Assembly (NCBI GenBank): GCA_016794595.1
Contig: JAEUJN010000110.1
Span: 1-49,106, forward strand
Source of the DNA: Kineosporiaceae bacterium
GTDB lineage: Bacteria; Actinomycetota; Actinomycetes; Actinomycetales; Kineosporiaceae
Reading direction: 5' to 3'
Length of the DNA stretch: 49,106 nucleotides
Shown piece by piece: positions 1 to 49,106 of the stretch. Below the pieces are notes generated by a model. That model saw nothing but the letters and a program-made list of their open reading frames with translations, was not told the DNA's origin and ran no database searches. Every line of letters begins with the position of its first letter. The first letter of the stretch is position 1. A program made the translations under genes and the position numbers.

Positions 1-649
1 TGGTGGTGCCGTTGGTGTTGGTGGCGGTGACCGTGACGGTGTAGGTGGTGCCGTTGGTCAGGGCGGTGAAGGTGCAGGTGAGGGGGTCGGTGGGGGTCAG
101 GGTGCAGGTTTGGGTGGCGGGGGTGGTGGTGGCGGTGTAGCTGGTGATCGCCGATCCGTTGTCGGCGGGGGTGGTCCAGGTGGCGGTGATCTGGGTGTCG
201 GTGGGGGTGGTGGTGATCTCGGGGGGGTCGGGGTAGCCGGTGCAGGGGGTGGTTGCGGTGGTGGAGGCGGTCGAGGTCCAGGTGCCGTGGCGGGCGTGGA
301 CGTGAGGGGTCAGCGCGCTGGTCGGGACGGTCACGGTGGAGGTGGTGCCGGGTTGGGTGCTGGCCAGGGTGGTGGTTCCGTCGGTGATGTCGTAGGTGAT
401 GCCGGGGCGTAGTCCGGTGGCGGGGGTCCAGGTGACCTGGCAGGTGGTGGGTCCGGTGCGGGTGGTGGTGACCGCGGTCGGGATCCAGGCGTCCAGGTCG
501 GCGGCGGTCAGGGCGCTGCCGGCGTTGGCGGTGGTGGCGGTGAACGCTGCCTGGGTCAGTGAGGAGAAGAACGCCGCCAACCCGGCCAGCATCAACCCCG
601 ACGCCAACCCCACCAACCCACCACGGCGTGGGGCAGCGCGATGCGTCAC
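1..649 (-). CDS. Secreted fibronectin type III repeat protein (C-terminus outside window)
   Basis: Reading the minus strand from a GTG at 649 gives a basic N-terminus (THRAAPRRGG), a hydrophobic stretch (GLASGLMLAGLAAFFSSL) and then a Thr/Pro-rich chain, which fits a signal peptide or anchor followed by extracellular repeats. Phrases such as TWTPATGL, TWTTPADNGSAITSYTATT and FTALTNGTTYTVTVTATN are the strands and Trp/Tyr core of fibronectin type III modules. The frame stays open to the window edge, so the protein is incomplete. A second GTG at 667 is in frame, so the exact start is uncertain. Composition is strongly biased to ACC/GCC codons, which makes the plus strand look like GGT repeats. 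Fibronectin III modules in actinomycete exoproteins usually space catalytic or adhesive domains; the function here cannot be told. Confidence 0.7.
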   Translation of the reverse strand, partial: MTHRAAPRRGGLVGLASGLMLAGLAAFFSSLTQAAFTATTANAGSALTAADLDAWIPTAVTTTRTGPTTCQVTWTPATGLRPGITYDITDGTTTLASTQPGTTSTVTVPTSALTPHVHARHGTWTSTASTTATTPCTGYPDPPEITTTPTDTQITATWTTPADNGSAITSYTATTTPATQTCTLTPTDPLTCTFTALTNGTTYTVTVTATNTNGTT

Positions 650-709
650 CCGGCCGAGCCCACCCACACGGGGTTCATCGACCGGTCGAGCGATTCGGCC
701 AACGGGTCG

Positions 710-1438
710 TCACCCGTTTGCCCCGCCCCGATCCCGATCGGCGATCGGCGATCGGCGCGGCAGTAGCGGCGGCGGCAGGAGTCCACGGGCGATCGCCACC
801 GTGCAGGCCGCGGTGCGGTCCTCCACCCCCAGCTTCTCGAAGATCCGCCGGACGTGGGTCTTGACCGTGGTCTCGCCGATGAACAGCTCACGCCCGATCT
901 GCGGGTTGGACAGGCCGCGCGAGATGCCGGTCAGCACCTGTACCTCGCGCTCGGTGAGCGTCGGCATGGCCGGCTGGCGCAGTCCCTGGGCCAGCTGTGC
1001 GGCGACCGGCGGCGACAGCACGGTCTCCCCGCGGGCGGTGGCCAGGATCGCCCGGACCAGATCGGCGGTCGGACTGTCCTTGAGCAGGTACCCGCCGGCG
1101 CCGGCAGCCAGCGCCTGGAGCACGTCCGCCTCACTGCTGAACGTGGTCAGCACGAGGACGGCGCCGAGCCCCGCCGTGACGATCTCGCGGATCGCGGCCA
1201 GACCGTCCATGCCCGGCAGCCTCAGGTCCATCAGGACGACGGCGGGCCGCAGGGCCGCGGCCACCCGGACGGCGTCCTCGGCCGTGCCCACGGCGGCGAC
1301 GACCTCCACGCCGGGGTGAGAGCCGAGCACCGCCTCCAGCCCTTCGCGGACCACGGGATGGTCATCGACCACCAGTACCGTCACCGGGCCGCACGGATCG
1401 TCCCGCTGCCCCGACTGCCCGGGGGAGGGGGCGTTCAC
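710..1438 (-). CDS. NarL/LuxR-family two-component response regulator
   Basis: The 242-residue protein has an N-terminal receiver domain (VTVLVVDDHPVVREGLE, with the acidic pair at about 25-26 and the phospho-acceptor Asp71 in VLMDLRLPGMDG) and a C-terminal LuxR helix-turn-helix (LTEREVQVLTGISRGLSNPQIGR, then TTVKTHVRRIFEKLGV). It would be phosphorylated by the upstream kinase and bind DNA as a dimer. The GTG start at 1438 overlaps the kinase stop in a GTGA, so the two are translationally coupled. Downstream of the helix-turn-helix the chain ends in a Pro/Arg-rich tail of about 20 residues. Targets are not evident; the neighbouring secreted fibronectin protein is only a guess. Confidence 0.93.
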   Translation of the reverse strand: MNAPSPGQSGQRDDPCGPVTVLVVDDHPVVREGLEAVLGSHPGVEVVAAVGTAEDAVRVAAALRPAVVLMDLRLPGMDGLAAIREIVTAGLGAVLVLTTFSSEADVLQALAAGAGGYLLKDSPTADLVRAILATARGETVLSPPVAAQLAQGLRQPAMPTLTEREVQVLTGISRGLSNPQIGRELFIGETTVKTHVRRIFEKLGVEDRTAACTVAIARGLLPPPLLPRRSPIADRDRGGANG

Positions 1439-2670
1439 GGTCGGCTCACCGGCAGCTCCACCAGCACGGCGGTGCCGGTCGCCCCACTGTCGAGGGTGAG
1501 CCGGCCGCCGACGTGGGCCGCGCGCATCCGCATGGTGGTCAACCCGACGCCGGTGTGGGCAGGTCCGGGGGCGAACCCGCACCCGTCGTCGCGCACCTCC
1601 AGCGCCAGGGAGTCGGGGCGGTAGCACAGCTCGACGTGCACCCGCCGCGCCCGGGCGTGCCTCGTCGCGTTCGTGATCGCCTCCTGGGCGATCCGCAGCA
1701 CCGTCACCTCCAGATCCGGCGGCAGGGGGCGCGGTGTTCCCCGCAGTGCGAGGTCGACCTGTTCCGGCCCGGTGCTCCCGGCTCGGTCGATCAGCTGGCC
1801 GAGGGCCTCGGCCAGCGCCGTCTCGCGCAGCGCCGGGGGCGTCAGCCCTGCCACCAACGCCCGCGCCTCGGACAGGTTCTCCTGTGCCGTCCGGTGCGCG
1901 GAGGCCAGCAGCCGGCGGGTGTCCACGTCGTCCTCGGGCAGGCGCGCCTGGGCCGCCTCCAGCAGCAAGGTGATGCCGGCGAACCCCTGGGCGAGAGTGT
2001 CGTGGACCTCGGCCACCCACCGATCGCGTTCGGTCGCAGCCCCGGCCTGGCGGCTCAGGTGGTCGAGTTCGTACCGCAGCCTGGTGAGCTCCTCGAGTGC
2101 ACCGGCCCGGCGCCGGCTCTGCGCGACCACGATGGTGATCCACATCCCGAGCAGGATCGCGCAGGCCGCACCCAGTGCTCCACTGACGACCCAGCCCAGC
2201 TGTGCGGCGCGGTCTCCCTCCGACCGCAGCACGGCCACTGCGGTGACGCAGGTCCCGATCCCCACCGTTGCCACGACCGCCCGCCGGGTGGGCAGGCTCA
2301 TCCACAGCTGCGGGTAGAGGGCGAACAGCAGGACGGCGCCGACCGGCGCCAGCGCGAACAGCAGCACCGCCAGGGTCGAGGTCACCGCGACCGCGACGGT
2401 CACCTGGCGAGGCGATCGACCGGGCCCGAGCAGTCGCCCACCGGCCAGGGCGTACCAGGCCGCGAGCAGGCCCAGGCAGCCCAGGGCCGCCTGGCGGGAG
2501 CCGACCGGCTCGGTGCGGTCGGTGGCGATCAGGACGCCGGTGACCAGCCCGAGGGCTGCCACCAGCCAGTGCCATGCCGGGAGCAACCGATCCCAGGCAT
2601 GGATCGCCTCCGGGGGGCCGTCGTCCGCTGTGGTGGACGGCACCGGGCCGGAGATCGGGTCGCTGGGCAC
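1435..2670 (-). CDS. Membrane sensor histidine kinase, HisKA_3 type
   Basis: The 411-residue protein has an N-terminal membrane region of about five or six hydrophobic segments (residues about 30-185) without a large extracytoplasmic loop. It continues with a HisKA_3 dimerisation domain carrying the phospho-acceptor His223 in RWVAEVHDTLAQGF, and a HATPase_c domain with VRDDGCGF and TGVGLTTMRMRA boxes. It is the cognate kinase of the response regulator with which it overlaps. I chose the GTG at 2670 because GAGG lies eight bases upstream; a TTG two codons earlier is also in frame. The small loops suggest it senses something in or at the membrane, as the actinomycete kinases related to LiaS/DesK do. 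That last point is inference. Confidence 0.9.
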   Translation of the reverse strand: MPSDPISGPVPSTTADDGPPEAIHAWDRLLPAWHWLVAALGLVTGVLIATDRTEPVGSRQAALGCLGLLAAWYALAGGRLLGPGRSPRQVTVAVAVTSTLAVLLFALAPVGAVLLFALYPQLWMSLPTRRAVVATVGIGTCVTAVAVLRSEGDRAAQLGWVVSGALGAACAILLGMWITIVVAQSRRRAGALEELTRLRYELDHLSRQAGAATERDRWVAEVHDTLAQGFAGITLLLEAAQARLPEDDVDTRRLLASAHRTAQENLSEARALVAGLTPPALRETALAEALGQLIDRAGSTGPEQVDLALRGTPRPLPPDLEVTVLRIAQEAITNATRHARARRVHVELCYRPDSLALEVRDDGCGFAPGPAHTGVGLTTMRMRAAHVGGRLTLDSGATGTAVLVELPVSRP

Positions 2671-2787
2671 GGCCAAGACCTCATCATGCGGTGCCGCCGG
2701 GCGGGCGGGGATCCTGCGACCGGAGGACAGGGCATTCCTGCCGCCGATCGTTCCGGGCCGGCGAGACCCGGCCTACGGTCGGCGGAC

Positions 2788-2991
2788 ATGATCCCCTTCT
2801 TCGTCTCCCGCGCCGGAGCCACGGCGCTCGTCGGCCTGTCGATCCTCTACGGCGCCGTGATCGCCCTGCTCGGGGCCCTGGCGCCCTCGGCGCTGGAGCC
2901 ATTCGCCCTGGGCGGTGCCCTCGGCGTGGGCGTCCTCTGGGCGATCCGGTCGATGCTGGTCCGGGCCACCGACCGGCAGGACCGGGGGTAG
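2788..2991 (+). CDS. Small membrane protein (67 aa)
   Basis: A 67-residue frame is predicted to cross the membrane twice (ATALVGLSILYGAVIALLGALA and FALGGALGVGVLWAIRSML), with an Arg/Asp-rich tail. It is divergent from the histidine kinase and precedes the IclR gene on the same strand. The start ATG has only a weak purine stretch (GGCGGAC) upstream. I do not recognise a family. The hydrophobic pattern and a clean reading frame with third-position GC bias support it as a real gene, but its size leaves doubt. Confidence 0.5.
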   Translation: MIPFFVSRAGATALVGLSILYGAVIALLGALAPSALEPFALGGALGVGVLWAIRSMLVRATDRQDRG

Positions 2992-3030
2992 CGTGCCTCC
3001 GACGGGACGGACGGCACTCGCCCTTCCCCG

Positions 3031-3043
3031 TGCGTATCGCGCA
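3031..3043 (+). promoter_or_regulatory. Candidate IclR autoregulatory site in front of the iclR-type gene
   Basis: TGCG-TATCG-CGCA is an inverted repeat with a 5-bp spacer placed 12-25 bases before the regulator start. It has the same TGCG-N5-CGCA layout as the motifs at 3955 and 19174. A CATACT hexamer at 3042-3047 could be a -10 element placing the transcript start at or next to the ATG, so the message may be leaderless. There is no Shine-Dalgarno sequence, which agrees with that. Autoregulation is inferred from position only. Confidence 0.4.
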
Positions 3044-3055
3044 TACTGATGCGCC

Positions 3056-3865
3056 ATGAGCAACAACCAGCGGGGGGCTGACAACGGGTCGGGTTTGGTG
3101 CAGTCCGTGGACCGTGCCCTGACGATCCTGCAGTCCCTCGCCCGGGACGGCGAACTGGGCGTGACCGAGATCGCGGCCGGCCTCGGCGTCCACAAGTCCA
3201 CCGCCTTCCGCCTGGTGGCCACGCTCGAGGCGCACGACCTGGTGGAACAGGTCTCCGACCGGGGCAAGTTCCGCCTGGGCGTGGGCGTGCTGCGGCTCGC
3301 CGGGGCGACCACCGTGCGGCTGGACCTGATCCAGGAGAGCCGGCCGGTCGCCGTCCGGCTGGCCAAGGCCGTCGGTGAGACTGTCAACGTCGCCGTGCTG
3401 TCGGGCGCCGAGGCGCTCTACCTCGACCAGGTGAGCGGTCCCTCGGCCCTGGCGCTGCAGAACTGGGCGGGCCAGCGCATCCCGCTGCACGCCACGTCCA
3501 ACGGCAAGGTCCTGCTCGCTCACGCGGCGCCGGTGGTGGTCTCGGACGCCCTGCGCTCCCTGCGCCGGTTCACCTCACGCACCGTGGTCGACCCGGTGGC
3601 CCTCCAGCGTGACCTGGACGAGGTCCGCCGGCGGGGCTGGGCCCTGGCCGTCGACGAGCTGGAGGAGGGCCTGACGGCGATCGCGGCCCCGATCCGGGCC
3701 GTGGACGGCGCCGTGATCGCCTCCCTGAGTGCCTCCGGGCCGACCTTCCGGCTCACGGCAGAACGGACGCCGGAGGTGGCCTCCCGGGTCGTCGCCGCGG
3801 CTCGGGAGATCTCCGAGCGGATGGGCTGGCACGACGTGGAGCCCGTTCGCCGTGGCGTACAGTAA
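3056..3865 (+). CDS. IclR-family transcriptional regulator
   Basis: The 269-residue protein has an N-terminal winged helix (about residues 17-75; LGVTEIAAGLGVHKSTAFRL is the helix-turn-helix). A C-terminal effector domain follows (ETVNVAVLSGAEALYLDQV, then IPLHATSNGKVLLAH and RGWALAVDELEEGLTAIAAPI, which are standard IclR effector-domain boxes). Length matches the family. It lies directly before the betaine-type ABC transporter genes on the same strand, and a related inverted repeat precedes this gene, the transporter and the distant dimethylglycine-type gene. It is therefore the best candidate regulator of betaine uptake and breakdown. Whether it represses or activates, and its ligand, cannot be read from sequence. 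Confidence 0.93.
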   Translation: MSNNQRGADNGSGLVQSVDRALTILQSLARDGELGVTEIAAGLGVHKSTAFRLVATLEAHDLVEQVSDRGKFRLGVGVLRLAGATTVRLDLIQESRPVAVRLAKAVGETVNVAVLSGAEALYLDQVSGPSALALQNWAGQRIPLHATSNGKVLLAHAAPVVVSDALRSLRRFTSRTVVDPVALQRDLDEVRRRGWALAVDELEEGLTAIAAPIRAVDGAVIASLSASGPTFRLTAERTPEVASRVVAAAREISERMGWHDVEPVRRGVQ

Positions 3866-3903
3866 CAATCTGCTACCTGAGGCACTCTTCTGACCGGGAA
3901 CGC

Positions 3904-3933
3904 TTGACGCTGGTCACAGTCCCCGTCGATTCT
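3904..3933 (+). promoter_or_regulatory. Possible sigma-70-type promoter of the betaine transporter operon
   Basis: TTGACG at 3904-3909 matches a -35 box in five of six positions. It is followed after 18 bases by GATTCT at 3928-3933, a weak -10. The paired operator motif lies immediately downstream at 3955-3991, where a bound regulator could block elongation. This is a pattern match only. Confidence 0.3.
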
Positions 3934-3954
3934 GTTGCCCGATGACCACCCGGA

Positions 3955-3991
3955 TTGCGTCATGCGCAACGCAGTGTCGTCATGCGAAACA
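3955..3991 (+). promoter_or_regulatory. Paired operator-like motif upstream of the betaine ABC transporter
   Basis: Two imperfect palindromes occur in tandem: TTGCG-TCATG-CGCAA at 3955-3969 and TGTCG-TCATG-CGAAACA at 3975-3991. Their shared core CGTCATGCG repeats at a 20-bp spacing, about two helical turns, so both could be contacted from one face of the DNA. The same pair with the same spacing lies upstream of the dimethylglycine-type gene (19174-19210). The natural candidate ligand is the adjacent IclR regulator. Confidence 0.6.
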
Positions 3992-4030
3992 CCTGATGGC
4001 CGTTCGCACTGCCAGGAAGGTTGCCCGGAG

Positions 4031-5122
4031 ATGACGGATCAACAGCAGCGCGAGACCGAGTCGGTGATCAGCGTCCGTGACCTGTGGAAGGTGTTCGGCC
4101 CCGGTGCCGACAAGGTTCCCCGCTCACCGGAGCTGGCGGCACTCAGCCGGCGCGAGCTGATCGATGCAACCGGGTGCACCGCCGCGGTGCGTGACGTCAC
4201 CTTCGACGTCGCCCCGGGCGAGGTCTTCGTGGTGATGGGCCTGTCCGGCTCGGGCAAGTCCACCCTGTTGCGCTGTCTCACCCGCCTGATCGAGCCCACC
4301 TCCGGGACGATGATGTTCGGCGGGCAGGACATCCTGGCCGTCGACGCCCGCCGGTTGCGCGAGCTGCGCCGGACGAAGTTCTCCATGGTCTTCCAGCATT
4401 TCGGCCTGCTGCCGCACCGCAAGGTGGTCGAGAACGTCGCTTACGGGCTCGAGATCCGGGGGGCGAGCAAGGCCGAGCGCACCCGGCGGGCCATGGAGGT
4501 GATCGAGCTCGTGGGCCTGTCGGGCTACGAGTCCTCCTACCCCGATCAGCTCTCCGGCGGCATGCAGCAGCGGGTGGGGCTCGCCCGCGCGCTGGCCGTC
4601 GACCCCGAGGTGCTGTTCTTCGACGAGCCGTTCTCGGCCCTCGACCCGCTGATCCGCCGCGACATGCAGAACGAGGTCATCCGCCTCCACAAGGAGGTCG
4701 GCAAGACCATGGTCTTCATCACCCACGACCTGTCCGAGGCGCTCAAACTCGGCGACCGCATCATGATCATGCGGGACGGCGCGCAGATCCAGGTGGGCAC
4801 CGGCGACGAGCTGGTCGGGGCGCCGGCCGACGACTACGTGCGCGACTTCGTGCAGGACGTCAACCGCTCCCACGTGCTCACCCTGCGCTGGATCATGCGT
4901 CCCCCGCGTCCCGGTGACCCGATGGACGGGCCGGTGCTGGGCCAGGACGTGCTGGTCCACGAGGCGGTCCGCGCCGTCCTGGCCGCCCGCAAACCCGCCC
5001 GGATCATGGACTCGGCGGACAACCTGATCGGCATGGTGGGCGATGAGGAGATCTTCGGGGTGATCACCTCCACCGAGACGGTCGCGGCGGCGTCCTCGCG
5101 TCCGGTGACGGTGGCCCGGTGA
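4031..5122 (+). CDS. proV: Glycine betaine/proline-type ABC transporter ATP-binding protein
   Basis: The 363-residue protein carries all ABC boxes: Walker A GLSGSGKS at residues 70-77, signature [15 protein letters not shown], Walker [14 protein letters not shown] and the switch His in [11 protein letters not shown]. The long N-terminal part before the Walker A ([27 protein letters not shown]) and a C-terminal extension with one CBS-like segment are typical of ProV/OpuAA. I placed the start at the ATG preceded by AGGAAGG. The stop overlaps the permease start in GTGA. It supplies energy for import of betaine or a similar quaternary amine. The presence of one rather than two clear CBS repeats may alter osmotic gating; that is inference. 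Confidence 0.93.
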
Positions 5123-7194
5123 GCACGGCGACCACGCCGACCGCCCGGGACGGCGGGGACGGCGCGGCCGGCTCGGGCACCCCCGAGCCCGTCGAGGTCG
5201 GGGTCGTCGTCCGGGGACGCCGCCGGCTCACCACGGCGGCGCAGGTCGCGGTCGTCCTGGTGGTCTGGATCGTCGCCTGGGCGGCCCTGCGCGGTACGCA
5301 CACCCTGCCGCTGGCGCCGTCCGACCTCACCTCGTTGCACCACTCGCTGAACGACGCCCGCGACTGGGTGGACGACAACCGCAACTCCTCACCGATCTTC
5401 CTCTACGTGTTCAACGAGATCCGGGTCGTCCTGAACGCGCTGAGCCAGATGTTCATGAACCTGGTCGCGGTGCCGCCCGAGGGGGCACAGTTCCCCCGGC
5501 TGGGCTGGCTCGGCGTGGTGGCCCTGTTCACCTTCGTGGCGACCTGGCTGGGCAACCTGCGGGTGGGGTTGCTGACCCTGGTCGGGTTGGTGTTCCTGGG
5601 ATTGCAGGGCTTGTGGGTGCCGTCCATGGAGACCCTGGCGGTCACTGCGGCGGCGGTCCTGGTGGCGTTGGCGATCGGCATCCCGCTGGGGGTCCTGGCC
5701 GGGTTCAACAACCGGTTCGATCGCCTGATCACCCCGCTGCTGGACTTCATGCAGACCATGCCGCCGTTCGTCTACCTGGCGCCGCTGGCGCTGTTCTTCG
5801 GCATCGGACTGGCGTCCGCGGTGATCACCACGCTGGTGTTCGCCGCGCCGCCGGTGATCAGGCTGACCGCTCATGGCATCCGCTCGGTGAACAAGGCGAC
5901 GGTCGAGGCCTCGCAGTCACTGGGGGCGACCCCCGGGCAGACCCTGCGCGGCGTCCTGTTGCCGATGTCGCGGCGCACCATCGTGCTCGGGATCAACCAG
6001 ACCATCATGGCGGCCCTCGCCATGGTGACCATCGCCGCCCTGATCGACGGTCCGGGGCTGGGCAAGAACGTGATCAAGGCGCTGTCGACGGTGGACGTCG
6101 GCACGGCCTTCAACGCGGGCCTGGCCCTGGTGGTGCTGGCGATCGTGCTCGACCGGACGACGACCGCGATGGCCCTGCGCAGCGAGGGGGGCAGCCACAC
6201 CCAGCGTCACCGCTCGCCGCTGGCCCGCCGCGTGGAGCAGTGGCGCCGTCCGCTGCTGGGCGTCGGCGCGGCGATCACGCTGGTGGCCGTCTGGCTCTCG
6301 CGTACCTATGTGGCCTACGCGGAGTTCCCGTTCACGGCCGGCGGCACGTGGGATCTGGGCCGGCACGTCCGCCGAGGTGCCGACAGCGTGACCACCTGGG
6401 TGCAGGACACCTTCCCGGTGCTCAGCGAGGGCCTGATGACCTGGGTGACCCGCGGGATCATCGACCCGCTCCAGGCCCTGCTCGAGACCTCCCCCTGGTG
6501 GCTGACCTCGATCGCGATCCTGGCGCTGGCCTGGATCCTCGGCCGGTGGCGGGCGACGGTGCCGGCCGTGATCTGCCTGGGCCTGATGGTCTGGACCGGG
6601 TTGTGGCAGGACAGCATGATCACGCTGGCCTCGACCCTGGTGGCCACCCTGCTGGTGATGCTGCTCGGCGTGGGGGTCGGGGTCTGGATGGGCCGCAGCG
6701 ACCGCGCCGATGCCGTCATCCGGCCGGTCCTGGACGCCGCCCAGGTGCTGCCCCCGTTCGTGTACATGGTGCCCGTGGTGGCCCTGTTCGCCCCCGGGCG
6801 GTTCAGCGCCATCGTGGCCGCTGTGGTCTACGCCGCCCCGGTGGCGATCAAGATCTGCGCGGACGGCATCCGGACCGTCTCGGCCACGACGGTGGAAGCG
6901 GCTGTGGCGGCAGGGTCGACCACGTCCCAGGTCGTTCGCAAGGTGCAACTGCCGATGGCCACCCCGGCGGTCACCCTGGCCACCAACCAGGGCCTGATCT
7001 TCGTGCTGTCCATGGTGGTCATGGGCGGCCTGGTCGGTGGCGGAGCCCTCGGCAACGACGTGGTGGGCGGCTTCACCCAACGTGAGTTGTTCGGCAAGGG
7101 GTTGGCTGCCGGGCTGGCGATCGTGCTGCTCGGCATCATGCTCGACCGGGTCACCCAGGCCGCGTCCCGGCGGGTGGGCCGGCCCGGCCGGTGA
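5119..7194 (+). CDS. proW: Double-length glycine betaine/proline-type ABC permease
   Basis: At 691 residues this is more than twice the usual ProW/OpuAB size. It has two complete permease halves, each with its own coupling-loop sequence: [23 protein letters not shown] in the first and [23 protein letters not shown] in the second. Each half also has a matching [14 protein letters not shown] or [14 protein letters not shown] segment. About twelve or more membrane helices are predicted. The two halves are diverged, so the protein probably forms a single-chain pseudo-dimer. GTG at 5119 overlaps the ATPase stop. It would form the translocation channel with the flanking ATPase and lipoprotein. Confidence 0.92.
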
Positions 7195-7292
7195 GGGGAG
7201 CCGAGCCACCACGGGGAGCTGTCAGGGGGGAGTCGTCCCAGGAAGGTCCTGAGACAACGCAGGGGAACCATCTACGAGGAGGTCGGAACACA

Positions 7293-8297
7293 GTGCGAGG
7301 ACTCAGGACGGCACGCGTGACCGCCCTGGTCGCCAGTGCCGCAGTGGCGCTGGTGCTCAGTGGTTGTGGCGGCGCCAAGGTCGGCGACACCGGAGCGGCC
7401 TCCTCGGCCGCACCCGCGGCGTCCGGCAGTGGTGGCGGCGGTGGCGCGGAGTGCGGCACCTTCAACATCGCGATCAACAACTGGGTCGGCTACGAGGCGA
7501 ACGCCGCCGTGGTCGGCTACGTCGCCGAACGGGACCTGAAGTGCAAGGTGGTCAAGAAGGACCTGAAGGAGGAGGTGGCCTGGCAGGGCTTCGAGTCCGG
7601 TGAGGTCGACGTCGTCCTGGAGAACTGGGGCCACCCCGACCTGGTGAAGAAGTACATCGACGAGAAGCAGGTCGCCGTCGATGCCGGGCTCACCGGCAAC
7701 AAGGGCGTGATCGGCTGGTACGTGCCGCCGTGGATGGCTGCCAAGTACCCCGACATCACCGACTGGAAGAACCTGAACAAGTACGCCGACCTGTTCAAGA
7801 CCACCGAGTCCGGCGGCAAGGGTCAGGTGCTCGACGGTGACCGGGCCTTCGTCACCAACGACGAGGCGCTGGTGAAGAACCTGAACCTCAACTACAAGGT
7901 CGTCTACTCCGGCAGCGAGACCGCACTGATCACCGCGTTCCGCCAGGCGGAGAAGCAGAAGAAGCCGCTGCTGGGCTACTTCTACGAGCCGCAGTGGTTC
8001 CTGTCCGAGGTCAAGCTGGTCAAGGTCAACCTCCCGCCGTACACCGACGGGTGTGACGCGGATCCGGCCAAGGTGGCCTGCGACTACCCGCCGTACGAGC
8101 TGAACAAGATCGCGTCCAAGAAGTTCATGGACTCCGGCAGCCCGGCCGCGAAGCTGGTGAAGAACTTCACCTGGACCAACGACGACCAGAACCTGGTCGC
8201 GAAGTACATCACCGTGGACAAGCTGTCCGCGGCGGACGCCGGCAAGAAGTGGGTGGAGGAGAACCCCGACAAGGTCAAGGCCTGGCTCGCCGGCTGA
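7293..8297 (+). CDS. proX: Betaine-type ABC substrate-binding lipoprotein
   Basis: The 334-residue protein starts with a lipoprotein signal (VALVLSGC, lipobox cysteine 25) and a Gly/Ser/Ala linker, then an OpuAC-type binding domain beginning FNIAINNWVGYEANAAVVGYV. Aromatic residues in NNWVGYEA, LENWGHPD and GWYVPPWM resemble the aromatic box that cages quaternary ammonium groups in this family. I chose the GTG at 7293 because AGGAGG lies upstream and the signal peptide begins there; earlier in-frame starts give no signal. It is the last gene of the transporter operon, with a strong palindrome 36 bases after the stop. Confidence 0.92.
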   Translation: MRGLRTARVTALVASAAVALVLSGCGGAKVGDTGAASSAAPAASGSGGGGGAECGTFNIAINNWVGYEANAAVVGYVAERDLKCKVVKKDLKEEVAWQGFESGEVDVVLENWGHPDLVKKYIDEKQVAVDAGLTGNKGVIGWYVPPWMAAKYPDITDWKNLNKYADLFKTTESGGKGQVLDGDRAFVTNDEALVKNLNLNYKVVYSGSETALITAFRQAEKQKKPLLGYFYEPQWFLSEVKLVKVNLPPYTDGCDADPAKVACDYPPYELNKIASKKFMDSGSPAAKLVKNFTWTNDDQNLVAKYITVDKLSAADAGKKWVEENPDKVKAWLAG

Positions 8298-8333
8298 CCC
8301 ACCCCACCCCCACCCACCCCACCCCCACCCCCG

Positions 8334-8373
8334 GTGATCATGCACTTTCGACTGTTCGAAAGTGCATGATCAC
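8334..8373. terminator. 40-bp perfect palindrome, bidirectional terminator or repeated element (copy 1)
   Basis: An 18-bp perfect stem (GTGATCATGCACTTTCGA and its complement) closes on a CTGT loop. G/C runs outside it (CCCCCG and GGGGG) nearly extend the stem. It sits between convergent genes, as a shared terminator would. The identical 40 bases in reverse orientation occur at 14502-14541. There is no U-run, which is common for actinomycete terminators. Confidence 0.75.
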
Positions 8374-8392
8374 GGGGGAGAGGTGGGCGCGG

Positions 8393-9295
8393 TCAGGCGA
8401 GGACGATCGACCGGGTCAGGTGGCGGGGACGGTCGGGGTCGAGTCCGGCCCGACGGGCCCGGGCGAGGCACAGCCGGTGGACGCGGACCAGGTCGGCCAT
8501 CGGGTCGATCGGGCGGTGCTCGAGGTGGGCCCCGGTCGCCCGCACCTGCTCGGTGAGCCCGTCGGGCAGCGGACCGAGTGACCACACGGCTCGACCGGCA
8601 CCGGCGATGCTGATCGGGCCGTGCCGGTAGTCCATCGCGGGGTAGGACTCCGCCCAGGCCTGGGTCGACTCGCGCAACTTCAGCGCGGCCTCGTGCGCCA
8701 GCCCGATGCTCCAGCCCCGGCCGAGGAAGGTGATCTGCTCGGCGTCCAGCAGCGCCGCCAGGGCACGCTGCTCGTCCTCGGCGAGCAGGTCGCGGGCCTG
8801 GTCGATCACCGGTGCGAGGTCCTGGCCGAGGCTCGAGCGCAAGAGGGCCAGGGTGGTGGTGGCGAATCGGGTCTGCACGACCGAGCGCTCGTCCACCTCC
8901 GGCAGCAGCACGGTGCGCTCTGCCTGCTCGGCCAGCGGGGTGCCCGCGGTGGCCACGAAGGCCACGTGTGCCGTCCCGTCCGCCCGGACCCGGTCGAGGA
9001 CCGACAGCACCTCGGTCGTGGTGCCCGAGCGCGAGATGAGAACGACATGGTCGTACCCCCGGCCGAGCCGGTGCTCGCTGGCGGTGTAGGCGTCACTCGG
9101 ACCTTGCCCGAGGTCCTCGCGCAGGGCCGCGTAGGCCTGCGCGATGAACCACGAGGTGCCACATCCGATCACCGCGACGCGTTGGCCGGGCCGGGGCAGG
9201 GCCGCCCGGGCCTCGTCGGTGCGCGAGAGGACGGCGGCCCAGTCGTCGGGCTGGCCGGCAACCTCGGCAGCCAGGTGGCTTCCGTGCTCGGACAT
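8393..9295 (-). CDS. SIS-domain sugar-phosphate isomerase/deaminase-like protein
   Basis: This 300-residue protein has two SIS (phosphosugar-binding) domains. The first contains VAVIGCGTSWFIAQAYAAL and VLISRSGTTTEVLSVLDRV, and the second contains ITFLGRGWSIGLAHEAALKLRE and AESYPAMDYRHGPI. This matches the isomerase half of glucosamine-6-phosphate synthase and AgaS-type deaminase/isomerases; no glutamine amidotransferase domain is present. It diverges from the DeoR regulator and shares a locus with a sugar ABC importer and NagA. It probably converts an amino-sugar phosphate, for example by deamination after NagA has removed the acetyl group. The precise sugar (gluco or galacto) is not resolved. 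Confidence 0.88.
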   Translation of the reverse strand: MSEHGSHLAAEVAGQPDDWAAVLSRTDEARAALPRPGQRVAVIGCGTSWFIAQAYAALREDLGQGPSDAYTASEHRLGRGYDHVVLISRSGTTTEVLSVLDRVRADGTAHVAFVATAGTPLAEQAERTVLLPEVDERSVVQTRFATTTLALLRSSLGQDLAPVIDQARDLLAEDEQRALAALLDAEQITFLGRGWSIGLAHEAALKLRESTQAWAESYPAMDYRHGPISIAGAGRAVWSLGPLPDGLTEQVRATGAHLEHRPIDPMADLVRVHRLCLARARRAGLDPDRPRHLTRSIVLA

Positions 9296-9331
9296 CGGGC
9301 CTCCACGGGCGGCTATCAGGGAGCTGAGTGA

Positions 9332-9345
9332 GTGATTGTGATCGA
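9332..9345 (+). promoter_or_regulatory. DeoR-type operator motif (site 1, SIS/DeoR divergent promoter)
   Basis: GTGATTGTGATCGA lies between the divergent SIS and DeoR genes. The same 14 bases recur at 10314 in front of the sugar ABC operon. Sites rich in TGATTGTGAT-like repeats are usual for DeoR/AgaR sugar regulators, so binding by the adjacent DeoR protein is likely. Binding itself is inferred. Confidence 0.5.
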
Positions 9346-9409
9346 TTGATGGCCTAATTGGTCATAGGTGAACGAATGGTAGCAACGGTCTGGGTCCTAC
9401 CATGTGCGC

Positions 9410-10219
9410 ATGACCACCGAGCCCGCGGCGCCCGAGGAGATCCTCGGCCGGGCGGCACGCCTGGCCACTCTGCTCGACCTGGTGGCCACGCGCGGACGGC
9501 TGTCGGTGAGCGAGACCTCGGAGGCGCTCGGGGTCTCCGCGGCCACGATCCGCCGGGACTTCGCCGAGCTGGCCCGTCGCCGATTGGTGACCCGGCAGCA
9601 CGGTGGCGTGGTTGCTGCCTCGGTGGCCTACGAGCTGCCCTACCGGTATCGCTCGAGCCAGGGGGACGGCGAGCTGGACCGGATCGCGGCGGCCGCCGCC
9701 GCACTGGTCGCCCCGGGTGAGGTGGTCGCCGTCAACGGCGGCACCACCACCACGGCGACCGTGCGGGCGATCACCGCACGCGAGGACCTGGCGGACGCCG
9801 GGGAGCTCACCGTGGTCACCAATGCGCTCAACATCGCCGCCGAGACCGTGCTGCGCCCGCACGTGCGGTGTGTCTCCCTGGGTGGCGTGGCCCGCCCGGA
9901 GTCCTACGAGGTGACCGGTCCCCTGGCCGAGCTCGTCGTGTCCCAGTTGTGGTTCGACCTGGCCATCGTCGGGATCAACGCCCTGTCGGCCGAGGCGGGG
10001 GCCACCTGCCGGTACGAGGACGAGGCCGCGATCGTGCGCGCCATGATCGAACGCTCGCGCCGGGTGATCGTGGTCGCCTCGGCGGACAAACTGGGGGGCC
10101 GTACCTTCGCGGCGATCTGCCCGGCGGATCGCATCGACTGCCTGGTCACCACGGCGCCGGAGCGAGCCGAGGAGGTCCTGGCCCTGCGCGCGCGGGGGGT
10201 CGGCGTGGTGTGCGTCTGA
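9410..10219 (+). CDS. DeoR-family sugar regulator
   Basis: The 269-residue protein has an N-terminal DeoR winged helix (ARLATLLDLVATRGRLSVSETSEALGVSAATIRRDFAEL, then RLVTRQHGGVV). The C-terminal DeoRC sensor domain is related to ribose-phosphate isomerase and carries VAVNGGTTTTATVRAI, VVTNALNIAAE and VVASADKLGGRTF. Such proteins sense phosphorylated sugars. A GTG two codons upstream is also possible; no clear Shine-Dalgarno is present before either. It is divergent from the SIS gene and precedes the sugar ABC operon, and a 14-bp motif is shared by both control regions. Confidence 0.92.
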   Translation: MTTEPAAPEEILGRAARLATLLDLVATRGRLSVSETSEALGVSAATIRRDFAELARRRLVTRQHGGVVAASVAYELPYRYRSSQGDGELDRIAAAAAALVAPGEVVAVNGGTTTTATVRAITAREDLADAGELTVVTNALNIAAETVLRPHVRCVSLGGVARPESYEVTGPLAELVVSQLWFDLAIVGINALSAEAGATCRYEDEAAIVRAMIERSRRVIVVASADKLGGRTFAAICPADRIDCLVTTAPERAEEVLALRARGVGVVCV

Positions 10220-10313
10220 GATCGGTGCGCGGCTGAGCACGGGGGGCGTTTGCCCGGCGGGGGCCGCCCGGTGAGCGGCTGGGCCGCGCCGTCCGGCTGT
10301 CGGCGATCGTTGC

Positions 10314-10327
10314 GTGATTGTGATCGA
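10314..10327 (+). promoter_or_regulatory. DeoR-type operator motif (site 2, sugar ABC operon)
   Basis: This is an exact 14-base match to the motif at 9332 (GTGATTGTGATCGA), located about 130 bases before the substrate-binding lipoprotein gene and upstream of a candidate promoter. It links the importer operon to the DeoR regulator. Confidence 0.5.
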
Positions 10328-10334
10328 AACCAAG

Positions 10335-10348
10335 TGGGAGCGCTCAGG
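10335..10348 (+). promoter_or_regulatory. CebR/LacI-like box
   Basis: TGGGAGCGCTCAGG agrees in its first 11 of 14 positions with the palindrome TGGGAGCGCTCCCA bound by CebR-type LacI regulators of Streptomyces. It lies just upstream of the candidate -35 of the sugar operon. No LacI gene is in the window, so the regulator would act in trans. Confidence 0.3.
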
Positions 10349-10355
10349 ATCGCTC

Positions 10356-10385
10356 TTGGCAGTGTCCGATGGCCCCGTCTAGTTT
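10356..10385 (+). promoter_or_regulatory. Candidate promoter of the sugar ABC operon
   Basis: TTGGCA at 10356-10361 and TAGTTT at 10380-10385 are separated by 18 bases. A direct repeat TGTCCGATGG (10363-10372 and 10385-10394) flanks the -10 and could be a further control site. This is based on pattern only. Confidence 0.35.
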
Positions 10386-10456
10386 GTCCGATGGACCCGG
10401 CGGCGGGCGTTCCGTGTCCGCCGCGGGCACGGATCCGGCACTCGACGAGGAGAGAC

Positions 10457-11734
10457 ATGAGGCTCACGCGACGACAGACCTTCCAGGCCGCGACGGCCGC
10501 GGCCGGGGTGATGCTCCTGGCGGCCTGCGGAGGGGGGACCGGTGCCGGATCGGCCGGACAGGCCAGTTCTGCGAGTGGGTCGGGCTCGGCCGCGGGCGGC
10601 GCGAAGACCACGATCTCGCTGATGGCGGCCGAGTACTCCAAGGACAACACGAAGGCCTTCTGGGACGCCTTCGCCAAGACCTACAACGAGAAGTACGGCC
10701 ACAACCTCGAGGTCAATGTCGTCAGTTGGGACAACATCGACCAGCAGTCCTCGACCCAGATCCAGAACAACCAGCCGCCGGACATCCTGAACCTCAACGC
10801 GTACGCCAGCTACGCCAAGGATGGCCTGCTCTACACCTCCGACGAGGTGCTGCCGGCCGAGGTGAAATCGGACATCCTGGAGACGTTCCAGAAGTACGGA
10901 ACCTACGACGGCAAGTTCTACGGCTTCCCCGACCTGTCCAGTGCCCGTGCGCTGTTCTACAACACGGACCTGTTCACCAAGGCCGGTATCGCCGGGCCGC
11001 CGACGAGCTGGGCCGAACTCGAGGCCGCGGCGACCAAGATCAAGGCAGGGGGCAACGTCGGCTACGCCCTCCCGCTGGGGCCGGAGGAGTCCCAGGGCGA
11101 GTTCTCCATGTGGCTGTTCAACAACGGCGGCGACTGGAAGACCGACGGCAAATGGACGATCAACTCCGAGCAGAACCTGAAGACCCTGACCTTCCTCAAG
11201 GGGCTGGCCACCAAGGGCCTGACCCAGAACAACCCGGCCAAGACGAACCGGGCCGACGCGTTCGACCTGTTCAAGTCCGGCAAGGCCGGCATGGTGATCG
11301 GCTTCTCGCCGCTGGCCGGTGACCTGGACAAGGACGCCAAGGTCAAGTACGCGGTCGCGCCGTTCCCCTCGGGCGACGGCAGCGACAGCAAGACCTTCGG
11401 GGTGACCGACTACCTGATGGCCTTCAAGAAGCCCGGGAACACCGAGGCGGTCAAGGCCTTCTACGAGCTCTACTACTCCAAGGACCAGATCAACACCTTC
11501 ATCGAGAAGGAGGGCTTCCTGCCGGTGACCAAGTCGGGGGTGGAGTACTTCAGCACGAACCAGAAGCTGAAGGTCTACCTGGACACGTTGCCGAACGCCC
11601 GGCTCACCCCGACCGACGACCCGACCTGGGACAAGATCAAGCTCGCCGTCCAGCAGAACCTGGGTGCCGCGATCACCGGTGACCCGAAGGAGGTCCTGGA
11701 CAAGCTGCAGAAGACCGCCGAGGCCGGAGGCTGA
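10457..11734 (+). CDS. Sugar ABC transporter substrate-binding lipoprotein
   Basis: The 425-residue protein begins MRLTRRQTFQAATAAAG with a lipobox ending at Cys24 (LLAAC), followed by a Ser/Gly linker and a family-1 extracellular solute-binding fold (SLMAAEYSKDNTKAFWDAFAKTYNEKYG, PDILNLNAYASYAKDGLL, FYGFPDLSSARALFYNTDLFTKAGI). The twin-arginine-like start resembles other actinomycete sugar-binding lipoproteins. GAGGAGAGAC precedes the ATG. It heads the operon with two permeases and NagA, so the ligand is probably an N-acetylated amino sugar or a short oligomer of one. The specific sugar cannot be read from sequence. Confidence 0.92.
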   Translation: MRLTRRQTFQAATAAAGVMLLAACGGGTGAGSAGQASSASGSGSAAGGAKTTISLMAAEYSKDNTKAFWDAFAKTYNEKYGHNLEVNVVSWDNIDQQSSTQIQNNQPPDILNLNAYASYAKDGLLYTSDEVLPAEVKSDILETFQKYGTYDGKFYGFPDLSSARALFYNTDLFTKAGIAGPPTSWAELEAAATKIKAGGNVGYALPLGPEESQGEFSMWLFNNGGDWKTDGKWTINSEQNLKTLTFLKGLATKGLTQNNPAKTNRADAFDLFKSGKAGMVIGFSPLAGDLDKDAKVKYAVAPFPSGDGSDSKTFGVTDYLMAFKKPGNTEAVKAFYELYYSKDQINTFIEKEGFLPVTKSGVEYFSTNQKLKVYLDTLPNARLTPTDDPTWDKIKLAVQQNLGAAITGDPKEVLDKLQKTAEAGG

Positions 11735-11737
11735 TCC

Positions 11738-12712
11738 GTGGCCCTCGGCTCGTCCGACCGCAGCGTCGGCACGGCGAGTCCGGCCAGCGGTGTGCCGCTC
11801 ACGCGTCAGCGTGGGCGGCACACCGGCGTCGGTCGCGCTCATCCCCTGGTGGCCCTGCTCTGGCTGTCGCCGGCGATCGCGTTGATCGCCGGCATCGTGG
11901 TCTTCCCCTCGGTCATGCTGTTCCAGGCGTCCCGGTCGCGATACTCGATCACCGGGCTGCGCAGGGGGGAGGCCGGGTGGGACAACTACGCCAACGTACT
12001 GACCCATCCCGACCTGCCGGTCGTGCTGCGCAACACCGCGATCTGGGTGGTGGCCGTGGTTGCTCTGACAGTGGTCATCTCGCTGGCGCTGGCCCAGTTG
12101 CTGGTCAAGGACTTTCCCGGACGCCGCGTCGTCCGCTGGGCCGTCATCGTGCCGTGGGCAGCCTCGCTGGTCATCACCAGTCAGATCTTCGTCCTGCTCT
12201 ACGACTACAACTACGGCTTGATCAACCATGTCCTGACCACCATCGGCCTGCGTTCGGAGAGCATCGACTTCCTCGGTGACGACCGGCTGACCATGGCCTC
12301 GATGGTCGTGGTCGGGGTGTTCGTGTCGTTGCCGTTCACCACGTTCGTGTTCATCGCCGGCCTGAACGCCATCCCGGACGAGGTCGTCGAGGCCGCCCAG
12401 GTGGACGGCGCCTCGGGCTGGCAGCGCTGGCGCATGATCATCCTGCCGCTCCTGCGTCCGGCGCTGATGATCGCCTCGGTGCTCAACGTGATCTATGTGT
12501 TCAACAGCTTCCCGGTGATCTACACCTTGAACGACCGCAATCCCGGCTTCTCCCACGACACCATGATCACGTTCATGTACAAGCTGGCGTTCAAGAGCCA
12601 GGAGAAGGACGTGGGGATGTCGGCAGCCACCGGGGTGATCAACGTGTTGCTCATCCTGGTCGTGGTGGTCGTCTACCTCAAGGTGATCAACTGGCGGGAG
12701 GAGACCCGGTGA
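11738..12712 (+). CDS. Sugar ABC permease, MalF/UgpA type
   Basis: This is a 324-residue inner-membrane permease with about six helices. It has the BPD coupling loop IPDEVVEAAQVDGASGWQRWRMIILPLLRPA (the EAA-type motif) in its second half and a long early loop (FQASRSRYSITGLRRGEAGWDNY) typical of the MalF-like partner. It starts at a GTG three bases after the binding-protein stop and ends overlapping the next permease in GTGA. No ATPase gene follows, so it presumably uses a shared MsiK-type ATPase encoded elsewhere, as many actinomycete sugar importers do. Confidence 0.92.
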   Translation: MALGSSDRSVGTASPASGVPLTRQRGRHTGVGRAHPLVALLWLSPAIALIAGIVVFPSVMLFQASRSRYSITGLRRGEAGWDNYANVLTHPDLPVVLRNTAIWVVAVVALTVVISLALAQLLVKDFPGRRVVRWAVIVPWAASLVITSQIFVLLYDYNYGLINHVLTTIGLRSESIDFLGDDRLTMASMVVVGVFVSLPFTTFVFIAGLNAIPDEVVEAAQVDGASGWQRWRMIILPLLRPALMIASVLNVIYVFNSFPVIYTLNDRNPGFSHDTMITFMYKLAFKSQEKDVGMSAATGVINVLLILVVVVVYLKVINWREETR

Positions 12713-13533
12713 GTGTCACGCGCCGTCCGCGGCTGGCCGCCCTGATCGGTGCCCTGGTCGCCCTGGGTTTCCTCGCGCCCTACGTCGTCATGGTGCTCGA
12801 CAGCCTGCGCACCTCGAGCGACGTCAAGTCCACGCCGCCCTCGTTCCTTCCCCGGGAATGGCAATGGGACACCTACGCCACGGTGCTCGGCGACGGCCGC
12901 TTCCCGAACTGGCTCATCACCTCGGTGCTGGTGGCCACCGGCGCGACGGTGCTGGTCATCCTGATCGCGATCCCGGCGGCCTTCATGACCGCCCGGCACG
13001 CCTTCCCCGGCCGCCGGGCCTTCCTGCTGGTCGTGCTGATCACCCAGATGTTCGCGCCGACCTCGCTCGTGGTCGGCCTCTACCGGCAGTTCTTCCAGTT
13101 GAACCTGATCAACACCTACGCGGCGCTCATCCTGACCAACGCCGCGTTCAACCTGGCCTTCGCGATCTGGATCCTGCACGGTTTCTTCGCCTCGATCCCG
13201 GTCGAGGTCGAGGAGGCGGCGAACCTGGACGGCGTGGGCCGGGTGGGGATGCTCCGGCGCATCATGCTGCCGCTCACCCTGCCCGGACTGGTCACTGCGA
13301 CCATCTTCACCTTCATCGCGGCCTGGAACGAGTATGTGGTCGCGCTCACCCTCATGATCGACGATGAGAAGAAGCCACTCACGGTCGGGTTCCGCACCTA
13401 TGTCACCGGCTACGAACAGCACTGGGACCAGTTGTTCGCCGCATCGGTGCTCGCCGTGGTGCCCGTGGTCATCCTGTTCGCCCTGATCGAGAAGCACCTG
13501 GTCGGTGGGCTCACCGCCGGCAGCGTCAAATAG
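12709..13533 (+). CDS. Sugar ABC permease, MalG/UgpE type
   Basis: This is a 274-residue permease with six predicted helices. The coupling loop IPVEVEEAANLDGVGRVGMLRRIMLPLTLPG and the C-terminal end of the MalG type (HLVGGLTAGSVK) are clear. The GTG start overlaps the previous stop. It pairs with the upstream permease to form the importer channel and is followed 12 bases later by nagA. Confidence 0.93.
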   Translation: MSVTRRPRLAALIGALVALGFLAPYVVMVLDSLRTSSDVKSTPPSFLPREWQWDTYATVLGDGRFPNWLITSVLVATGATVLVILIAIPAAFMTARHAFPGRRAFLLVVLITQMFAPTSLVVGLYRQFFQLNLINTYAALILTNAAFNLAFAIWILHGFFASIPVEVEEAANLDGVGRVGMLRRIMLPLTLPGLVTATIFTFIAAWNEYVVALTLMIDDEKKPLTVGFRTYVTGYEQHWDQLFAASVLAVVPVVILFALIEKHLVGGLTAGSVK

Positions 13534-13544
13534 GCGGCAGGGGG

Positions 13545-14489
13545 GTGAGTGCGTCGGACGTCGTGGGGCTGGTGGACCTGCACTGTCACGGGGCCCTGGG
13601 CGAGGAGTTCGGCAGCAGTGAGGCCGGGACCCGGCGCGCCATCGAGTTTCTCGCCGCCGAGGGCGTCGAGCGGGTGGTGGCCAGCCTGGTCTCGGCGCCC
13701 GAAGCGGTTCTGGTCGACCGGGTATCGGTACTCGCCCCGCTGGTCGCCGAGGGAGTGCTGGCCGGCGTCCACCTGGAGGGGCCGTTCCTCAGCCCGGCCC
13801 GCCGGGGCGCTCATGACCCCGCTGCGCTGGTACCGCCGCGCGCCGGTCTGGTCGAGCGGCTGGCGGACGTCGCGGCTGCGGCGGGTGCGCCGAACGCTCT
13901 GCAGCAGTGGACCTTTGCCCCCGAACTCCCCGGCGCTCACACCCTGATCGCCGCCCTGGCGCGCCGCGGGATCCGTCCGGCGATCGGACACACCGACGCC
14001 GATGCGACAACCGTCACCCGAGCCGTCGAGCACTGCCTGGACGCCACGGGCCGGGCGCCGATCATCACCCATCTGTTCAACGGCATGCCACCCTTCCACC
14101 ACCGCGCCGGGGGACCGGTGGCCGCGGCGCTCGGCGCCGCCGGGCGGGGCGAGGCGGTGGTCGAGCTGATCGCGGACGGCGTCCACGTCGCGGCGGACGT
14201 CGTACGGATGGTGTTCGAGACCATCGGGCCGCACCGGATCGCTCTGGTCTCCGACGCCATGGCAGCCACCGGCCTGGGCGATGGCGACTACCTGCTGGGA
14301 TCGATGCGAGTCCGCGTGCGGCAGGGCACGGCGCGCATCGCCGACCCCTCTGGGCCCGACGGCGGTGCGATCGCCGGCAGCACCTCGACCCTGGCCCGCT
14401 GCCTGACCTGGGCCGTGGAGGTGGCGGGAGTCGACCCCGACGCCGCGCTGGCGTCAGCCTCGACCACCCCCGCCGCCCTGCTCACCTGA
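13545..14489 (+). CDS. nagA: N-acetylglucosamine-6-phosphate deacetylase, shortened form
   Basis: Metal and catalytic boxes of NagA are present in order: VDLHCHG, GVHLEGPFLSPARRGAH, IGHTDAD, ITHLFNGMPPFHHR, and the catalytic Asp in LVSDAMAATG. The barrel is therefore intact. It would remove acetate from GlcNAc-6-phosphate or GalNAc-6-phosphate brought in by the adjacent importer. At 314 residues it is about 60-70 shorter than usual NagA. It begins right at the first barrel strand and stops after ASASTTPAALL, so both the N-terminal and C-terminal segments that normally make the small beta-sandwich are missing. The stop lies four bases before the arm of the palindrome at 14493-14550. Confidence 0.87.
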   Translation: MSASDVVGLVDLHCHGALGEEFGSSEAGTRRAIEFLAAEGVERVVASLVSAPEAVLVDRVSVLAPLVAEGVLAGVHLEGPFLSPARRGAHDPAALVPPRAGLVERLADVAAAAGAPNALQQWTFAPELPGAHTLIAALARRGIRPAIGHTDADATTVTRAVEHCLDATGRAPIITHLFNGMPPFHHRAGGPVAAALGAAGRGEAVVELIADGVHVAADVVRMVFETIGPHRIALVSDAMAATGLGDGDYLLGSMRVRVRQGTARIADPSGPDGGAIAGSTSTLARCLTWAVEVAGVDPDAALASASTTPAALLT

Positions 14490-14492
14490 CGT

Positions 14493-14550
14493 CCACCCCT
14501 CGTGATCATGCACTTTCGAACAGTCGAAAGTGCATGATCACGAGGGGTGG
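14493..14550. terminator. 27-bp stem palindrome, bidirectional terminator or repeated element (copy 2)
   Basis: The inner 40 bases (14502-14541) are the exact reverse complement of the palindrome at 8334-8373, with loop ACAG. Here the arms extend outward by nine more paired bases (CCACCCCTC at 14493-14501 with GAGGGGTGG at 14542-14550). It lies between the convergent nagA and etfA genes. Confidence 0.75.
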
Positions 14551-14570
14551 GGCGGGGGCAGGGCAGGAAC

Positions 14571-15590
14571 TCAGTGGTGTCGGGCGTCCAGCTCGGAACT
14601 GATCGCGGGCACCACCTGGTGCAGGTCGCCCACCACCGCGTAGTTCGCCTTGGTCACCATCGGTGCCTCGGGGTCGGTGTTCACCGCGATGATCGTCTTG
14701 GCGCTGGAGCAGCCGGCCCAATGCTGGATCGCGCCGCTGATCCCGCACGCCAGGTAGACGTCCGGCGTGATCCGGCTGCCGGTCTGGCCGACCTGCTCGT
14801 GGTGTGGGCGCCAGCCCAGGCTGGTCACCACCCGCGAGACCCCGAGGGCGCCACCGAGCCGACCGGCCAGGGCGATGAGCTCGTCGAACTGATCCGCGCC
14901 CCCCACCCCGCGGCCCCCACCCACGACCACCCGGGCGCGCGTCAGGTCGGTGCCCGAACTGGCCACGGGCACGGTGCGGCGTACCGCAGCCACCAGGTCC
15001 GCCGCGGACAGGGAGATCGGCGCCGTGGCGATCACCTGTGCGGGGGCCGGTGACTCAACGGTGGTGTGTTCGACCGCGTGCCCGGCCATGGTGAACAGCG
15101 CGGGGGACCCGACCAGGTCGAGCTCCTCGAGCACCGCCCCGCCCATCACCTGGCGGCGCACCACGAGTGCGGCGTCGCCGGTCGAGGCGTCCTGGACCTG
15201 GGCCGAGATCACCTCGGTCACGTTGGCCGCCATCCGCAGGTCGAGCCGAGCCGCCACGTGGGCGATCACCTCGTTGCCCCGCGGGCTCGCCGGAGCGAGG
15301 ACGACGGCCGGGGACTGGGCCCCGATCGCATCCACGACGCACGAGGCCCAGGCCGCGGCGCTGTAGGCCGCCAGCCGAGGGTCGCTCACCTGGTGCACGA
15401 CCTGGGCGCCATGCGAGGAGAGCTCACCGGCACCGTTGGCGGGCAGGTCGCCCACCACCAGGGCGTGAACGGTGGCGCCCGCCGGCTCGGCCAGCGCCCG
15501 CGCGAAGGTCAGGGCCTCGAGCGAGAGGGTCGACATCTCCTCCGGCTCGGCCTCGACCAGGACAAGGACCGTCGTCGCGCTCGTGCTCAT
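14571..15590 (-). CDS. etfA: Electron transfer flavoprotein alpha subunit
   Basis: The 339-residue protein has the C-terminal FAD-binding signature of EtfA: QVGQTGSRITPDVYLACGIS, GAIQHWAGCSSAKTIIAVN, and DPEAPMVTKANYAVVGDLHQVVP. The N-terminal domain (VLVLVEAEPEEMSTLSLEALTFARALA) also matches. With EtfB it forms an FAD/AMP heterodimer that takes electrons from acyl-CoA or N-methyl amine dehydrogenases and passes them to the quinone pool. It is the last gene of the minus-strand operon starting with the dimethylglycine-type flavoprotein. Its start ATG lies inside the first unit of a 53-bp tandem repeat. Confidence 0.95.
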   Translation of the reverse strand: MSTSATTVLVLVEAEPEEMSTLSLEALTFARALAEPAGATVHALVVGDLPANGAGELSSHGAQVVHQVSDPRLAAYSAAAWASCVVDAIGAQSPAVVLAPASPRGNEVIAHVAARLDLRMAANVTEVISAQVQDASTGDAALVVRRQVMGGAVLEELDLVGSPALFTMAGHAVEHTTVESPAPAQVIATAPISLSAADLVAAVRRTVPVASSGTDLTRARVVVGGGRGVGGADQFDELIALAGRLGGALGVSRVVTSLGWRPHHEQVGQTGSRITPDVYLACGISGAIQHWAGCSSAKTIIAVNTDPEAPMVTKANYAVVGDLHQVVPAISSELDARHH

Positions 15591-15693
15591 CGGTCGCGCT
15601 CCTCAGCGCTCGTGCCTCGCTCGATCGTCGCGCTCGTGCTCATCGGTCGCGCTCCTCAGCGCTCGTGCCTCGCTCGATCGTCGCGCTCGTGCT
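15573..15693 (-). repeat. 53-bp tandem repeat at the etfB-etfA junction (two units plus 15 bases)
   Basis: Units start at 15573 and 15626 and are identical over 53 bases. A third partial unit of 15 bases starts at 15679. Read on the minus strand, each unit carries a GAGGAG Shine-Dalgarno, eight spacer bases and an ATGA. The array therefore multiplies the etfA translation start region. The partial third copy overlaps the etfB stop, which suggests that etfB and etfA originally overlapped directly by ATGA before two units were added. Confidence 0.9.
15587..15643 (-). CDS. Mini-ORF 2 created by the 53-bp repeat (18 aa)
   Basis: ATG at 15643 opens an 18-codon frame (MSTSATIERGTSAEERDR) that ends in TGA at 15587-15589, overlapping the etfA ATG in ATGA. 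GAGGAG stands eight bases before its start. Its first six residues equal the EtfA N-terminus because they come from the same repeat. It probably has no product role and would serve to carry ribosomes to etfA. Translation is inferred. Confidence 0.4.
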   Translation of the reverse strand: MSTSATIERGTSAEERDR

Positions 15694-15699
15694 GGTCAT
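15640..15699 (-). CDS. Mini-ORF 1 created by the 53-bp repeat (19 aa)
   Basis: ATG at 15699 overlaps the etfB stop in ATGA and opens a 19-codon frame (MTSTSATIERGTSAEERDR) that stops at 15640, overlapping the start of mini-ORF 2 in another ATGA. It differs from mini-ORF 2 only by one extra Thr. Together they make an unbroken chain of stop-start overlaps from etfB to etfA. Translation is inferred. Confidence 0.4.
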   Translation of the reverse strand: MTSTSATIERGTSAEERDR

Positions 15700-16511
15700 C
15701 GGGTCACGACTCCGATCGTGTGCAGGACGTCGACCACGGCGGCTGCGGCCGCACCGGTGTCCTTGTCGGTTCCCAGGATCTGCACCGTGCTCGGGTGCTC
15801 GGGGGGCAGCACCAGGGCACGCCGGGCCGTCCCCTGCACGGGGGCGGGTGCCTCGATCACCTCCACCGGGGCCTTCTTGGCCTTCAACCGCCCGGGGATC
15901 GACGGGTAGCGGGGGGTGATCTCGCCCTCCTTGACCGTGACCACGGCCGGCAGCGGCAGCTGGAACTCCTCGGTGCCAGCCGGCCCGTCCCCGATCACGG
16001 TCGCCACCGCTGCGGGCCCCGAGCCGTCGACGGCCACCGTGCGCGCGCCGGTCACCACCGGACGCGCGAGCAGGTAGGCCAGCCGGACGCCGACCTGGAA
16101 GTCGCCGGTGTCGGCCGCGTCGTTGCCCAGCAGGATCAGGTCGAAGCCCTCACCGGCGGCCTCCCGGCGCCGCGCGACGTCGGCGATCGCCGCGGCGACG
16201 TCCGCCGGCCCGTGGGCATCACCGGAGTCGCCGCTGCCCCCGTCCGCGGTGACCAGGTGAACCGCCGAGCTGACCCCGACCGCCAGCGCCTCGCGCAACT
16301 GCTCGAGCGCGCCCTCGGGGCCGAGGGTGAGCACGGTGGCCGCGCCGCCGGTGTCCCCGGCGATCTGGACTGCGGCCTCGATCGCGCACTCCTCGTGCGG
16401 GCTGAGGGTGTGCCCGACGTGGCGGGCATCGATCGACATCGAGTCGCCCGTCAGCAGCACCTGCCCGCTCGATCCGGGCACTCGTTTGATACAGACCAGG
16501 ACGTTCGCCAT
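15696..16511 (-). CDS. etfB: Electron transfer flavoprotein beta subunit
   Basis: The 271-residue protein starts MANVLVCIKRVPGSSG and carries the EtfB core (SPHEECAIEAAVQIAG, FDLILLGNDAADTGDFQVGVRLAYLL) and the C-terminal KAKKAPVEVI segment that corresponds to the partner-recognition loop region. AAGGGAAG precedes the ATG at 16511; upstream in-frame starts have no such site. It lies 84 bases after the dimethylglycine-type gene, on the same strand, so ETF is probably the electron acceptor of that enzyme. Its stop is followed by the repeat-derived mini-ORFs and etfA. Confidence 0.95.
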   Translation of the reverse strand: MANVLVCIKRVPGSSGQVLLTGDSMSIDARHVGHTLSPHEECAIEAAVQIAGDTGGAATVLTLGPEGALEQLREALAVGVSSAVHLVTADGGSGDSGDAHGPADVAAAIADVARRREAAGEGFDLILLGNDAADTGDFQVGVRLAYLLARPVVTGARTVAVDGSGPAAVATVIGDGPAGTEEFQLPLPAVVTVKEGEITPRYPSIPGRLKAKKAPVEVIEAPAPVQGTARRALVLPPEHPSTVQILGTDKDTGAAAAAVVDVLHTIGVVTR

Positions 16512-16594
16512 CGCTCGCTTCCCTTGATCGGACACTTGCCTCGAGCAGGTACTCACCTCGAACGGCCACTCCCGCGAGCAGCCGCGGCGGTTGA

Positions 16595-19114
16595 TCAGGC
16601 GCGGATCCGGGTGTTCTCCGGGTCGAACAGCGGCGTGGAGCCGGCCACTGCCACGGTCACCGGATAGCGCTCACCCAGGTACTGCACCGACAGCTTCGTC
16701 CCTTCTACCGCCACGGCCGGCGGCAGGTAAGACAGCAGCAGGTGCTTTCCGACACTCGGGCCCGACCCGGCCGAGGTCACGTAGGAGCGGTGACCGTGAC
16801 CGTCGACCAACGGCTCGCCGTCCGGGGTGAGGATCGGCTCCCCACCGAGCATGTAGCGCTTCTCGCCGGTCGAGCTGGTGTGGTCGTCGACGGTCAGGGT
16901 GCACAGCAGGGACGCCGGCGGCTCCTCGCGCTGGCGCAGGTAGGCCTCGCGTCCGATGAAGTCGACCTCCTTGACCTTCGGGCGCTGCATGCCGGCCTCG
17001 ACGACGGTGCGCTCGCCGTCCAGCTCGGCGCCGTAGGCGCGGTATCCCTTCTCCAGCCGGCCGGTGGTCCCGTAGACGCCGATACCGCACGGCACCAGGC
17101 CGTCGCCGGCCCCGGCCTCACGCACCGCGTTCCACAGCCGGGCGCCGGCCTCCATCGGCACGTAGAGTTCCCAGCCGAGCTCGCCGACGTAACTGATCCG
17201 CGAGGCCAGCACCCGCAGGCCGGCCGCCTCGACCTCGCGACAGGAGCTGAAGCCGAAGCCCTTGTGCGAGATGTCGTCGTCCGTCAGCCGCCCGAGGATG
17301 TCACGGGCCTTCGGGCCCCACAGGCCGATCGTGGTCCAGGACGAGGTCAGGTCGACCACACCCACGCCCGGGCCCGCGTTATCGGTGAACCACTTGCGGT
17401 CCGGGTTGCCGTGGGCGCCACCGGTGACCACCCGGAAGTGCTTCTCTCCCAACCGCATCACGGTCAGGTCGGACTTGAAGTAACCGCGCGGGGAGAGCAC
17501 CGGGGTGTAGACCACCTTGCCCACGCCGACGTCCATGTTCTGCACGCAGACCCGCTGGACGGCATCCAGCGCCCCGGGTCCGATCAGGTCGAAGATGTTG
17601 AACGCCGACAGGTCGAACACGCCGGCCCGCTCGCGCATCGCCAGGTGTTCGGCGTTGATGATCGGCGACCACCAGCGGCTGTCCCACTCGGCACTGCGCG
17701 GCATGAGCTGGTCCTGACGGTCCCTGTACTCGCCCAGCAGCCCCTCGTTCGAGGCGTACCAGAACGGCCGCTCCCAGCCGGCGGTCTCGAAGAAGACCGC
17801 GCCCAGCTCCTTCTCGCTGGCGTGCATCGGCGCCAGCCGGACGTCGCGGTTGGAGGCCCACTGCTCGCTCGGGTGCACGATGCCGTAAGTCTTGTTGAAC
17901 GCCTCGGAGGTGCGGCTGACGATGTGGTGGCGCGTGGTCTGGTGCGGGTAGAACCGGGCGATGTCGCTGTGGGCGCCGTCGATCTCGCTCTCGCCCTCGA
18001 CCATCCACTCGGCGATCATGCGACCGACGCCCGGGCCCTCCTTGATCCAGACCGCGGCCGCCGACCACAGCCCTGCGACCTCGGGGGACTCGCCGAGCAC
18101 CGGGAAGCCGTCCGGGGTGAGCGACAGCAAACCGTTGATGGCGTAACGGATCCCGACGTCCGGGTTGCCCAGGATGGCGGGCATCAGCTCGAGTGCCTGC
18201 TCCAGCTGGGGGTCGAAGTCGTCGGAGGTGAACGGCAACTCGGTGGGGGACAGGGCCGACTGCTCGATCGAGGGGATCTCCTCGGCGCGCATCAGGATCG
18301 GCCGGTGGGCGTAGGAGCCGACCTCCATGTCGCTGCCGTGCTGACGCTCGTAGCAGAAGGTGTCCATGTCGCGCACGATCGGGAACGAGATCTCCCCGGG
18401 GATCGCGGCCAGCTCGGGCACCGGGCCCACCGAGATCATCTGGTGGACGGCGGGCGTCAGGGGGATGTGTGCCCCGGCCATCCTCGCGATCTTGGGGCTC
18501 CACACGCCGCAGGCGATCACGATGGTCTCGCACTCGATGTCGCCCTTGTCGGTGCGCACCCGCACGACGCGGCCGCGCTCGACGTCGATGCCGGTGACCT
18601 CGACATTGGCCACGGTGGTCAGCGCGCCCAGCTCGACCGCCCGCTCGCGCATCAGGGTGCCGGCGCGCAGGGAGTCCACCACGCCGACCGTGGGTGACCA
18701 GAAGCCGCCGACGATCACCGACGGGTCCAGGAACGGGACCTTCTCCTGCACCTGGTCGGGGGTGTGCAGTTCGGCCGGGACGTCCCAGCAGATGGCCGAG
18801 GTGATGCGCCGGGTGAGTTCCTGCATGCGCTCGGCGCTGCGGGCGACCTCGTAGCCGCCCGACTGGGTGAACACGCCCAGCTCCTGGTACTGGCGGACGC
18901 TGTCCTTGGTGATGTCGGCGAACTCGCGGGAGTGGTCGACCGGGTAGATGAAGTTGCTCGCGTGGCCGGTGGAGCCGCCCGGGTTGGGCAACGGGCCCTT
19001 GTCGATCTGGACCAGCTCGCGCCAGCCGAGGCGGGCCAGGTGGTAGGCGACGCTGTTGCCCACGATCCCGGACCCGATGATGACGGTCCGAGCCCGACTC
19101 GGCACTGTGCTCAT
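16595..19114 (-). CDS. Dimethylglycine/sarcosine oxidase or dehydrogenase-type flavoprotein with GcvT domain
   Basis: The 839-residue protein has an N-terminal FAD domain (VIIGSGIVGNSVAYHLARLG, GxGxxG at 14-19) with GGSTGHASN, His51 lying where dimethylglycine enzymes attach FAD covalently. After it come the FAO linker domain (DVRLAPMHASEKELGAVFFETAGWERPFWY) and a C-terminal aminomethyltransferase (GcvT) domain (SYVGELGWELYVPMEAGARLW, GIGVYGTTGRLEKGYRAYG) that transfers the released one-carbon unit to tetrahydrofolate. It ends LFDPENTRIRA, close to the end of Arthrobacter dimethylglycine oxidase. GGAAGG precedes the ATG at 19114. The following etfB and etfA genes argue for a dehydrogenase passing electrons to ETF rather than to oxygen. 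Dimethylglycine versus sarcosine is not settled. Confidence 0.9.
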   Translation of the reverse strand: MSTVPSRARTVIIGSGIVGNSVAYHLARLGWRELVQIDKGPLPNPGGSTGHASNFIYPVDHSREFADITKDSVRQYQELGVFTQSGGYEVARSAERMQELTRRITSAICWDVPAELHTPDQVQEKVPFLDPSVIVGGFWSPTVGVVDSLRAGTLMRERAVELGALTTVANVEVTGIDVERGRVVRVRTDKGDIECETIVIACGVWSPKIARMAGAHIPLTPAVHQMISVGPVPELAAIPGEISFPIVRDMDTFCYERQHGSDMEVGSYAHRPILMRAEEIPSIEQSALSPTELPFTSDDFDPQLEQALELMPAILGNPDVGIRYAINGLLSLTPDGFPVLGESPEVAGLWSAAAVWIKEGPGVGRMIAEWMVEGESEIDGAHSDIARFYPHQTTRHHIVSRTSEAFNKTYGIVHPSEQWASNRDVRLAPMHASEKELGAVFFETAGWERPFWYASNEGLLGEYRDRQDQLMPRSAEWDSRWWSPIINAEHLAMRERAGVFDLSAFNIFDLIGPGALDAVQRVCVQNMDVGVGKVVYTPVLSPRGYFKSDLTVMRLGEKHFRVVTGGAHGNPDRKWFTDNAGPGVGVVDLTSSWTTIGLWGPKARDILGRLTDDDISHKGFGFSSCREVEAAGLRVLASRISYVGELGWELYVPMEAGARLWNAVREAGAGDGLVPCGIGVYGTTGRLEKGYRAYGAELDGERTVVEAGMQRPKVKEVDFIGREAYLRQREEPPASLLCTLTVDDHTSSTGEKRYMLGGEPILTPDGEPLVDGHGHRSYVTSAGSGPSVGKHLLLSYLPPAVAVEGTKLSVQYLGERYPVTVAVAGSTPLFDPENTRIRA

Positions 19115-19173
19115 GGCGCTGACCCTTCCGGTCTGAGGAGACGCTGCTGCTGTCCGTCCCAGGCTCCGCAATG

Positions 19174-19210
19174 TTGCGTCATGCGCGACAGTTGCTCGCC
19201 ATGCGAAACA
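19174..19210 (-). promoter_or_regulatory. Paired operator-like motif upstream of the dimethylglycine-type operon
   Basis: Read on the plus strand, TTGCG-TCATG-CGCGA at 19174-19188 is followed by CTCG-CCATG-CGAAACA ending at 19210. Both conserved blocks and the spacing between them equal the motif at 3955-3991 upstream of the betaine transporter. It lies 60-97 bases before the start codon, a position suited to transcription control, and points to a common regulator. Confidence 0.6.
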
Positions 19211-19311
19211 GATCAGGTTCAGCATGGTGCCCGGGCCGTGACGCGTCAAGCCTGTCGGATGACGTCGGCAGACGCCGGGGAACGGCACCGGGGGGCGGTT
19301 CCCGGCGGGGC

Positions 19312-20655
19312 CTAGCGGGCCATTCGACGGGCGTCCCGGTCCGGGCGGGCGAGGCCGGCGAGCTGGTCGACCAGGGCGCCCGCCGCCAGGGCCACGGCCA
19401 CCCAGCAGGGGGCGATCAGCCGGAGGTACTCGCTGGCCATCGGGTGGGCGGTGACCACCGCGATCGGGGCCAGGGAGATCGCCGTCCAGAGCCATCCCCG
19501 GGCTCGCAGACGCCAGATCAGGTAACCGCAGGCGGGCAGCACCAGGGCCAGCGGCCAGGGCAGGCCCAGCCGGACGGGCGCCCCGTGGACCCACAACGCC
19601 ACCGCGCGGCGGCCCAGCAGCCGCAACGGGTCGGCGACGTCGGGCCGGGAGAAGTGGCGGGTGGCCAGGTCCTGCGCGGTCTCGGTCAGCGAGGGCAGGC
19701 CCAGCAGGTGGGCGATCGACCACCAGGCAGCCAGGCATCCCAGCGCGACCGCGGCGAGCACCCATCCGGGGCGTCGCCGTCCTCGGGGCAGCCACCGCTG
19801 GGGACGGACGCCCAGAGCGACCCCGGCAATCATCAGGGCCATCGCCGCGGCCATCGCCGATGCCGGCTTGATCGTGCACGCGGTCGCCAGCCCCGTGATC
19901 ATCAGGGGGACGCCGGCCGCCGCTCGTCCGCGCAGCACGACCAGGCCACCGGTCAGGGCGACGATGATCGCGAGCAGGCCGGGTCCATCGGCCAGCAGCC
20001 GGCTGTTCCAGTACCCGACGGGCAGGACGGCCAGGGCGCAGGCGCCGATCGCCGAGGCCGGTGGCGACAGTCCCGAGATCCGGCCGGCGAAGTAGGTCAC
20101 CAGGCCCAGCAGGACGAACAGGGCGGCCGTGGTCAGCGCCAGCCCCTTCCACGGGCCGAGCACCGCGACCGCCGGCGCCGCCAGTAACGGGTACCCGGGG
20201 CGGCTGTCGAAGATCGCCCGGTAGCGCGGTGAGGCCAGCGCCGGGTAGCCGCCCGTGCAGGGGACCGGTTGGCTGCCCAGGGCGTGGGCGCGGGTGATCT
20301 CGCGGCAGCTGAGGTCGGCGGCCCGTGTCGAGGCCACGGGTTCGGGGACGCCGACCGCGAGCTGGGCCGCTCGGGCGTACCAGTAGGTGTCGCCCATGGC
20401 GCGACGGGTGGTGCCCTGCCAGTGCACCAGGAAGGTCGCGGCGACGACCAGCACGACGATCAGGGGCGCCACGGTGGCGGGCGTGAGCCTGGCGCGTCGG
20501 AACAGCCGAGTGATGCGCCAGGTGCGAGGAGTGCGGGGGCCGGCGAGTCGGCCGGAGCGCCCCCGCCGGTCGAGGAGGTCGGACCCGGCGGGGGCGCCGT
20601 CCCTCAGATCGATGGACGACGCGGGCAGTCCGGCCGGTGACCGGCGAGGAGTCAC
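19312..20655 (-). CDS. Polytopic membrane protein, glycosyltransferase-C-like
   Basis: The 447-residue protein has an Arg-rich cytoplasmic start, one helix (ATVAPLIVVLVVAATFLVHW), then an extracytoplasmic loop with MGDTYWYARAAQLAVG and a long Cys-containing segment (AADLSCREITRAHALGSQPVPCTGGYPAL). About eight more helices follow. A loop with Asp and aromatic residues right after the first helix is characteristic of GT-C type lipid-linked sugar transferases, but I cannot assign a named family. Two cysteines in the outside loop could form a disulfide. The GTG start has no obvious Shine-Dalgarno. It is not obviously linked to either neighbour and diverges from the molybdenum hydroxylase genes. 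Confidence 0.75.
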   Translation of the reverse strand: MTPRRSPAGLPASSIDLRDGAPAGSDLLDRRGRSGRLAGPRTPRTWRITRLFRRARLTPATVAPLIVVLVVAATFLVHWQGTTRRAMGDTYWYARAAQLAVGVPEPVASTRAADLSCREITRAHALGSQPVPCTGGYPALASPRYRAIFDSRPGYPLLAAPAVAVLGPWKGLALTTAALFVLLGLVTYFAGRISGLSPPASAIGACALAVLPVGYWNSRLLADGPGLLAIIVALTGGLVVLRGRAAAGVPLMITGLATACTIKPASAMAAAMALMIAGVALGVRPQRWLPRGRRRPGWVLAAVALGCLAAWWSIAHLLGLPSLTETAQDLATRHFSRPDVADPLRLLGRRAVALWVHGAPVRLGLPWPLALVLPACGYLIWRLRARGWLWTAISLAPIAVVTAHPMASEYLRLIAPCWVAVALAAGALVDQLAGLARPDRDARRMAR

Positions 20656-20808
20656 TCTGCGTTGATATCACGTCACTATCGGGTGGAGCTGGGGGCGAAG
20701 TGGATCTCCCCCGATCTGCCGGGGCGACCCACACCGATCGGCCGGGGGCACCCTGCTCTACCCTCGGCCTACCGAGATCCGGCCGAGCACGAGGACGAGG
20801 TGGCAGTC

Positions 20809-23136
20809 ATGACGGTGACGGACCGAGTCGAGCAGGTGTTCATCCGCCCCGACGGCAAGGAGAAGGTCACCGGCGCCGGCCGGTACACCGCCGACCTGAA
20901 CCTGACCGGGCAGGCGCACGCGGCGTTCCGGTTCGCCGACCACCCCCATGCGCGGATCACGCGGATCGACACCGCGACCGCACGGGCGATGCCCGGGGTG
21001 TTCGCCGTGATCACCCACGTCGACGTGCCCGAGATCCGGTACGGGGGCATGGTCTCCGACCGGCACCTGTTCGCCCACGACGTCGTCCGCTGGGAAGGCG
21101 ACGTGGTCGCCGCCGTCGCCGCGCGGACGCCGGAGCTGGCCCGGGCGGCAGCGGCCGCGATCGAGGTCGACTACGAGGTGCTCGACCCGCTGCCCGACTT
21201 CGTCGCCAACGCCGAGCCGGGGGCCCCGCTGGTGCACGCCGATTGGCAGTCCTATGGCGGCAGCCGCTCGATGGGCCGCGACGGCAACATCCTGGGCCGC
21301 TCGACGATCGTCAAGGGCGATGCGGACGCCGCGATGGCCACTGCCGACGTCGTCGTCCGGGGCACCTACCGGGCCGACGCCTCCCAGGGCGCCCCGATCG
21401 AGCCCCGCGCCGTGATCGCGCAGTGGACCGGCGACAAGGTGACCGTCTGGACCTCGACCCAGGTGCCGTTCGCGGCTCGCGACGGGGTGGCGCACACCCT
21501 GGGCATCCCGCAGTCGGCGGTGCGGGTGATCGTGCCGCTGCTCGGCGGCGGGTTCGGGTCCAAGTGCGACTTCCACTTCGAGGGGCACATCGCGGCGCTG
21601 GCCCGCGCCGCGCGGCGTCCGGTCAAGCTGGTGTTCAGCCGGCGCGAGGAGTTCATCGCCCCCGACCACCGGCGCGAGGGCATGCTGATCGAGCTCGAGA
21701 CCGGCGTGATGCGCGACGGGCGGATCGTGGCCCGGCGGGGTCGGCTCACCCTGGACGGCGGGGCCTACTGCGGCGAGGGCGGTTTCTTCGCGCAGATGGC
21801 CGCCATGCACGCGTGCGGTCCGTACGTGCTCGAGAACGTCAACGTCGAGTCGCGCCTGGTCTACTCCACCAATCAGCCGTCGGCGTCGGTGCGTGCCCCC
21901 ACGGCCCCGCAGACCTGCTGGGCGTTGGAGCAGCACATGGACGCCATCGCCGCGGCGATCGGGCTGGACGGTGCCGAACTGCGGCGGCGCACGTTGATCG
22001 AGGCGGGCGCGGTCGGCCCGGCCGGGCAGGTGTTCGGTGAGGTGGGCGCCAAACAGGCGCTCGAGGCGGCACTGGAGCTGATCGGCTACGACGACTACCT
22101 GCGTGGTGAGCTGCCGGACGACGAGGCGATCGGCATCGCGTGCGGGTGGTGGCCCTCGATGGCCTCACCGTCCGGGGCGTACGTCAAGCTCAACGGCGAC
22201 GGCACCGGGGTGATCATCACGGGGGCCCAGGAGTGCGGCAGCGGTGCGGTGATGGGCCTGCCGCTGCTGGCCGCGGCCGAGCTGGGGATGCGCCCGGAGG
22301 ACTTCACGCTGCACTACCAGGACACCGATTCCGGGCCGTGGGACATGGGGGCCTCGGGGTCGCAGACCACGTTCAACAACGGGCGCGCGGTGATCGAGGC
22401 GGCCCGCGAGGTGCGCGCGCAGCTGCTCGAGCTGGCCTCGCAGCAGCTCGAGATCGATGCCGCCGAGCTCGAACTGGCCGACGGCGTGGTGCGTGCGGCC
22501 GGCTCCCCGGACGTCGCGGTCAGCATCGCCGACCTGGCCGGCAGCGGAACCCCGTTGCTGGGCAAGGGATCCGGGGAGCTGCCGGAGAACCCGCCGGGGG
22601 AGACGTCGTCGTGTGTCGGCGTGCTCGGCATGGAGACCTTCCTCGCCCCGCAGCTGATCACGCACGCGGCGCGGGTGAAGGTCGACCGCCAGACCGGTGT
22701 GGTGCGGGTGATGGAGTTCGCCGCCGCGCACGATTCCGGGGTGATCCTGAACCGGATCGGCGCCGACGGCCAGGTCTACGGCGGGGTGCTCATGGGCATC
22801 GGGCAGGCGCTGAGCGAGGCGACCTGGTTCGACGAGCAGGGGCGCCAGCGCAACCCGGGCCTGCTGGACTACAAGCTGCAGACCGCCAGCGACGCCCCGC
22901 CGATCCACATCCGCTGGATCGAGATCGACACCCCGAACGCCGGGCCCCGGGGGTCCAAGGGCGTGGGGGAGCCGCCGAGCGTGCCCACCCCGGGGGCGAT
23001 CGCGAACGGTATCGCCAAGGTGATCGGGCGGCCGGTGCACGAGTTGCCGATGACCGCCGAGCGGGTGTGGTCGGTGGCCGTGGACAGCCTCGGCCTGGAG
23101 TGGATCGACACGAGTGGGAAGGACCCGTCGGCATGA
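20809..23136 (+). CDS. Molybdenum hydroxylase large subunit (xanthine dehydrogenase family)
   Basis: The 775-residue protein has an N-terminal aldehyde oxidase a/b hammerhead domain (KEKVTGAGRYTADL) and molybdopterin-binding domains with LLGGGFGSKCDFHFEGH, SASVRAPTAPQ, GAQECGSG and, near the end, GSKGVGEPPSVPTPGAI. The Glu of that last motif is the expected catalytic base. It lacks the AYRCSFR loop of aerobic CO dehydrogenases, so it is not CoxL. GAGG stands eight bases before the ATG at 20809. Gene order large, FAD, iron-sulfur with ATGA overlaps means a three-subunit enzyme. The substrate, a purine, N-heterocycle or aldehyde, cannot be decided here. Confidence 0.9.
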   Translation: MTVTDRVEQVFIRPDGKEKVTGAGRYTADLNLTGQAHAAFRFADHPHARITRIDTATARAMPGVFAVITHVDVPEIRYGGMVSDRHLFAHDVVRWEGDVVAAVAARTPELARAAAAAIEVDYEVLDPLPDFVANAEPGAPLVHADWQSYGGSRSMGRDGNILGRSTIVKGDADAAMATADVVVRGTYRADASQGAPIEPRAVIAQWTGDKVTVWTSTQVPFAARDGVAHTLGIPQSAVRVIVPLLGGGFGSKCDFHFEGHIAALARAARRPVKLVFSRREEFIAPDHRREGMLIELETGVMRDGRIVARRGRLTLDGGAYCGEGGFFAQMAAMHACGPYVLENVNVESRLVYSTNQPSASVRAPTAPQTCWALEQHMDAIAAAIGLDGAELRRRTLIEAGAVGPAGQVFGEVGAKQALEAALELIGYDDYLRGELPDDEAIGIACGWWPSMASPSGAYVKLNGDGTGVIITGAQECGSGAVMGLPLLAAAELGMRPEDFTLHYQDTDSGPWDMGASGSQTTFNNGRAVIEAAREVRAQLLELASQQLEIDAAELELADGVVRAAGSPDVAVSIADLAGSGTPLLGKGSGELPENPPGETSSCVGVLGMETFLAPQLITHAARVKVDRQTGVVRVMEFAAAHDSGVILNRIGADGQVYGGVLMGIGQALSEATWFDEQGRQRNPGLLDYKLQTASDAPPIHIRWIEIDTPNAGPRGSKGVGEPPSVPTPGAIANGIAKVIGRPVHELPMTAERVWSVAVDSLGLEWIDTSGKDPSA

Positions 23137-24065
23137 GCGGGCGCACGTACACCCAGGCCGGCTCGGTCGCCGATGCGGTTGCCGCGATGGCGGCCGGGGC
23201 CCGACCGGTGGCCGGCGGCACCGATCTGGTGGTCGGGGCACGGCACGGCAAGTCCCCACTGCCTCAGGCGATGGTCGGGATCCACCGGATCCCCGGCCTG
23301 GACTCGATCGAGGTGGACCCGAACGGCGCGATCCGGATCGGTGCGCTGGTCAGCCACGCGGCGATCCTGGACTCCCCGCTGCTCGCGGAGCAGGCACCCG
23401 GTCTGCTGGATGCCTCGGCGATCGTCGGCTCGCACGCCACCCGGGCGAACGGCACCCTCGGCGGCAACGTCATGAACGCCTCCCCGGCGATGGACACCGG
23501 CGCGCCGCTGCTCTGTCTGGGAGCGCAGGCGGTGCTCACCGGGTCGAGCGGCACCCGGCGGCTCGGACTGGACGAGCTGTGGATCTCCCCCGGGCGCACG
23601 GCGGCCTCGGCCGATGAGCTGCTCGAGGCGATCGAGCTGCCCGCGCCGTCCGGGGCCGGTGCGCGGGGGAGTGCCTACGTCCGGCTGCAGTACCGGCGGC
23701 AGATGGAGATCGCCGTGGTCGGAGCGGCTGCCGTGGTGAGGCTGAGCGCCGATGGTGGGCGAGTGGCGGACGCCGCGGTCGCGATCACGGCGGTCACCCC
23801 GGTGATCGTGCGGGTGAGCGCTGCCGAGGCCTGCCTTGTCGGTGCGGACCTCTCCGGGGGCGGTGAGGAACTGGAGGCCGCCCTGCAGGCAGCGGGACGG
23901 GCGGCCGCCTGGGCGGCGACGCCGATCTCCGATGTCCGCGCGAGTCTCGGTTACCGCACCCAGATGGTGGCGGTGATGACCCGGCGGGCCGCCGCAGCCG
24001 CCATCGCACGGGCGCGGGGGCAGCAGGTCAGGGTCCCGGCGAGCGACTGGAGTGTTGTGCGATGA
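23133..24065 (+). CDS. Molybdenum hydroxylase FAD-binding subunit
   Basis: The 310-residue protein of the CoxM/xanthine dehydrogenase FAD family has the two flavin boxes RPVAGGTDLVVGARHG (near residue 30) and NGTLGGNVMNASPAMD (near residue 110), plus the C-terminal CO dehydrogenase flavoprotein domain (YRRQMEIAVVGAAAVV). It relays electrons from the iron-sulfur subunit to an acceptor such as NAD, oxygen or quinone. It overlaps both neighbours by ATGA, so the three subunits are made in a coupled manner. Confidence 0.93.
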   Translation: MSGRTYTQAGSVADAVAAMAAGARPVAGGTDLVVGARHGKSPLPQAMVGIHRIPGLDSIEVDPNGAIRIGALVSHAAILDSPLLAEQAPGLLDASAIVGSHATRANGTLGGNVMNASPAMDTGAPLLCLGAQAVLTGSSGTRRLGLDELWISPGRTAASADELLEAIELPAPSGAGARGSAYVRLQYRRQMEIAVVGAAAVVRLSADGGRVADAAVAITAVTPVIVRVSAAEACLVGADLSGGGEELEAALQAAGRAAAWAATPISDVRASLGYRTQMVAVMTRRAAAAAIARARGQQVRVPASDWSVVR

Positions 24066-24541
24066 GTGTGTCGATCACCGTGACAGTCAATGGGATCACC
24101 TATCCCCTCGACGTCGATCCCCATGCGAGCCTGCTGCACACCGTGCGCGATCAGGTGGGGCTGACCGGCGCCAAGGAGGGGTGCGACGACTCCGAGTGCG
24201 GCGCCTGCATGATGCTCGTGGACGGCCGACCGACCAACGCGTGCTCCTACCTGGCGGTCCAGGCGGACGGCGCCCGGGTCATCACGGTCGAGGGCCTGGC
24301 CGAGCAGGACGGCGCCGGCGAGCGGCTCTCGGCACTGCAACGGGCGATGCTCTCGCGGGGTGGGGTGCAGTGCGGCTTCTGCACCCCGGGCATGCTGATC
24401 TCGGCCACGGCGCTGCTCGAGCGCACCCCGCACCCCAGTGAGGACGAGATCCGGGTCGCCCTGTCCGGCAACCTCTGCCGGTGCACCGGCTATGACGGGA
24501 TCGTCAAGGCGGTGGCGGCGGTCGCCGATGGCACTGCGTGA
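24062..24541 (+). CDS. Molybdenum hydroxylase [2Fe-2S] subunit
   Basis: The 159-residue protein has two iron-sulfur motifs. The plant-ferredoxin type is GCDDSECGACMMLVDGRPTNAC and the C-terminal four-helix type is QCGFCTPGMLI with GNLCRCTGYDGI. All eight cysteines are present. Length fits the CoxS/IorA family. It passes electrons from the molybdenum centre to the FAD subunit. It is the last gene of the three-gene operon. No XdhC-type or other molybdenum insertion chaperone gene follows. Confidence 0.95.
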   Translation: MSVSITVTVNGITYPLDVDPHASLLHTVRDQVGLTGAKEGCDDSECGACMMLVDGRPTNACSYLAVQADGARVITVEGLAEQDGAGERLSALQRAMLSRGGVQCGFCTPGMLISATALLERTPHPSEDEIRVALSGNLCRCTGYDGIVKAVAAVADGTA

Positions 24542-24623
24542 CCGGCTGACCGCATGTTGACATGACCGTCTCACCTACTGGACACCAGGAAGATCTGGCG
24601 GCGCCGGCCGGTTGAGTGGCGTC

Positions 24624-25061
24624 ATGAGTCAGGAACTGACCCGGTTCGCCGTTCTCGGTGCGGCCCTGGTGATCGCTGTGGTGATCGGTCTGGTGGCCCG
24701 CCGCACGTCGGGCACGGCGGCCAGGGACGCCGGAGAGCAGGTACTCACCGCCGATGACCTGGGGTCGACCCTGGGATCCCGGGCCACCGTCGTCCAGTTC
24801 TCCACGGTGGTCTGCGCACCGTGCCGCAGCACGCGACGGGTGCTGGACGAGGTGACGGGCCGGATGCCCGGGGTGGCCCACATCGAGGTGAACGCCGAGG
24901 AGCGGGTGGACCTGCTCTCACGGCTGCGGGTACGGCGCACCCCGACCGTGCTGGTGCTGGATTCGCGCGGGCGGATCGTCCGGCGGATCTCGGGGGCGCT
25001 CACCGGGCAGCAGGCGCAGGCCGCGATCGCCGGGGTCGCCCCGGAGGCGGTGGCCGCGTGA
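24624..25061 (+). CDS. Membrane-anchored thioredoxin-like protein
   Basis: The 145-residue protein has one N-terminal helix (FAVLGAALVIAVVIGLVA) and a thioredoxin fold with CAPC as the redox pair (VVQFSTVVCAPCRSTRRVLDEV), the cis-Pro in VRRTPTVLVLDSRGR and a helical C-terminus. The active site would lie on whichever side the fold is placed; an N-terminal anchor with an external domain is plausible. A TTG four codons upstream is another possible start. Its stop overlaps the DUF4395 gene in GTGA, a gene pair that recurs in actinomycetes. Confidence 0.9.
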   Translation: MSQELTRFAVLGAALVIAVVIGLVARRTSGTAARDAGEQVLTADDLGSTLGSRATVVQFSTVVCAPCRSTRRVLDEVTGRMPGVAHIEVNAEERVDLLSRLRVRRTPTVLVLDSRGRIVRRISGALTGQQAQAAIAGVAPEAVAA

Positions 25062-25489
25062 GCTCCGGCGTGGGTGTCGATCCGCGCGGCCCACGGGTCG
25101 CCGCCGCCCTGACCTCGGCCGTGCTCGCCCTGGTGGTGCTGACCGGGTCGGTCTGGCTGCTGCTCGCGCAGGCGGCGGTGTTCGCGATCGGCGCGGTGGC
25201 CGGCCCGCAGGCCACGCCGTACGGCTGGCTGTACCGGCGCCTGGTGCGTCCGCGGCTCGGCCCCCCGACGGAGCTGGAGCACCCGGCGCCGCTGATCTTC
25301 GCCCAGAGGATCGGCCTGGCCGTGACCGGACTCGGGGTGGTCCTGGCCGCGCTCGGGGTCTCCGGCGCCGCGGTGGGCGCCGCAGCCCTGGCCTTCGTGG
25401 CGGCCTTCCTCAACGCCGCCTTCGGGTTGTGCCTGGGATGCGAGCTGTACCCGGTGATCGCCCGGCTGCGCTCGGCTCGTGGGATCTGA
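25058..25489 (+). CDS. DUF4395 membrane protein
   Basis: The 143-residue membrane protein has about four hydrophobic segments and the DUF4395 features DPRGPRVAAALTS, FAQRIGLAVTGLG and a C-terminal CLGCELY motif with two cysteines in a membrane helix. The family is repeatedly found beside membrane thioredoxin-like proteins, so a dithiol relay between the CAPC and CLGC pairs is a reasonable reading, though unproven. GTG at 25058 overlaps the preceding stop. Confidence 0.88.
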   Translation: MSSGVGVDPRGPRVAAALTSAVLALVVLTGSVWLLLAQAAVFAIGAVAGPQATPYGWLYRRLVRPRLGPPTELEHPAPLIFAQRIGLAVTGLGVVLAALGVSGAAVGAAALAFVAAFLNAAFGLCLGCELYPVIARLRSARGI

Positions 25490-25509
25490 CCTGACCTGAC
25501 CGGGGCCTC

Positions 25510-26781
25510 TCACAGCTCGTGCTCGGCGAGCTCGCGAAAGGTCTCGGGGACGCCGCGGCGCCGGCCGAGTGCGGCCGGCAGGTAGTCCACGGCGGCGGTT
25601 CCGAACCGTGCCCGCACCCGGTCGACCGTGCAGTCGACGGCCCACCGGGCCGCACCGGCCTCCGATCCCGGGCTGCGCGGATCGGGTGGTGGGAGCGGCA
25701 ACTCCAGTTGGATCACCTGCTGCACCACGAGGTTGGACACCGAGATGGCCAGCAGGCTGATCTCGCAGGGGCCGCCGTCCGAGGTCGGATCCTCTGCGTC
25801 GATCGCCTGCCAGGCCAGGTGCTCGGCCACCTCGGTCAGGGTGAGGGTTGCCGAGATGGCGGCGTCCAGCGTGATCGACCGGGTGACCGCGCGCAGATCG
25901 GCGAAGCGCACCCGCACGGTGATCGTGCGCCCCGCCCGGCTCTTGGTCCGCAGCCGTGTGGCCACCCGATCGGCCAGGTGCCCGAGGGTCGAGCGCACCG
26001 CCTCCGGGGTGGCCACCCGACGCCCCATGGCCGACTGCGCGCCCACGGAGCGGGCCCGGGTCGAGGTCACCACCCGGCGGGGGTCCCGGTTGTGGGACAG
26101 CGCCGACAGCTTGGCCCCGTTGGCATGCCCCAGCAGGCGTTCGACGTCCCCCGAGGAGGACCGGGCGAGCTGACCGATGGTGGTGATCCCCTCGGCGGCC
26201 AGCTTGCGCTGGGTCACCGGACCCACCCCCCACATCAGCTCGACCGGCAGGGGGTCGAGAAAGGTGCGCTCGGCGTCCGGGTCGACCACCACCAGCCCGT
26301 CGGGCTTGGCCACCTGGGAGGCGATCTTGGCCAGGTGCTTGGTGCGGGCGACCCCGACCGAGATCGGCAGGCCGACCTCGTCGCGCACCCGGTCGCGCAA
26401 CTGGGTGGCGATCGCCGTCGGTGGACCGAACAGGTGCACCGACCCCGAGACGTCCAGGAACGCCTCGTCGATCGAGATGCGTTCCACCGCGGGGGTGAAG
26501 TCGCTCATCACCCCGACCACCGTGTCGGCCAGTTGCTGGTAGCGGTCGAAGTGCCCGCGGACGAAGGTGATCGTCGGGCACAGCCGCCGCGCACGCCACC
26601 CGGGCATGCCGCCGCGGACCCCGAACGCCTTGGCCTCGTACGAGGCCGCCAACACCACACCACCCCGATCGCTGCCACCGACCGCGATCGGCCGGCCGCG
26701 CAGGGCGGGATCCAGCAGTTGCTCGACCGAGGCGTAGAACGCGTCCAGGTCGGCGTGCAAGATGCTGGCACCGCCGGGCAT
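25510..26781 (-). CDS. dinB: DNA polymerase IV (Y-family translesion polymerase)
   Basis: The 423-residue protein has the Y-family catalytic boxes ILHADLDAFYASVEQLLDP (metal-binding Asp) and RISIDEAFLDVSGSV (Asp-Glu pair), and YEAKAFGVRGGMP in the fingers. Next come helix-hairpin-helix segments (MWGVGPVTQRKLAAEGITTIGQLA) and a little-finger domain. It bypasses DNA damage. The ending RELAEHEL does not match the QxxLxLF clamp-binding form, although QLELPLP in the C-terminal region is similar and may serve. It is convergent with the DUF4395 gene; the start ATG is at 26781. No LexA box was recognised upstream. Confidence 0.93.
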   Translation of the reverse strand: MPGGASILHADLDAFYASVEQLLDPALRGRPIAVGGSDRGGVVLAASYEAKAFGVRGGMPGWRARRLCPTITFVRGHFDRYQQLADTVVGVMSDFTPAVERISIDEAFLDVSGSVHLFGPPTAIATQLRDRVRDEVGLPISVGVARTKHLAKIASQVAKPDGLVVVDPDAERTFLDPLPVELMWGVGPVTQRKLAAEGITTIGQLARSSSGDVERLLGHANGAKLSALSHNRDPRRVVTSTRARSVGAQSAMGRRVATPEAVRSTLGHLADRVATRLRTKSRAGRTITVRVRFADLRAVTRSITLDAAISATLTLTEVAEHLAWQAIDAEDPTSDGGPCEISLLAISVSNLVVQQVIQLELPLPPPDPRSPGSEAGAARWAVDCTVDRVRARFGTAAVDYLPAALGRRRGVPETFRELAEHEL

Positions 26782-26785
26782 GCGC

Positions 26786-27916
26786 TCACACTACTCGAAC
26801 AGGTGTTCGATTGGCCAGAGGGCTGGGCTCTTCATGTTCCTCGCCGCCGGGAGTCATCGGGCCACCCCGCCGGGCGGGGGCGAACACGAATCGTCGCTGG
26901 ACGTGAAAGCCCACCCCGAACAGGCTCACCTCGGTGATCAGCTTGGCGGGAGCCAGCGGAACCGCGAGGCCGAGGACCAGCAGGTGCATCAGGGCGTAGT
27001 TGAGCAGCAGGAGGACGGCGGCCAGCGATCCGTAGCGCAGCGCCGAACCCGAGAGGCCGGGCCGTGCCGAGCCCGAGCGGTGGAAGACCAGGCGCCGATT
27101 CGTCGCGAAGTTGACCGAGGCACTGATCAGGCGGGCGCCCACCACGGCCGTGAGCAGGCTGCCCGAGGCCGCCGTGATCACGACCACGCCCAGGGTGTCG
27201 AGGACGAACGCGCCCAGGGAACTGGCGCTGAACCGCACCAGGGGGGCGTAGACCCGCAGGGAGTCGAACACCGGCCGGAAGTGCGAGGAGCTGTTCCCCT
27301 CCTGGTAGATCGTGGCGATCTCCACCTGCTCGATCACCATCCCCGCCTTCCGGGCCTGCAGCAATACCTCGAGCTCGTACTCGAACCGTTCTCCCGCAAC
27401 CGTTCCCAGCCAGTCGAGGAGCCGGGAGGGGTAGGCCCGAAGCCCGGTCTGGGTGTCGCGCAGCGAGCTCCCGGTGGCCATCAGGAACGCCACGCGTGTC
27501 AGGTGGTTGCCGATCCGGCTGCGGGCGGGGACGGGACCGGTGAACGCCCGGGTGCCCAAGGCCATGGCAGCCGCCGGGTGCCGGTCCAGGTGCTCGGCCA
27601 CGCGCAGGATGTCGGCGGGCCGGTGTTGCCCGTCGCAGTCGGCACAGACGACGGACCGCCCCGGGTGGTCGCCTGCGATGTGGGCGAAGCCGGTGCGCAG
27701 GGCGGCCCCCTTGCCCCGGTTCGCCGGGTGCTGCAGCACCGTGCACCCCAGGTGCCGGGCGCGCTCGAAGAAGCCGTCGTACGCGGGCCCGCTGCCGTCG
27801 TCCACGATCACCACCTCGAGCAGGGGCGCGTCCCGGAGCAACGCGGTGACCAGCTCGAGCAGGCGGCGATCCGGCTCGTAGGCGGGGATCAGCACGACCG
27901 GCAGGCGCGCGCTCAC
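26786..27916 (-). CDS. Family 2 glycosyltransferase fused to GtrA-like membrane domain
   Basis: The 376-residue protein begins with a GT-A fold: VVLIPAYEPDRRLLELV, VVIVDDGSG, VVCADCDGQHRPADI (metal-binding Asp pair) and SLRDTQTGLRAYPS, as in dolichyl/undecaprenyl-phosphate mannosyltransferases. It ends with a four-helix GtrA/DPMS-type domain (SLGAFVLDTLGVVVITAAS, NFATNRRLVFHRSG). It would transfer a sugar to a polyprenyl phosphate at the inner membrane face and help flip it. The GTG start overlaps the stop of the upstream phosphodiester glycosidase-like gene, so the two form one unit. Confidence 0.9.
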   Translation of the reverse strand: MSARLPVVLIPAYEPDRRLLELVTALLRDAPLLEVVIVDDGSGPAYDGFFERARHLGCTVLQHPANRGKGAALRTGFAHIAGDHPGRSVVCADCDGQHRPADILRVAEHLDRHPAAAMALGTRAFTGPVPARSRIGNHLTRVAFLMATGSSLRDTQTGLRAYPSRLLDWLGTVAGERFEYELEVLLQARKAGMVIEQVEIATIYQEGNSSSHFRPVFDSLRVYAPLVRFSASSLGAFVLDTLGVVVITAASGSLLTAVVGARLISASVNFATNRRLVFHRSGSARPGLSGSALRYGSLAAVLLLLNYALMHLLVLGLAVPLAPAKLITEVSLFGVGFHVQRRFVFAPARRGGPMTPGGEEHEEPSPLANRTPVRVV

Positions 27917-28899
27917 GAGGACTGATCCGTGAGCGACGTGCCCGCGATGTACAGGATGTCGCTGGTACCGCGCTCCTGACCCTTGCCCAACGGGTTGTTC
28001 ACCAGGGAACCGTTGAAGTACATGGTGGAGGAGCCGCCGCCGTCCAGGTTGTAGGCGACCCGCGCACCGGCCTGGACGGACAGGTGCGCGAACTCGGTCA
28101 TGGTGACCCCGCGGCTGTAGCCGGGGCTGCGGCCGTCCACCACGATCACGACCAGGTGGTTGGTGTCGATCAGGCCGATTCCCGTCCGCGGCTGGCGGCC
28201 CTGGATCGAGTGGTTGCCGACGTTGGTGTCCACCTCGACGTCGTCGATCCCCTCGATCACCATGCCGTGCTCGACCAGACCGGGGCCGAACGACAGCGTG
28301 CTCCAGACCCCTTCGGCGAGCAGGTCGTCGGCGCTGGTCGCGGTCTCCTGGATCAGGCGCATCGTGCCGTCTCGGTAGATGGCCAGACCCTGACGGGCCG
28401 GTTCGTCGCGGTAGATCACCCCGTTGCGGATGACGATCCCGGTGTCGCGGAAGCCGTAGTAGTCGCCGTTGACCGCGAACATGGCACCGACCCCGGAGGC
28501 GATCACCGATGGGTTGGCGATGATGTTGGTGCCGAAACTGTTCTGCGCGAACGCCGATCGCAGCACGGTGGCGTCGGTGAGCCGGAGGTCGGCCAGGTAG
28601 GCGGTCACGGTGTCCGAGCCGCTGCCGGTGACCGAGGTGGTCAGCCGGATCGTGCCGGCGTCGCTGACGTAGGTGGTGGCGGTGACCGTCCCGGCCGGGC
28701 TGACGGGCGCGGCCGCGGAGCCGGTCTGGCTCGCCTCGTACCCGGCCACGTCGGAGACCTCGACGTGGTCGATGACGAACCGGTCCAGGGCCCACGCCGA
28801 GCTGCTCCCCACCAGGAGCAGGGAGGTGAGGCCGGCGAGGACCGCGCGGCGGCCGAGCGGGGCGGGACACGGCGCGTGCACCGGGGGGTGAGATGTCAT
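27913..28899 (-). CDS. Secreted phosphodiester glycosidase-like (NAGPA) protein
   Basis: The 328-residue protein has a signal sequence (RRAVLAGLTSLLLVGSSSAWA) and a NAGPA domain with AMFAVNGDYYGF, RTGIGLIDTNHLVVIVVDGR and the conserved NLDGGGSSTMYFNG end motif. The family cleaves sugar phosphodiester bonds, as the lysosomal uncovering enzyme does, and bacterial members are linked to exopolysaccharide or teichoic-acid-like polymers. Coupling to the downstream glycosyltransferase suggests trimming or modification of a cell-wall glycopolymer outside the cell. The substrate is unknown. Confidence 0.88.
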   Translation of the reverse strand: MTSHPPVHAPCPAPLGRRAVLAGLTSLLLVGSSSAWALDRFVIDHVEVSDVAGYEASQTGSAAAPVSPAGTVTATTYVSDAGTIRLTTSVTGSGSDTVTAYLADLRLTDATVLRSAFAQNSFGTNIIANPSVIASGVGAMFAVNGDYYGFRDTGIVIRNGVIYRDEPARQGLAIYRDGTMRLIQETATSADDLLAEGVWSTLSFGPGLVEHGMVIEGIDDVEVDTNVGNHSIQGRQPRTGIGLIDTNHLVVIVVDGRSPGYSRGVTMTEFAHLSVQAGARVAYNLDGGGSSTMYFNGSLVNNPLGKGQERGTSDILYIAGTSLTDQSS

Positions 28900-28980
28900 G
28901 AGTCAGGTGTAGGGATCGCCCCTGAGTCGTGATCAGGATGATGCTGTCGACCTGCTGTGCATCCGTGCGCTGCCACGCCG

Positions 28981-29014
28981 AGAGGCCCCGGAGCGCAAGG
29001 GCTCCGGGGCCTCT
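28981..29014 (-). terminator. Strong hairpin downstream of the beta-helix lipoprotein gene
   Basis: AGAGGCCCCGGAGC pairs perfectly over 14 bp with GCTCCGGGGCCTCT around a six-base loop. It lies 36 bases after the stop of the minus-strand lipoprotein gene and before the NAGPA gene, so it can end or attenuate the DUF4956-VTC transcript. No T-run follows. Confidence 0.75.
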
Positions 29015-29049
29015 ACTCGGCCTGCGGCAACGTACCTGCCATCCAGGGG

Positions 29050-30609
29050 TCAGGCCCGCGGGCCGCCACCGGGACCGCCACCCGTGTGCCCACCGGTGTG
29101 CTGGCCCTCGGTGACCGTGGCGACCCTCTCGGCACCGTTCACGGTGCCGGCCGCGGTCAGGCCGGCGATCGCCTGGCCACTCGGGGTCCCGCCGACGTAC
29201 ACGTCGTAGCTCGCGCCGTCCTGGAGGGCAGCCGAGGAGAACACCACCGAGGAGGTGTCCTTGGCGACGGTGTACGAGGCCACCACCGAGTCGCCCGAGA
29301 CCAACTGGACGACGCTGCCGGCCGGCACGACGTCCCCGAAGGTGACCGACACCCATGGCTGGGCGGAATCCGTGGCGGGAGCCACCGCCATGCCGGAACT
29401 GCCTGCGGCGAGCAGGGTTCCACCGCTGATCGACACCCCGCCGTCGGCATCCAGCGCGCCGTTGCCGTTGGACGTCGGGCCGCTCACGACGAGGGTGCCC
29501 CCGGTGATCGTGAGTGCGCCGCCGGTGTCCACTCCGTCGCCGTCGGCCGAGACCGTCACGGTCCCTCCACTCAGGGACACCCCGTCGCCGCCCTGGGGGG
29601 TGTTGAGCCCGTCGTCGCCGGCGGTCACCGAGACGGTTCCGGCGTCGATCACGATGGCCGAGCCCTCGAGCCCCTCGGTCGAGCGCTCGACCGTGACCGT
29701 CGCCTGGCCGACGGTCAGCTCGCCCTCGGCGTGGGCGCCGTCGTCCCCGGCGTCGAGGGTCACCGTTCCGCCCAGCAGGGCGATGTAGCCGACCGTGTCG
29801 TCGGCCTCGTTGTCGGACTTCAGGGCGTCGTCGCCGGCAGTGACGGACACGGTGCCGCCCTCGACGATCAGGTAGTCCTTGCCCCGGATGCCGTCGTCGA
29901 CGGCGGTCACGGTGACGGTCCCCGACTGGATGACGAGGCCATCCTTGCCGGCGATGCCGTCGTTGGCATTGCCGGTGACGGTCAGCGTCCCGGTGCCGGT
30001 GAGGGTCAGGTCGGCCATCGAGTGGAGCGCGGCGTTGGGGGCATCGGTGTCCTCGGTGCTGTCGCTGGTCGCGCCGGCGTACGTCGCCGCGTCGGTCAGG
30101 GAGTTGTCGGTTCCCTCGGCGAGCACCACGACGGCCTCGTCGGCTGCGGTGATCTGGATCGCCGACCCGGTGGCGGAGGTGATCTGCGCACCGTTCAGCA
30201 CAAGGCGGACCTTGCCCTCGGCGGTGCTGTTCACCACCACCTGGCCGGCGTCGAGGGTGCCGGTGAGCACGTAGGTGCCCGGGGCCGAGATGGCGATCGT
30301 GGAGCCGTCCACGCTGACCCCGGTGGCCGAACCCTCGACGGCGGCGCCACTGCCGGACAGGGTGATCTGGACGGCGTCCGCGGCGTCGTAGGCGGCGTCG
30401 TCGGTCTCGGCGTGAGGCTCGGCGTTGTCGGCCAGGGCCGAGGCCACCGCACCGGTGGTGGCCGAACTGGTGGCCGAACTGGTGGCCGAACCGGTGGCCG
30501 AGGTCGTGGCGCGACCAGAGGAGTCGGTGGAGGCGACCGCCGAGCCGCAGGCCGCGAGGGTGAGGGCGAGGACGGCGGCGCCGGCGGTGGTGAGGAATCG
30601 GCGGGTCAC
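29050..30609 (-). CDS. Cthe_2159-type carbohydrate-binding beta-helix lipoprotein
   Basis: The 519-residue protein begins with a lipoprotein signal (MTRRFLTTAG to Cys21 in TLAACGS), then a Ser/Thr/Ala linker with ATSSATSS repeats. A long region follows in which SGGTVTV-, AGDDGLN- and GDDALKSDNE-type turns recur about every 20-25 residues, as in right-handed beta-helices. Asp-rich turns (DDGIRGKDY, AGDDGAHAEG) could bind calcium, as in the polygalacturonate-binding Cthe_2159 family. It ends with a Gly/His-rich tail (HTGGHTGGGPGGGPRA). The GTG start overlaps the VTC gene stop. The partner genes are those often seen with this family. Confidence 0.85.
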   Translation of the reverse strand: MTRRFLTTAGAAVLALTLAACGSAVASTDSSGRATTSATGSATSSATSSATTGAVASALADNAEPHAETDDAAYDAADAVQITLSGSGAAVEGSATGVSVDGSTIAISAPGTYVLTGTLDAGQVVVNSTAEGKVRLVLNGAQITSATGSAIQITAADEAVVVLAEGTDNSLTDAATYAGATSDSTEDTDAPNAALHSMADLTLTGTGTLTVTGNANDGIAGKDGLVIQSGTVTVTAVDDGIRGKDYLIVEGGTVSVTAGDDALKSDNEADDTVGYIALLGGTVTLDAGDDGAHAEGELTVGQATVTVERSTEGLEGSAIVIDAGTVSVTAGDDGLNTPQGGDGVSLSGGTVTVSADGDGVDTGGALTITGGTLVVSGPTSNGNGALDADGGVSISGGTLLAAGSSGMAVAPATDSAQPWVSVTFGDVVPAGSVVQLVSGDSVVASYTVAKDTSSVVFSSAALQDGASYDVYVGGTPSGQAIAGLTAAGTVNGAERVATVTEGQHTGGHTGGGPGGGPRA

Positions 30610-31439
30610 GGAATGCTCCTGAGGGTGTCGTTGACGGTGGCGGGGTCGGGGACGAGCAGGTGGTCTCGCAGGACGCGACGCCACCGGGTGTGAGGGAGTT
30701 CGGGGTGCAGGGCGGCCAGGCCGGTGGCGAATTTCGAGATCGCCGTGGGCCGGTGTCCCAGGGACCAGAGCAACCGGTCGACCCCGCACGGGGTCGTGGC
30801 GGTCTTGGTCTCCACGATCGCCAGGTGCGGCCGGGCGAGCCGGCGATCGGGCACCGTCCACTCCAGATCGGTGTCGATCGTGACCCGGCTGTCTGAGGGC
30901 GTCCGCCCCTGCGCGGGCAGGTGCAGGGTGGTCCGTCGATACCCGGTCCGCAGCGCCGGCCGCAGGTGCCCCGGGTCGATCGCGGCCACCCCGGCGCCAC
31001 CCAGGGTGTGGGCCACGTACCGGAGGCGCTCGCCGTCCAGGTGCTGATCGGCCAGCGCCGCCTCGTCCAGCGGGTGCCGCAGCCCGGCGGGGCACGGCAG
31101 GCGGTCCTTGACCGTGAAGCGACCCCGTCGGGTCTTCACCTCCAGCCACAGTGACCCGGAGTCCAGGTAGGCCCGGCTGCGCACCTTGAACCGCCGCCGC
31201 CGGCGGCGGGCGGTCAACAGGTAGCTGGCCCGGTCGGGGGTGTCCAGATAGATCGAGGCGTACCCGAAGTGGCGCCGTCCGGCGATCTCGAGTACTCGGG
31301 TGGTCGAGGGCAGCAGCCTGACCAGCAGTTCGGCATCCGCCAAGGGCAGCAGGTACTTGCGGTCCACCCGGGTCTGCAGCGCAGCCCGTCCGGTGAGCTC
31401 GGGAAGCGTGATCGGGGCCAGGCGTTCGGTGTCGATCAC
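30606..31439 (-). CDS. VTC-domain polyphosphate polymerase-like protein
   Basis: The 277-residue protein has the VTC tunnel features: RVDRKYLLP at the start, FGYASIYLDTPD, RRRRRRFKVRSRAYLDSGSLWLEVKTRRGRFTVKDR (basic residues for nucleotide and polyphosphate) and a late AIVETKT with SKF-ATGLAAL. This matches the yeast Vtc4 catalytic fold and its bacterial relatives, which make polyphosphate from ATP. No SPX domain is present. It overlaps both neighbours by GTGA, so DUF4956, VTC and the lipoprotein are made together. Activity is inferred from the fold. Confidence 0.88.
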   Translation of the reverse strand: MIDTERLAPITLPELTGRAALQTRVDRKYLLPLADAELLVRLLPSTTRVLEIAGRRHFGYASIYLDTPDRASYLLTARRRRRRFKVRSRAYLDSGSLWLEVKTRRGRFTVKDRLPCPAGLRHPLDEAALADQHLDGERLRYVAHTLGGAGVAAIDPGHLRPALRTGYRRTTLHLPAQGRTPSDSRVTIDTDLEWTVPDRRLARPHLAIVETKTATTPCGVDRLLWSLGHRPTAISKFATGLAALHPELPHTRWRRVLRDHLLVPDPATVNDTLRSIP

Positions 31440-32083
31440 GAGAGCACCCGTTCGGCGCCGGCGCGTGCCCGGGAGCGCAAGGGCACTCCTTCGGTGATCC
31501 GTTCGTGCTCCCCGCCTGGTCGCGTGCCGTCGCCGGTCGCCCGGCGGACGGCGTAGCGCACCTCGACCACGGTGGTGTCCTGCACCAGGTCGAGCTTGGT
31601 CACGCTGACGCCGTGGACGTCGGCGTTCAGCCGCTCGGTCAGCACGGTGCGCAACTCGCGCTCATCGGTGACGGCTCGGTCGAGCACGACGAGGCGGCGG
31701 CGGTACCGGCTGAGCAAGCGGGGGTGGTCGCCGACGTACATGGTCGCCACGATCAGTGCCATCAACGCAACCGTGACCAGGACCGGGGTGGCTGCCAGCC
31801 CGCCGAGCAGCCCGAGGGCCAGGGCGGAGAAGTAGTAGGCGATCTCGTGCTGGGCCAGTTCGTCCGAGCGCAACCGGATGATCGACAGCACCCCGAACAG
31901 GCCCAGGCCGAGCCCGGCGCCGACGGCGGCGCTGGACAGCACGCTGGCCACCGTGATCACGCCGACGTTGACCCCGAGGTAGGCCACCACCAGGTCGCGA
32001 CGGCGGTGGCGGGGGACATAGAGCCCGAAGACCAGGATGAGGATGGCGATGGCGTTGGCCAGGTAGAGGGAAGCGGTGAGCAC
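31436..32083 (-). CDS. DUF4956 membrane protein
   Basis: The 215-residue protein has about four membrane helices (YLANAIAILILVFGLYV, VVAYLGVNVGVITVASVL, AVGAGLGLGLFGVLSIIRLR, LALGLLGGLAATPVLVTVALMALIV) and then a cytoplasmic domain (DRAVTDERELRTVLTERLNADVHGVSVTKLDLVQDTTVVEVRYAV). The segment SIIRLRSDELAQHEIAYYF after the third helix is characteristic of DUF4956. The family commonly lies next to VTC-domain polymerases and is a candidate membrane partner, possibly a channel or anchor for the polymer. It is first in its operon, 138 bases from the divergent esterase gene. Confidence 0.88.
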   Translation of the reverse strand: MLTASLYLANAIAILILVFGLYVPRHRRRDLVVAYLGVNVGVITVASVLSSAAVGAGLGLGLFGVLSIIRLRSDELAQHEIAYYFSALALGLLGGLAATPVLVTVALMALIVATMYVGDHPRLLSRYRRRLVVLDRAVTDERELRTVLTERLNADVHGVSVTKLDLVQDTTVVEVRYAVRRATGDGTRPGGEHERITEGVPLRSRARAGAERVLS

Positions 32084-32221
32084 GGTGACCTCCGGGTCGG
32101 TGGCGATGACGGGGATCAGTCAGCCAGCCGGCCCTGGTCGGCTCCTTGGTCACCGCTGTGGGGCCCCTGTGAGGGTGTCGCCGCTGCGGGTCGTGCCGCG
32201 AGCCTGGTCTACCGTGGGCCG

Positions 32222-32986
32222 ATGGCGCTGATCCGGTGCAACTTCTTCTCCGAGGCACTCGAGCTCGGAACGTCGATGACCGTGCTGCTCCCGCAGGCCA
32301 CCCAGGCCCGGATCGGCACCGCGGACCTCGCCCGCTCCGGGCCCCCGCCGGTGCTCTACCTGCTGCACGGGTTGAGCGATGACGACACCATGTGGACCCG
32401 CCAGACCTCGATCGAGCGCTACGCCGACGAACGCGGTCTGGCCGTGGTCATGCCGCAGGTGCACCGCAGCTTCTACACCGATCAGGCCCACGGGCTGCGG
32501 TTCTGGACCTTCCTGGCCGAGGAGCTGCCACAGCTCGTGGCCCGGTTCTTCGTGGTGTCCCAGCGCCGGGAGGACACCTTCGTCGCCGGACTCTCGATGG
32601 GTGGGTACGGCGCGCTGCGGTGGGCCCTGCGGCAGCCGCACCGGTTTGCCGCCGCCGCCTCGCTGTCGGGCGCGCTGGACGTGGAGGCGTTGCGCGCCAA
32701 GGCAGATCTCGCCGAGCTGATGCGGCTGGTGCACGACGACCACGCGATCGCCGGCACGGACGCCGATGTGTTCGACCTGCTGGCCTCGGCGGACGTCACC
32801 GGCCTGCCGGCGTTCTACGTGTGCTGCGGCACCGAGGACGAACTCATCGAGGACAGCCGCCGGTTCGTCGACCTGGCCGGCTCCCGCGGGATCGACGTCA
32901 CGAGCGATTTCGGTGCGGGAGAGCATGTCTGGTCCTACTGGGACGCCACGATCCAGGACGTCCTGGACTGGTTGCCGTTGAGCTGA
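32222..32986 (+). CDS. Esterase of the EstA/S-formylglutathione hydrolase type
   Basis: The 254-residue alpha/beta hydrolase has the oxyanion region LYLLHGLSDDDTMWTRQT, the nucleophile elbow AGLSMGGYGALRWAL (Ser in GLSMGG), the Asp-containing CCGTEDELIED segment and the catalytic His in GAGEHVWSYWD. It lacks a signal peptide, so it is cytoplasmic. Closest in layout are tributyrin esterases and putative esterases (PF00756). It is a single gene between divergent and convergent neighbours; substrate unknown. Confidence 0.9.
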   Translation: MALIRCNFFSEALELGTSMTVLLPQATQARIGTADLARSGPPPVLYLLHGLSDDDTMWTRQTSIERYADERGLAVVMPQVHRSFYTDQAHGLRFWTFLAEELPQLVARFFVVSQRREDTFVAGLSMGGYGALRWALRQPHRFAAAASLSGALDVEALRAKADLAELMRLVHDDHAIAGTDADVFDLLASADVTGLPAFYVCCGTEDELIEDSRRFVDLAGSRGIDVTSDFGAGEHVWSYWDATIQDVLDWLPLS

Positions 32987-33002
32987 GGGAAGCGTCCGGA
33001 GC

Positions 33003-34715
33003 TCAGGACGCCGGTTCGCCGTCCCGGGCCAGTGCAGCGGTCACGGCGTCGGCCGACTCCCGCAGCATGGCGGCCACCTCGGGCAGCACGTGCGACTCGT
33101 CGAACAGGTCCGACAGCCGCGCCTCCTCCTGCAGCATCACCGAGTTGAGGGCTGCCACCAGGTCGAGCCACGCCTCGCGGGCCAGCGCGGCCGGCTGATC
33201 GGGCTCCAGGGCGGCCAACGGACGGCGCACCGCCTGCCGGAACCCTCGCGGATCGGTCGCGGCGCGCCCCGGCCCCGACTCCACGGCCAGGGTGGCGATC
33301 GCCAGCGTGACCGGCTCGGACTCCTGCCGTCCCAGGCTCTTCGTGATCCCGGCGAGCCAGTCGTCGACCGTCCGGTCCACGCGGGTGGTCACGTCCGCGG
33401 AGGGCTGGGCGAGGGTGCGTGCGTCGTCCGCCGTGATCGCGGAGTGATCCGACCAGCGCTCGGCGATGCGGAACATCGCCAGGTCGAGTTGTTCGGCCAC
33501 CAGACGGCCGATGGCCTCGCGCAGCGCGCGCCTGACCGTCGTCCACGGGTCCTCGACGGGCTTGCGCCGTCGCAGCAGTCCCGGTCGCTTGCCCGCACCG
33601 GACGCCGCGGCGTGCGCCTTGTGCCCGGGGTTCTCGACGCCGGGCCGGGTCGTGGCCCGCCACGCCGCGGTCACCTCCTCGGTGACCAGGGAGGCGTCCG
33701 TGCAGCGGGCCCGAACCCGCTCGCGCGCGTGGGAGAAGATCGCCTCCACGTCCACCCGCAGGCGACGGGCCGTGACCACCTGGTCATCGGCGGCGTCCGC
33801 CAGGTGGTGCACGGCGGCCACCACTTGCCCCAGGGAGGAGTCCAGCACCGGGGCGATCGAGGCCGCCGGTCGGGTGCCACGGTGGGTGCGGCTGGTCGTC
33901 TCCAGCCAGCGCTGCAACGGCAGGACGACGTGCACCGGCAACCGGCCCTCGAACAGCGGCACCTCGAGCAGGGTGAACATGTGCGCGTGCGCCAGCCCGG
34001 CCTCGGTGAGCAGGGTCGCGAAATGCCGGCGCACCTGGGCCACCTCGGCATCGCGCAACCGGTTCAGCACCACGGCCAGCGGCATCCGCCGCCGGGCGGC
34101 CTCCGCGAGCATCCCCCAGGACATGGCGTCGGCATAGTCGGTCCCCGTGGTCACGAACAACCACATGTCGGCGACGGCCAGCAGCCGCTCGGCGAGCTGC
34201 CGGTTGCGATCCACCCGTGAGTCCAGGTCGGGGGAGTCGATGACCGCCAGGCCCTGCGGTACGTCGGGATGCGGGACGGCGCGCAAGTCGACCCATCGAG
34301 AGGCGTCGCCGAGGTTCTGGCGCGCCTCGCCCCGCTCGGGATCCTGGCGCAGCCCGAGGGAGACCAGGGCCTCGGCGTCCAGCGGGTTGTAGATCATCAC
34401 TGGTTGGCGGGTGGTGGGGCGCAGCACGCCGCTGAGGCTGACCGGCGCGCCGACCAGGGAGTTGGTCAGGGTCGACTTGCCGGCCCCGGTGGGCCCCCCG
34501 ATGACCACCACCAGGGGCGGTTCGTCGGTGGTGGCGAGGCGAGGCATGGCATAGCTCTCGAGCAGTCGCAGCGCCCGATCGCGGGCCTCGTGCATGACCG
34601 TCAGCGCCGGGCCACCGGTGGGCAGGCGCAGGCTCTGGACCGTGTGGTGCAGCCGGGTCGCGGCGTCCACCAGTTCCTGCGCGTCCCCCACCCCCGGGCG
34701 GGCGGCGTCGTCCAT
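33003..34715 (-). CDS. Dynamin-like GTPase
   Basis: The 570-residue protein has a GTPase domain with P-loop GGPTGAGKSTLTNSL (residues 73-87), RPTTRQPVM as switch I region and LAVIDSPDLDSRVDRNRQL as G3. In the G4 position it has VLNRLRD instead of the usual NKxD. The rest is largely helical with a basic KRPGLLRRRKPVEDP stretch, but no clear membrane helix. Actinomycetes often carry such GTPases in pairs; only one is present here. GGAAGGGG precedes the ATG at 34715. A role in membrane remodelling or stress is possible; the altered G4 may change nucleotide specificity. Confidence 0.82.
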   Translation of the reverse strand: MDDAARPGVGDAQELVDAATRLHHTVQSLRLPTGGPALTVMHEARDRALRLLESYAMPRLATTDEPPLVVVIGGPTGAGKSTLTNSLVGAPVSLSGVLRPTTRQPVMIYNPLDAEALVSLGLRQDPERGEARQNLGDASRWVDLRAVPHPDVPQGLAVIDSPDLDSRVDRNRQLAERLLAVADMWLFVTTGTDYADAMSWGMLAEAARRRMPLAVVLNRLRDAEVAQVRRHFATLLTEAGLAHAHMFTLLEVPLFEGRLPVHVVLPLQRWLETTSRTHRGTRPAASIAPVLDSSLGQVVAAVHHLADAADDQVVTARRLRVDVEAIFSHARERVRARCTDASLVTEEVTAAWRATTRPGVENPGHKAHAAASGAGKRPGLLRRRKPVEDPWTTVRRALREAIGRLVAEQLDLAMFRIAERWSDHSAITADDARTLAQPSADVTTRVDRTVDDWLAGITKSLGRQESEPVTLAIATLAVESGPGRAATDPRGFRQAVRRPLAALEPDQPAALAREAWLDLVAALNSVMLQEEARLSDLFDESHVLPEVAAMLRESADAVTAALARDGEPAS

Positions 34716-35117
34716 GCCGGTATGCCCCTTCCGCGAGGTTCGCAGGTCCTGGCGCACCGATGGTAGTGGGCGGGCTTCGGCTGTGTCCCGCAGTGGGCCC
34801 GCAGCGCACCAGCGGACTTCGGCCGTCCGGCACGTGCGGGCAGCCGTCCGGGCGCTCGAGGGGACGGTTCGGTTCTCCCGGGACGATGCCCTCTGCGAAT
34901 CCATGCGGCGATTCCCCGGGTCGATTCCTCCGGTCGATTCCCGGTCGATTCCGCGTCGATTTCCGGGGTGAGCCCCCGAATTCGGCCGGACCATTACGCC
35001 GAACGAGTGACAGTTCGACATAGCAGCGCGATATCCCTCTGTTAACGCTCGGTGGTTTGTACTCGAACGGTTCCATGGAGAAGCCATGGCGTTCGCGAGT
35101 CGGGGAGTTGTCACCGT
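34716..35117. other. 402-bp intergenic region between divergent GTPase and glucanase genes
   Basis: No convincing gene was found. The region holds an array of GTCGATTCC repeats (34907-34963) and, nearer the glucanase, an AT-richer stretch (GACATAGCAGCGCGATATCC with GTTAACGC at about 35017-35048) where a promoter would be expected. A GGGGAG Shine-Dalgarno lies at its right end. Confidence 0.6.
34907..34963 (+). repeat. Five-copy GTCGATTCC direct repeat array
   Basis: Copies start at 34907 (GGCGATTCC), 34920, 34933, 34944 (all GTCGATTCC) and 34955 (GTCGATTTC), with spacings of 13, 13, 11 and 11 bases. A weaker copy TGCGAATCC at 34894 continues the 13-base phase. Spacing near one DNA turn suggests a multi-site protein-binding array. 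It lies about 155-210 bases before the glucanase start. Confidence 0.7.
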
Positions 35118-36782
35118 ATGGGTCGTCACTCGGCGTCCATGGCCGCCGAAGAGGTCCAACTGCCGCAGGTCCGGGCCGGTGGCGGCCGTCGCAGGGCACG
35201 ACCTGCGGGCCGGCGGCGAGCGTGGTGGCGCGCGGCAGGCGTGGTGGCGGTGATGCTCGGCACGACCGGGGTGGTCGGTGCCTCCTCACTGCTCGGGGAG
35301 GGCGCCAACGTGGTCCTCAACTCCTCCCTGGACGACAGCCTGGCAGGGTGGGGGGTCAACCCCGGCGCGCACCTCGAACGGGTTGCCGGACGCCACGGCG
35401 GCGGCGGACGGATCAGCCAGACCCAGCGGGATCACTGGACGATCGCTCTGAACGACAGCCGGAACTCGGTCTCCTCGGCCGCCGCCGGATCGACCTACCG
35501 AGCGGAGGCCTGGGTGCGTGGCCGCGCCGGTCAGCGGGTCAGCCTGCGCCTGATGGAGTACCGGGGCAGCACGCTGAAGGGCCAGCAGTCGGACGGCGCC
35601 ACCTTGCCGGACGGCGACTGGCACCGGCTCACCGTGGCCTACCGTGCCCGGGAGAGCGGCAGTTCACTGGACCTGAACGTGGTCGCCCACGACCTCCCTC
35701 GCGGGCAGGGCGTGGATGTGGACGACGTCCGGCTGACCGCGCCGTCGCCCTCGACCGCGACCTCGCCAGACGGCTCCGCAGGGCCCTCGTCGCCCACGTC
35801 GCCGACCGGGGCGTCGAACGGGACGTCGAACGGGGCGTCGAACGGGGCGGCATCCTCGCAGGCGTCGGACAGCGCAGCGGATACCGCGTCGGGTGCGGGT
35901 TCGAGGCGGTCCGAGGCGGCCGTGACGGCCCCGCCGAACCCCACGGCTCCGGCGCGGCCGAGCGCCTCGCCGTCCAGGGCGCCCTCGTCCGCGGCTCCGG
36001 CTGGCCAGGCCGCCGGTCGCTCGGGCTGGCGTCTGGTCTGGGCCGATGAGTTCTCCGGGTCGGGTGTCGACCCCTCGCGCTGGAAGGTCGAGGACCACTC
36101 CACGTACGGCGACGGCAACAACGAACTCGCCTGCCTGATGAACCGGCCGGAGAACCTGTCCGTCAGCTCCGGGGTATTGCACCTGATCGCCCGAGAGGAA
36201 TCGACGCCGATCACCTGCAACAGTTCCGATTCACGGTTCCCGAACGGGCGGCGGTACACCTCGGCGCACCTGACGACCAAGGGCAAGGCCGAGTGGACCT
36301 ACGGACGGTTCGAGGTGCGCGCCAAGCTGCCCACCGCGGCCGGAACCACCAAGGGCCTGTGGCCGGCGTTCTGGCTGCGCCCGACCGCCGGCGGAACCGG
36401 TGAGCTGGACGTGCTGGAGGCGATCGGCACCGACGGGTCGGGATCCGAGCACACCAAGGTCCACCAGACGATCTGGTACGACTACTCGGGAACCCACCGC
36501 CAGCAGCCGGCGACCGTCACGGTGCCCAACGGCCTGCCGTCCGCCGGCTTCCACACCTACGCGGCCGAGTGGGAACCCGGCGAGATCCGCTGGTACATCG
36601 ACGATGTGCTCACCTACACCCGCAACCGCTCGACCACCCCGTGGATCGACGAGGCCTTCGCCAAGCCGTTCTACCTCCGGTTGAACCTGGCGATCGGCGG
36701 TGGCTGGCCGGGGGCGCCCACGGGGGCCACCGAGTTCCCGGCCAGCTACGACGTCGACCATGTGCGGGTCTACCAACGGTGA
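35118..36782 (+). CDS. Secreted GH16 beta-glucanase with N-terminal carbohydrate-binding module
   Basis: The 554-residue protein has an Arg-rich start and a hydrophobic segment (AAGVVAVMLGTTGVVGASSLL) as export signal. A CBM4/9-like module follows (NVVLNSSLDDSLAGWGV to VDVDDVRL), then a Ser/Thr/Pro/Ala linker of about 90 residues and a GH16 catalytic domain from RLVWADEFSGSGVDPSRWKVE to YDVDHVRVYQ. The catalytic motif ELDVLE sits at residues 429-434 (nucleophile Glu429, acid/base Glu434), with the aromatic wall WPAFWLRPT before it. The family hydrolyses beta-1,3 or mixed-linkage glucans and galactans; this layout fits a laminarinase. ATG at 35118 is preceded by GGGAG. Confidence 0.92.
   Translation: MGRHSASMAAEEVQLPQVRAGGGRRRARPAGRRRAWWRAAGVVAVMLGTTGVVGASSLLGEGANVVLNSSLDDSLAGWGVNPGAHLERVAGRHGGGGRISQTQRDHWTIALNDSRNSVSSAAAGSTYRAEAWVRGRAGQRVSLRLMEYRGSTLKGQQSDGATLPDGDWHRLTVAYRARESGSSLDLNVVAHDLPRGQGVDVDDVRLTAPSPSTATSPDGSAGPSSPTSPTGASNGTSNGASNGAASSQASDSAADTASGAGSRRSEAAVTAPPNPTAPARPSASPSRAPSSAAPAGQAAGRSGWRLVWADEFSGSGVDPSRWKVEDHSTYGDGNNELACLMNRPENLSVSSGVLHLIAREESTPITCNSSDSRFPNGRRYTSAHLTTKGKAEWTYGRFEVRAKLPTAAGTTKGLWPAFWLRPTAGGTGELDVLEAIGTDGSGSEHTKVHQTIWYDYSGTHRQQPATVTVPNGLPSAGFHTYAAEWEPGEIRWYIDDVLTYTRNRSTTPWIDEAFAKPFYLRLNLAIGGGWPGAPTGATEFPASYDVDHVRVYQR
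35808..35855 (+). repeat. 12-bp in-frame repeat in the glucanase linker
   Basis: Units GGGGCGTCGAAC, GGGACGTCGAAC, GGGGCGTCGAAC and a diverged GGGGCGGCATCC follow one another and encode GASN/GTSN/GASN/GAAS. In-frame slippage would change the linker length without breaking the enzyme. Confidence 0.75.
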
Positions 36783-36821
36783 CTCGTCACCCGACCGATC
36801 ACCCGGACGACAGGGCGCTGA

Positions 36822-37850
36822 TCACTTCACCGTGAAGGTCTTGGTGTCCCACAGGGTCAGGCTGGCGTCCAGGCCACTGTCGTTGTAGGCCCGCAGTTCG
36901 TAGGTGCCGGGGGCCAGGTCGATGGTGGTCCGGGCGGTCGCGAAGCCGCCCATCATCGTGGTCACGAAGGTCGAGGCCACGACGTCCTCGCCGCGGTACA
37001 CCCTCAGCGGGACGTTGCCCTCGTACCCGGTGCCGTACACCGACACGGTCACGGGGGAGCTGACCGTCTCGCCCTCGGTGGGACCCAGGATCCACACGTT
37101 GGACTGCATCCCGAAGGGTGCCGCCCGGCGCACCGGTGCCGACCAGTCGAAGTGACCGGACGGCGGGGTGTCGCCGTTGACCAGCAGCCGTACGCGATGG
37201 ACCGCCGGCTGGGCGGCAGTGATCGTGTGCACCAGTTGCTGGACGGCCGCACCCTCGAAGGAGGCTCCGGTGGCCACGAAGGCGGACAGGTCGACGGTGG
37301 CCAGGTCACCGCTGGTGGTCAGGGACAGCACCCGGGTCGAGCGTGGCCACAGGGACGCGTAGTCCGGGTCGACCGCGTTGTCGCGCAGCATCTCGGTCAC
37401 TGCTGTCAATGCCGGATTGCCCTGGATCAGCGCCACCCGGTGGAACTCGCGGTACAGCCGTGGGCTGTTGTTGATGTCGGCGATGTAGTAAACCGGCACG
37501 GCCCGAACGGGTCCCGCCGCCGGGCTCGACGCCGAGGGGGCGGTGGACTGCTGCGACGTGGACGGCACGGTCGACGCCGCAGCCGACGGCCCGGTGGACG
37601 GTGCACCGGACGGCGCGGTGCTCACCGCGCCGGTGGGCGCCGCGCTGCTCGCGGTGCCCCCGGGGGTGGTGCCGCCGTCCCCGGTCCGGCCCCACAGGAA
37701 GCCCGCGGCGGTTCCGCCGGCCACCAGGGTGAGGGCGGCCACCGCCGGTGCCAGCCAGCGCGTGAACGGCCGGTGAGGCGCGGGGGGAAGCCGTGGGGGA
37801 AGGGTGTCAGGGGTGAATCGGGGAGTGGTTCCCGGGTCGACGGTGCTCAT
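36822..37850 (-). CDS. GerMN/Gmad2 domain protein with single membrane anchor
   Basis: The 342-residue protein has a short cytoplasmic Pro-rich head, one helix (RWLAPAVAALTLVAGGTAAGFLWG) and a low-complexity Ser/Thr/Pro/Ala linker (residues about 65-110). A GerMN domain follows (VPVYYIADINNSPRLYREFHRV, VLSLTTSGDLATVDLSAFV, VHTITAAQPAVHRVRLLVNG) and a C-terminal Gmad2 immunoglobulin-like domain (SNVWILGPTEGETVSSPVTVSVYGTGYEGNVPLRVYRG, ending LTLWDTKTFTV). The pair of domains is typical of actinomycete surface proteins related to spore germination GerM and the LpqB family. It is exported; role unknown. GGAGG precedes the ATG. Confidence 0.87.
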   Translation of the reverse strand: MSTVDPGTTPRFTPDTLPPRLPPAPHRPFTRWLAPAVAALTLVAGGTAAGFLWGRTGDGGTTPGGTASSAAPTGAVSTAPSGAPSTGPSAAASTVPSTSQQSTAPSASSPAAGPVRAVPVYYIADINNSPRLYREFHRVALIQGNPALTAVTEMLRDNAVDPDYASLWPRSTRVLSLTTSGDLATVDLSAFVATGASFEGAAVQQLVHTITAAQPAVHRVRLLVNGDTPPSGHFDWSAPVRRAAPFGMQSNVWILGPTEGETVSSPVTVSVYGTGYEGNVPLRVYRGEDVVASTFVTTMMGGFATARTTIDLAPGTYELRAYNDSGLDASLTLWDTKTFTVK

Positions 37851-37971
37851 GGTGTCGCCTCCGGCGCCGGAGTCCGGCGCTACCTCCATTGTCGCGCAGT
37901 TCGTGCGCTCCCACCTCGGACGTCCGGCCCGGGCCGGAGGTTGACACCACCAGGTGGAGCTCAGGCCGAGC

Positions 37972-38367
37972 TCAGGCCGCCTGGGGGTCGGGCTGGTGGA
38001 TGCCGAAGGTGTTCCCCTCGGTGTCCAGGTAGTAGCCCTGCCAGGCCATCCCGGGCAGTGCCATCTTGGGCAGGGCCACCTGGCCACCGGCCTCGAGGAT
38101 CCTGCGCTCGGTCTCGTCGTAGTCGGCGACGCCGATGGTGCAGACGAAGGCGTTGGAACCGGCGGGCCCGGCCGGGACCGGCGCCGGACGGGCGAGCAGT
38201 CCGCCGTTGATGCCCATCTGGTCGTCGGCGCCGGTGATCACTCCCCAGTAGGGCGATCCGGTGACCTGGCTGTAGTCCTGGAACGTCCAGCCGAGGGCCG
38301 CCTCGTAGAAGGCCTTGGCGCGTTCGACGTCGTCGGCCTGGATCTCGAAGTGCACGACACGGGACAT
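37972..38367 (-). CDS. VOC-family (glyoxalase-like) protein
   Basis: The 131-residue vicinal-oxygen-chelate fold protein has SRVVHFEIQADDVERAKAFYEAALGWTFQ at the start and MAWQGYYLDTEGNTFGIHQPD at the end. His6 and the late Glu lie at the usual metal sites; in many single-domain members they serve as ligands. AGGAGG is placed eight bases before the ATG. Substrate unknown. It precedes the amidohydrolase in reverse order on the same strand, with a 32-base gap. Confidence 0.88.
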   Translation of the reverse strand: MSRVVHFEIQADDVERAKAFYEAALGWTFQDYSQVTGSPYWGVITGADDQMGINGGLLARPAPVPAGPAGSNAFVCTIGVADYDETERRILEAGGQVALPKMALPGMAWQGYYLDTEGNTFGIHQPDPQAA

Positions 38368-38399
38368 GAGATGGTCCTCCTGAGTGGGTGAATGAGCGG

Positions 38400-39605
38400 T
38401 CATACCCGGACTCCTCGGGCGTAGACCGCCAGGATCCGGTGGATGGCCTCGGGGTCGGCGAGCGGATCGCCGTCCACGATCAGCAGGTCGGCCTCGAATC
38501 CGGCCGCGATCCGGCCCACCCTGTCGGCGAGGCCCACCACCCGGGCGGCGCCCGTGGTCGCCACCCGCAGGGCCTCCAGCGGCCCGATGCCGACCTCGGC
38601 GAGCTGGCCCAGCGCCGTCCGGAGCACGTCGTGCGGTTTCGGTGGGGCGATCCCGGCGTCCGTACCGGCGACGACCACCGCGCCACGCTCCACGAGGCCG
38701 CGCAGGGTCGCGAGGATCAGCGGCAGTCTGGCCACGATCTCGGGCGGGGGGACATGGTCCGGTGCCGGGGCCATGCCGACCGTCATCCCGACCACGATGC
38801 GCCGTTCGGTGATCGCCGCCAGCAGGTGCTCCGGGGCCTCGACCCCCTCGGTGGTCCAGAACGAGACGTGCTCCATGCCGTCCACGCCGGCCGCCACGCA
38901 GTCGGCGATCGCCGAGGTGCCGTGGGCGTGAGCCGTCAGCGGCAGTCCGCAGCGGTGGGCCTCGTCCACCGCTGCCGTCAGCACCTCGCGGGTGAACTGG
39001 GCCTCCTCCTGGCGGCTACCCGGGGTCATCACCCCACCGCTGGACATCACCTTGATCACGTCGCACCCGCGCTCGGCTCGTTCCCGGACGGCGGCGCGCA
39101 TCGCGCGCGGGTCGTCGGCGATCGCGCCCCCCAGGAAGTGGCAGTGCCCGGCGAGGGTGGTGATCGGGGGACCGGCCGCCAGGATTCGCGGGAGCGGCTG
39201 GACGGGCGCCGGGTCCGGCGTCCGCAGGCCCAGGGACAGGTACGTGCGATCACCGAGGTCGCGCAGGGTCGTGACCCCTCCGGCCAGGGCGGTCCGGGCT
39301 GCGGCGGTCATGGCCGTCCGGGCGGCATCGTCGTCCCGTTCGGCGAGGGTGGCCACCGGGTCGGGTGAGGCGTCGAAGCACAGGTGCACATGGGTGTCGA
39401 TCAGGCCCGGCATCACCGTGGCGCCGGCCAGGTCGACCAGTTCTGCGTTCTCCGGTTCGACATGCCCGCTCACCACGGCGGTGATCGAGGAGCCGTCGAT
39501 CAGCACCGTCGTCGGGCCGTCGGTCATCACGTGGCCGTCGAAGACACGCGCAGCGCGGATCGCCGTCCGTCGTGGGCGTTCGCGGATCGAGGTGGGCAAG
39601 GCCAT
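38400..39605 (-). CDS. Amidohydrolase (imidazolonepropionase/prolidase-like)
   Basis: The 401-residue metal hydrolase has VMPGLIDTHVHLCFD (first His pair), a likely carboxylated-Lys or equivalent in RGCDVIKVMSSGGVMTP, GLPLTAHAHGTSAI and VDGMEHVSFW (later His residues), VVAGTDAGIAPPK (catalytic Asp) and the C-terminal GRIAAGFEADLLIVDGDPL. The whole beta-sandwich plus barrel is present, unlike the NagA in this window. The TTLRDLGD and KVMSSGG phrases place it among the broad-specificity amidohydrolases acting on Xaa-Pro or similar peptides. Substrate unproven. Start at 39605, an ATG; an earlier in-frame start is possible. Confidence 0.88.
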   Translation of the reverse strand: MALPTSIRERPRRTAIRAARVFDGHVMTDGPTTVLIDGSSITAVVSGHVEPENAELVDLAGATVMPGLIDTHVHLCFDASPDPVATLAERDDDAARTAMTAAARTALAGGVTTLRDLGDRTYLSLGLRTPDPAPVQPLPRILAAGPPITTLAGHCHFLGGAIADDPRAMRAAVRERAERGCDVIKVMSSGGVMTPGSRQEEAQFTREVLTAAVDEAHRCGLPLTAHAHGTSAIADCVAAGVDGMEHVSFWTTEGVEAPEHLLAAITERRIVVGMTVGMAPAPDHVPPPEIVARLPLILATLRGLVERGAVVVAGTDAGIAPPKPHDVLRTALGQLAEVGIGPLEALRVATTGAARVVGLADRVGRIAAGFEADLLIVDGDPLADPEAIHRILAVYARGVRV

Positions 39606-39748
39606 GCAGAACTGTCCCGCCCGGCCGCCGGGCTGTCGACCGCCGCCGGCCAGGTGACTCACGTCACAACGTCGGGCCGGTATCGATCCGGTCTGCGCGG
39701 CCGTCCATGACGCATCAGGTCATCACGAGCACGAGGAGACGAAACGCC

Positions 39749-39955
39749 ATGGGTACCAACGAGGGTGTCATCGACCGCGGTCTGCGGATCACGATCGGGC
39801 TGGTCGCCCTGGTCGCCGGCCTCGCGGTGGGGCTGGGGTCGGTGCTGAGCACCGTCCTGCTGGTGGTTGCGGCGATCATGTTCCTCACCGGCGTCGTCGG
39901 CTTCTGCCCGCTGTACCGGATCTTCGGCATCAATACCTGCGGCGTGCGCCGCTGA
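39749..39955 (+). CDS. DUF2892 small membrane protein (YgaP-tail type)
   Basis: The 68-residue protein starts GTNEGVIDRGLRITIGLVALVAGLAVG, has two helices and ends VVGFCPLYRIFGINTCGVRR. The CPLY and NTC cysteines match the DUF2892 family, the membrane tail also found on rhodanese YgaP. GAGGAGAC lies upstream of the ATG. The gene overlaps the end of the convergent TVP38-like gene by 26 bases. A role in sulfur or thiol chemistry is suggested by the family only. Confidence 0.87.
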   Translation: MGTNEGVIDRGLRITIGLVALVAGLAVGLGSVLSTVLLVVAAIMFLTGVVGFCPLYRIFGINTCGVRR

Positions 39956-40616
39956 GGACTCCCGGCCCGGAGTGCCCCCGGCGGCGGGCGTAGGCCCAGC
40001 CCCCGACGATGAGCGCCAGCAGCGCCACCGTCGAGAGCAGGAACAGCCCGCTGCCGGGGTCCGCGCTGGCGGCTCCGAAGGCCACGTACACCACCGTGCC
40101 CGGGGTGATCCCGACCGCTGTGGCCAGGGCGTAGGGCACGAACCGCAGCGAGGTCAGCCCGCTGCCGTAGTTCACCGCCGCGTACGGGATCACCGGGGCC
40201 AGCCGACCGATCAGGACGGCGAACACCCCGTGCTGCTCGACCATCTCGTCCAGCCGGGCCATCCGGCCGCGGGTCAACCGGTCGACGCCGTCCCGGCCGA
40301 GCAGCCGGCCCACCCAGAACCCGGTGATCGCGCCGAGCATCGCGGCCACCCAGACCAGCATCATGCCGGTGGCCAGACCGAACACCAGGCCACCTGCCAT
40401 CGACAGCACGGTGCGGGGAACCAGCAAGAGTCCCGCCACGACGTAGCCCAACACGAACCACAGCGGCACCCACGGGCCACTGCCCTGTGCCCAACTGCGG
40501 ATCTGGTCCACGTCCGGCAGGGGGACCAGGATCAGCAGCGCGATGCCGGCCAGGATCAGCGCCACGAACGCGCCGAACCTCGCCCACACGCTGATCTCGT
40601 TCATCGCCTCCATCAT
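39930..40616 (-). CDS. TVP38/TMEM64 (DedA-like, SNARE-associated) membrane protein
   Basis: The protein, about 228 residues, has five or six helices and the family signature: GYVVAGLLLVPRTVLSMAGGLVFGLATGMMLVWVAAMLGAITGFWVGRLLGRD, then VFAVLIGRLAPVIPYAAVNYGSGLTSLRFVPYALATAVGITPGTVVYVAFG. The re-entrant segment LIGRLAPVIPYAAVNY is diagnostic. Relatives move lipids across the membrane. Several starts (40640 GTG, 40616, 40613 and 40604 ATG) are possible; I chose 40616 for a weak GGGAA upstream. Its 3' end overlaps the DUF2892 gene. Confidence 0.88.
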   Translation of the reverse strand: MMEAMNEISVWARFGAFVALILAGIALLILVPLPDVDQIRSWAQGSGPWVPLWFVLGYVVAGLLLVPRTVLSMAGGLVFGLATGMMLVWVAAMLGAITGFWVGRLLGRDGVDRLTRGRMARLDEMVEQHGVFAVLIGRLAPVIPYAAVNYGSGLTSLRFVPYALATAVGITPGTVVYVAFGAASADPGSGLFLLSTVALLALIVGGWAYARRRGHSGPGVLSGARRRY

Positions 40617-40708
40617 GAGGCCGTTCCCGCCCGGCTCCACATCGGGCGAAGGGCACGCCCAGCTGGCGGGTGGTCCCGGCGGGCCGAGATCGCAGCGATG
40701 ATGGTCGG

Positions 40709-41230
40709 GTGCCCGATCCCGAGATCACCGTGGTCCGACTGCTCGAGCAGCACTGGCCGGCTGTGCGGGCGATCTACGCGGCAGGCATCGTCACGGGTCA
40801 TGCGACCTTCGAGACAGAGCCACCCAGCTGGGAGGCCTTCGACGCGGGGCGGTTGCCGGAGCATCGCTTCGTGGCCGAGGTACGTCGCCCGGACGCCGCA
40901 CCGGCGATCCTCGGCTGGGTGGTCGCCTCGCCGGTGTCGGATCGCTGTGCCTACTCGGGAGTGGTCGAGGACTCGGTGTACGTCGACCAGCGAGCCCAGG
41001 GCCGCGGCGTCGGACGGCGCCTGCTCGCGCAGCTGATCGCCTCCACCGAGGCGGCGGGCATCTGGACCATCCAGTCCGGCATCTTCCCCGAGAACACCGC
41101 CAGCCTGGCCCTGCACCACGCGCTGGGGTTTCGCACCGTCGGGATCCGCGAACGCCTCGGGCGGATGGCCTCCGGACCGATGGCGGGCCAGTGGCGCGAC
41201 GTCGTCCTGGTGGAGCGGCGCGCCCCTTGA
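40709..41230 (+). CDS. GNAT acetyltransferase, phosphinothricin acetyltransferase type
   Basis: The 173-residue protein has the order typical of the Pat/Bar and YncA/MnaT subfamily: LLEQHWPAVRAIYAAGIVTGHATFETEPPSWEAF at the start, GWVVASPVSDR, EDSVYVDQRAQGRGVGRRLLAQLI (acetyl-CoA pyrophosphate loop QGRGVGR) and IFPENTASLALHHALGFRTVGIRERLG. Such enzymes acetylate phosphinothricin or amino-acid analogues such as methionine sulfoximine. GTG at 40709 was chosen by length. It is convergent with the methyltransferase gene, with no intergenic space. Confidence 0.88.
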   Translation: MPDPEITVVRLLEQHWPAVRAIYAAGIVTGHATFETEPPSWEAFDAGRLPEHRFVAEVRRPDAAPAILGWVVASPVSDRCAYSGVVEDSVYVDQRAQGRGVGRRLLAQLIASTEAAGIWTIQSGIFPENTASLALHHALGFRTVGIRERLGRMASGPMAGQWRDVVLVERRAP

Positions 41231-41854
41231 TCAGGTGCGGCGCACCACCAGGACGCCGTCGTCCAGCATCGCGGGGGTGCCGTCCGGGGCAGTGATCTCA
41301 CGCATGCGCACCTCGGCGAGGTCGATGGCCCACCCCTCACCCAGCTCCAGCTCGGCCAGTTCCTCCTGCGGCGTTTGGAAGCGGTGCTCCCCGATGTGTT
41401 CCGGGGAGGCCCAGGGGGGTGGGGCGGCGTGCGAGATCACCACCAGTCGACCGCCGGGGCTCAGGTGCCCCGCGGCGCGGCGAAGGATGTCGATCCGGGC
41501 CAGCTCCACCGGGGCCTGGAAGAAGCAGGCCGTCACCAGGTCGTAGGAGCCCTCGGTTCGCCAGGTCGTGAGGTCGTGGGCGAGCCAGGTGATCGCGGAG
41601 GCGAGCCCACGCTCGGCCGCGGCGGCCGCGCCGCGGGAGACCGCGGTGGGGGAGATATCGACGGCGGTGACCTGCCAGCCCTGCTCGGCCAGCCAGACTG
41701 CGTCCCCTCCCTCACCGCACCCGAGGTCCAGCGCCCGGCCGGGTGGCTCCGGCAGCGTGCCCACGACCTGCGCGAGCGTGTGGTTCACCCTGCCGGACCA
41801 CACTCGGCCGTTGGACACGTATCGCTCTTCCCAGAACTCCGCGGGTGTCGACAT
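41231..41854 (-). CDS. Class I SAM-dependent methyltransferase
   Basis: The 207-residue protein starts FWEERYVSNGRVWSGRVNHTL and has the SAM-binding boxes ALDLGCGEGGDAVWLAEQGWQVTAVDIS (motif I and the acidic residue of motif II), then YDLVTACFF and LSPGGRLVVISH. The start region resembles TehB/thiol methyltransferase-like proteins that act on small molecules. Substrate is not known. ATG at 41854. Confidence 0.9.
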   Translation of the reverse strand: MSTPAEFWEERYVSNGRVWSGRVNHTLAQVVGTLPEPPGRALDLGCGEGGDAVWLAEQGWQVTAVDISPTAVSRGAAAAAERGLASAITWLAHDLTTWRTEGSYDLVTACFFQAPVELARIDILRRAAGHLSPGGRLVVISHAAPPPWASPEHIGEHRFQTPQEELAELELGEGWAIDLAEVRMREITAPDGTPAMLDDGVLVVRRT

Positions 41855-41900
41855 GCCCCGATGGTGGCACGCTCTCGCGCGGCCATCGCTGCGTCACGTC

Positions 41901-42389
41901 TCAGTCGTCATCCGGCCAGTCCTCGGTCCGGCGGTGCTGCCCGAGCGCGAGGGTGTCGAACTCGTCCCTGTCGGCGGCGCGACGGACGCCGAGCTGCCGG
42001 AGCGTGGTGTTGATCGGTTCGGCGTCGAGGGTGCTGCCGGGGGGTGCCTGTCGGTCGGTGTCCCGTCCCAGGGGACCGAGCAGGACGGCGCCATCGCGCC
42101 AGAGGACGGCGGTCTGGGTGCCCACTCCGCCGAAGAAGTCGGCCTCCACGTAGGCGATCGGCGAGCGGATCGAGGCCGAGCCGGCTGCGGCCTCCCAGTC
42201 GGCGACGAGCCACCAGAAGGGTGCGCCGGCCGGCCAGGAGCTCACCGGTGCGGAGGCGTTCGGGGCCAAGGTCGGCCCGGGCAGTAGGGCGAACCCTTCG
42301 GGAAGGTCGACTGGCGGGATGCCCAGGGCCGCTGAGGCGTGCGCAATCCCGTGCCGTGCACCGATCATCCCGCGGAGTTGGTAGCCCAT
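41901..42389 (-). CDS. Hypothetical protein (162 aa)
   Basis: The 162-residue protein has no signal or membrane segment. It opens MGYQLRGMIGARHGIAHASAALGIPPVDLPEGFALLPGPT and contains FWWLVADWEAAAGSASIRSPIAYVEADFFGGVGTQTAVLWRDGAVLLGP, ending in an Asp-rich tail. A start rich in aromatic and small residues with an AYVEADFFGG turn suggests a small globular fold, perhaps an immunity or SMI1-like protein, but I do not recognise a family. Third-codon-position GC is high and the frame is clean, so the gene is probably real. The tRNA gene follows upstream at 42415. Confidence 0.72.
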   Translation of the reverse strand: MGYQLRGMIGARHGIAHASAALGIPPVDLPEGFALLPGPTLAPNASAPVSSWPAGAPFWWLVADWEAAAGSASIRSPIAYVEADFFGGVGTQTAVLWRDGAVLLGPLGRDTDRQAPPGSTLDAEPINTTLRQLGVRRAADRDEFDTLALGQHRRTEDWPDDD

Positions 42390-42414
42390 GGTCGTCGATG
42401 ATCTTTCCCAAGTG

Positions 42415-42487
42415 TGCGCCGTCAGGGACTCGAACCCCGAACCCAGTGATTAAGAGTCACTTGCTCTGCCAGTTGAGCTAACGGCGC
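42415..42487 (-). tRNA. tRNA-Lys (anticodon CTT)
   Basis: A full cloverleaf reads on the minus strand: acceptor GCGCCGT/ACGGCGC, D-stem GCTC/GAGC, anticodon stem AGTGA/TCACT around loop CTCTTAA (anticodon CTT, reading AAG), T-stem CGGGG/CCCTG with the TTCGAGT loop, and discriminator A. It is 73 bases long, and CCA is not encoded. One G-T pair occurs in the T-stem. Confidence 0.97.
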
Positions 42488-42606
42488 GAACGCTGGACGA
42501 GGCTACCAGCGACAGGCTGCCGACATGAAATTGGTTGCCGCCCCATCGTCGAACAGGGGCCGATCCCCCTGGGCACGGGTGGGCAGGCGTGAATAGGGTG
42601 GTTGCC

Positions 42607-43626
42607 ATGCGGCCCACCGGGATCACCGTGGCGACGCTCAACCTCTATCTCGGCGCCGACCTCGCCCCGCTGTTCGGCGCCGGAACCAGGGACGAGCTCG
42701 CTCGTCGGGCCGCCGGGATCTGGTCGGCGGTCGAGGCATCCCGGCCGGCCGAACGCATGGCCGCCGTGGCGGCGCTGCTGACCCGGTACCTGCCCGATGT
42801 GCTGGCCTTGCAGGAGGCTGCCCTGTGGCGGGCGGGCAGTGATGACAACCCGCGCACCCATGATCTGCTCAACCAGTTGCTGTCCGCACTCGAGGAGCAG
42901 GGGACGCCGTACCGAGTGGTCAGCGAGTGCACCGGGTTCACCAGCACGGCGCTGTCCTCCACGCTGGCCTCGGCCACCGGTCAGTTCGTGGAGCTCTACG
43001 ACCGGACGGCGCTGCTGGTCCGAGATGATCCCTCGGTTCGCGCTTCCAATGCGCGGCAGGGCCGCTACCGCGCAGGGGTCCAGACCGCCATGCTCGGCCA
43101 CCCCCTCGAGATCACCCGGGGCTGGTGCTCCGCCGACGTCCGGGTGGGCAGGGTGGGGCTGCACGTGATCGACACCCACCTGGAGTCCATCGACACCCCG
43201 ACGCGGATCGCTCAGGCGCACGAACTGGCGACCGAGATCATCCACCCGCCGGACAATCGCCCGCCGACGATCGTGATGGGCGACCTCAACTGCCGTCCGA
43301 CGCGGTGCCGCGCCGTCCGGGACCAGGTCCCGGTCCGGGCCCGCGAGGTCACCGGGGACGCCTACGAGGTGCTCACCGGGGTCGGGCTGCTGGATGCCTG
43401 GTCGCGCCTCTACCCCGAGGAGCACTGTGGCGGCTTCACCAGTGGCCAGGCCCCCGACCTGCGCAACCCGATCTCCGCGCTGGACCATCGCATCGACTAC
43501 GTGTTCACCGACGGCCAGATGGCTGCCACCCACGCTCACGTGATCGGTGACCACCTCGAGGAGCGCACGTTGTCCGGCCTGTGGCCCTCCGATCACGGGT
43601 TCCTGGTGGTGGGGCTCGAGGTCTGA
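42607..43626 (+). CDS. Endonuclease/exonuclease/phosphatase-family protein
   Basis: The 339-residue protein has the EEP fold motifs VATLNLYLGAD (first Asn), YLPDVLALQEAALW (metal-binding Glu), VIDTHLES (His), TIVMGDLNCRPT (Asp-x-Asn) and the final SDHGFLVVGLEV (Asp-His). No signal peptide was found. Members cleave DNA, phosphoinositides or other phosphodiesters; the substrate is unclear. A GTG 18 bases upstream is an alternative start. It is followed by the sigma factor gene 24 bases later. Confidence 0.88.
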   Translation: MRPTGITVATLNLYLGADLAPLFGAGTRDELARRAAGIWSAVEASRPAERMAAVAALLTRYLPDVLALQEAALWRAGSDDNPRTHDLLNQLLSALEEQGTPYRVVSECTGFTSTALSSTLASATGQFVELYDRTALLVRDDPSVRASNARQGRYRAGVQTAMLGHPLEITRGWCSADVRVGRVGLHVIDTHLESIDTPTRIAQAHELATEIIHPPDNRPPTIVMGDLNCRPTRCRAVRDQVPVRAREVTGDAYEVLTGVGLLDAWSRLYPEEHCGGFTSGQAPDLRNPISALDHRIDYVFTDGQMAATHAHVIGDHLEERTLSGLWPSDHGFLVVGLEV

Positions 43627-43650
43627 GGGTGCCCGCTGCCGCGTGCAGGG

Positions 43651-44316
43651 GTGCAGAATGCGCCCGTGGAGAACGTCGGGGTGGGCGATGCCTCGATCAT
43701 CGAGGCGTTGCGGCGCGGCGACGATCAGGTGTTCACCGAGGTGGTCGAGCGTCTCCACCCGACGTTGCGCCGGGTCGCGCGGGGCTACCTGCGCAGCGAG
43801 GAGGCCATCGGCGACGTCATCCAGGAGACCTGGATCGGGGTCCTGCGGGGGATCGACCGGTTCGAGGGACGCTCGTCGCTGCGCACCTGGGTGGTCTCGA
43901 TCCTGGTCAACGTGGCGCGCAGCCATGCGGTGCGCGAGGCCCGGATGGTGCCGTTCGCAGCGTTGGGCCTCCCCGACGATCCCCGTTCGGGGTTCGGCCC
44001 GGAGTGCTTCGAGGGGCCGGGCGGTGAGTACCCCGGGCACTGGAGCACCCCACGGACCCCCTGGAGCGAGGACCCGGTGGCGGCGACCCTCGCCGGTGAG
44101 ACCCGAGAGCTCGTCGCTCGGGCGGTGGCTGAGCTTCCGGAGAGCCAGCGCACCGTCATCACGTTGCGCGACGTCGAGGGGTGGACCGGGCCGGAGGTCG
44201 CGGCGACCCTCGGCATCAGCGAGGGCAACCAACGGGTTCTGCTGCACCGGGCTCGGGCTCGGGTGCGGCGTGCCCTCGACCAACACCTGCTCCCCATGGA
44301 AAGGAGGGCGGTGTGA
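43651..44316 (+). CDS. ECF-family RNA polymerase sigma factor
   Basis: The 221-residue protein has sigma region 2 (FTEVVERLHPTLRRVARGYLRSEEAIGDVIQETWIGVLRGIDRFEGRSSLRTWVVSILVNVARSHAVREAR) and region 4 (ELVARAVAELPESQRTVITLRDVEGWTGPEVAATLGISEGNQRVLLHRARARVRRAL). A longer than usual linker with FGPECFEGPGGEYPGHWSTPRTPW lies between them. It directs RNA polymerase to a specific set of promoters. The stop overlaps the anti-sigma gene, which suggests equal production of both. A second GTG at 43666 could be the start. Confidence 0.93.
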   Translation: MQNAPVENVGVGDASIIEALRRGDDQVFTEVVERLHPTLRRVARGYLRSEEAIGDVIQETWIGVLRGIDRFEGRSSLRTWVVSILVNVARSHAVREARMVPFAALGLPDDPRSGFGPECFEGPGGEYPGHWSTPRTPWSEDPVAATLAGETRELVARAVAELPESQRTVITLRDVEGWTGPEVAATLGISEGNQRVLLHRARARVRRALDQHLLPMERRAV

Positions 44317-44591
44317 CGGACCATCAGCTGCCGGACGACGACCTACCGTGCGTCCTCGTCGTCGATCTGATCACGGACTACCTGGACGACGCGCTGTCGC
44401 CGCACGAGCGGGCACGACTCGAGGAACACCTGGCCGAGTGCGACGACTGCGTCACCGTCCTGGATCAGTTCCGCACCACCATCACCGTCACCGGACGCCT
44501 GGCGAGCGACGACGTCGACCGGCTCGACGAGCCCACCCGGGCCCAGCTGATCGGTGTCTTCCAGCAGTGGGCGGCCGGGCGGCCCGGCTGA
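44313..44591 (+). CDS. Zinc-finger anti-sigma factor
   Basis: The 92-residue protein has the ZAS pattern: DLITDYLDDALSPHERARLEEHLAECDDC, with His-x3-Cys-x2-Cys. It has no membrane helix, so it is a soluble, cytoplasmic anti-sigma factor. GGAGG is five bases before its GTG start, which overlaps the sigma factor stop. It would hold the preceding sigma factor inactive until a redox or other signal disturbs the zinc site. Confidence 0.92.
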   Translation: MTDHQLPDDDLPCVLVVDLITDYLDDALSPHERARLEEHLAECDDCVTVLDQFRTTITVTGRLASDDVDRLDEPTRAQLIGVFQQWAAGRPG

Positions 44592-44599
44592 CCCACCCG

Positions 44600-46531
44600 T
44601 CAGACCAGCTCGGCGTCGGAGTGCACGTGCAGCAGGGCGGGGCCGTCGACCGCGAAGAGTCGACGCATGCCCTCGTCGAGGTCGTCACTGGTCCGGACGC
44701 CGATACCGGTGGCCCCGCACAGCTCGGCGTACCGGGTGAAGTCGGGGTTGACCAGTGAGGTCTGCCAAACCGGCAACTCCCCGGCCAGCTGCTCTTTGCT
44801 GATCTTGCCCAGGGCACCGTTGTCCAGCAGCACGTGCTTGATCGGCATGCCGTACTTCACGGCCGTCGTCAGCTCGGCGAGGTACTGGCCGAACCCGCCG
44901 TCCCCGGTGACCGCGACCACGGGGCGGGTCGGGTCGGCGGCCCAGGCACCCATCGCCGCCGGGTAGCCGAAGCCGATCGAGCCGAGGTAACCCGACATCA
45001 GCACGGGTTGACCGGCGCTCTCGAAGTAGCGGCCGAACGAGTAGGCGTGGTTGCCGACGTCGACGGCGATGACGGCGTCCAGCGGGCAGTGCCGGCCCAA
45101 GGCGGCGAGCACCGCCGCGCTGGGGACCCCGTGGCCCCGATCGTCCTGCGCCCGGCGGGCCTTCTCGGCCCGCCAGATGGCCCAGCGCGCCGCGACGTCC
45201 TGGCGCTGATCCTGCGCCGCGGCGTCGTGGGAAGTCGCGGCGTCGAGGGCACGTACGGTCACGGCCGCGTCGCCGAGGACGCCCACGGTGACGGCGTCGA
45301 ACCGGCCGATGGCGCTGGGGGTGTCGTCGATCTGCACGATCGGCTTGTACGGCGCGATGCCGGTGTGGTTGGCGAACGAGGCTCCGACCACCAGCAGCAG
45401 GTCGGACTCGTTCATCAGCCACGAGGCGACGGGGGTACCGGAGCGACCCAGGACGCCGCCCCCGAGCGGGTGCGTGTCGGGCACCAGGCCCTTGGCCCGG
45501 AAGGTGGTGAGCACCGGCGCCCCCAACCGCTCGGCGAGTGCGCGTACCTCGGTGCCGGCCTCACGGGCGCCCTGGCCGACGATGATCACCGGGCGACGAG
45601 CGCCCCGCACCAGCTCGGCTGCCGCGGCGAGGGCGTACGGTTCGGGGCGGACGGCGCGGTGCGCGCGACGTCCGGTGGGAGGCGTGGCAAGGGCATCGGA
45701 CGCCACCTGCTGCATCTCGTCGGGCAGCACGAGGTGGGCCACGCCGCGGCCGTCGACGGCGCGCTTGACGGCCGTCGCCGCCAGTTCGGCGTGGTTCGAG
45801 GCGCTGTTCAGGGTGACCGTTGACAGCGCGACGTCCCGGAACACCGCCGACAGGTCGACGTCCTGGAAAGCGCCGCGCCCCAACACCTTCGAGGGCACCT
45901 GACCGCTGATCGCGAGCACCGGGGCGCCGTCCAGCTTGGCGTCGTACAGGCCGGTGAGCAGGTTGGTCGACCCCGGGCCGGCGATGGCGAAGCAAGCCGC
46001 CGGGCGGCCGGTGAGCTTGCCGTACGCGGACGCCGCGAAGGACGCCGCGCCCTCGTGGCGGATCCCGATGTAGCGCAGCTCGCCGCGCTCCTCGGCCCGG
46101 CGCAGCGCGTCGGCGAAGCCGAGGTTGGAGTGCCCCACCATGCCGAAGACCACCTCGACTCCCCAGGCAACCAGGGTCTCGACCAGGACGTCGGAGACCG
46201 TCCGGACAGCGGCCGGCGGCTCGGGCAGCAACACGTAGGTGCCGTCGGCGCGCTCGTCGACCGGGAAGGACGGCACGGCGTCGGAGAACCCGGCCGGTGG
46301 CTTGCCGGTCAGCGGGTCGTAGTCGTACCCGTGCCACGGGCAGCGCAGCAGCCCGCCCTCGATCGAGCCCTCCCCGAGCGGCCCGCCCTGATGCGGACAG
46401 TGATTGTCGAGCGCTCCCACTCGCCCGCCGCAACGGGTCAGCGCGATGCTGCGCCCGTCGATGGTCGCGGTCTGCACCCGTCCCTCGTCGGGGACGGCGT
46501 CCAGGCGGTGCCAGCGGCCTGCGCCGGTCAT
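44600..46531 (-). CDS. Rieske [2Fe-2S] domain fused to a thiamine diphosphate enzyme (pyruvate oxidase-like)
   Basis: The 643-residue protein has a complete Rieske domain at the start: CPHQGG with Cys45/His47 and CPWHGYDYD with Cys64/His67. A full three-domain ThDP enzyme follows, with cofactor-activating Glu160 in GIRHEGAASFAASAYGKLTG, a central domain with VIIVGQGAREAG, and the ThDP motif GDGGFGQYLAEL (from about 543) to Asn571 in LLDNGALGKISKEQLAG. The C-terminal region resembles PoxB pyruvate oxidases more than acetolactate synthase. An ATG at 46531 overlaps the preceding FMN gene stop in ATGA. A Rieske centre could take electrons from the ThDP-bound intermediate. The fusion is unusual to my knowledge; the substrate is inferred only. 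Confidence 0.88.
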   Translation of the reverse strand: MTGAGRWHRLDAVPDEGRVQTATIDGRSIALTRCGGRVGALDNHCPHQGGPLGEGSIEGGLLRCPWHGYDYDPLTGKPPAGFSDAVPSFPVDERADGTYVLLPEPPAAVRTVSDVLVETLVAWGVEVVFGMVGHSNLGFADALRRAEERGELRYIGIRHEGAASFAASAYGKLTGRPAACFAIAGPGSTNLLTGLYDAKLDGAPVLAISGQVPSKVLGRGAFQDVDLSAVFRDVALSTVTLNSASNHAELAATAVKRAVDGRGVAHLVLPDEMQQVASDALATPPTGRRAHRAVRPEPYALAAAAELVRGARRPVIIVGQGAREAGTEVRALAERLGAPVLTTFRAKGLVPDTHPLGGGVLGRSGTPVASWLMNESDLLLVVGASFANHTGIAPYKPIVQIDDTPSAIGRFDAVTVGVLGDAAVTVRALDAATSHDAAAQDQRQDVAARWAIWRAEKARRAQDDRGHGVPSAAVLAALGRHCPLDAVIAVDVGNHAYSFGRYFESAGQPVLMSGYLGSIGFGYPAAMGAWAADPTRPVVAVTGDGGFGQYLAELTTAVKYGMPIKHVLLDNGALGKISKEQLAGELPVWQTSLVNPDFTRYAELCGATGIGVRTSDDLDEGMRRLFAVDGPALLHVHSDAELV

Positions 46532-47850
46532 CGCGCTACCCCGGCGTAGCTCACGCCGACCAGGTCGGCGACGTCCCGCTTCCAGCTGGTGAGGTCGCGG
46601 GGGGTGAAGTGACTCAGCGAGTGGTGGCCGCAGGCGCGGGCCAGCACGACCATGAGCTCGGTGATCGCGCCGAGGTAGCGAGTGAGCTGTTCGGCGCTCC
46701 GCTGCACGGGAAGCCGCGCCCTCAGGTGAGGTTTCTGGGTGGCGATCCCGACCGGGCAGTTGTCGGTGTGGCAGGCCCGCATGCCGACGCAACCGATGGC
46801 CTGCAGCGCGACGTTCGAGACGGCGACCGCGTCCGCACCGAGGGCCAGTGCCTTGACCACGTCCTGCGCGCGGCGGATGCCCCCGGTGGCGACCAGGGTG
46901 ACGTGACGTGCGCCGGCCAGGTCGAGGTGGCGGCGGGCCCGGGCGAGGGCCGCCATCGTCGGGACGCTGATGGTGTCGCGGAAGATCGTGGGTGCGGCGC
47001 CGGTGCCGCCGCCGCGGCCGTCGAGGATCACGTAGTCGATGCCGAGGTCGAGTGCGGCGTCGAGGTCGGCCTCCACGTGCTGGGCGGACATCTTGACCCC
47101 CACCGGGATCCCGCTGCTGCGCTCGCGCACCCGGTCGACCACCGCGCGGGCGTCCAGCAGCGTCGTCCAGTCGGTGAACCGGGCCGGCGAGACCGCGGGT
47201 GTGCCCTCGGGCAGGCCTCGCACCTCGGCGATGCGCCCCACCACCTTGCTGCCGGGCAGGTGGCCCCCGGTGCCGGTCTTGGCGCCCTGGCCGAGTTTGA
47301 GGTGCAGCGCCTGCACTTGGTCGAGGATCGCCTCGTCCCAGCCGAATCGCCCCGAGGCGAGTTCGTAGAGGTAGCGGGACGACTCGGCCTTCTCCTCCGG
47401 CAGCATGCCGCCCTCGCCGGAACAGATGGCCGTGCCGGCGGCCTCGGCTCCGCGGGCGAGTGCGGTCTTCGCCTCCTGGGACAGGGCGCCGAAGCTCATG
47501 TCCGAGACGAAGACCGGGACCTGCAGCCGCAGGGGCCGGGCAGCGGCCGGGCCGATGGTGACCGCGGTGTCGACCGGGGCGTCATCCAGCAACGGGAACC
47601 GGTGCAGTTGCGCGGTGAGGATCTGCAGGTCGTCCCAGGTGGGCAGCTCGGTGCGCGGCACCCCCATGGCGGCGACCTTGCCGTGAGCGCCGCGCAACCC
47701 GTTGCGCGCCAACGCGTGGATCTCGCTGACGTAGGGCTCTTCGGGAGTGTCCTGGTGCGGGTCGTCGAACAACCGGTCGTAGGTCGAGGTGACGGCCCGT
47801 TCGGGGCGCATCGAGCGGTAGGCCGCCAGGTCGGTCGTGCTGATGACCAC
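46528..47850 (-). CDS. Glutamate-synthase-type FMN oxidoreductase domain (GltS_FMN)
   Basis: From the GTG at 47850 the frame gives 440 residues with the glutamate synthase FMN barrel (FVSDMSFGALSQEAKTALARGAEAAGTAICSGEGG, LKLGQGAKTGTGGHLPGSKV, VKMSAQHVEADLDAALDLGIDYVILDGRGGGTGAAP) and a [3Fe-4S] region with GCVGMRACHTDNCPVGIATQ. There is no amidotransferase domain, so ammonia or another donor would be needed. No Shine-Dalgarno precedes this GTG, and the frame runs on upstream without a start to a TAA at 47950 that joins it to the Rieske coding stretch. Whether it is made separately is unclear. It overlaps the Rieske-ThDP gene by ATGA. Confidence 0.82.
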   Translation of the reverse strand: MVISTTDLAAYRSMRPERAVTSTYDRLFDDPHQDTPEEPYVSEIHALARNGLRGAHGKVAAMGVPRTELPTWDDLQILTAQLHRFPLLDDAPVDTAVTIGPAAARPLRLQVPVFVSDMSFGALSQEAKTALARGAEAAGTAICSGEGGMLPEEKAESSRYLYELASGRFGWDEAILDQVQALHLKLGQGAKTGTGGHLPGSKVVGRIAEVRGLPEGTPAVSPARFTDWTTLLDARAVVDRVRERSSGIPVGVKMSAQHVEADLDAALDLGIDYVILDGRGGGTGAAPTIFRDTISVPTMAALARARRHLDLAGARHVTLVATGGIRRAQDVVKALALGADAVAVSNVALQAIGCVGMRACHTDNCPVGIATQKPHLRARLPVQRSAEQLTRYLGAITELMVVLARACGHHSLSHFTPRDLTSWKRDVADLVGVSYAGVAR

Positions 47851-47949
47851 GGAGCCGTCGACGACCTCGGCCGCGAACTTGTGGATCCGCTCGCTCGGGT
47901 TGTACGCCGAGATCCCGGTGTCGAGCCGGTAGTCCCAGCCGTGGACGCC

Positions 47950-48144
47950 TTAGATGAGGTCAGGTCCGTCCACGCGCCCGTCGGCGAGCAGTGCGCCGCG
48001 GTGCGGGCAGCGACCCTCGAAGACGTGCACCTCGTCGCCTCGGCGCACGATGACCAGGTCGAGGCCCTCGGCCTGCGCGCCCGTGGGGGCGTTCTCCGTG
48101 AGGTCGGTGAACCGGGCGATCGCCAGGTGCGTGGCGTTGTTCAT
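47950..48144 (-). CDS. Rieske domain fragment ending at the in-frame TAA
   Basis: This 64-residue frame starts MNNATHLAIARFTDLTENAPTG and contains the first Rieske box, RCPHRGALL (Cys46/His48). It ends at DLI before the second box. Without the second Cys-x2-His pair it cannot hold a Rieske cluster, so on its own it should be non-functional. ATG 48144 is preceded by TTGGAGCGTTAC, a good Shine-Dalgarno. It diverges from the 48237 gene, and the 92 bases between them should hold both promoters. Confidence 0.7.
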   Translation of the reverse strand: MNNATHLAIARFTDLTENAPTGAQAEGLDLVIVRRGDEVHVFEGRCPHRGALLADGRVDGPDLI

Positions 48145-48236
48145 GTAACGCTCCAAGGCCGGTGAGGGACGACGGTGACACAGTCCCCGCGGGGGCGAGG
48201 ACCGTTACACCGCAGACCCCGACCTCAGGAGGCACC

Positions 48237-48875
48237 ATGGGCACCGAGCTCGACACCGACACCCTCGCCACCACCCGACGCTCGTTGCACGCCGTTGCGG
48301 AGTTGGTGATTGCCGGACCGCAGCACGGCCGGTTCGGCACGATCCGGTTGCAGGTCACCCCGGGGGGATTCGGCGGTGTGCGGCTGTCACTGCGGGTCGA
48401 GGGCACGACCCTGCACCACGACGGCGGCAGCGTCCCGCTGCGCGGTACCTATCGGGGGCTCGCCGAGGCGGCCGGCGTGGAGGTGGGCCTTCCCGCCGGT
48501 CTCTACACCGACGTGACCGGCACGGACCCCGATGAGCAGGTCGTCGTCGACGCGGCCGCTGCGGCCCACCTCGCGGACTGCTGGCAGCGGGGCGAGGAGG
48601 CGCTGCGGCTGCTGGCGCCGGAGGTGACGCCCGTGCTGTGGCCCGAGCACTTCGACGTCGGCATCACGGTAGACCAGGTGAACTACGGCGTCTCACCTGG
48701 CGATGGCTACCACCCTTCGCCCTACGCGTACGTCGGTCCCTGGACGCCGCCGCAGGGCGGTTTCTGGAACGCCCCGTTCGGTGCGGCGCGGCCCATCGAG
48801 CAACTGCCGGACGCCGCCGCCGTGGCGGAGTTCTTCGCCGAGGGCCGTCGCCTCGCCGGCGGCCAGGGCGGCTGA
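48237..48875 (+). CDS. Conserved-looking hypothetical protein (212 aa)
   Basis: The 212-residue soluble protein starts MGTELDTDTLATTRRSLHAVAELVIAG and has ALRLLAPEVTPVLWPEHFDVGITVDQVNYGVSPGDGYHPSPYAYVGPW and GGFWNAPFGAARPIEQLP near the end. AGGAGGCACC precedes its ATG, a strong start. The Trp-Pro-Glu-His-Phe-Asp and Phe-Trp-Asn-Ala-Pro-Phe motifs look like a conserved pocket, but I do not recognise the family. It is divergent from the Rieske genes, which may mean a shared promoter region. Confidence 0.8.
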   Translation: MGTELDTDTLATTRRSLHAVAELVIAGPQHGRFGTIRLQVTPGGFGGVRLSLRVEGTTLHHDGGSVPLRGTYRGLAEAAGVEVGLPAGLYTDVTGTDPDEQVVVDAAAAAHLADCWQRGEEALRLLAPEVTPVLWPEHFDVGITVDQVNYGVSPGDGYHPSPYAYVGPWTPPQGGFWNAPFGAARPIEQLPDAAAVAEFFAEGRRLAGGQGG

Positions 48876-48892
48876 TCCGACACGCGACCCGT

Positions 48893-49106
48893 TCAGAAGG
48901 GTGGGTGTTCGCTCTCGGTGGTGATGACCCTGCCGGTGGGGGTGGTCCATTGGGTGATGGGCAGTCCGGTGCCTGGGTCGGTGAGGGTGGGGGTGAAGCC
49001 TGGTTCGCGGAGGCGGTGGTGGTGTTTGCAGAGGGGGTGCAGGTTGCACTCGCAGGTCGGTCCGCCGTCGGTGTGGGGGGTGCGGTGGTCGATCTCGCAG
49101 GTGATG
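48893..49106 (-). CDS. HNH nuclease domain of a DUF222-type protein (N-terminus outside window)
   Basis: The frame is open to the window edge and gives the last 70 residues. TCEIDHRTPHTDGGPTCECNLHPLCKHHHRLRE is the HNH core with Cys, Asp-His and Asn-x-x-x-x-Cys-x-x-His. It ends with PITQWTTPTGRVITTESEHPPF, the usual tail of actinomycete DUF222/13E12-type HNH proteins. These are multicopy and of unknown role; some belong to repeat elements. The main part of the gene lies beyond the window. Confidence 0.9.
   Translation of the reverse strand, partial: ITCEIDHRTPHTDGGPTCECNLHPLCKHHHRLREPGFTPTLTDPGTGLPITQWTTPTGRVITTESEHPPF

Follow-up and report, generated by a model that had tools for sequence, protein, structure and literature searches.

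An in-frame TAA at a Rieske cysteine codon of a conserved Rieske-FMN fusion gene in a Kineosporiaceae genome, probably a very recent nonsense allele

Among proteins of known structure, glutamate synthases are the best matches of an intact member of the gene family described here. GltB is a protein of about 1,500 residues, whose further domains include an amidotransferase domain and which has no Rieske domain. The structure model of an intact relative of the gene in this study (L036; mean pLDDT 74.4, pTM 0.64) had glutamate synthases as its best PDB matches in a Foldseek search (E = 2.1e-17), and the seven glutamate synthase rows heading the Foldseek list showed 26–30% identity. The matches found by profile search were glutamate synthases and Rieske ferredoxins. 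Similar to GltB (PDB 7mfm, 1ea0, and 1ofd), the gene of this study possesses an FMN domain of the same fold and of similar sequence. Different from GltB with its further domains, however, it comprises 538 codons, and the amidotransferase family was absent from its Pfam result. By its motifs, the intact enzyme presumably contains FMN, likely a [3Fe-4S] cluster and a Rieske [2Fe-2S] cluster. It looks like a putative oxidoreductase that would shuttle electrons between the flavin and the Rieske center, perhaps working with a thiamine-diphosphate (TPP) partner enzyme described below. A literature search that covered titles and abstract openings found no study of the Rieske/GltS-FMN fusion or of its pairing with a Rieske-TPP enzyme.

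Stops inside bacterial protein-coding genes have been surveyed previously. The part of that survey drawn on here reports them as widespread and mostly short-lived and traces them to annotation artifacts, sequencing errors, pseudogenes, and functional genes with premature stops; its large-scale part accepts only stops common to at least two genomes, to exclude errors (Belinky et al., 2021, PMC7918605). Similar to the stops in the part considered, the one described below is a single stop in an otherwise conserved gene. Different from them, it was found in one genome, is two changes away from Cys, and strikes a metal ligand. As far as this part of the survey goes, the case fits its picture.

The window, i.e., the whole stretch of DNA that was analyzed (49,106 nucleotides), is the entire contig C10 of a Kineosporiaceae genome of 4.95 Mb in 123 contigs, which is 99.44% complete and 1.47% contaminated. 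When translated, a minus-strand frame of 538 codons running from position 48144 to 46531 contained one internal stop only, and its terminator is TGA at 46528–46530. The internal stop is a TAA at 47950–47952 on the minus strand. It is codon 65 and stands at the third Rieske ligand position, where relatives have the Cys of the C-x2-H box; it is preceded by GRVDGPDLI and followed by GVHGWDYRLDTGISAYNPSE. Codons 1–64 (47953–48144, minus strand) encode the N-terminal Rieske part with the first box GRCPHRG, and these 64 residues matched the Pfam Rieske profile PF00355 with 38.2 bits (cut-off 20.3). The following 473-residue part (46528–47949, minus strand) consists of the Rieske remainder and a glutamate-synthase-type FMN domain, and matched the Pfam Glu_synthase profile PF01645 with 314.1 bits (cut-off 20.4). 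The first Rieske box (C-x-H) is intact, with CPH at codons 46–48 and both ligands invariant among 20 sequences, and the second box (C-x2-H) is broken, reading stop-x2-H. Moreover, a Cys-x5-Cys-x4-Cys motif, which we take to be the [3Fe-4S] motif of glutamate synthase, is kept downstream (CVGMRACHTDNC), its three Cys also being invariant (n = 20). The initial annotation had described a TAA that replaces the second Rieske Cys within a single Rieske-FMN frame and that lies two base changes away from a Cys codon (TGC or TGT to TAA). Both descriptions were confirmed, the former by translation and by the Pfam matches of both parts.

The same codon was compared among relatives of the gene. From the scan of named genomes, the best 80 of 113 relatives were taken, with the 33 weaker ones outside the comparison. 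A search of 198 genomes, own genome included, added three close relatives, which duplicate three contigs of the best 80 (L005/L036, L006/L037, and L007/L040). The resulting 111 loci comprised the own locus, 82 counted loci, and 28 loci left out, in which the best match begins after residue 4. The latter are L112, which has a contig gap, and 27 loci at 31–39% identity, the own GltB among them. With the duplicates merged, the 82 loci represent 79 distinct contigs, or 80 with L112, and L038 and L039 are different records whose coding sequences are identical. All 82 loci reaching the site had Cys (65 TGC and 17 TGT, no stop) and kept the fusion at identities of 58.7–90.7%; L112, read separately, had TGC. 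Thus, a single protein is the normal form of the fusion, and the stop is private to the window, and a stop conserved in relatives is ruled out, as it was present in none of the 82 aligned sequences. The alignment of the second Rieske box in homologs that the initial annotation had proposed returned Cys throughout, and its option of two separately working proteins is unsupported as the normal arrangement. The record titles of the 80 distinct contigs with an intact fusion name many phyla. The nearest relatives with the gene are three Kineosporia-type loci (in G004, G007, and G009), whose coding sequences also occur, without a difference, in two Kineosporia genomes and an actinobacterial MAG and whose orthologs are 90% identical to the downstream part. 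For the eight Kineosporia-type and Pseudonocardia-type loci L034–L041, the identities over the 473-residue part were 87–91%. Among viral contigs, two pattern matches to the gene were obtained, neither of which was confirmed.

Similar to the gene itself, its surroundings are shared with relatives. The adjacent gene (44600–46531, minus strand) encodes a fusion of a Rieske domain with a TPP enzyme of the pyruvate oxidase/acetolactate synthase type, as seen by Pfam and translation, and has no internal stop. Its ATG overlaps the stop of the FMN gene (ATGA), and its dN/dS against the three Kineosporia-type loci was 0.14. Of 79 loci scanned for this partner, leaving out duplicates and L112, 50 gave a tblastn match, although some of these matches were weak or did not lie next to the gene. 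In each of the eight loci L034–L041, the match starts within 54 bases of the end of the FMN gene. On the other side, a divergent neighbor (48237–48875, plus strand), which has no Pfam or NCBIfam match, adjoins the ortholog in all eight loci of this group (three of Kineosporia type and five of Pseudonocardia type); other loci gave more distant matches. The window and L034–L041 are therefore alike in domain order, in the Rieske-TPP gene within 54 bases and in the divergent neighbor, and differ at the site of the stop, which is Cys in the relatives and TAA in the window. The last window positions (48900–49106) look, by eye, like the C-terminal part of an HNH-endonuclease-like protein, within which the contig ends; membership of this protein in a repeated family, if it holds, may account for the break.

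Comparisons of the window with the three Kineosporia-type orthologs yielded dN/dS values of 0.132–0.134 downstream of the stop and 0.44–0.50 upstream of it. The window is not alone in its faster N-terminal part, because the intact L005 showed similar values against two outgroups (0.17–0.20 downstream and 0.38–0.58 upstream). The window departs at two of 174 near-invariant columns, namely at the stop and at codon 344 (Ser in the window, Gly in 80 of 82), and the median sequence departs at one; by such departures the window ranks 59th of 83, ties included. In 437 columns with four agreeing outgroups, the window had 11–12 private replacements, compared with 13–19 per Kineosporia-type sequence, so that no relaxed selection after the break was detected as an excess of replacements on the window branch. 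As judged from these codon comparisons, both flanks of the stop look functional and are under purifying selection without measurable decay, as the initial annotation had held when it called the flanking sequence well kept. A neutral period of at least 0.015 substitutions per site was rejected in all three comparisons (P = 0.002–0.021), and one of 0.01 substitutions per site was borderline (P = 0.008–0.059); the test takes both branches to be equally constrained, and these comparisons are not mutually independent. Given that the pairwise dS downstream is 0.54–0.58, any loss must fall within the last few percent of the branch. On these sequence comparisons, the only compatible pseudogene would be a very young one.

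Thus, the locus probably carries a loss-of-function (nonsense) allele of very recent origin in the gene for a two-domain redox enzyme that is conserved otherwise. As in a pseudogene, the stop breaks a frame that is open in relatives. With such an allele, ribosomes would stop at codon 65 and release a free fragment of 64 residues, which would contain the first Rieske box alone (Cys46 and His48) and could not hold a [2Fe-2S] cluster. The FMN part would be unmade, or weakly made through an internal restart. Rare readthrough of UAA would insert a near-cognate amino acid rather than Cys, and even a full-length readthrough product would lack the cluster for this reason. Of the three options offered by the initial annotation, a freshly broken gene fits best with a stop found in one genome and an otherwise conserved gene without signs of decay; a wrong sequence retains some weight, and two separate proteins are unsupported as the normal arrangement. 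The absence of decay that is used here for young age is, however, equally expected if the gene still works somehow.

How the TAA arose bears on this reading. Ninety-one codons of the gene sit one step from a stop, and TAA is the product of 18 of the 106 single-step nonsense changes possible in it. A TAA at Cys is odd, because a Cys codon cannot belong to these 18 changes. Codon-level comparison with seven relatives revealed substitutions alone around the stop, with neither insertion nor deletion. Two adjacent substitutions without other damage are an unusual mutational path, which counts against a nonsense allele. By rough estimate, the chance that TGA would move on to TAA by a further neutral step within the available span is roughly 1%. 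Since the neutral time is too short, one multi-nucleotide change or an error is likelier than two steps, and in a nonsense allele TAA would more likely have arisen as one multi-nucleotide event than through TGA. A local template for the change was searched for in the window with an 11-base patch at up to 2 mismatches; the patch occurred six times, itself once, against 7.1 expected, and no source was found. The initial annotation had also considered a chance strike on a metal ligand unlikely. This is right insofar as a stop among 538 codons would strike one of the four Rieske ligands with a chance of about 0.7%, but the figure is post hoc, and any special meaning is weakened by another lone stop in this genome that lies at an unrelated residue.

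This second stop is a lone in-frame TAG in an ABC transporter ATPase (L172:16709, at about 56709 of contig C27 of the own genome G000), just before the LDEP motif. The protein matched Pfam ABC_tran and is presumably FecE-like. The residue is Gln in all five aligned homologs, which remained from nine candidate loci after four without a suitable frame were dropped. It was identified in a coding-potential scan of 449 kb that included the window, in which the target TAA ranked 29th of 2631 candidate stops; among the 30 top-ranked stops, nine were translated, and the ATPase stop was the one true interruption. A second scan (849 kb, K = 25) gave 24 candidates, of which 10 were inspected; four of these had already been viewed in the first scan, and none of the six newly viewed by eye was a true interruption. 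Because the 849-kb scan missed the target itself, this census is insensitive, and the sampled sequence contains at least two interruptions. With the second lone stop known, neither Cys nor TAA sets the target case apart. Nonsense mutations at a low background level would be expected to give such a stop, and so would base errors; it does not tell the two apart.

Such an error, in sequencing or assembly, or a minority variant taken into the consensus, would leave the cell itself with an ordinary Cys codon and an intact gene. We consider this somewhat unlikely, although it is a serious possibility. The gene otherwise looks fully functional, and its stop was found in a single draft genome, 1.15 kb from a contig end. 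Two adjacent wrong bases are uncommon in a short-read consensus, which speaks against an error if the assembly was made from short reads, and so does the lack of an insertion or deletion next to the stop. The independent lone stop fits a real mutation load, but it fits errors equally well. The present data give no positive distinction between a nonsense allele and a base-calling or assembly error.

It is improbable that the gene is split in practice, with an internal start giving rise to a working FMN protein without Rieske domain. The remark of the initial annotation that the downstream part lacks a good ribosome site was followed up by eye, where candidate starts are GTG at 47850 and ATG at 47667–47665 with AAGG upstream. 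Distant FMN-domain relatives match from near residue 95 of the 473-residue part (e.g., L010 with an open frame of 445 residues), and the low downstream dN/dS would suit a working FMN protein. However, the fusion is kept in all 82 loci, and the Rieske remainder behind the stop can still be aligned residue for residue. A private split in the lineage of the window by internal restart is conceivable, though unsupported.

It is very doubtful that Cys or a stand-in is inserted at UAA, or that UAA is kept to throttle the enzyme, either of which would yield full-length Rieske-FMN protein at a low level. Decoding of TAA as Cys or selenocysteine, through a suppressor tRNA or a local recoding signal, would suit a stop exactly at the Cys position with conserved flanks, but the own genome offers little for it. 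Its tRNA genes numbered 43 in the Rfam search, each with an anticodon by ARAGORN, and none had the anticodon TTA; the one tRNA-Cys gene, with the anticodon GCA, had no full-length match other than itself. For the tRNA family RF01852, the one match above the cut-off was tRNA-Ser TGA by ARAGORN, and 14 of 14 control genomes had matches, 5 of them above the cut-off, so that weak matches are uninformative. No match to SelA was found in the own genome. A match to prfA above the cut-off and a second release-factor homolog below it were present. The sequence near the stop folds no better than its shuffles (z = −0.22), which does not indicate a structured recoding signal. TAA at L158:8198, between frames for a CDP-alcohol phosphatidyltransferase and an acyltransferase, is an ordinary terminator, and among the terminators of long GC3-rich candidate frames in 849 kb, TGA occurred 316, TAG 37, and TAA 8 times. 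Selenocysteine is rejected on the SelA and RF01852 searches, and reassignment of TAA throughout the code by the release factors, the tRNAs, and the TAA at an ordinary gene boundary. None of 82 aligned relatives shares the stop. Recoding is extremely unlikely and possible only via something undetected, such as an unusual tRNA under the search threshold.

A second copy of the gene was not found in the own genome, where three other matches were 34–47% identical over part of the query. As a nonsense allele, the case is of importance mainly to annotation, in which the reading frame should be kept as one gene flagged as interrupted rather than listed as two. Of more lasting interest is the intact family, in which a Rieske domain is joined to a GltS-type FMN domain, often with a Rieske-TPP enzyme encoded next to it, in loci with record titles from many phyla.
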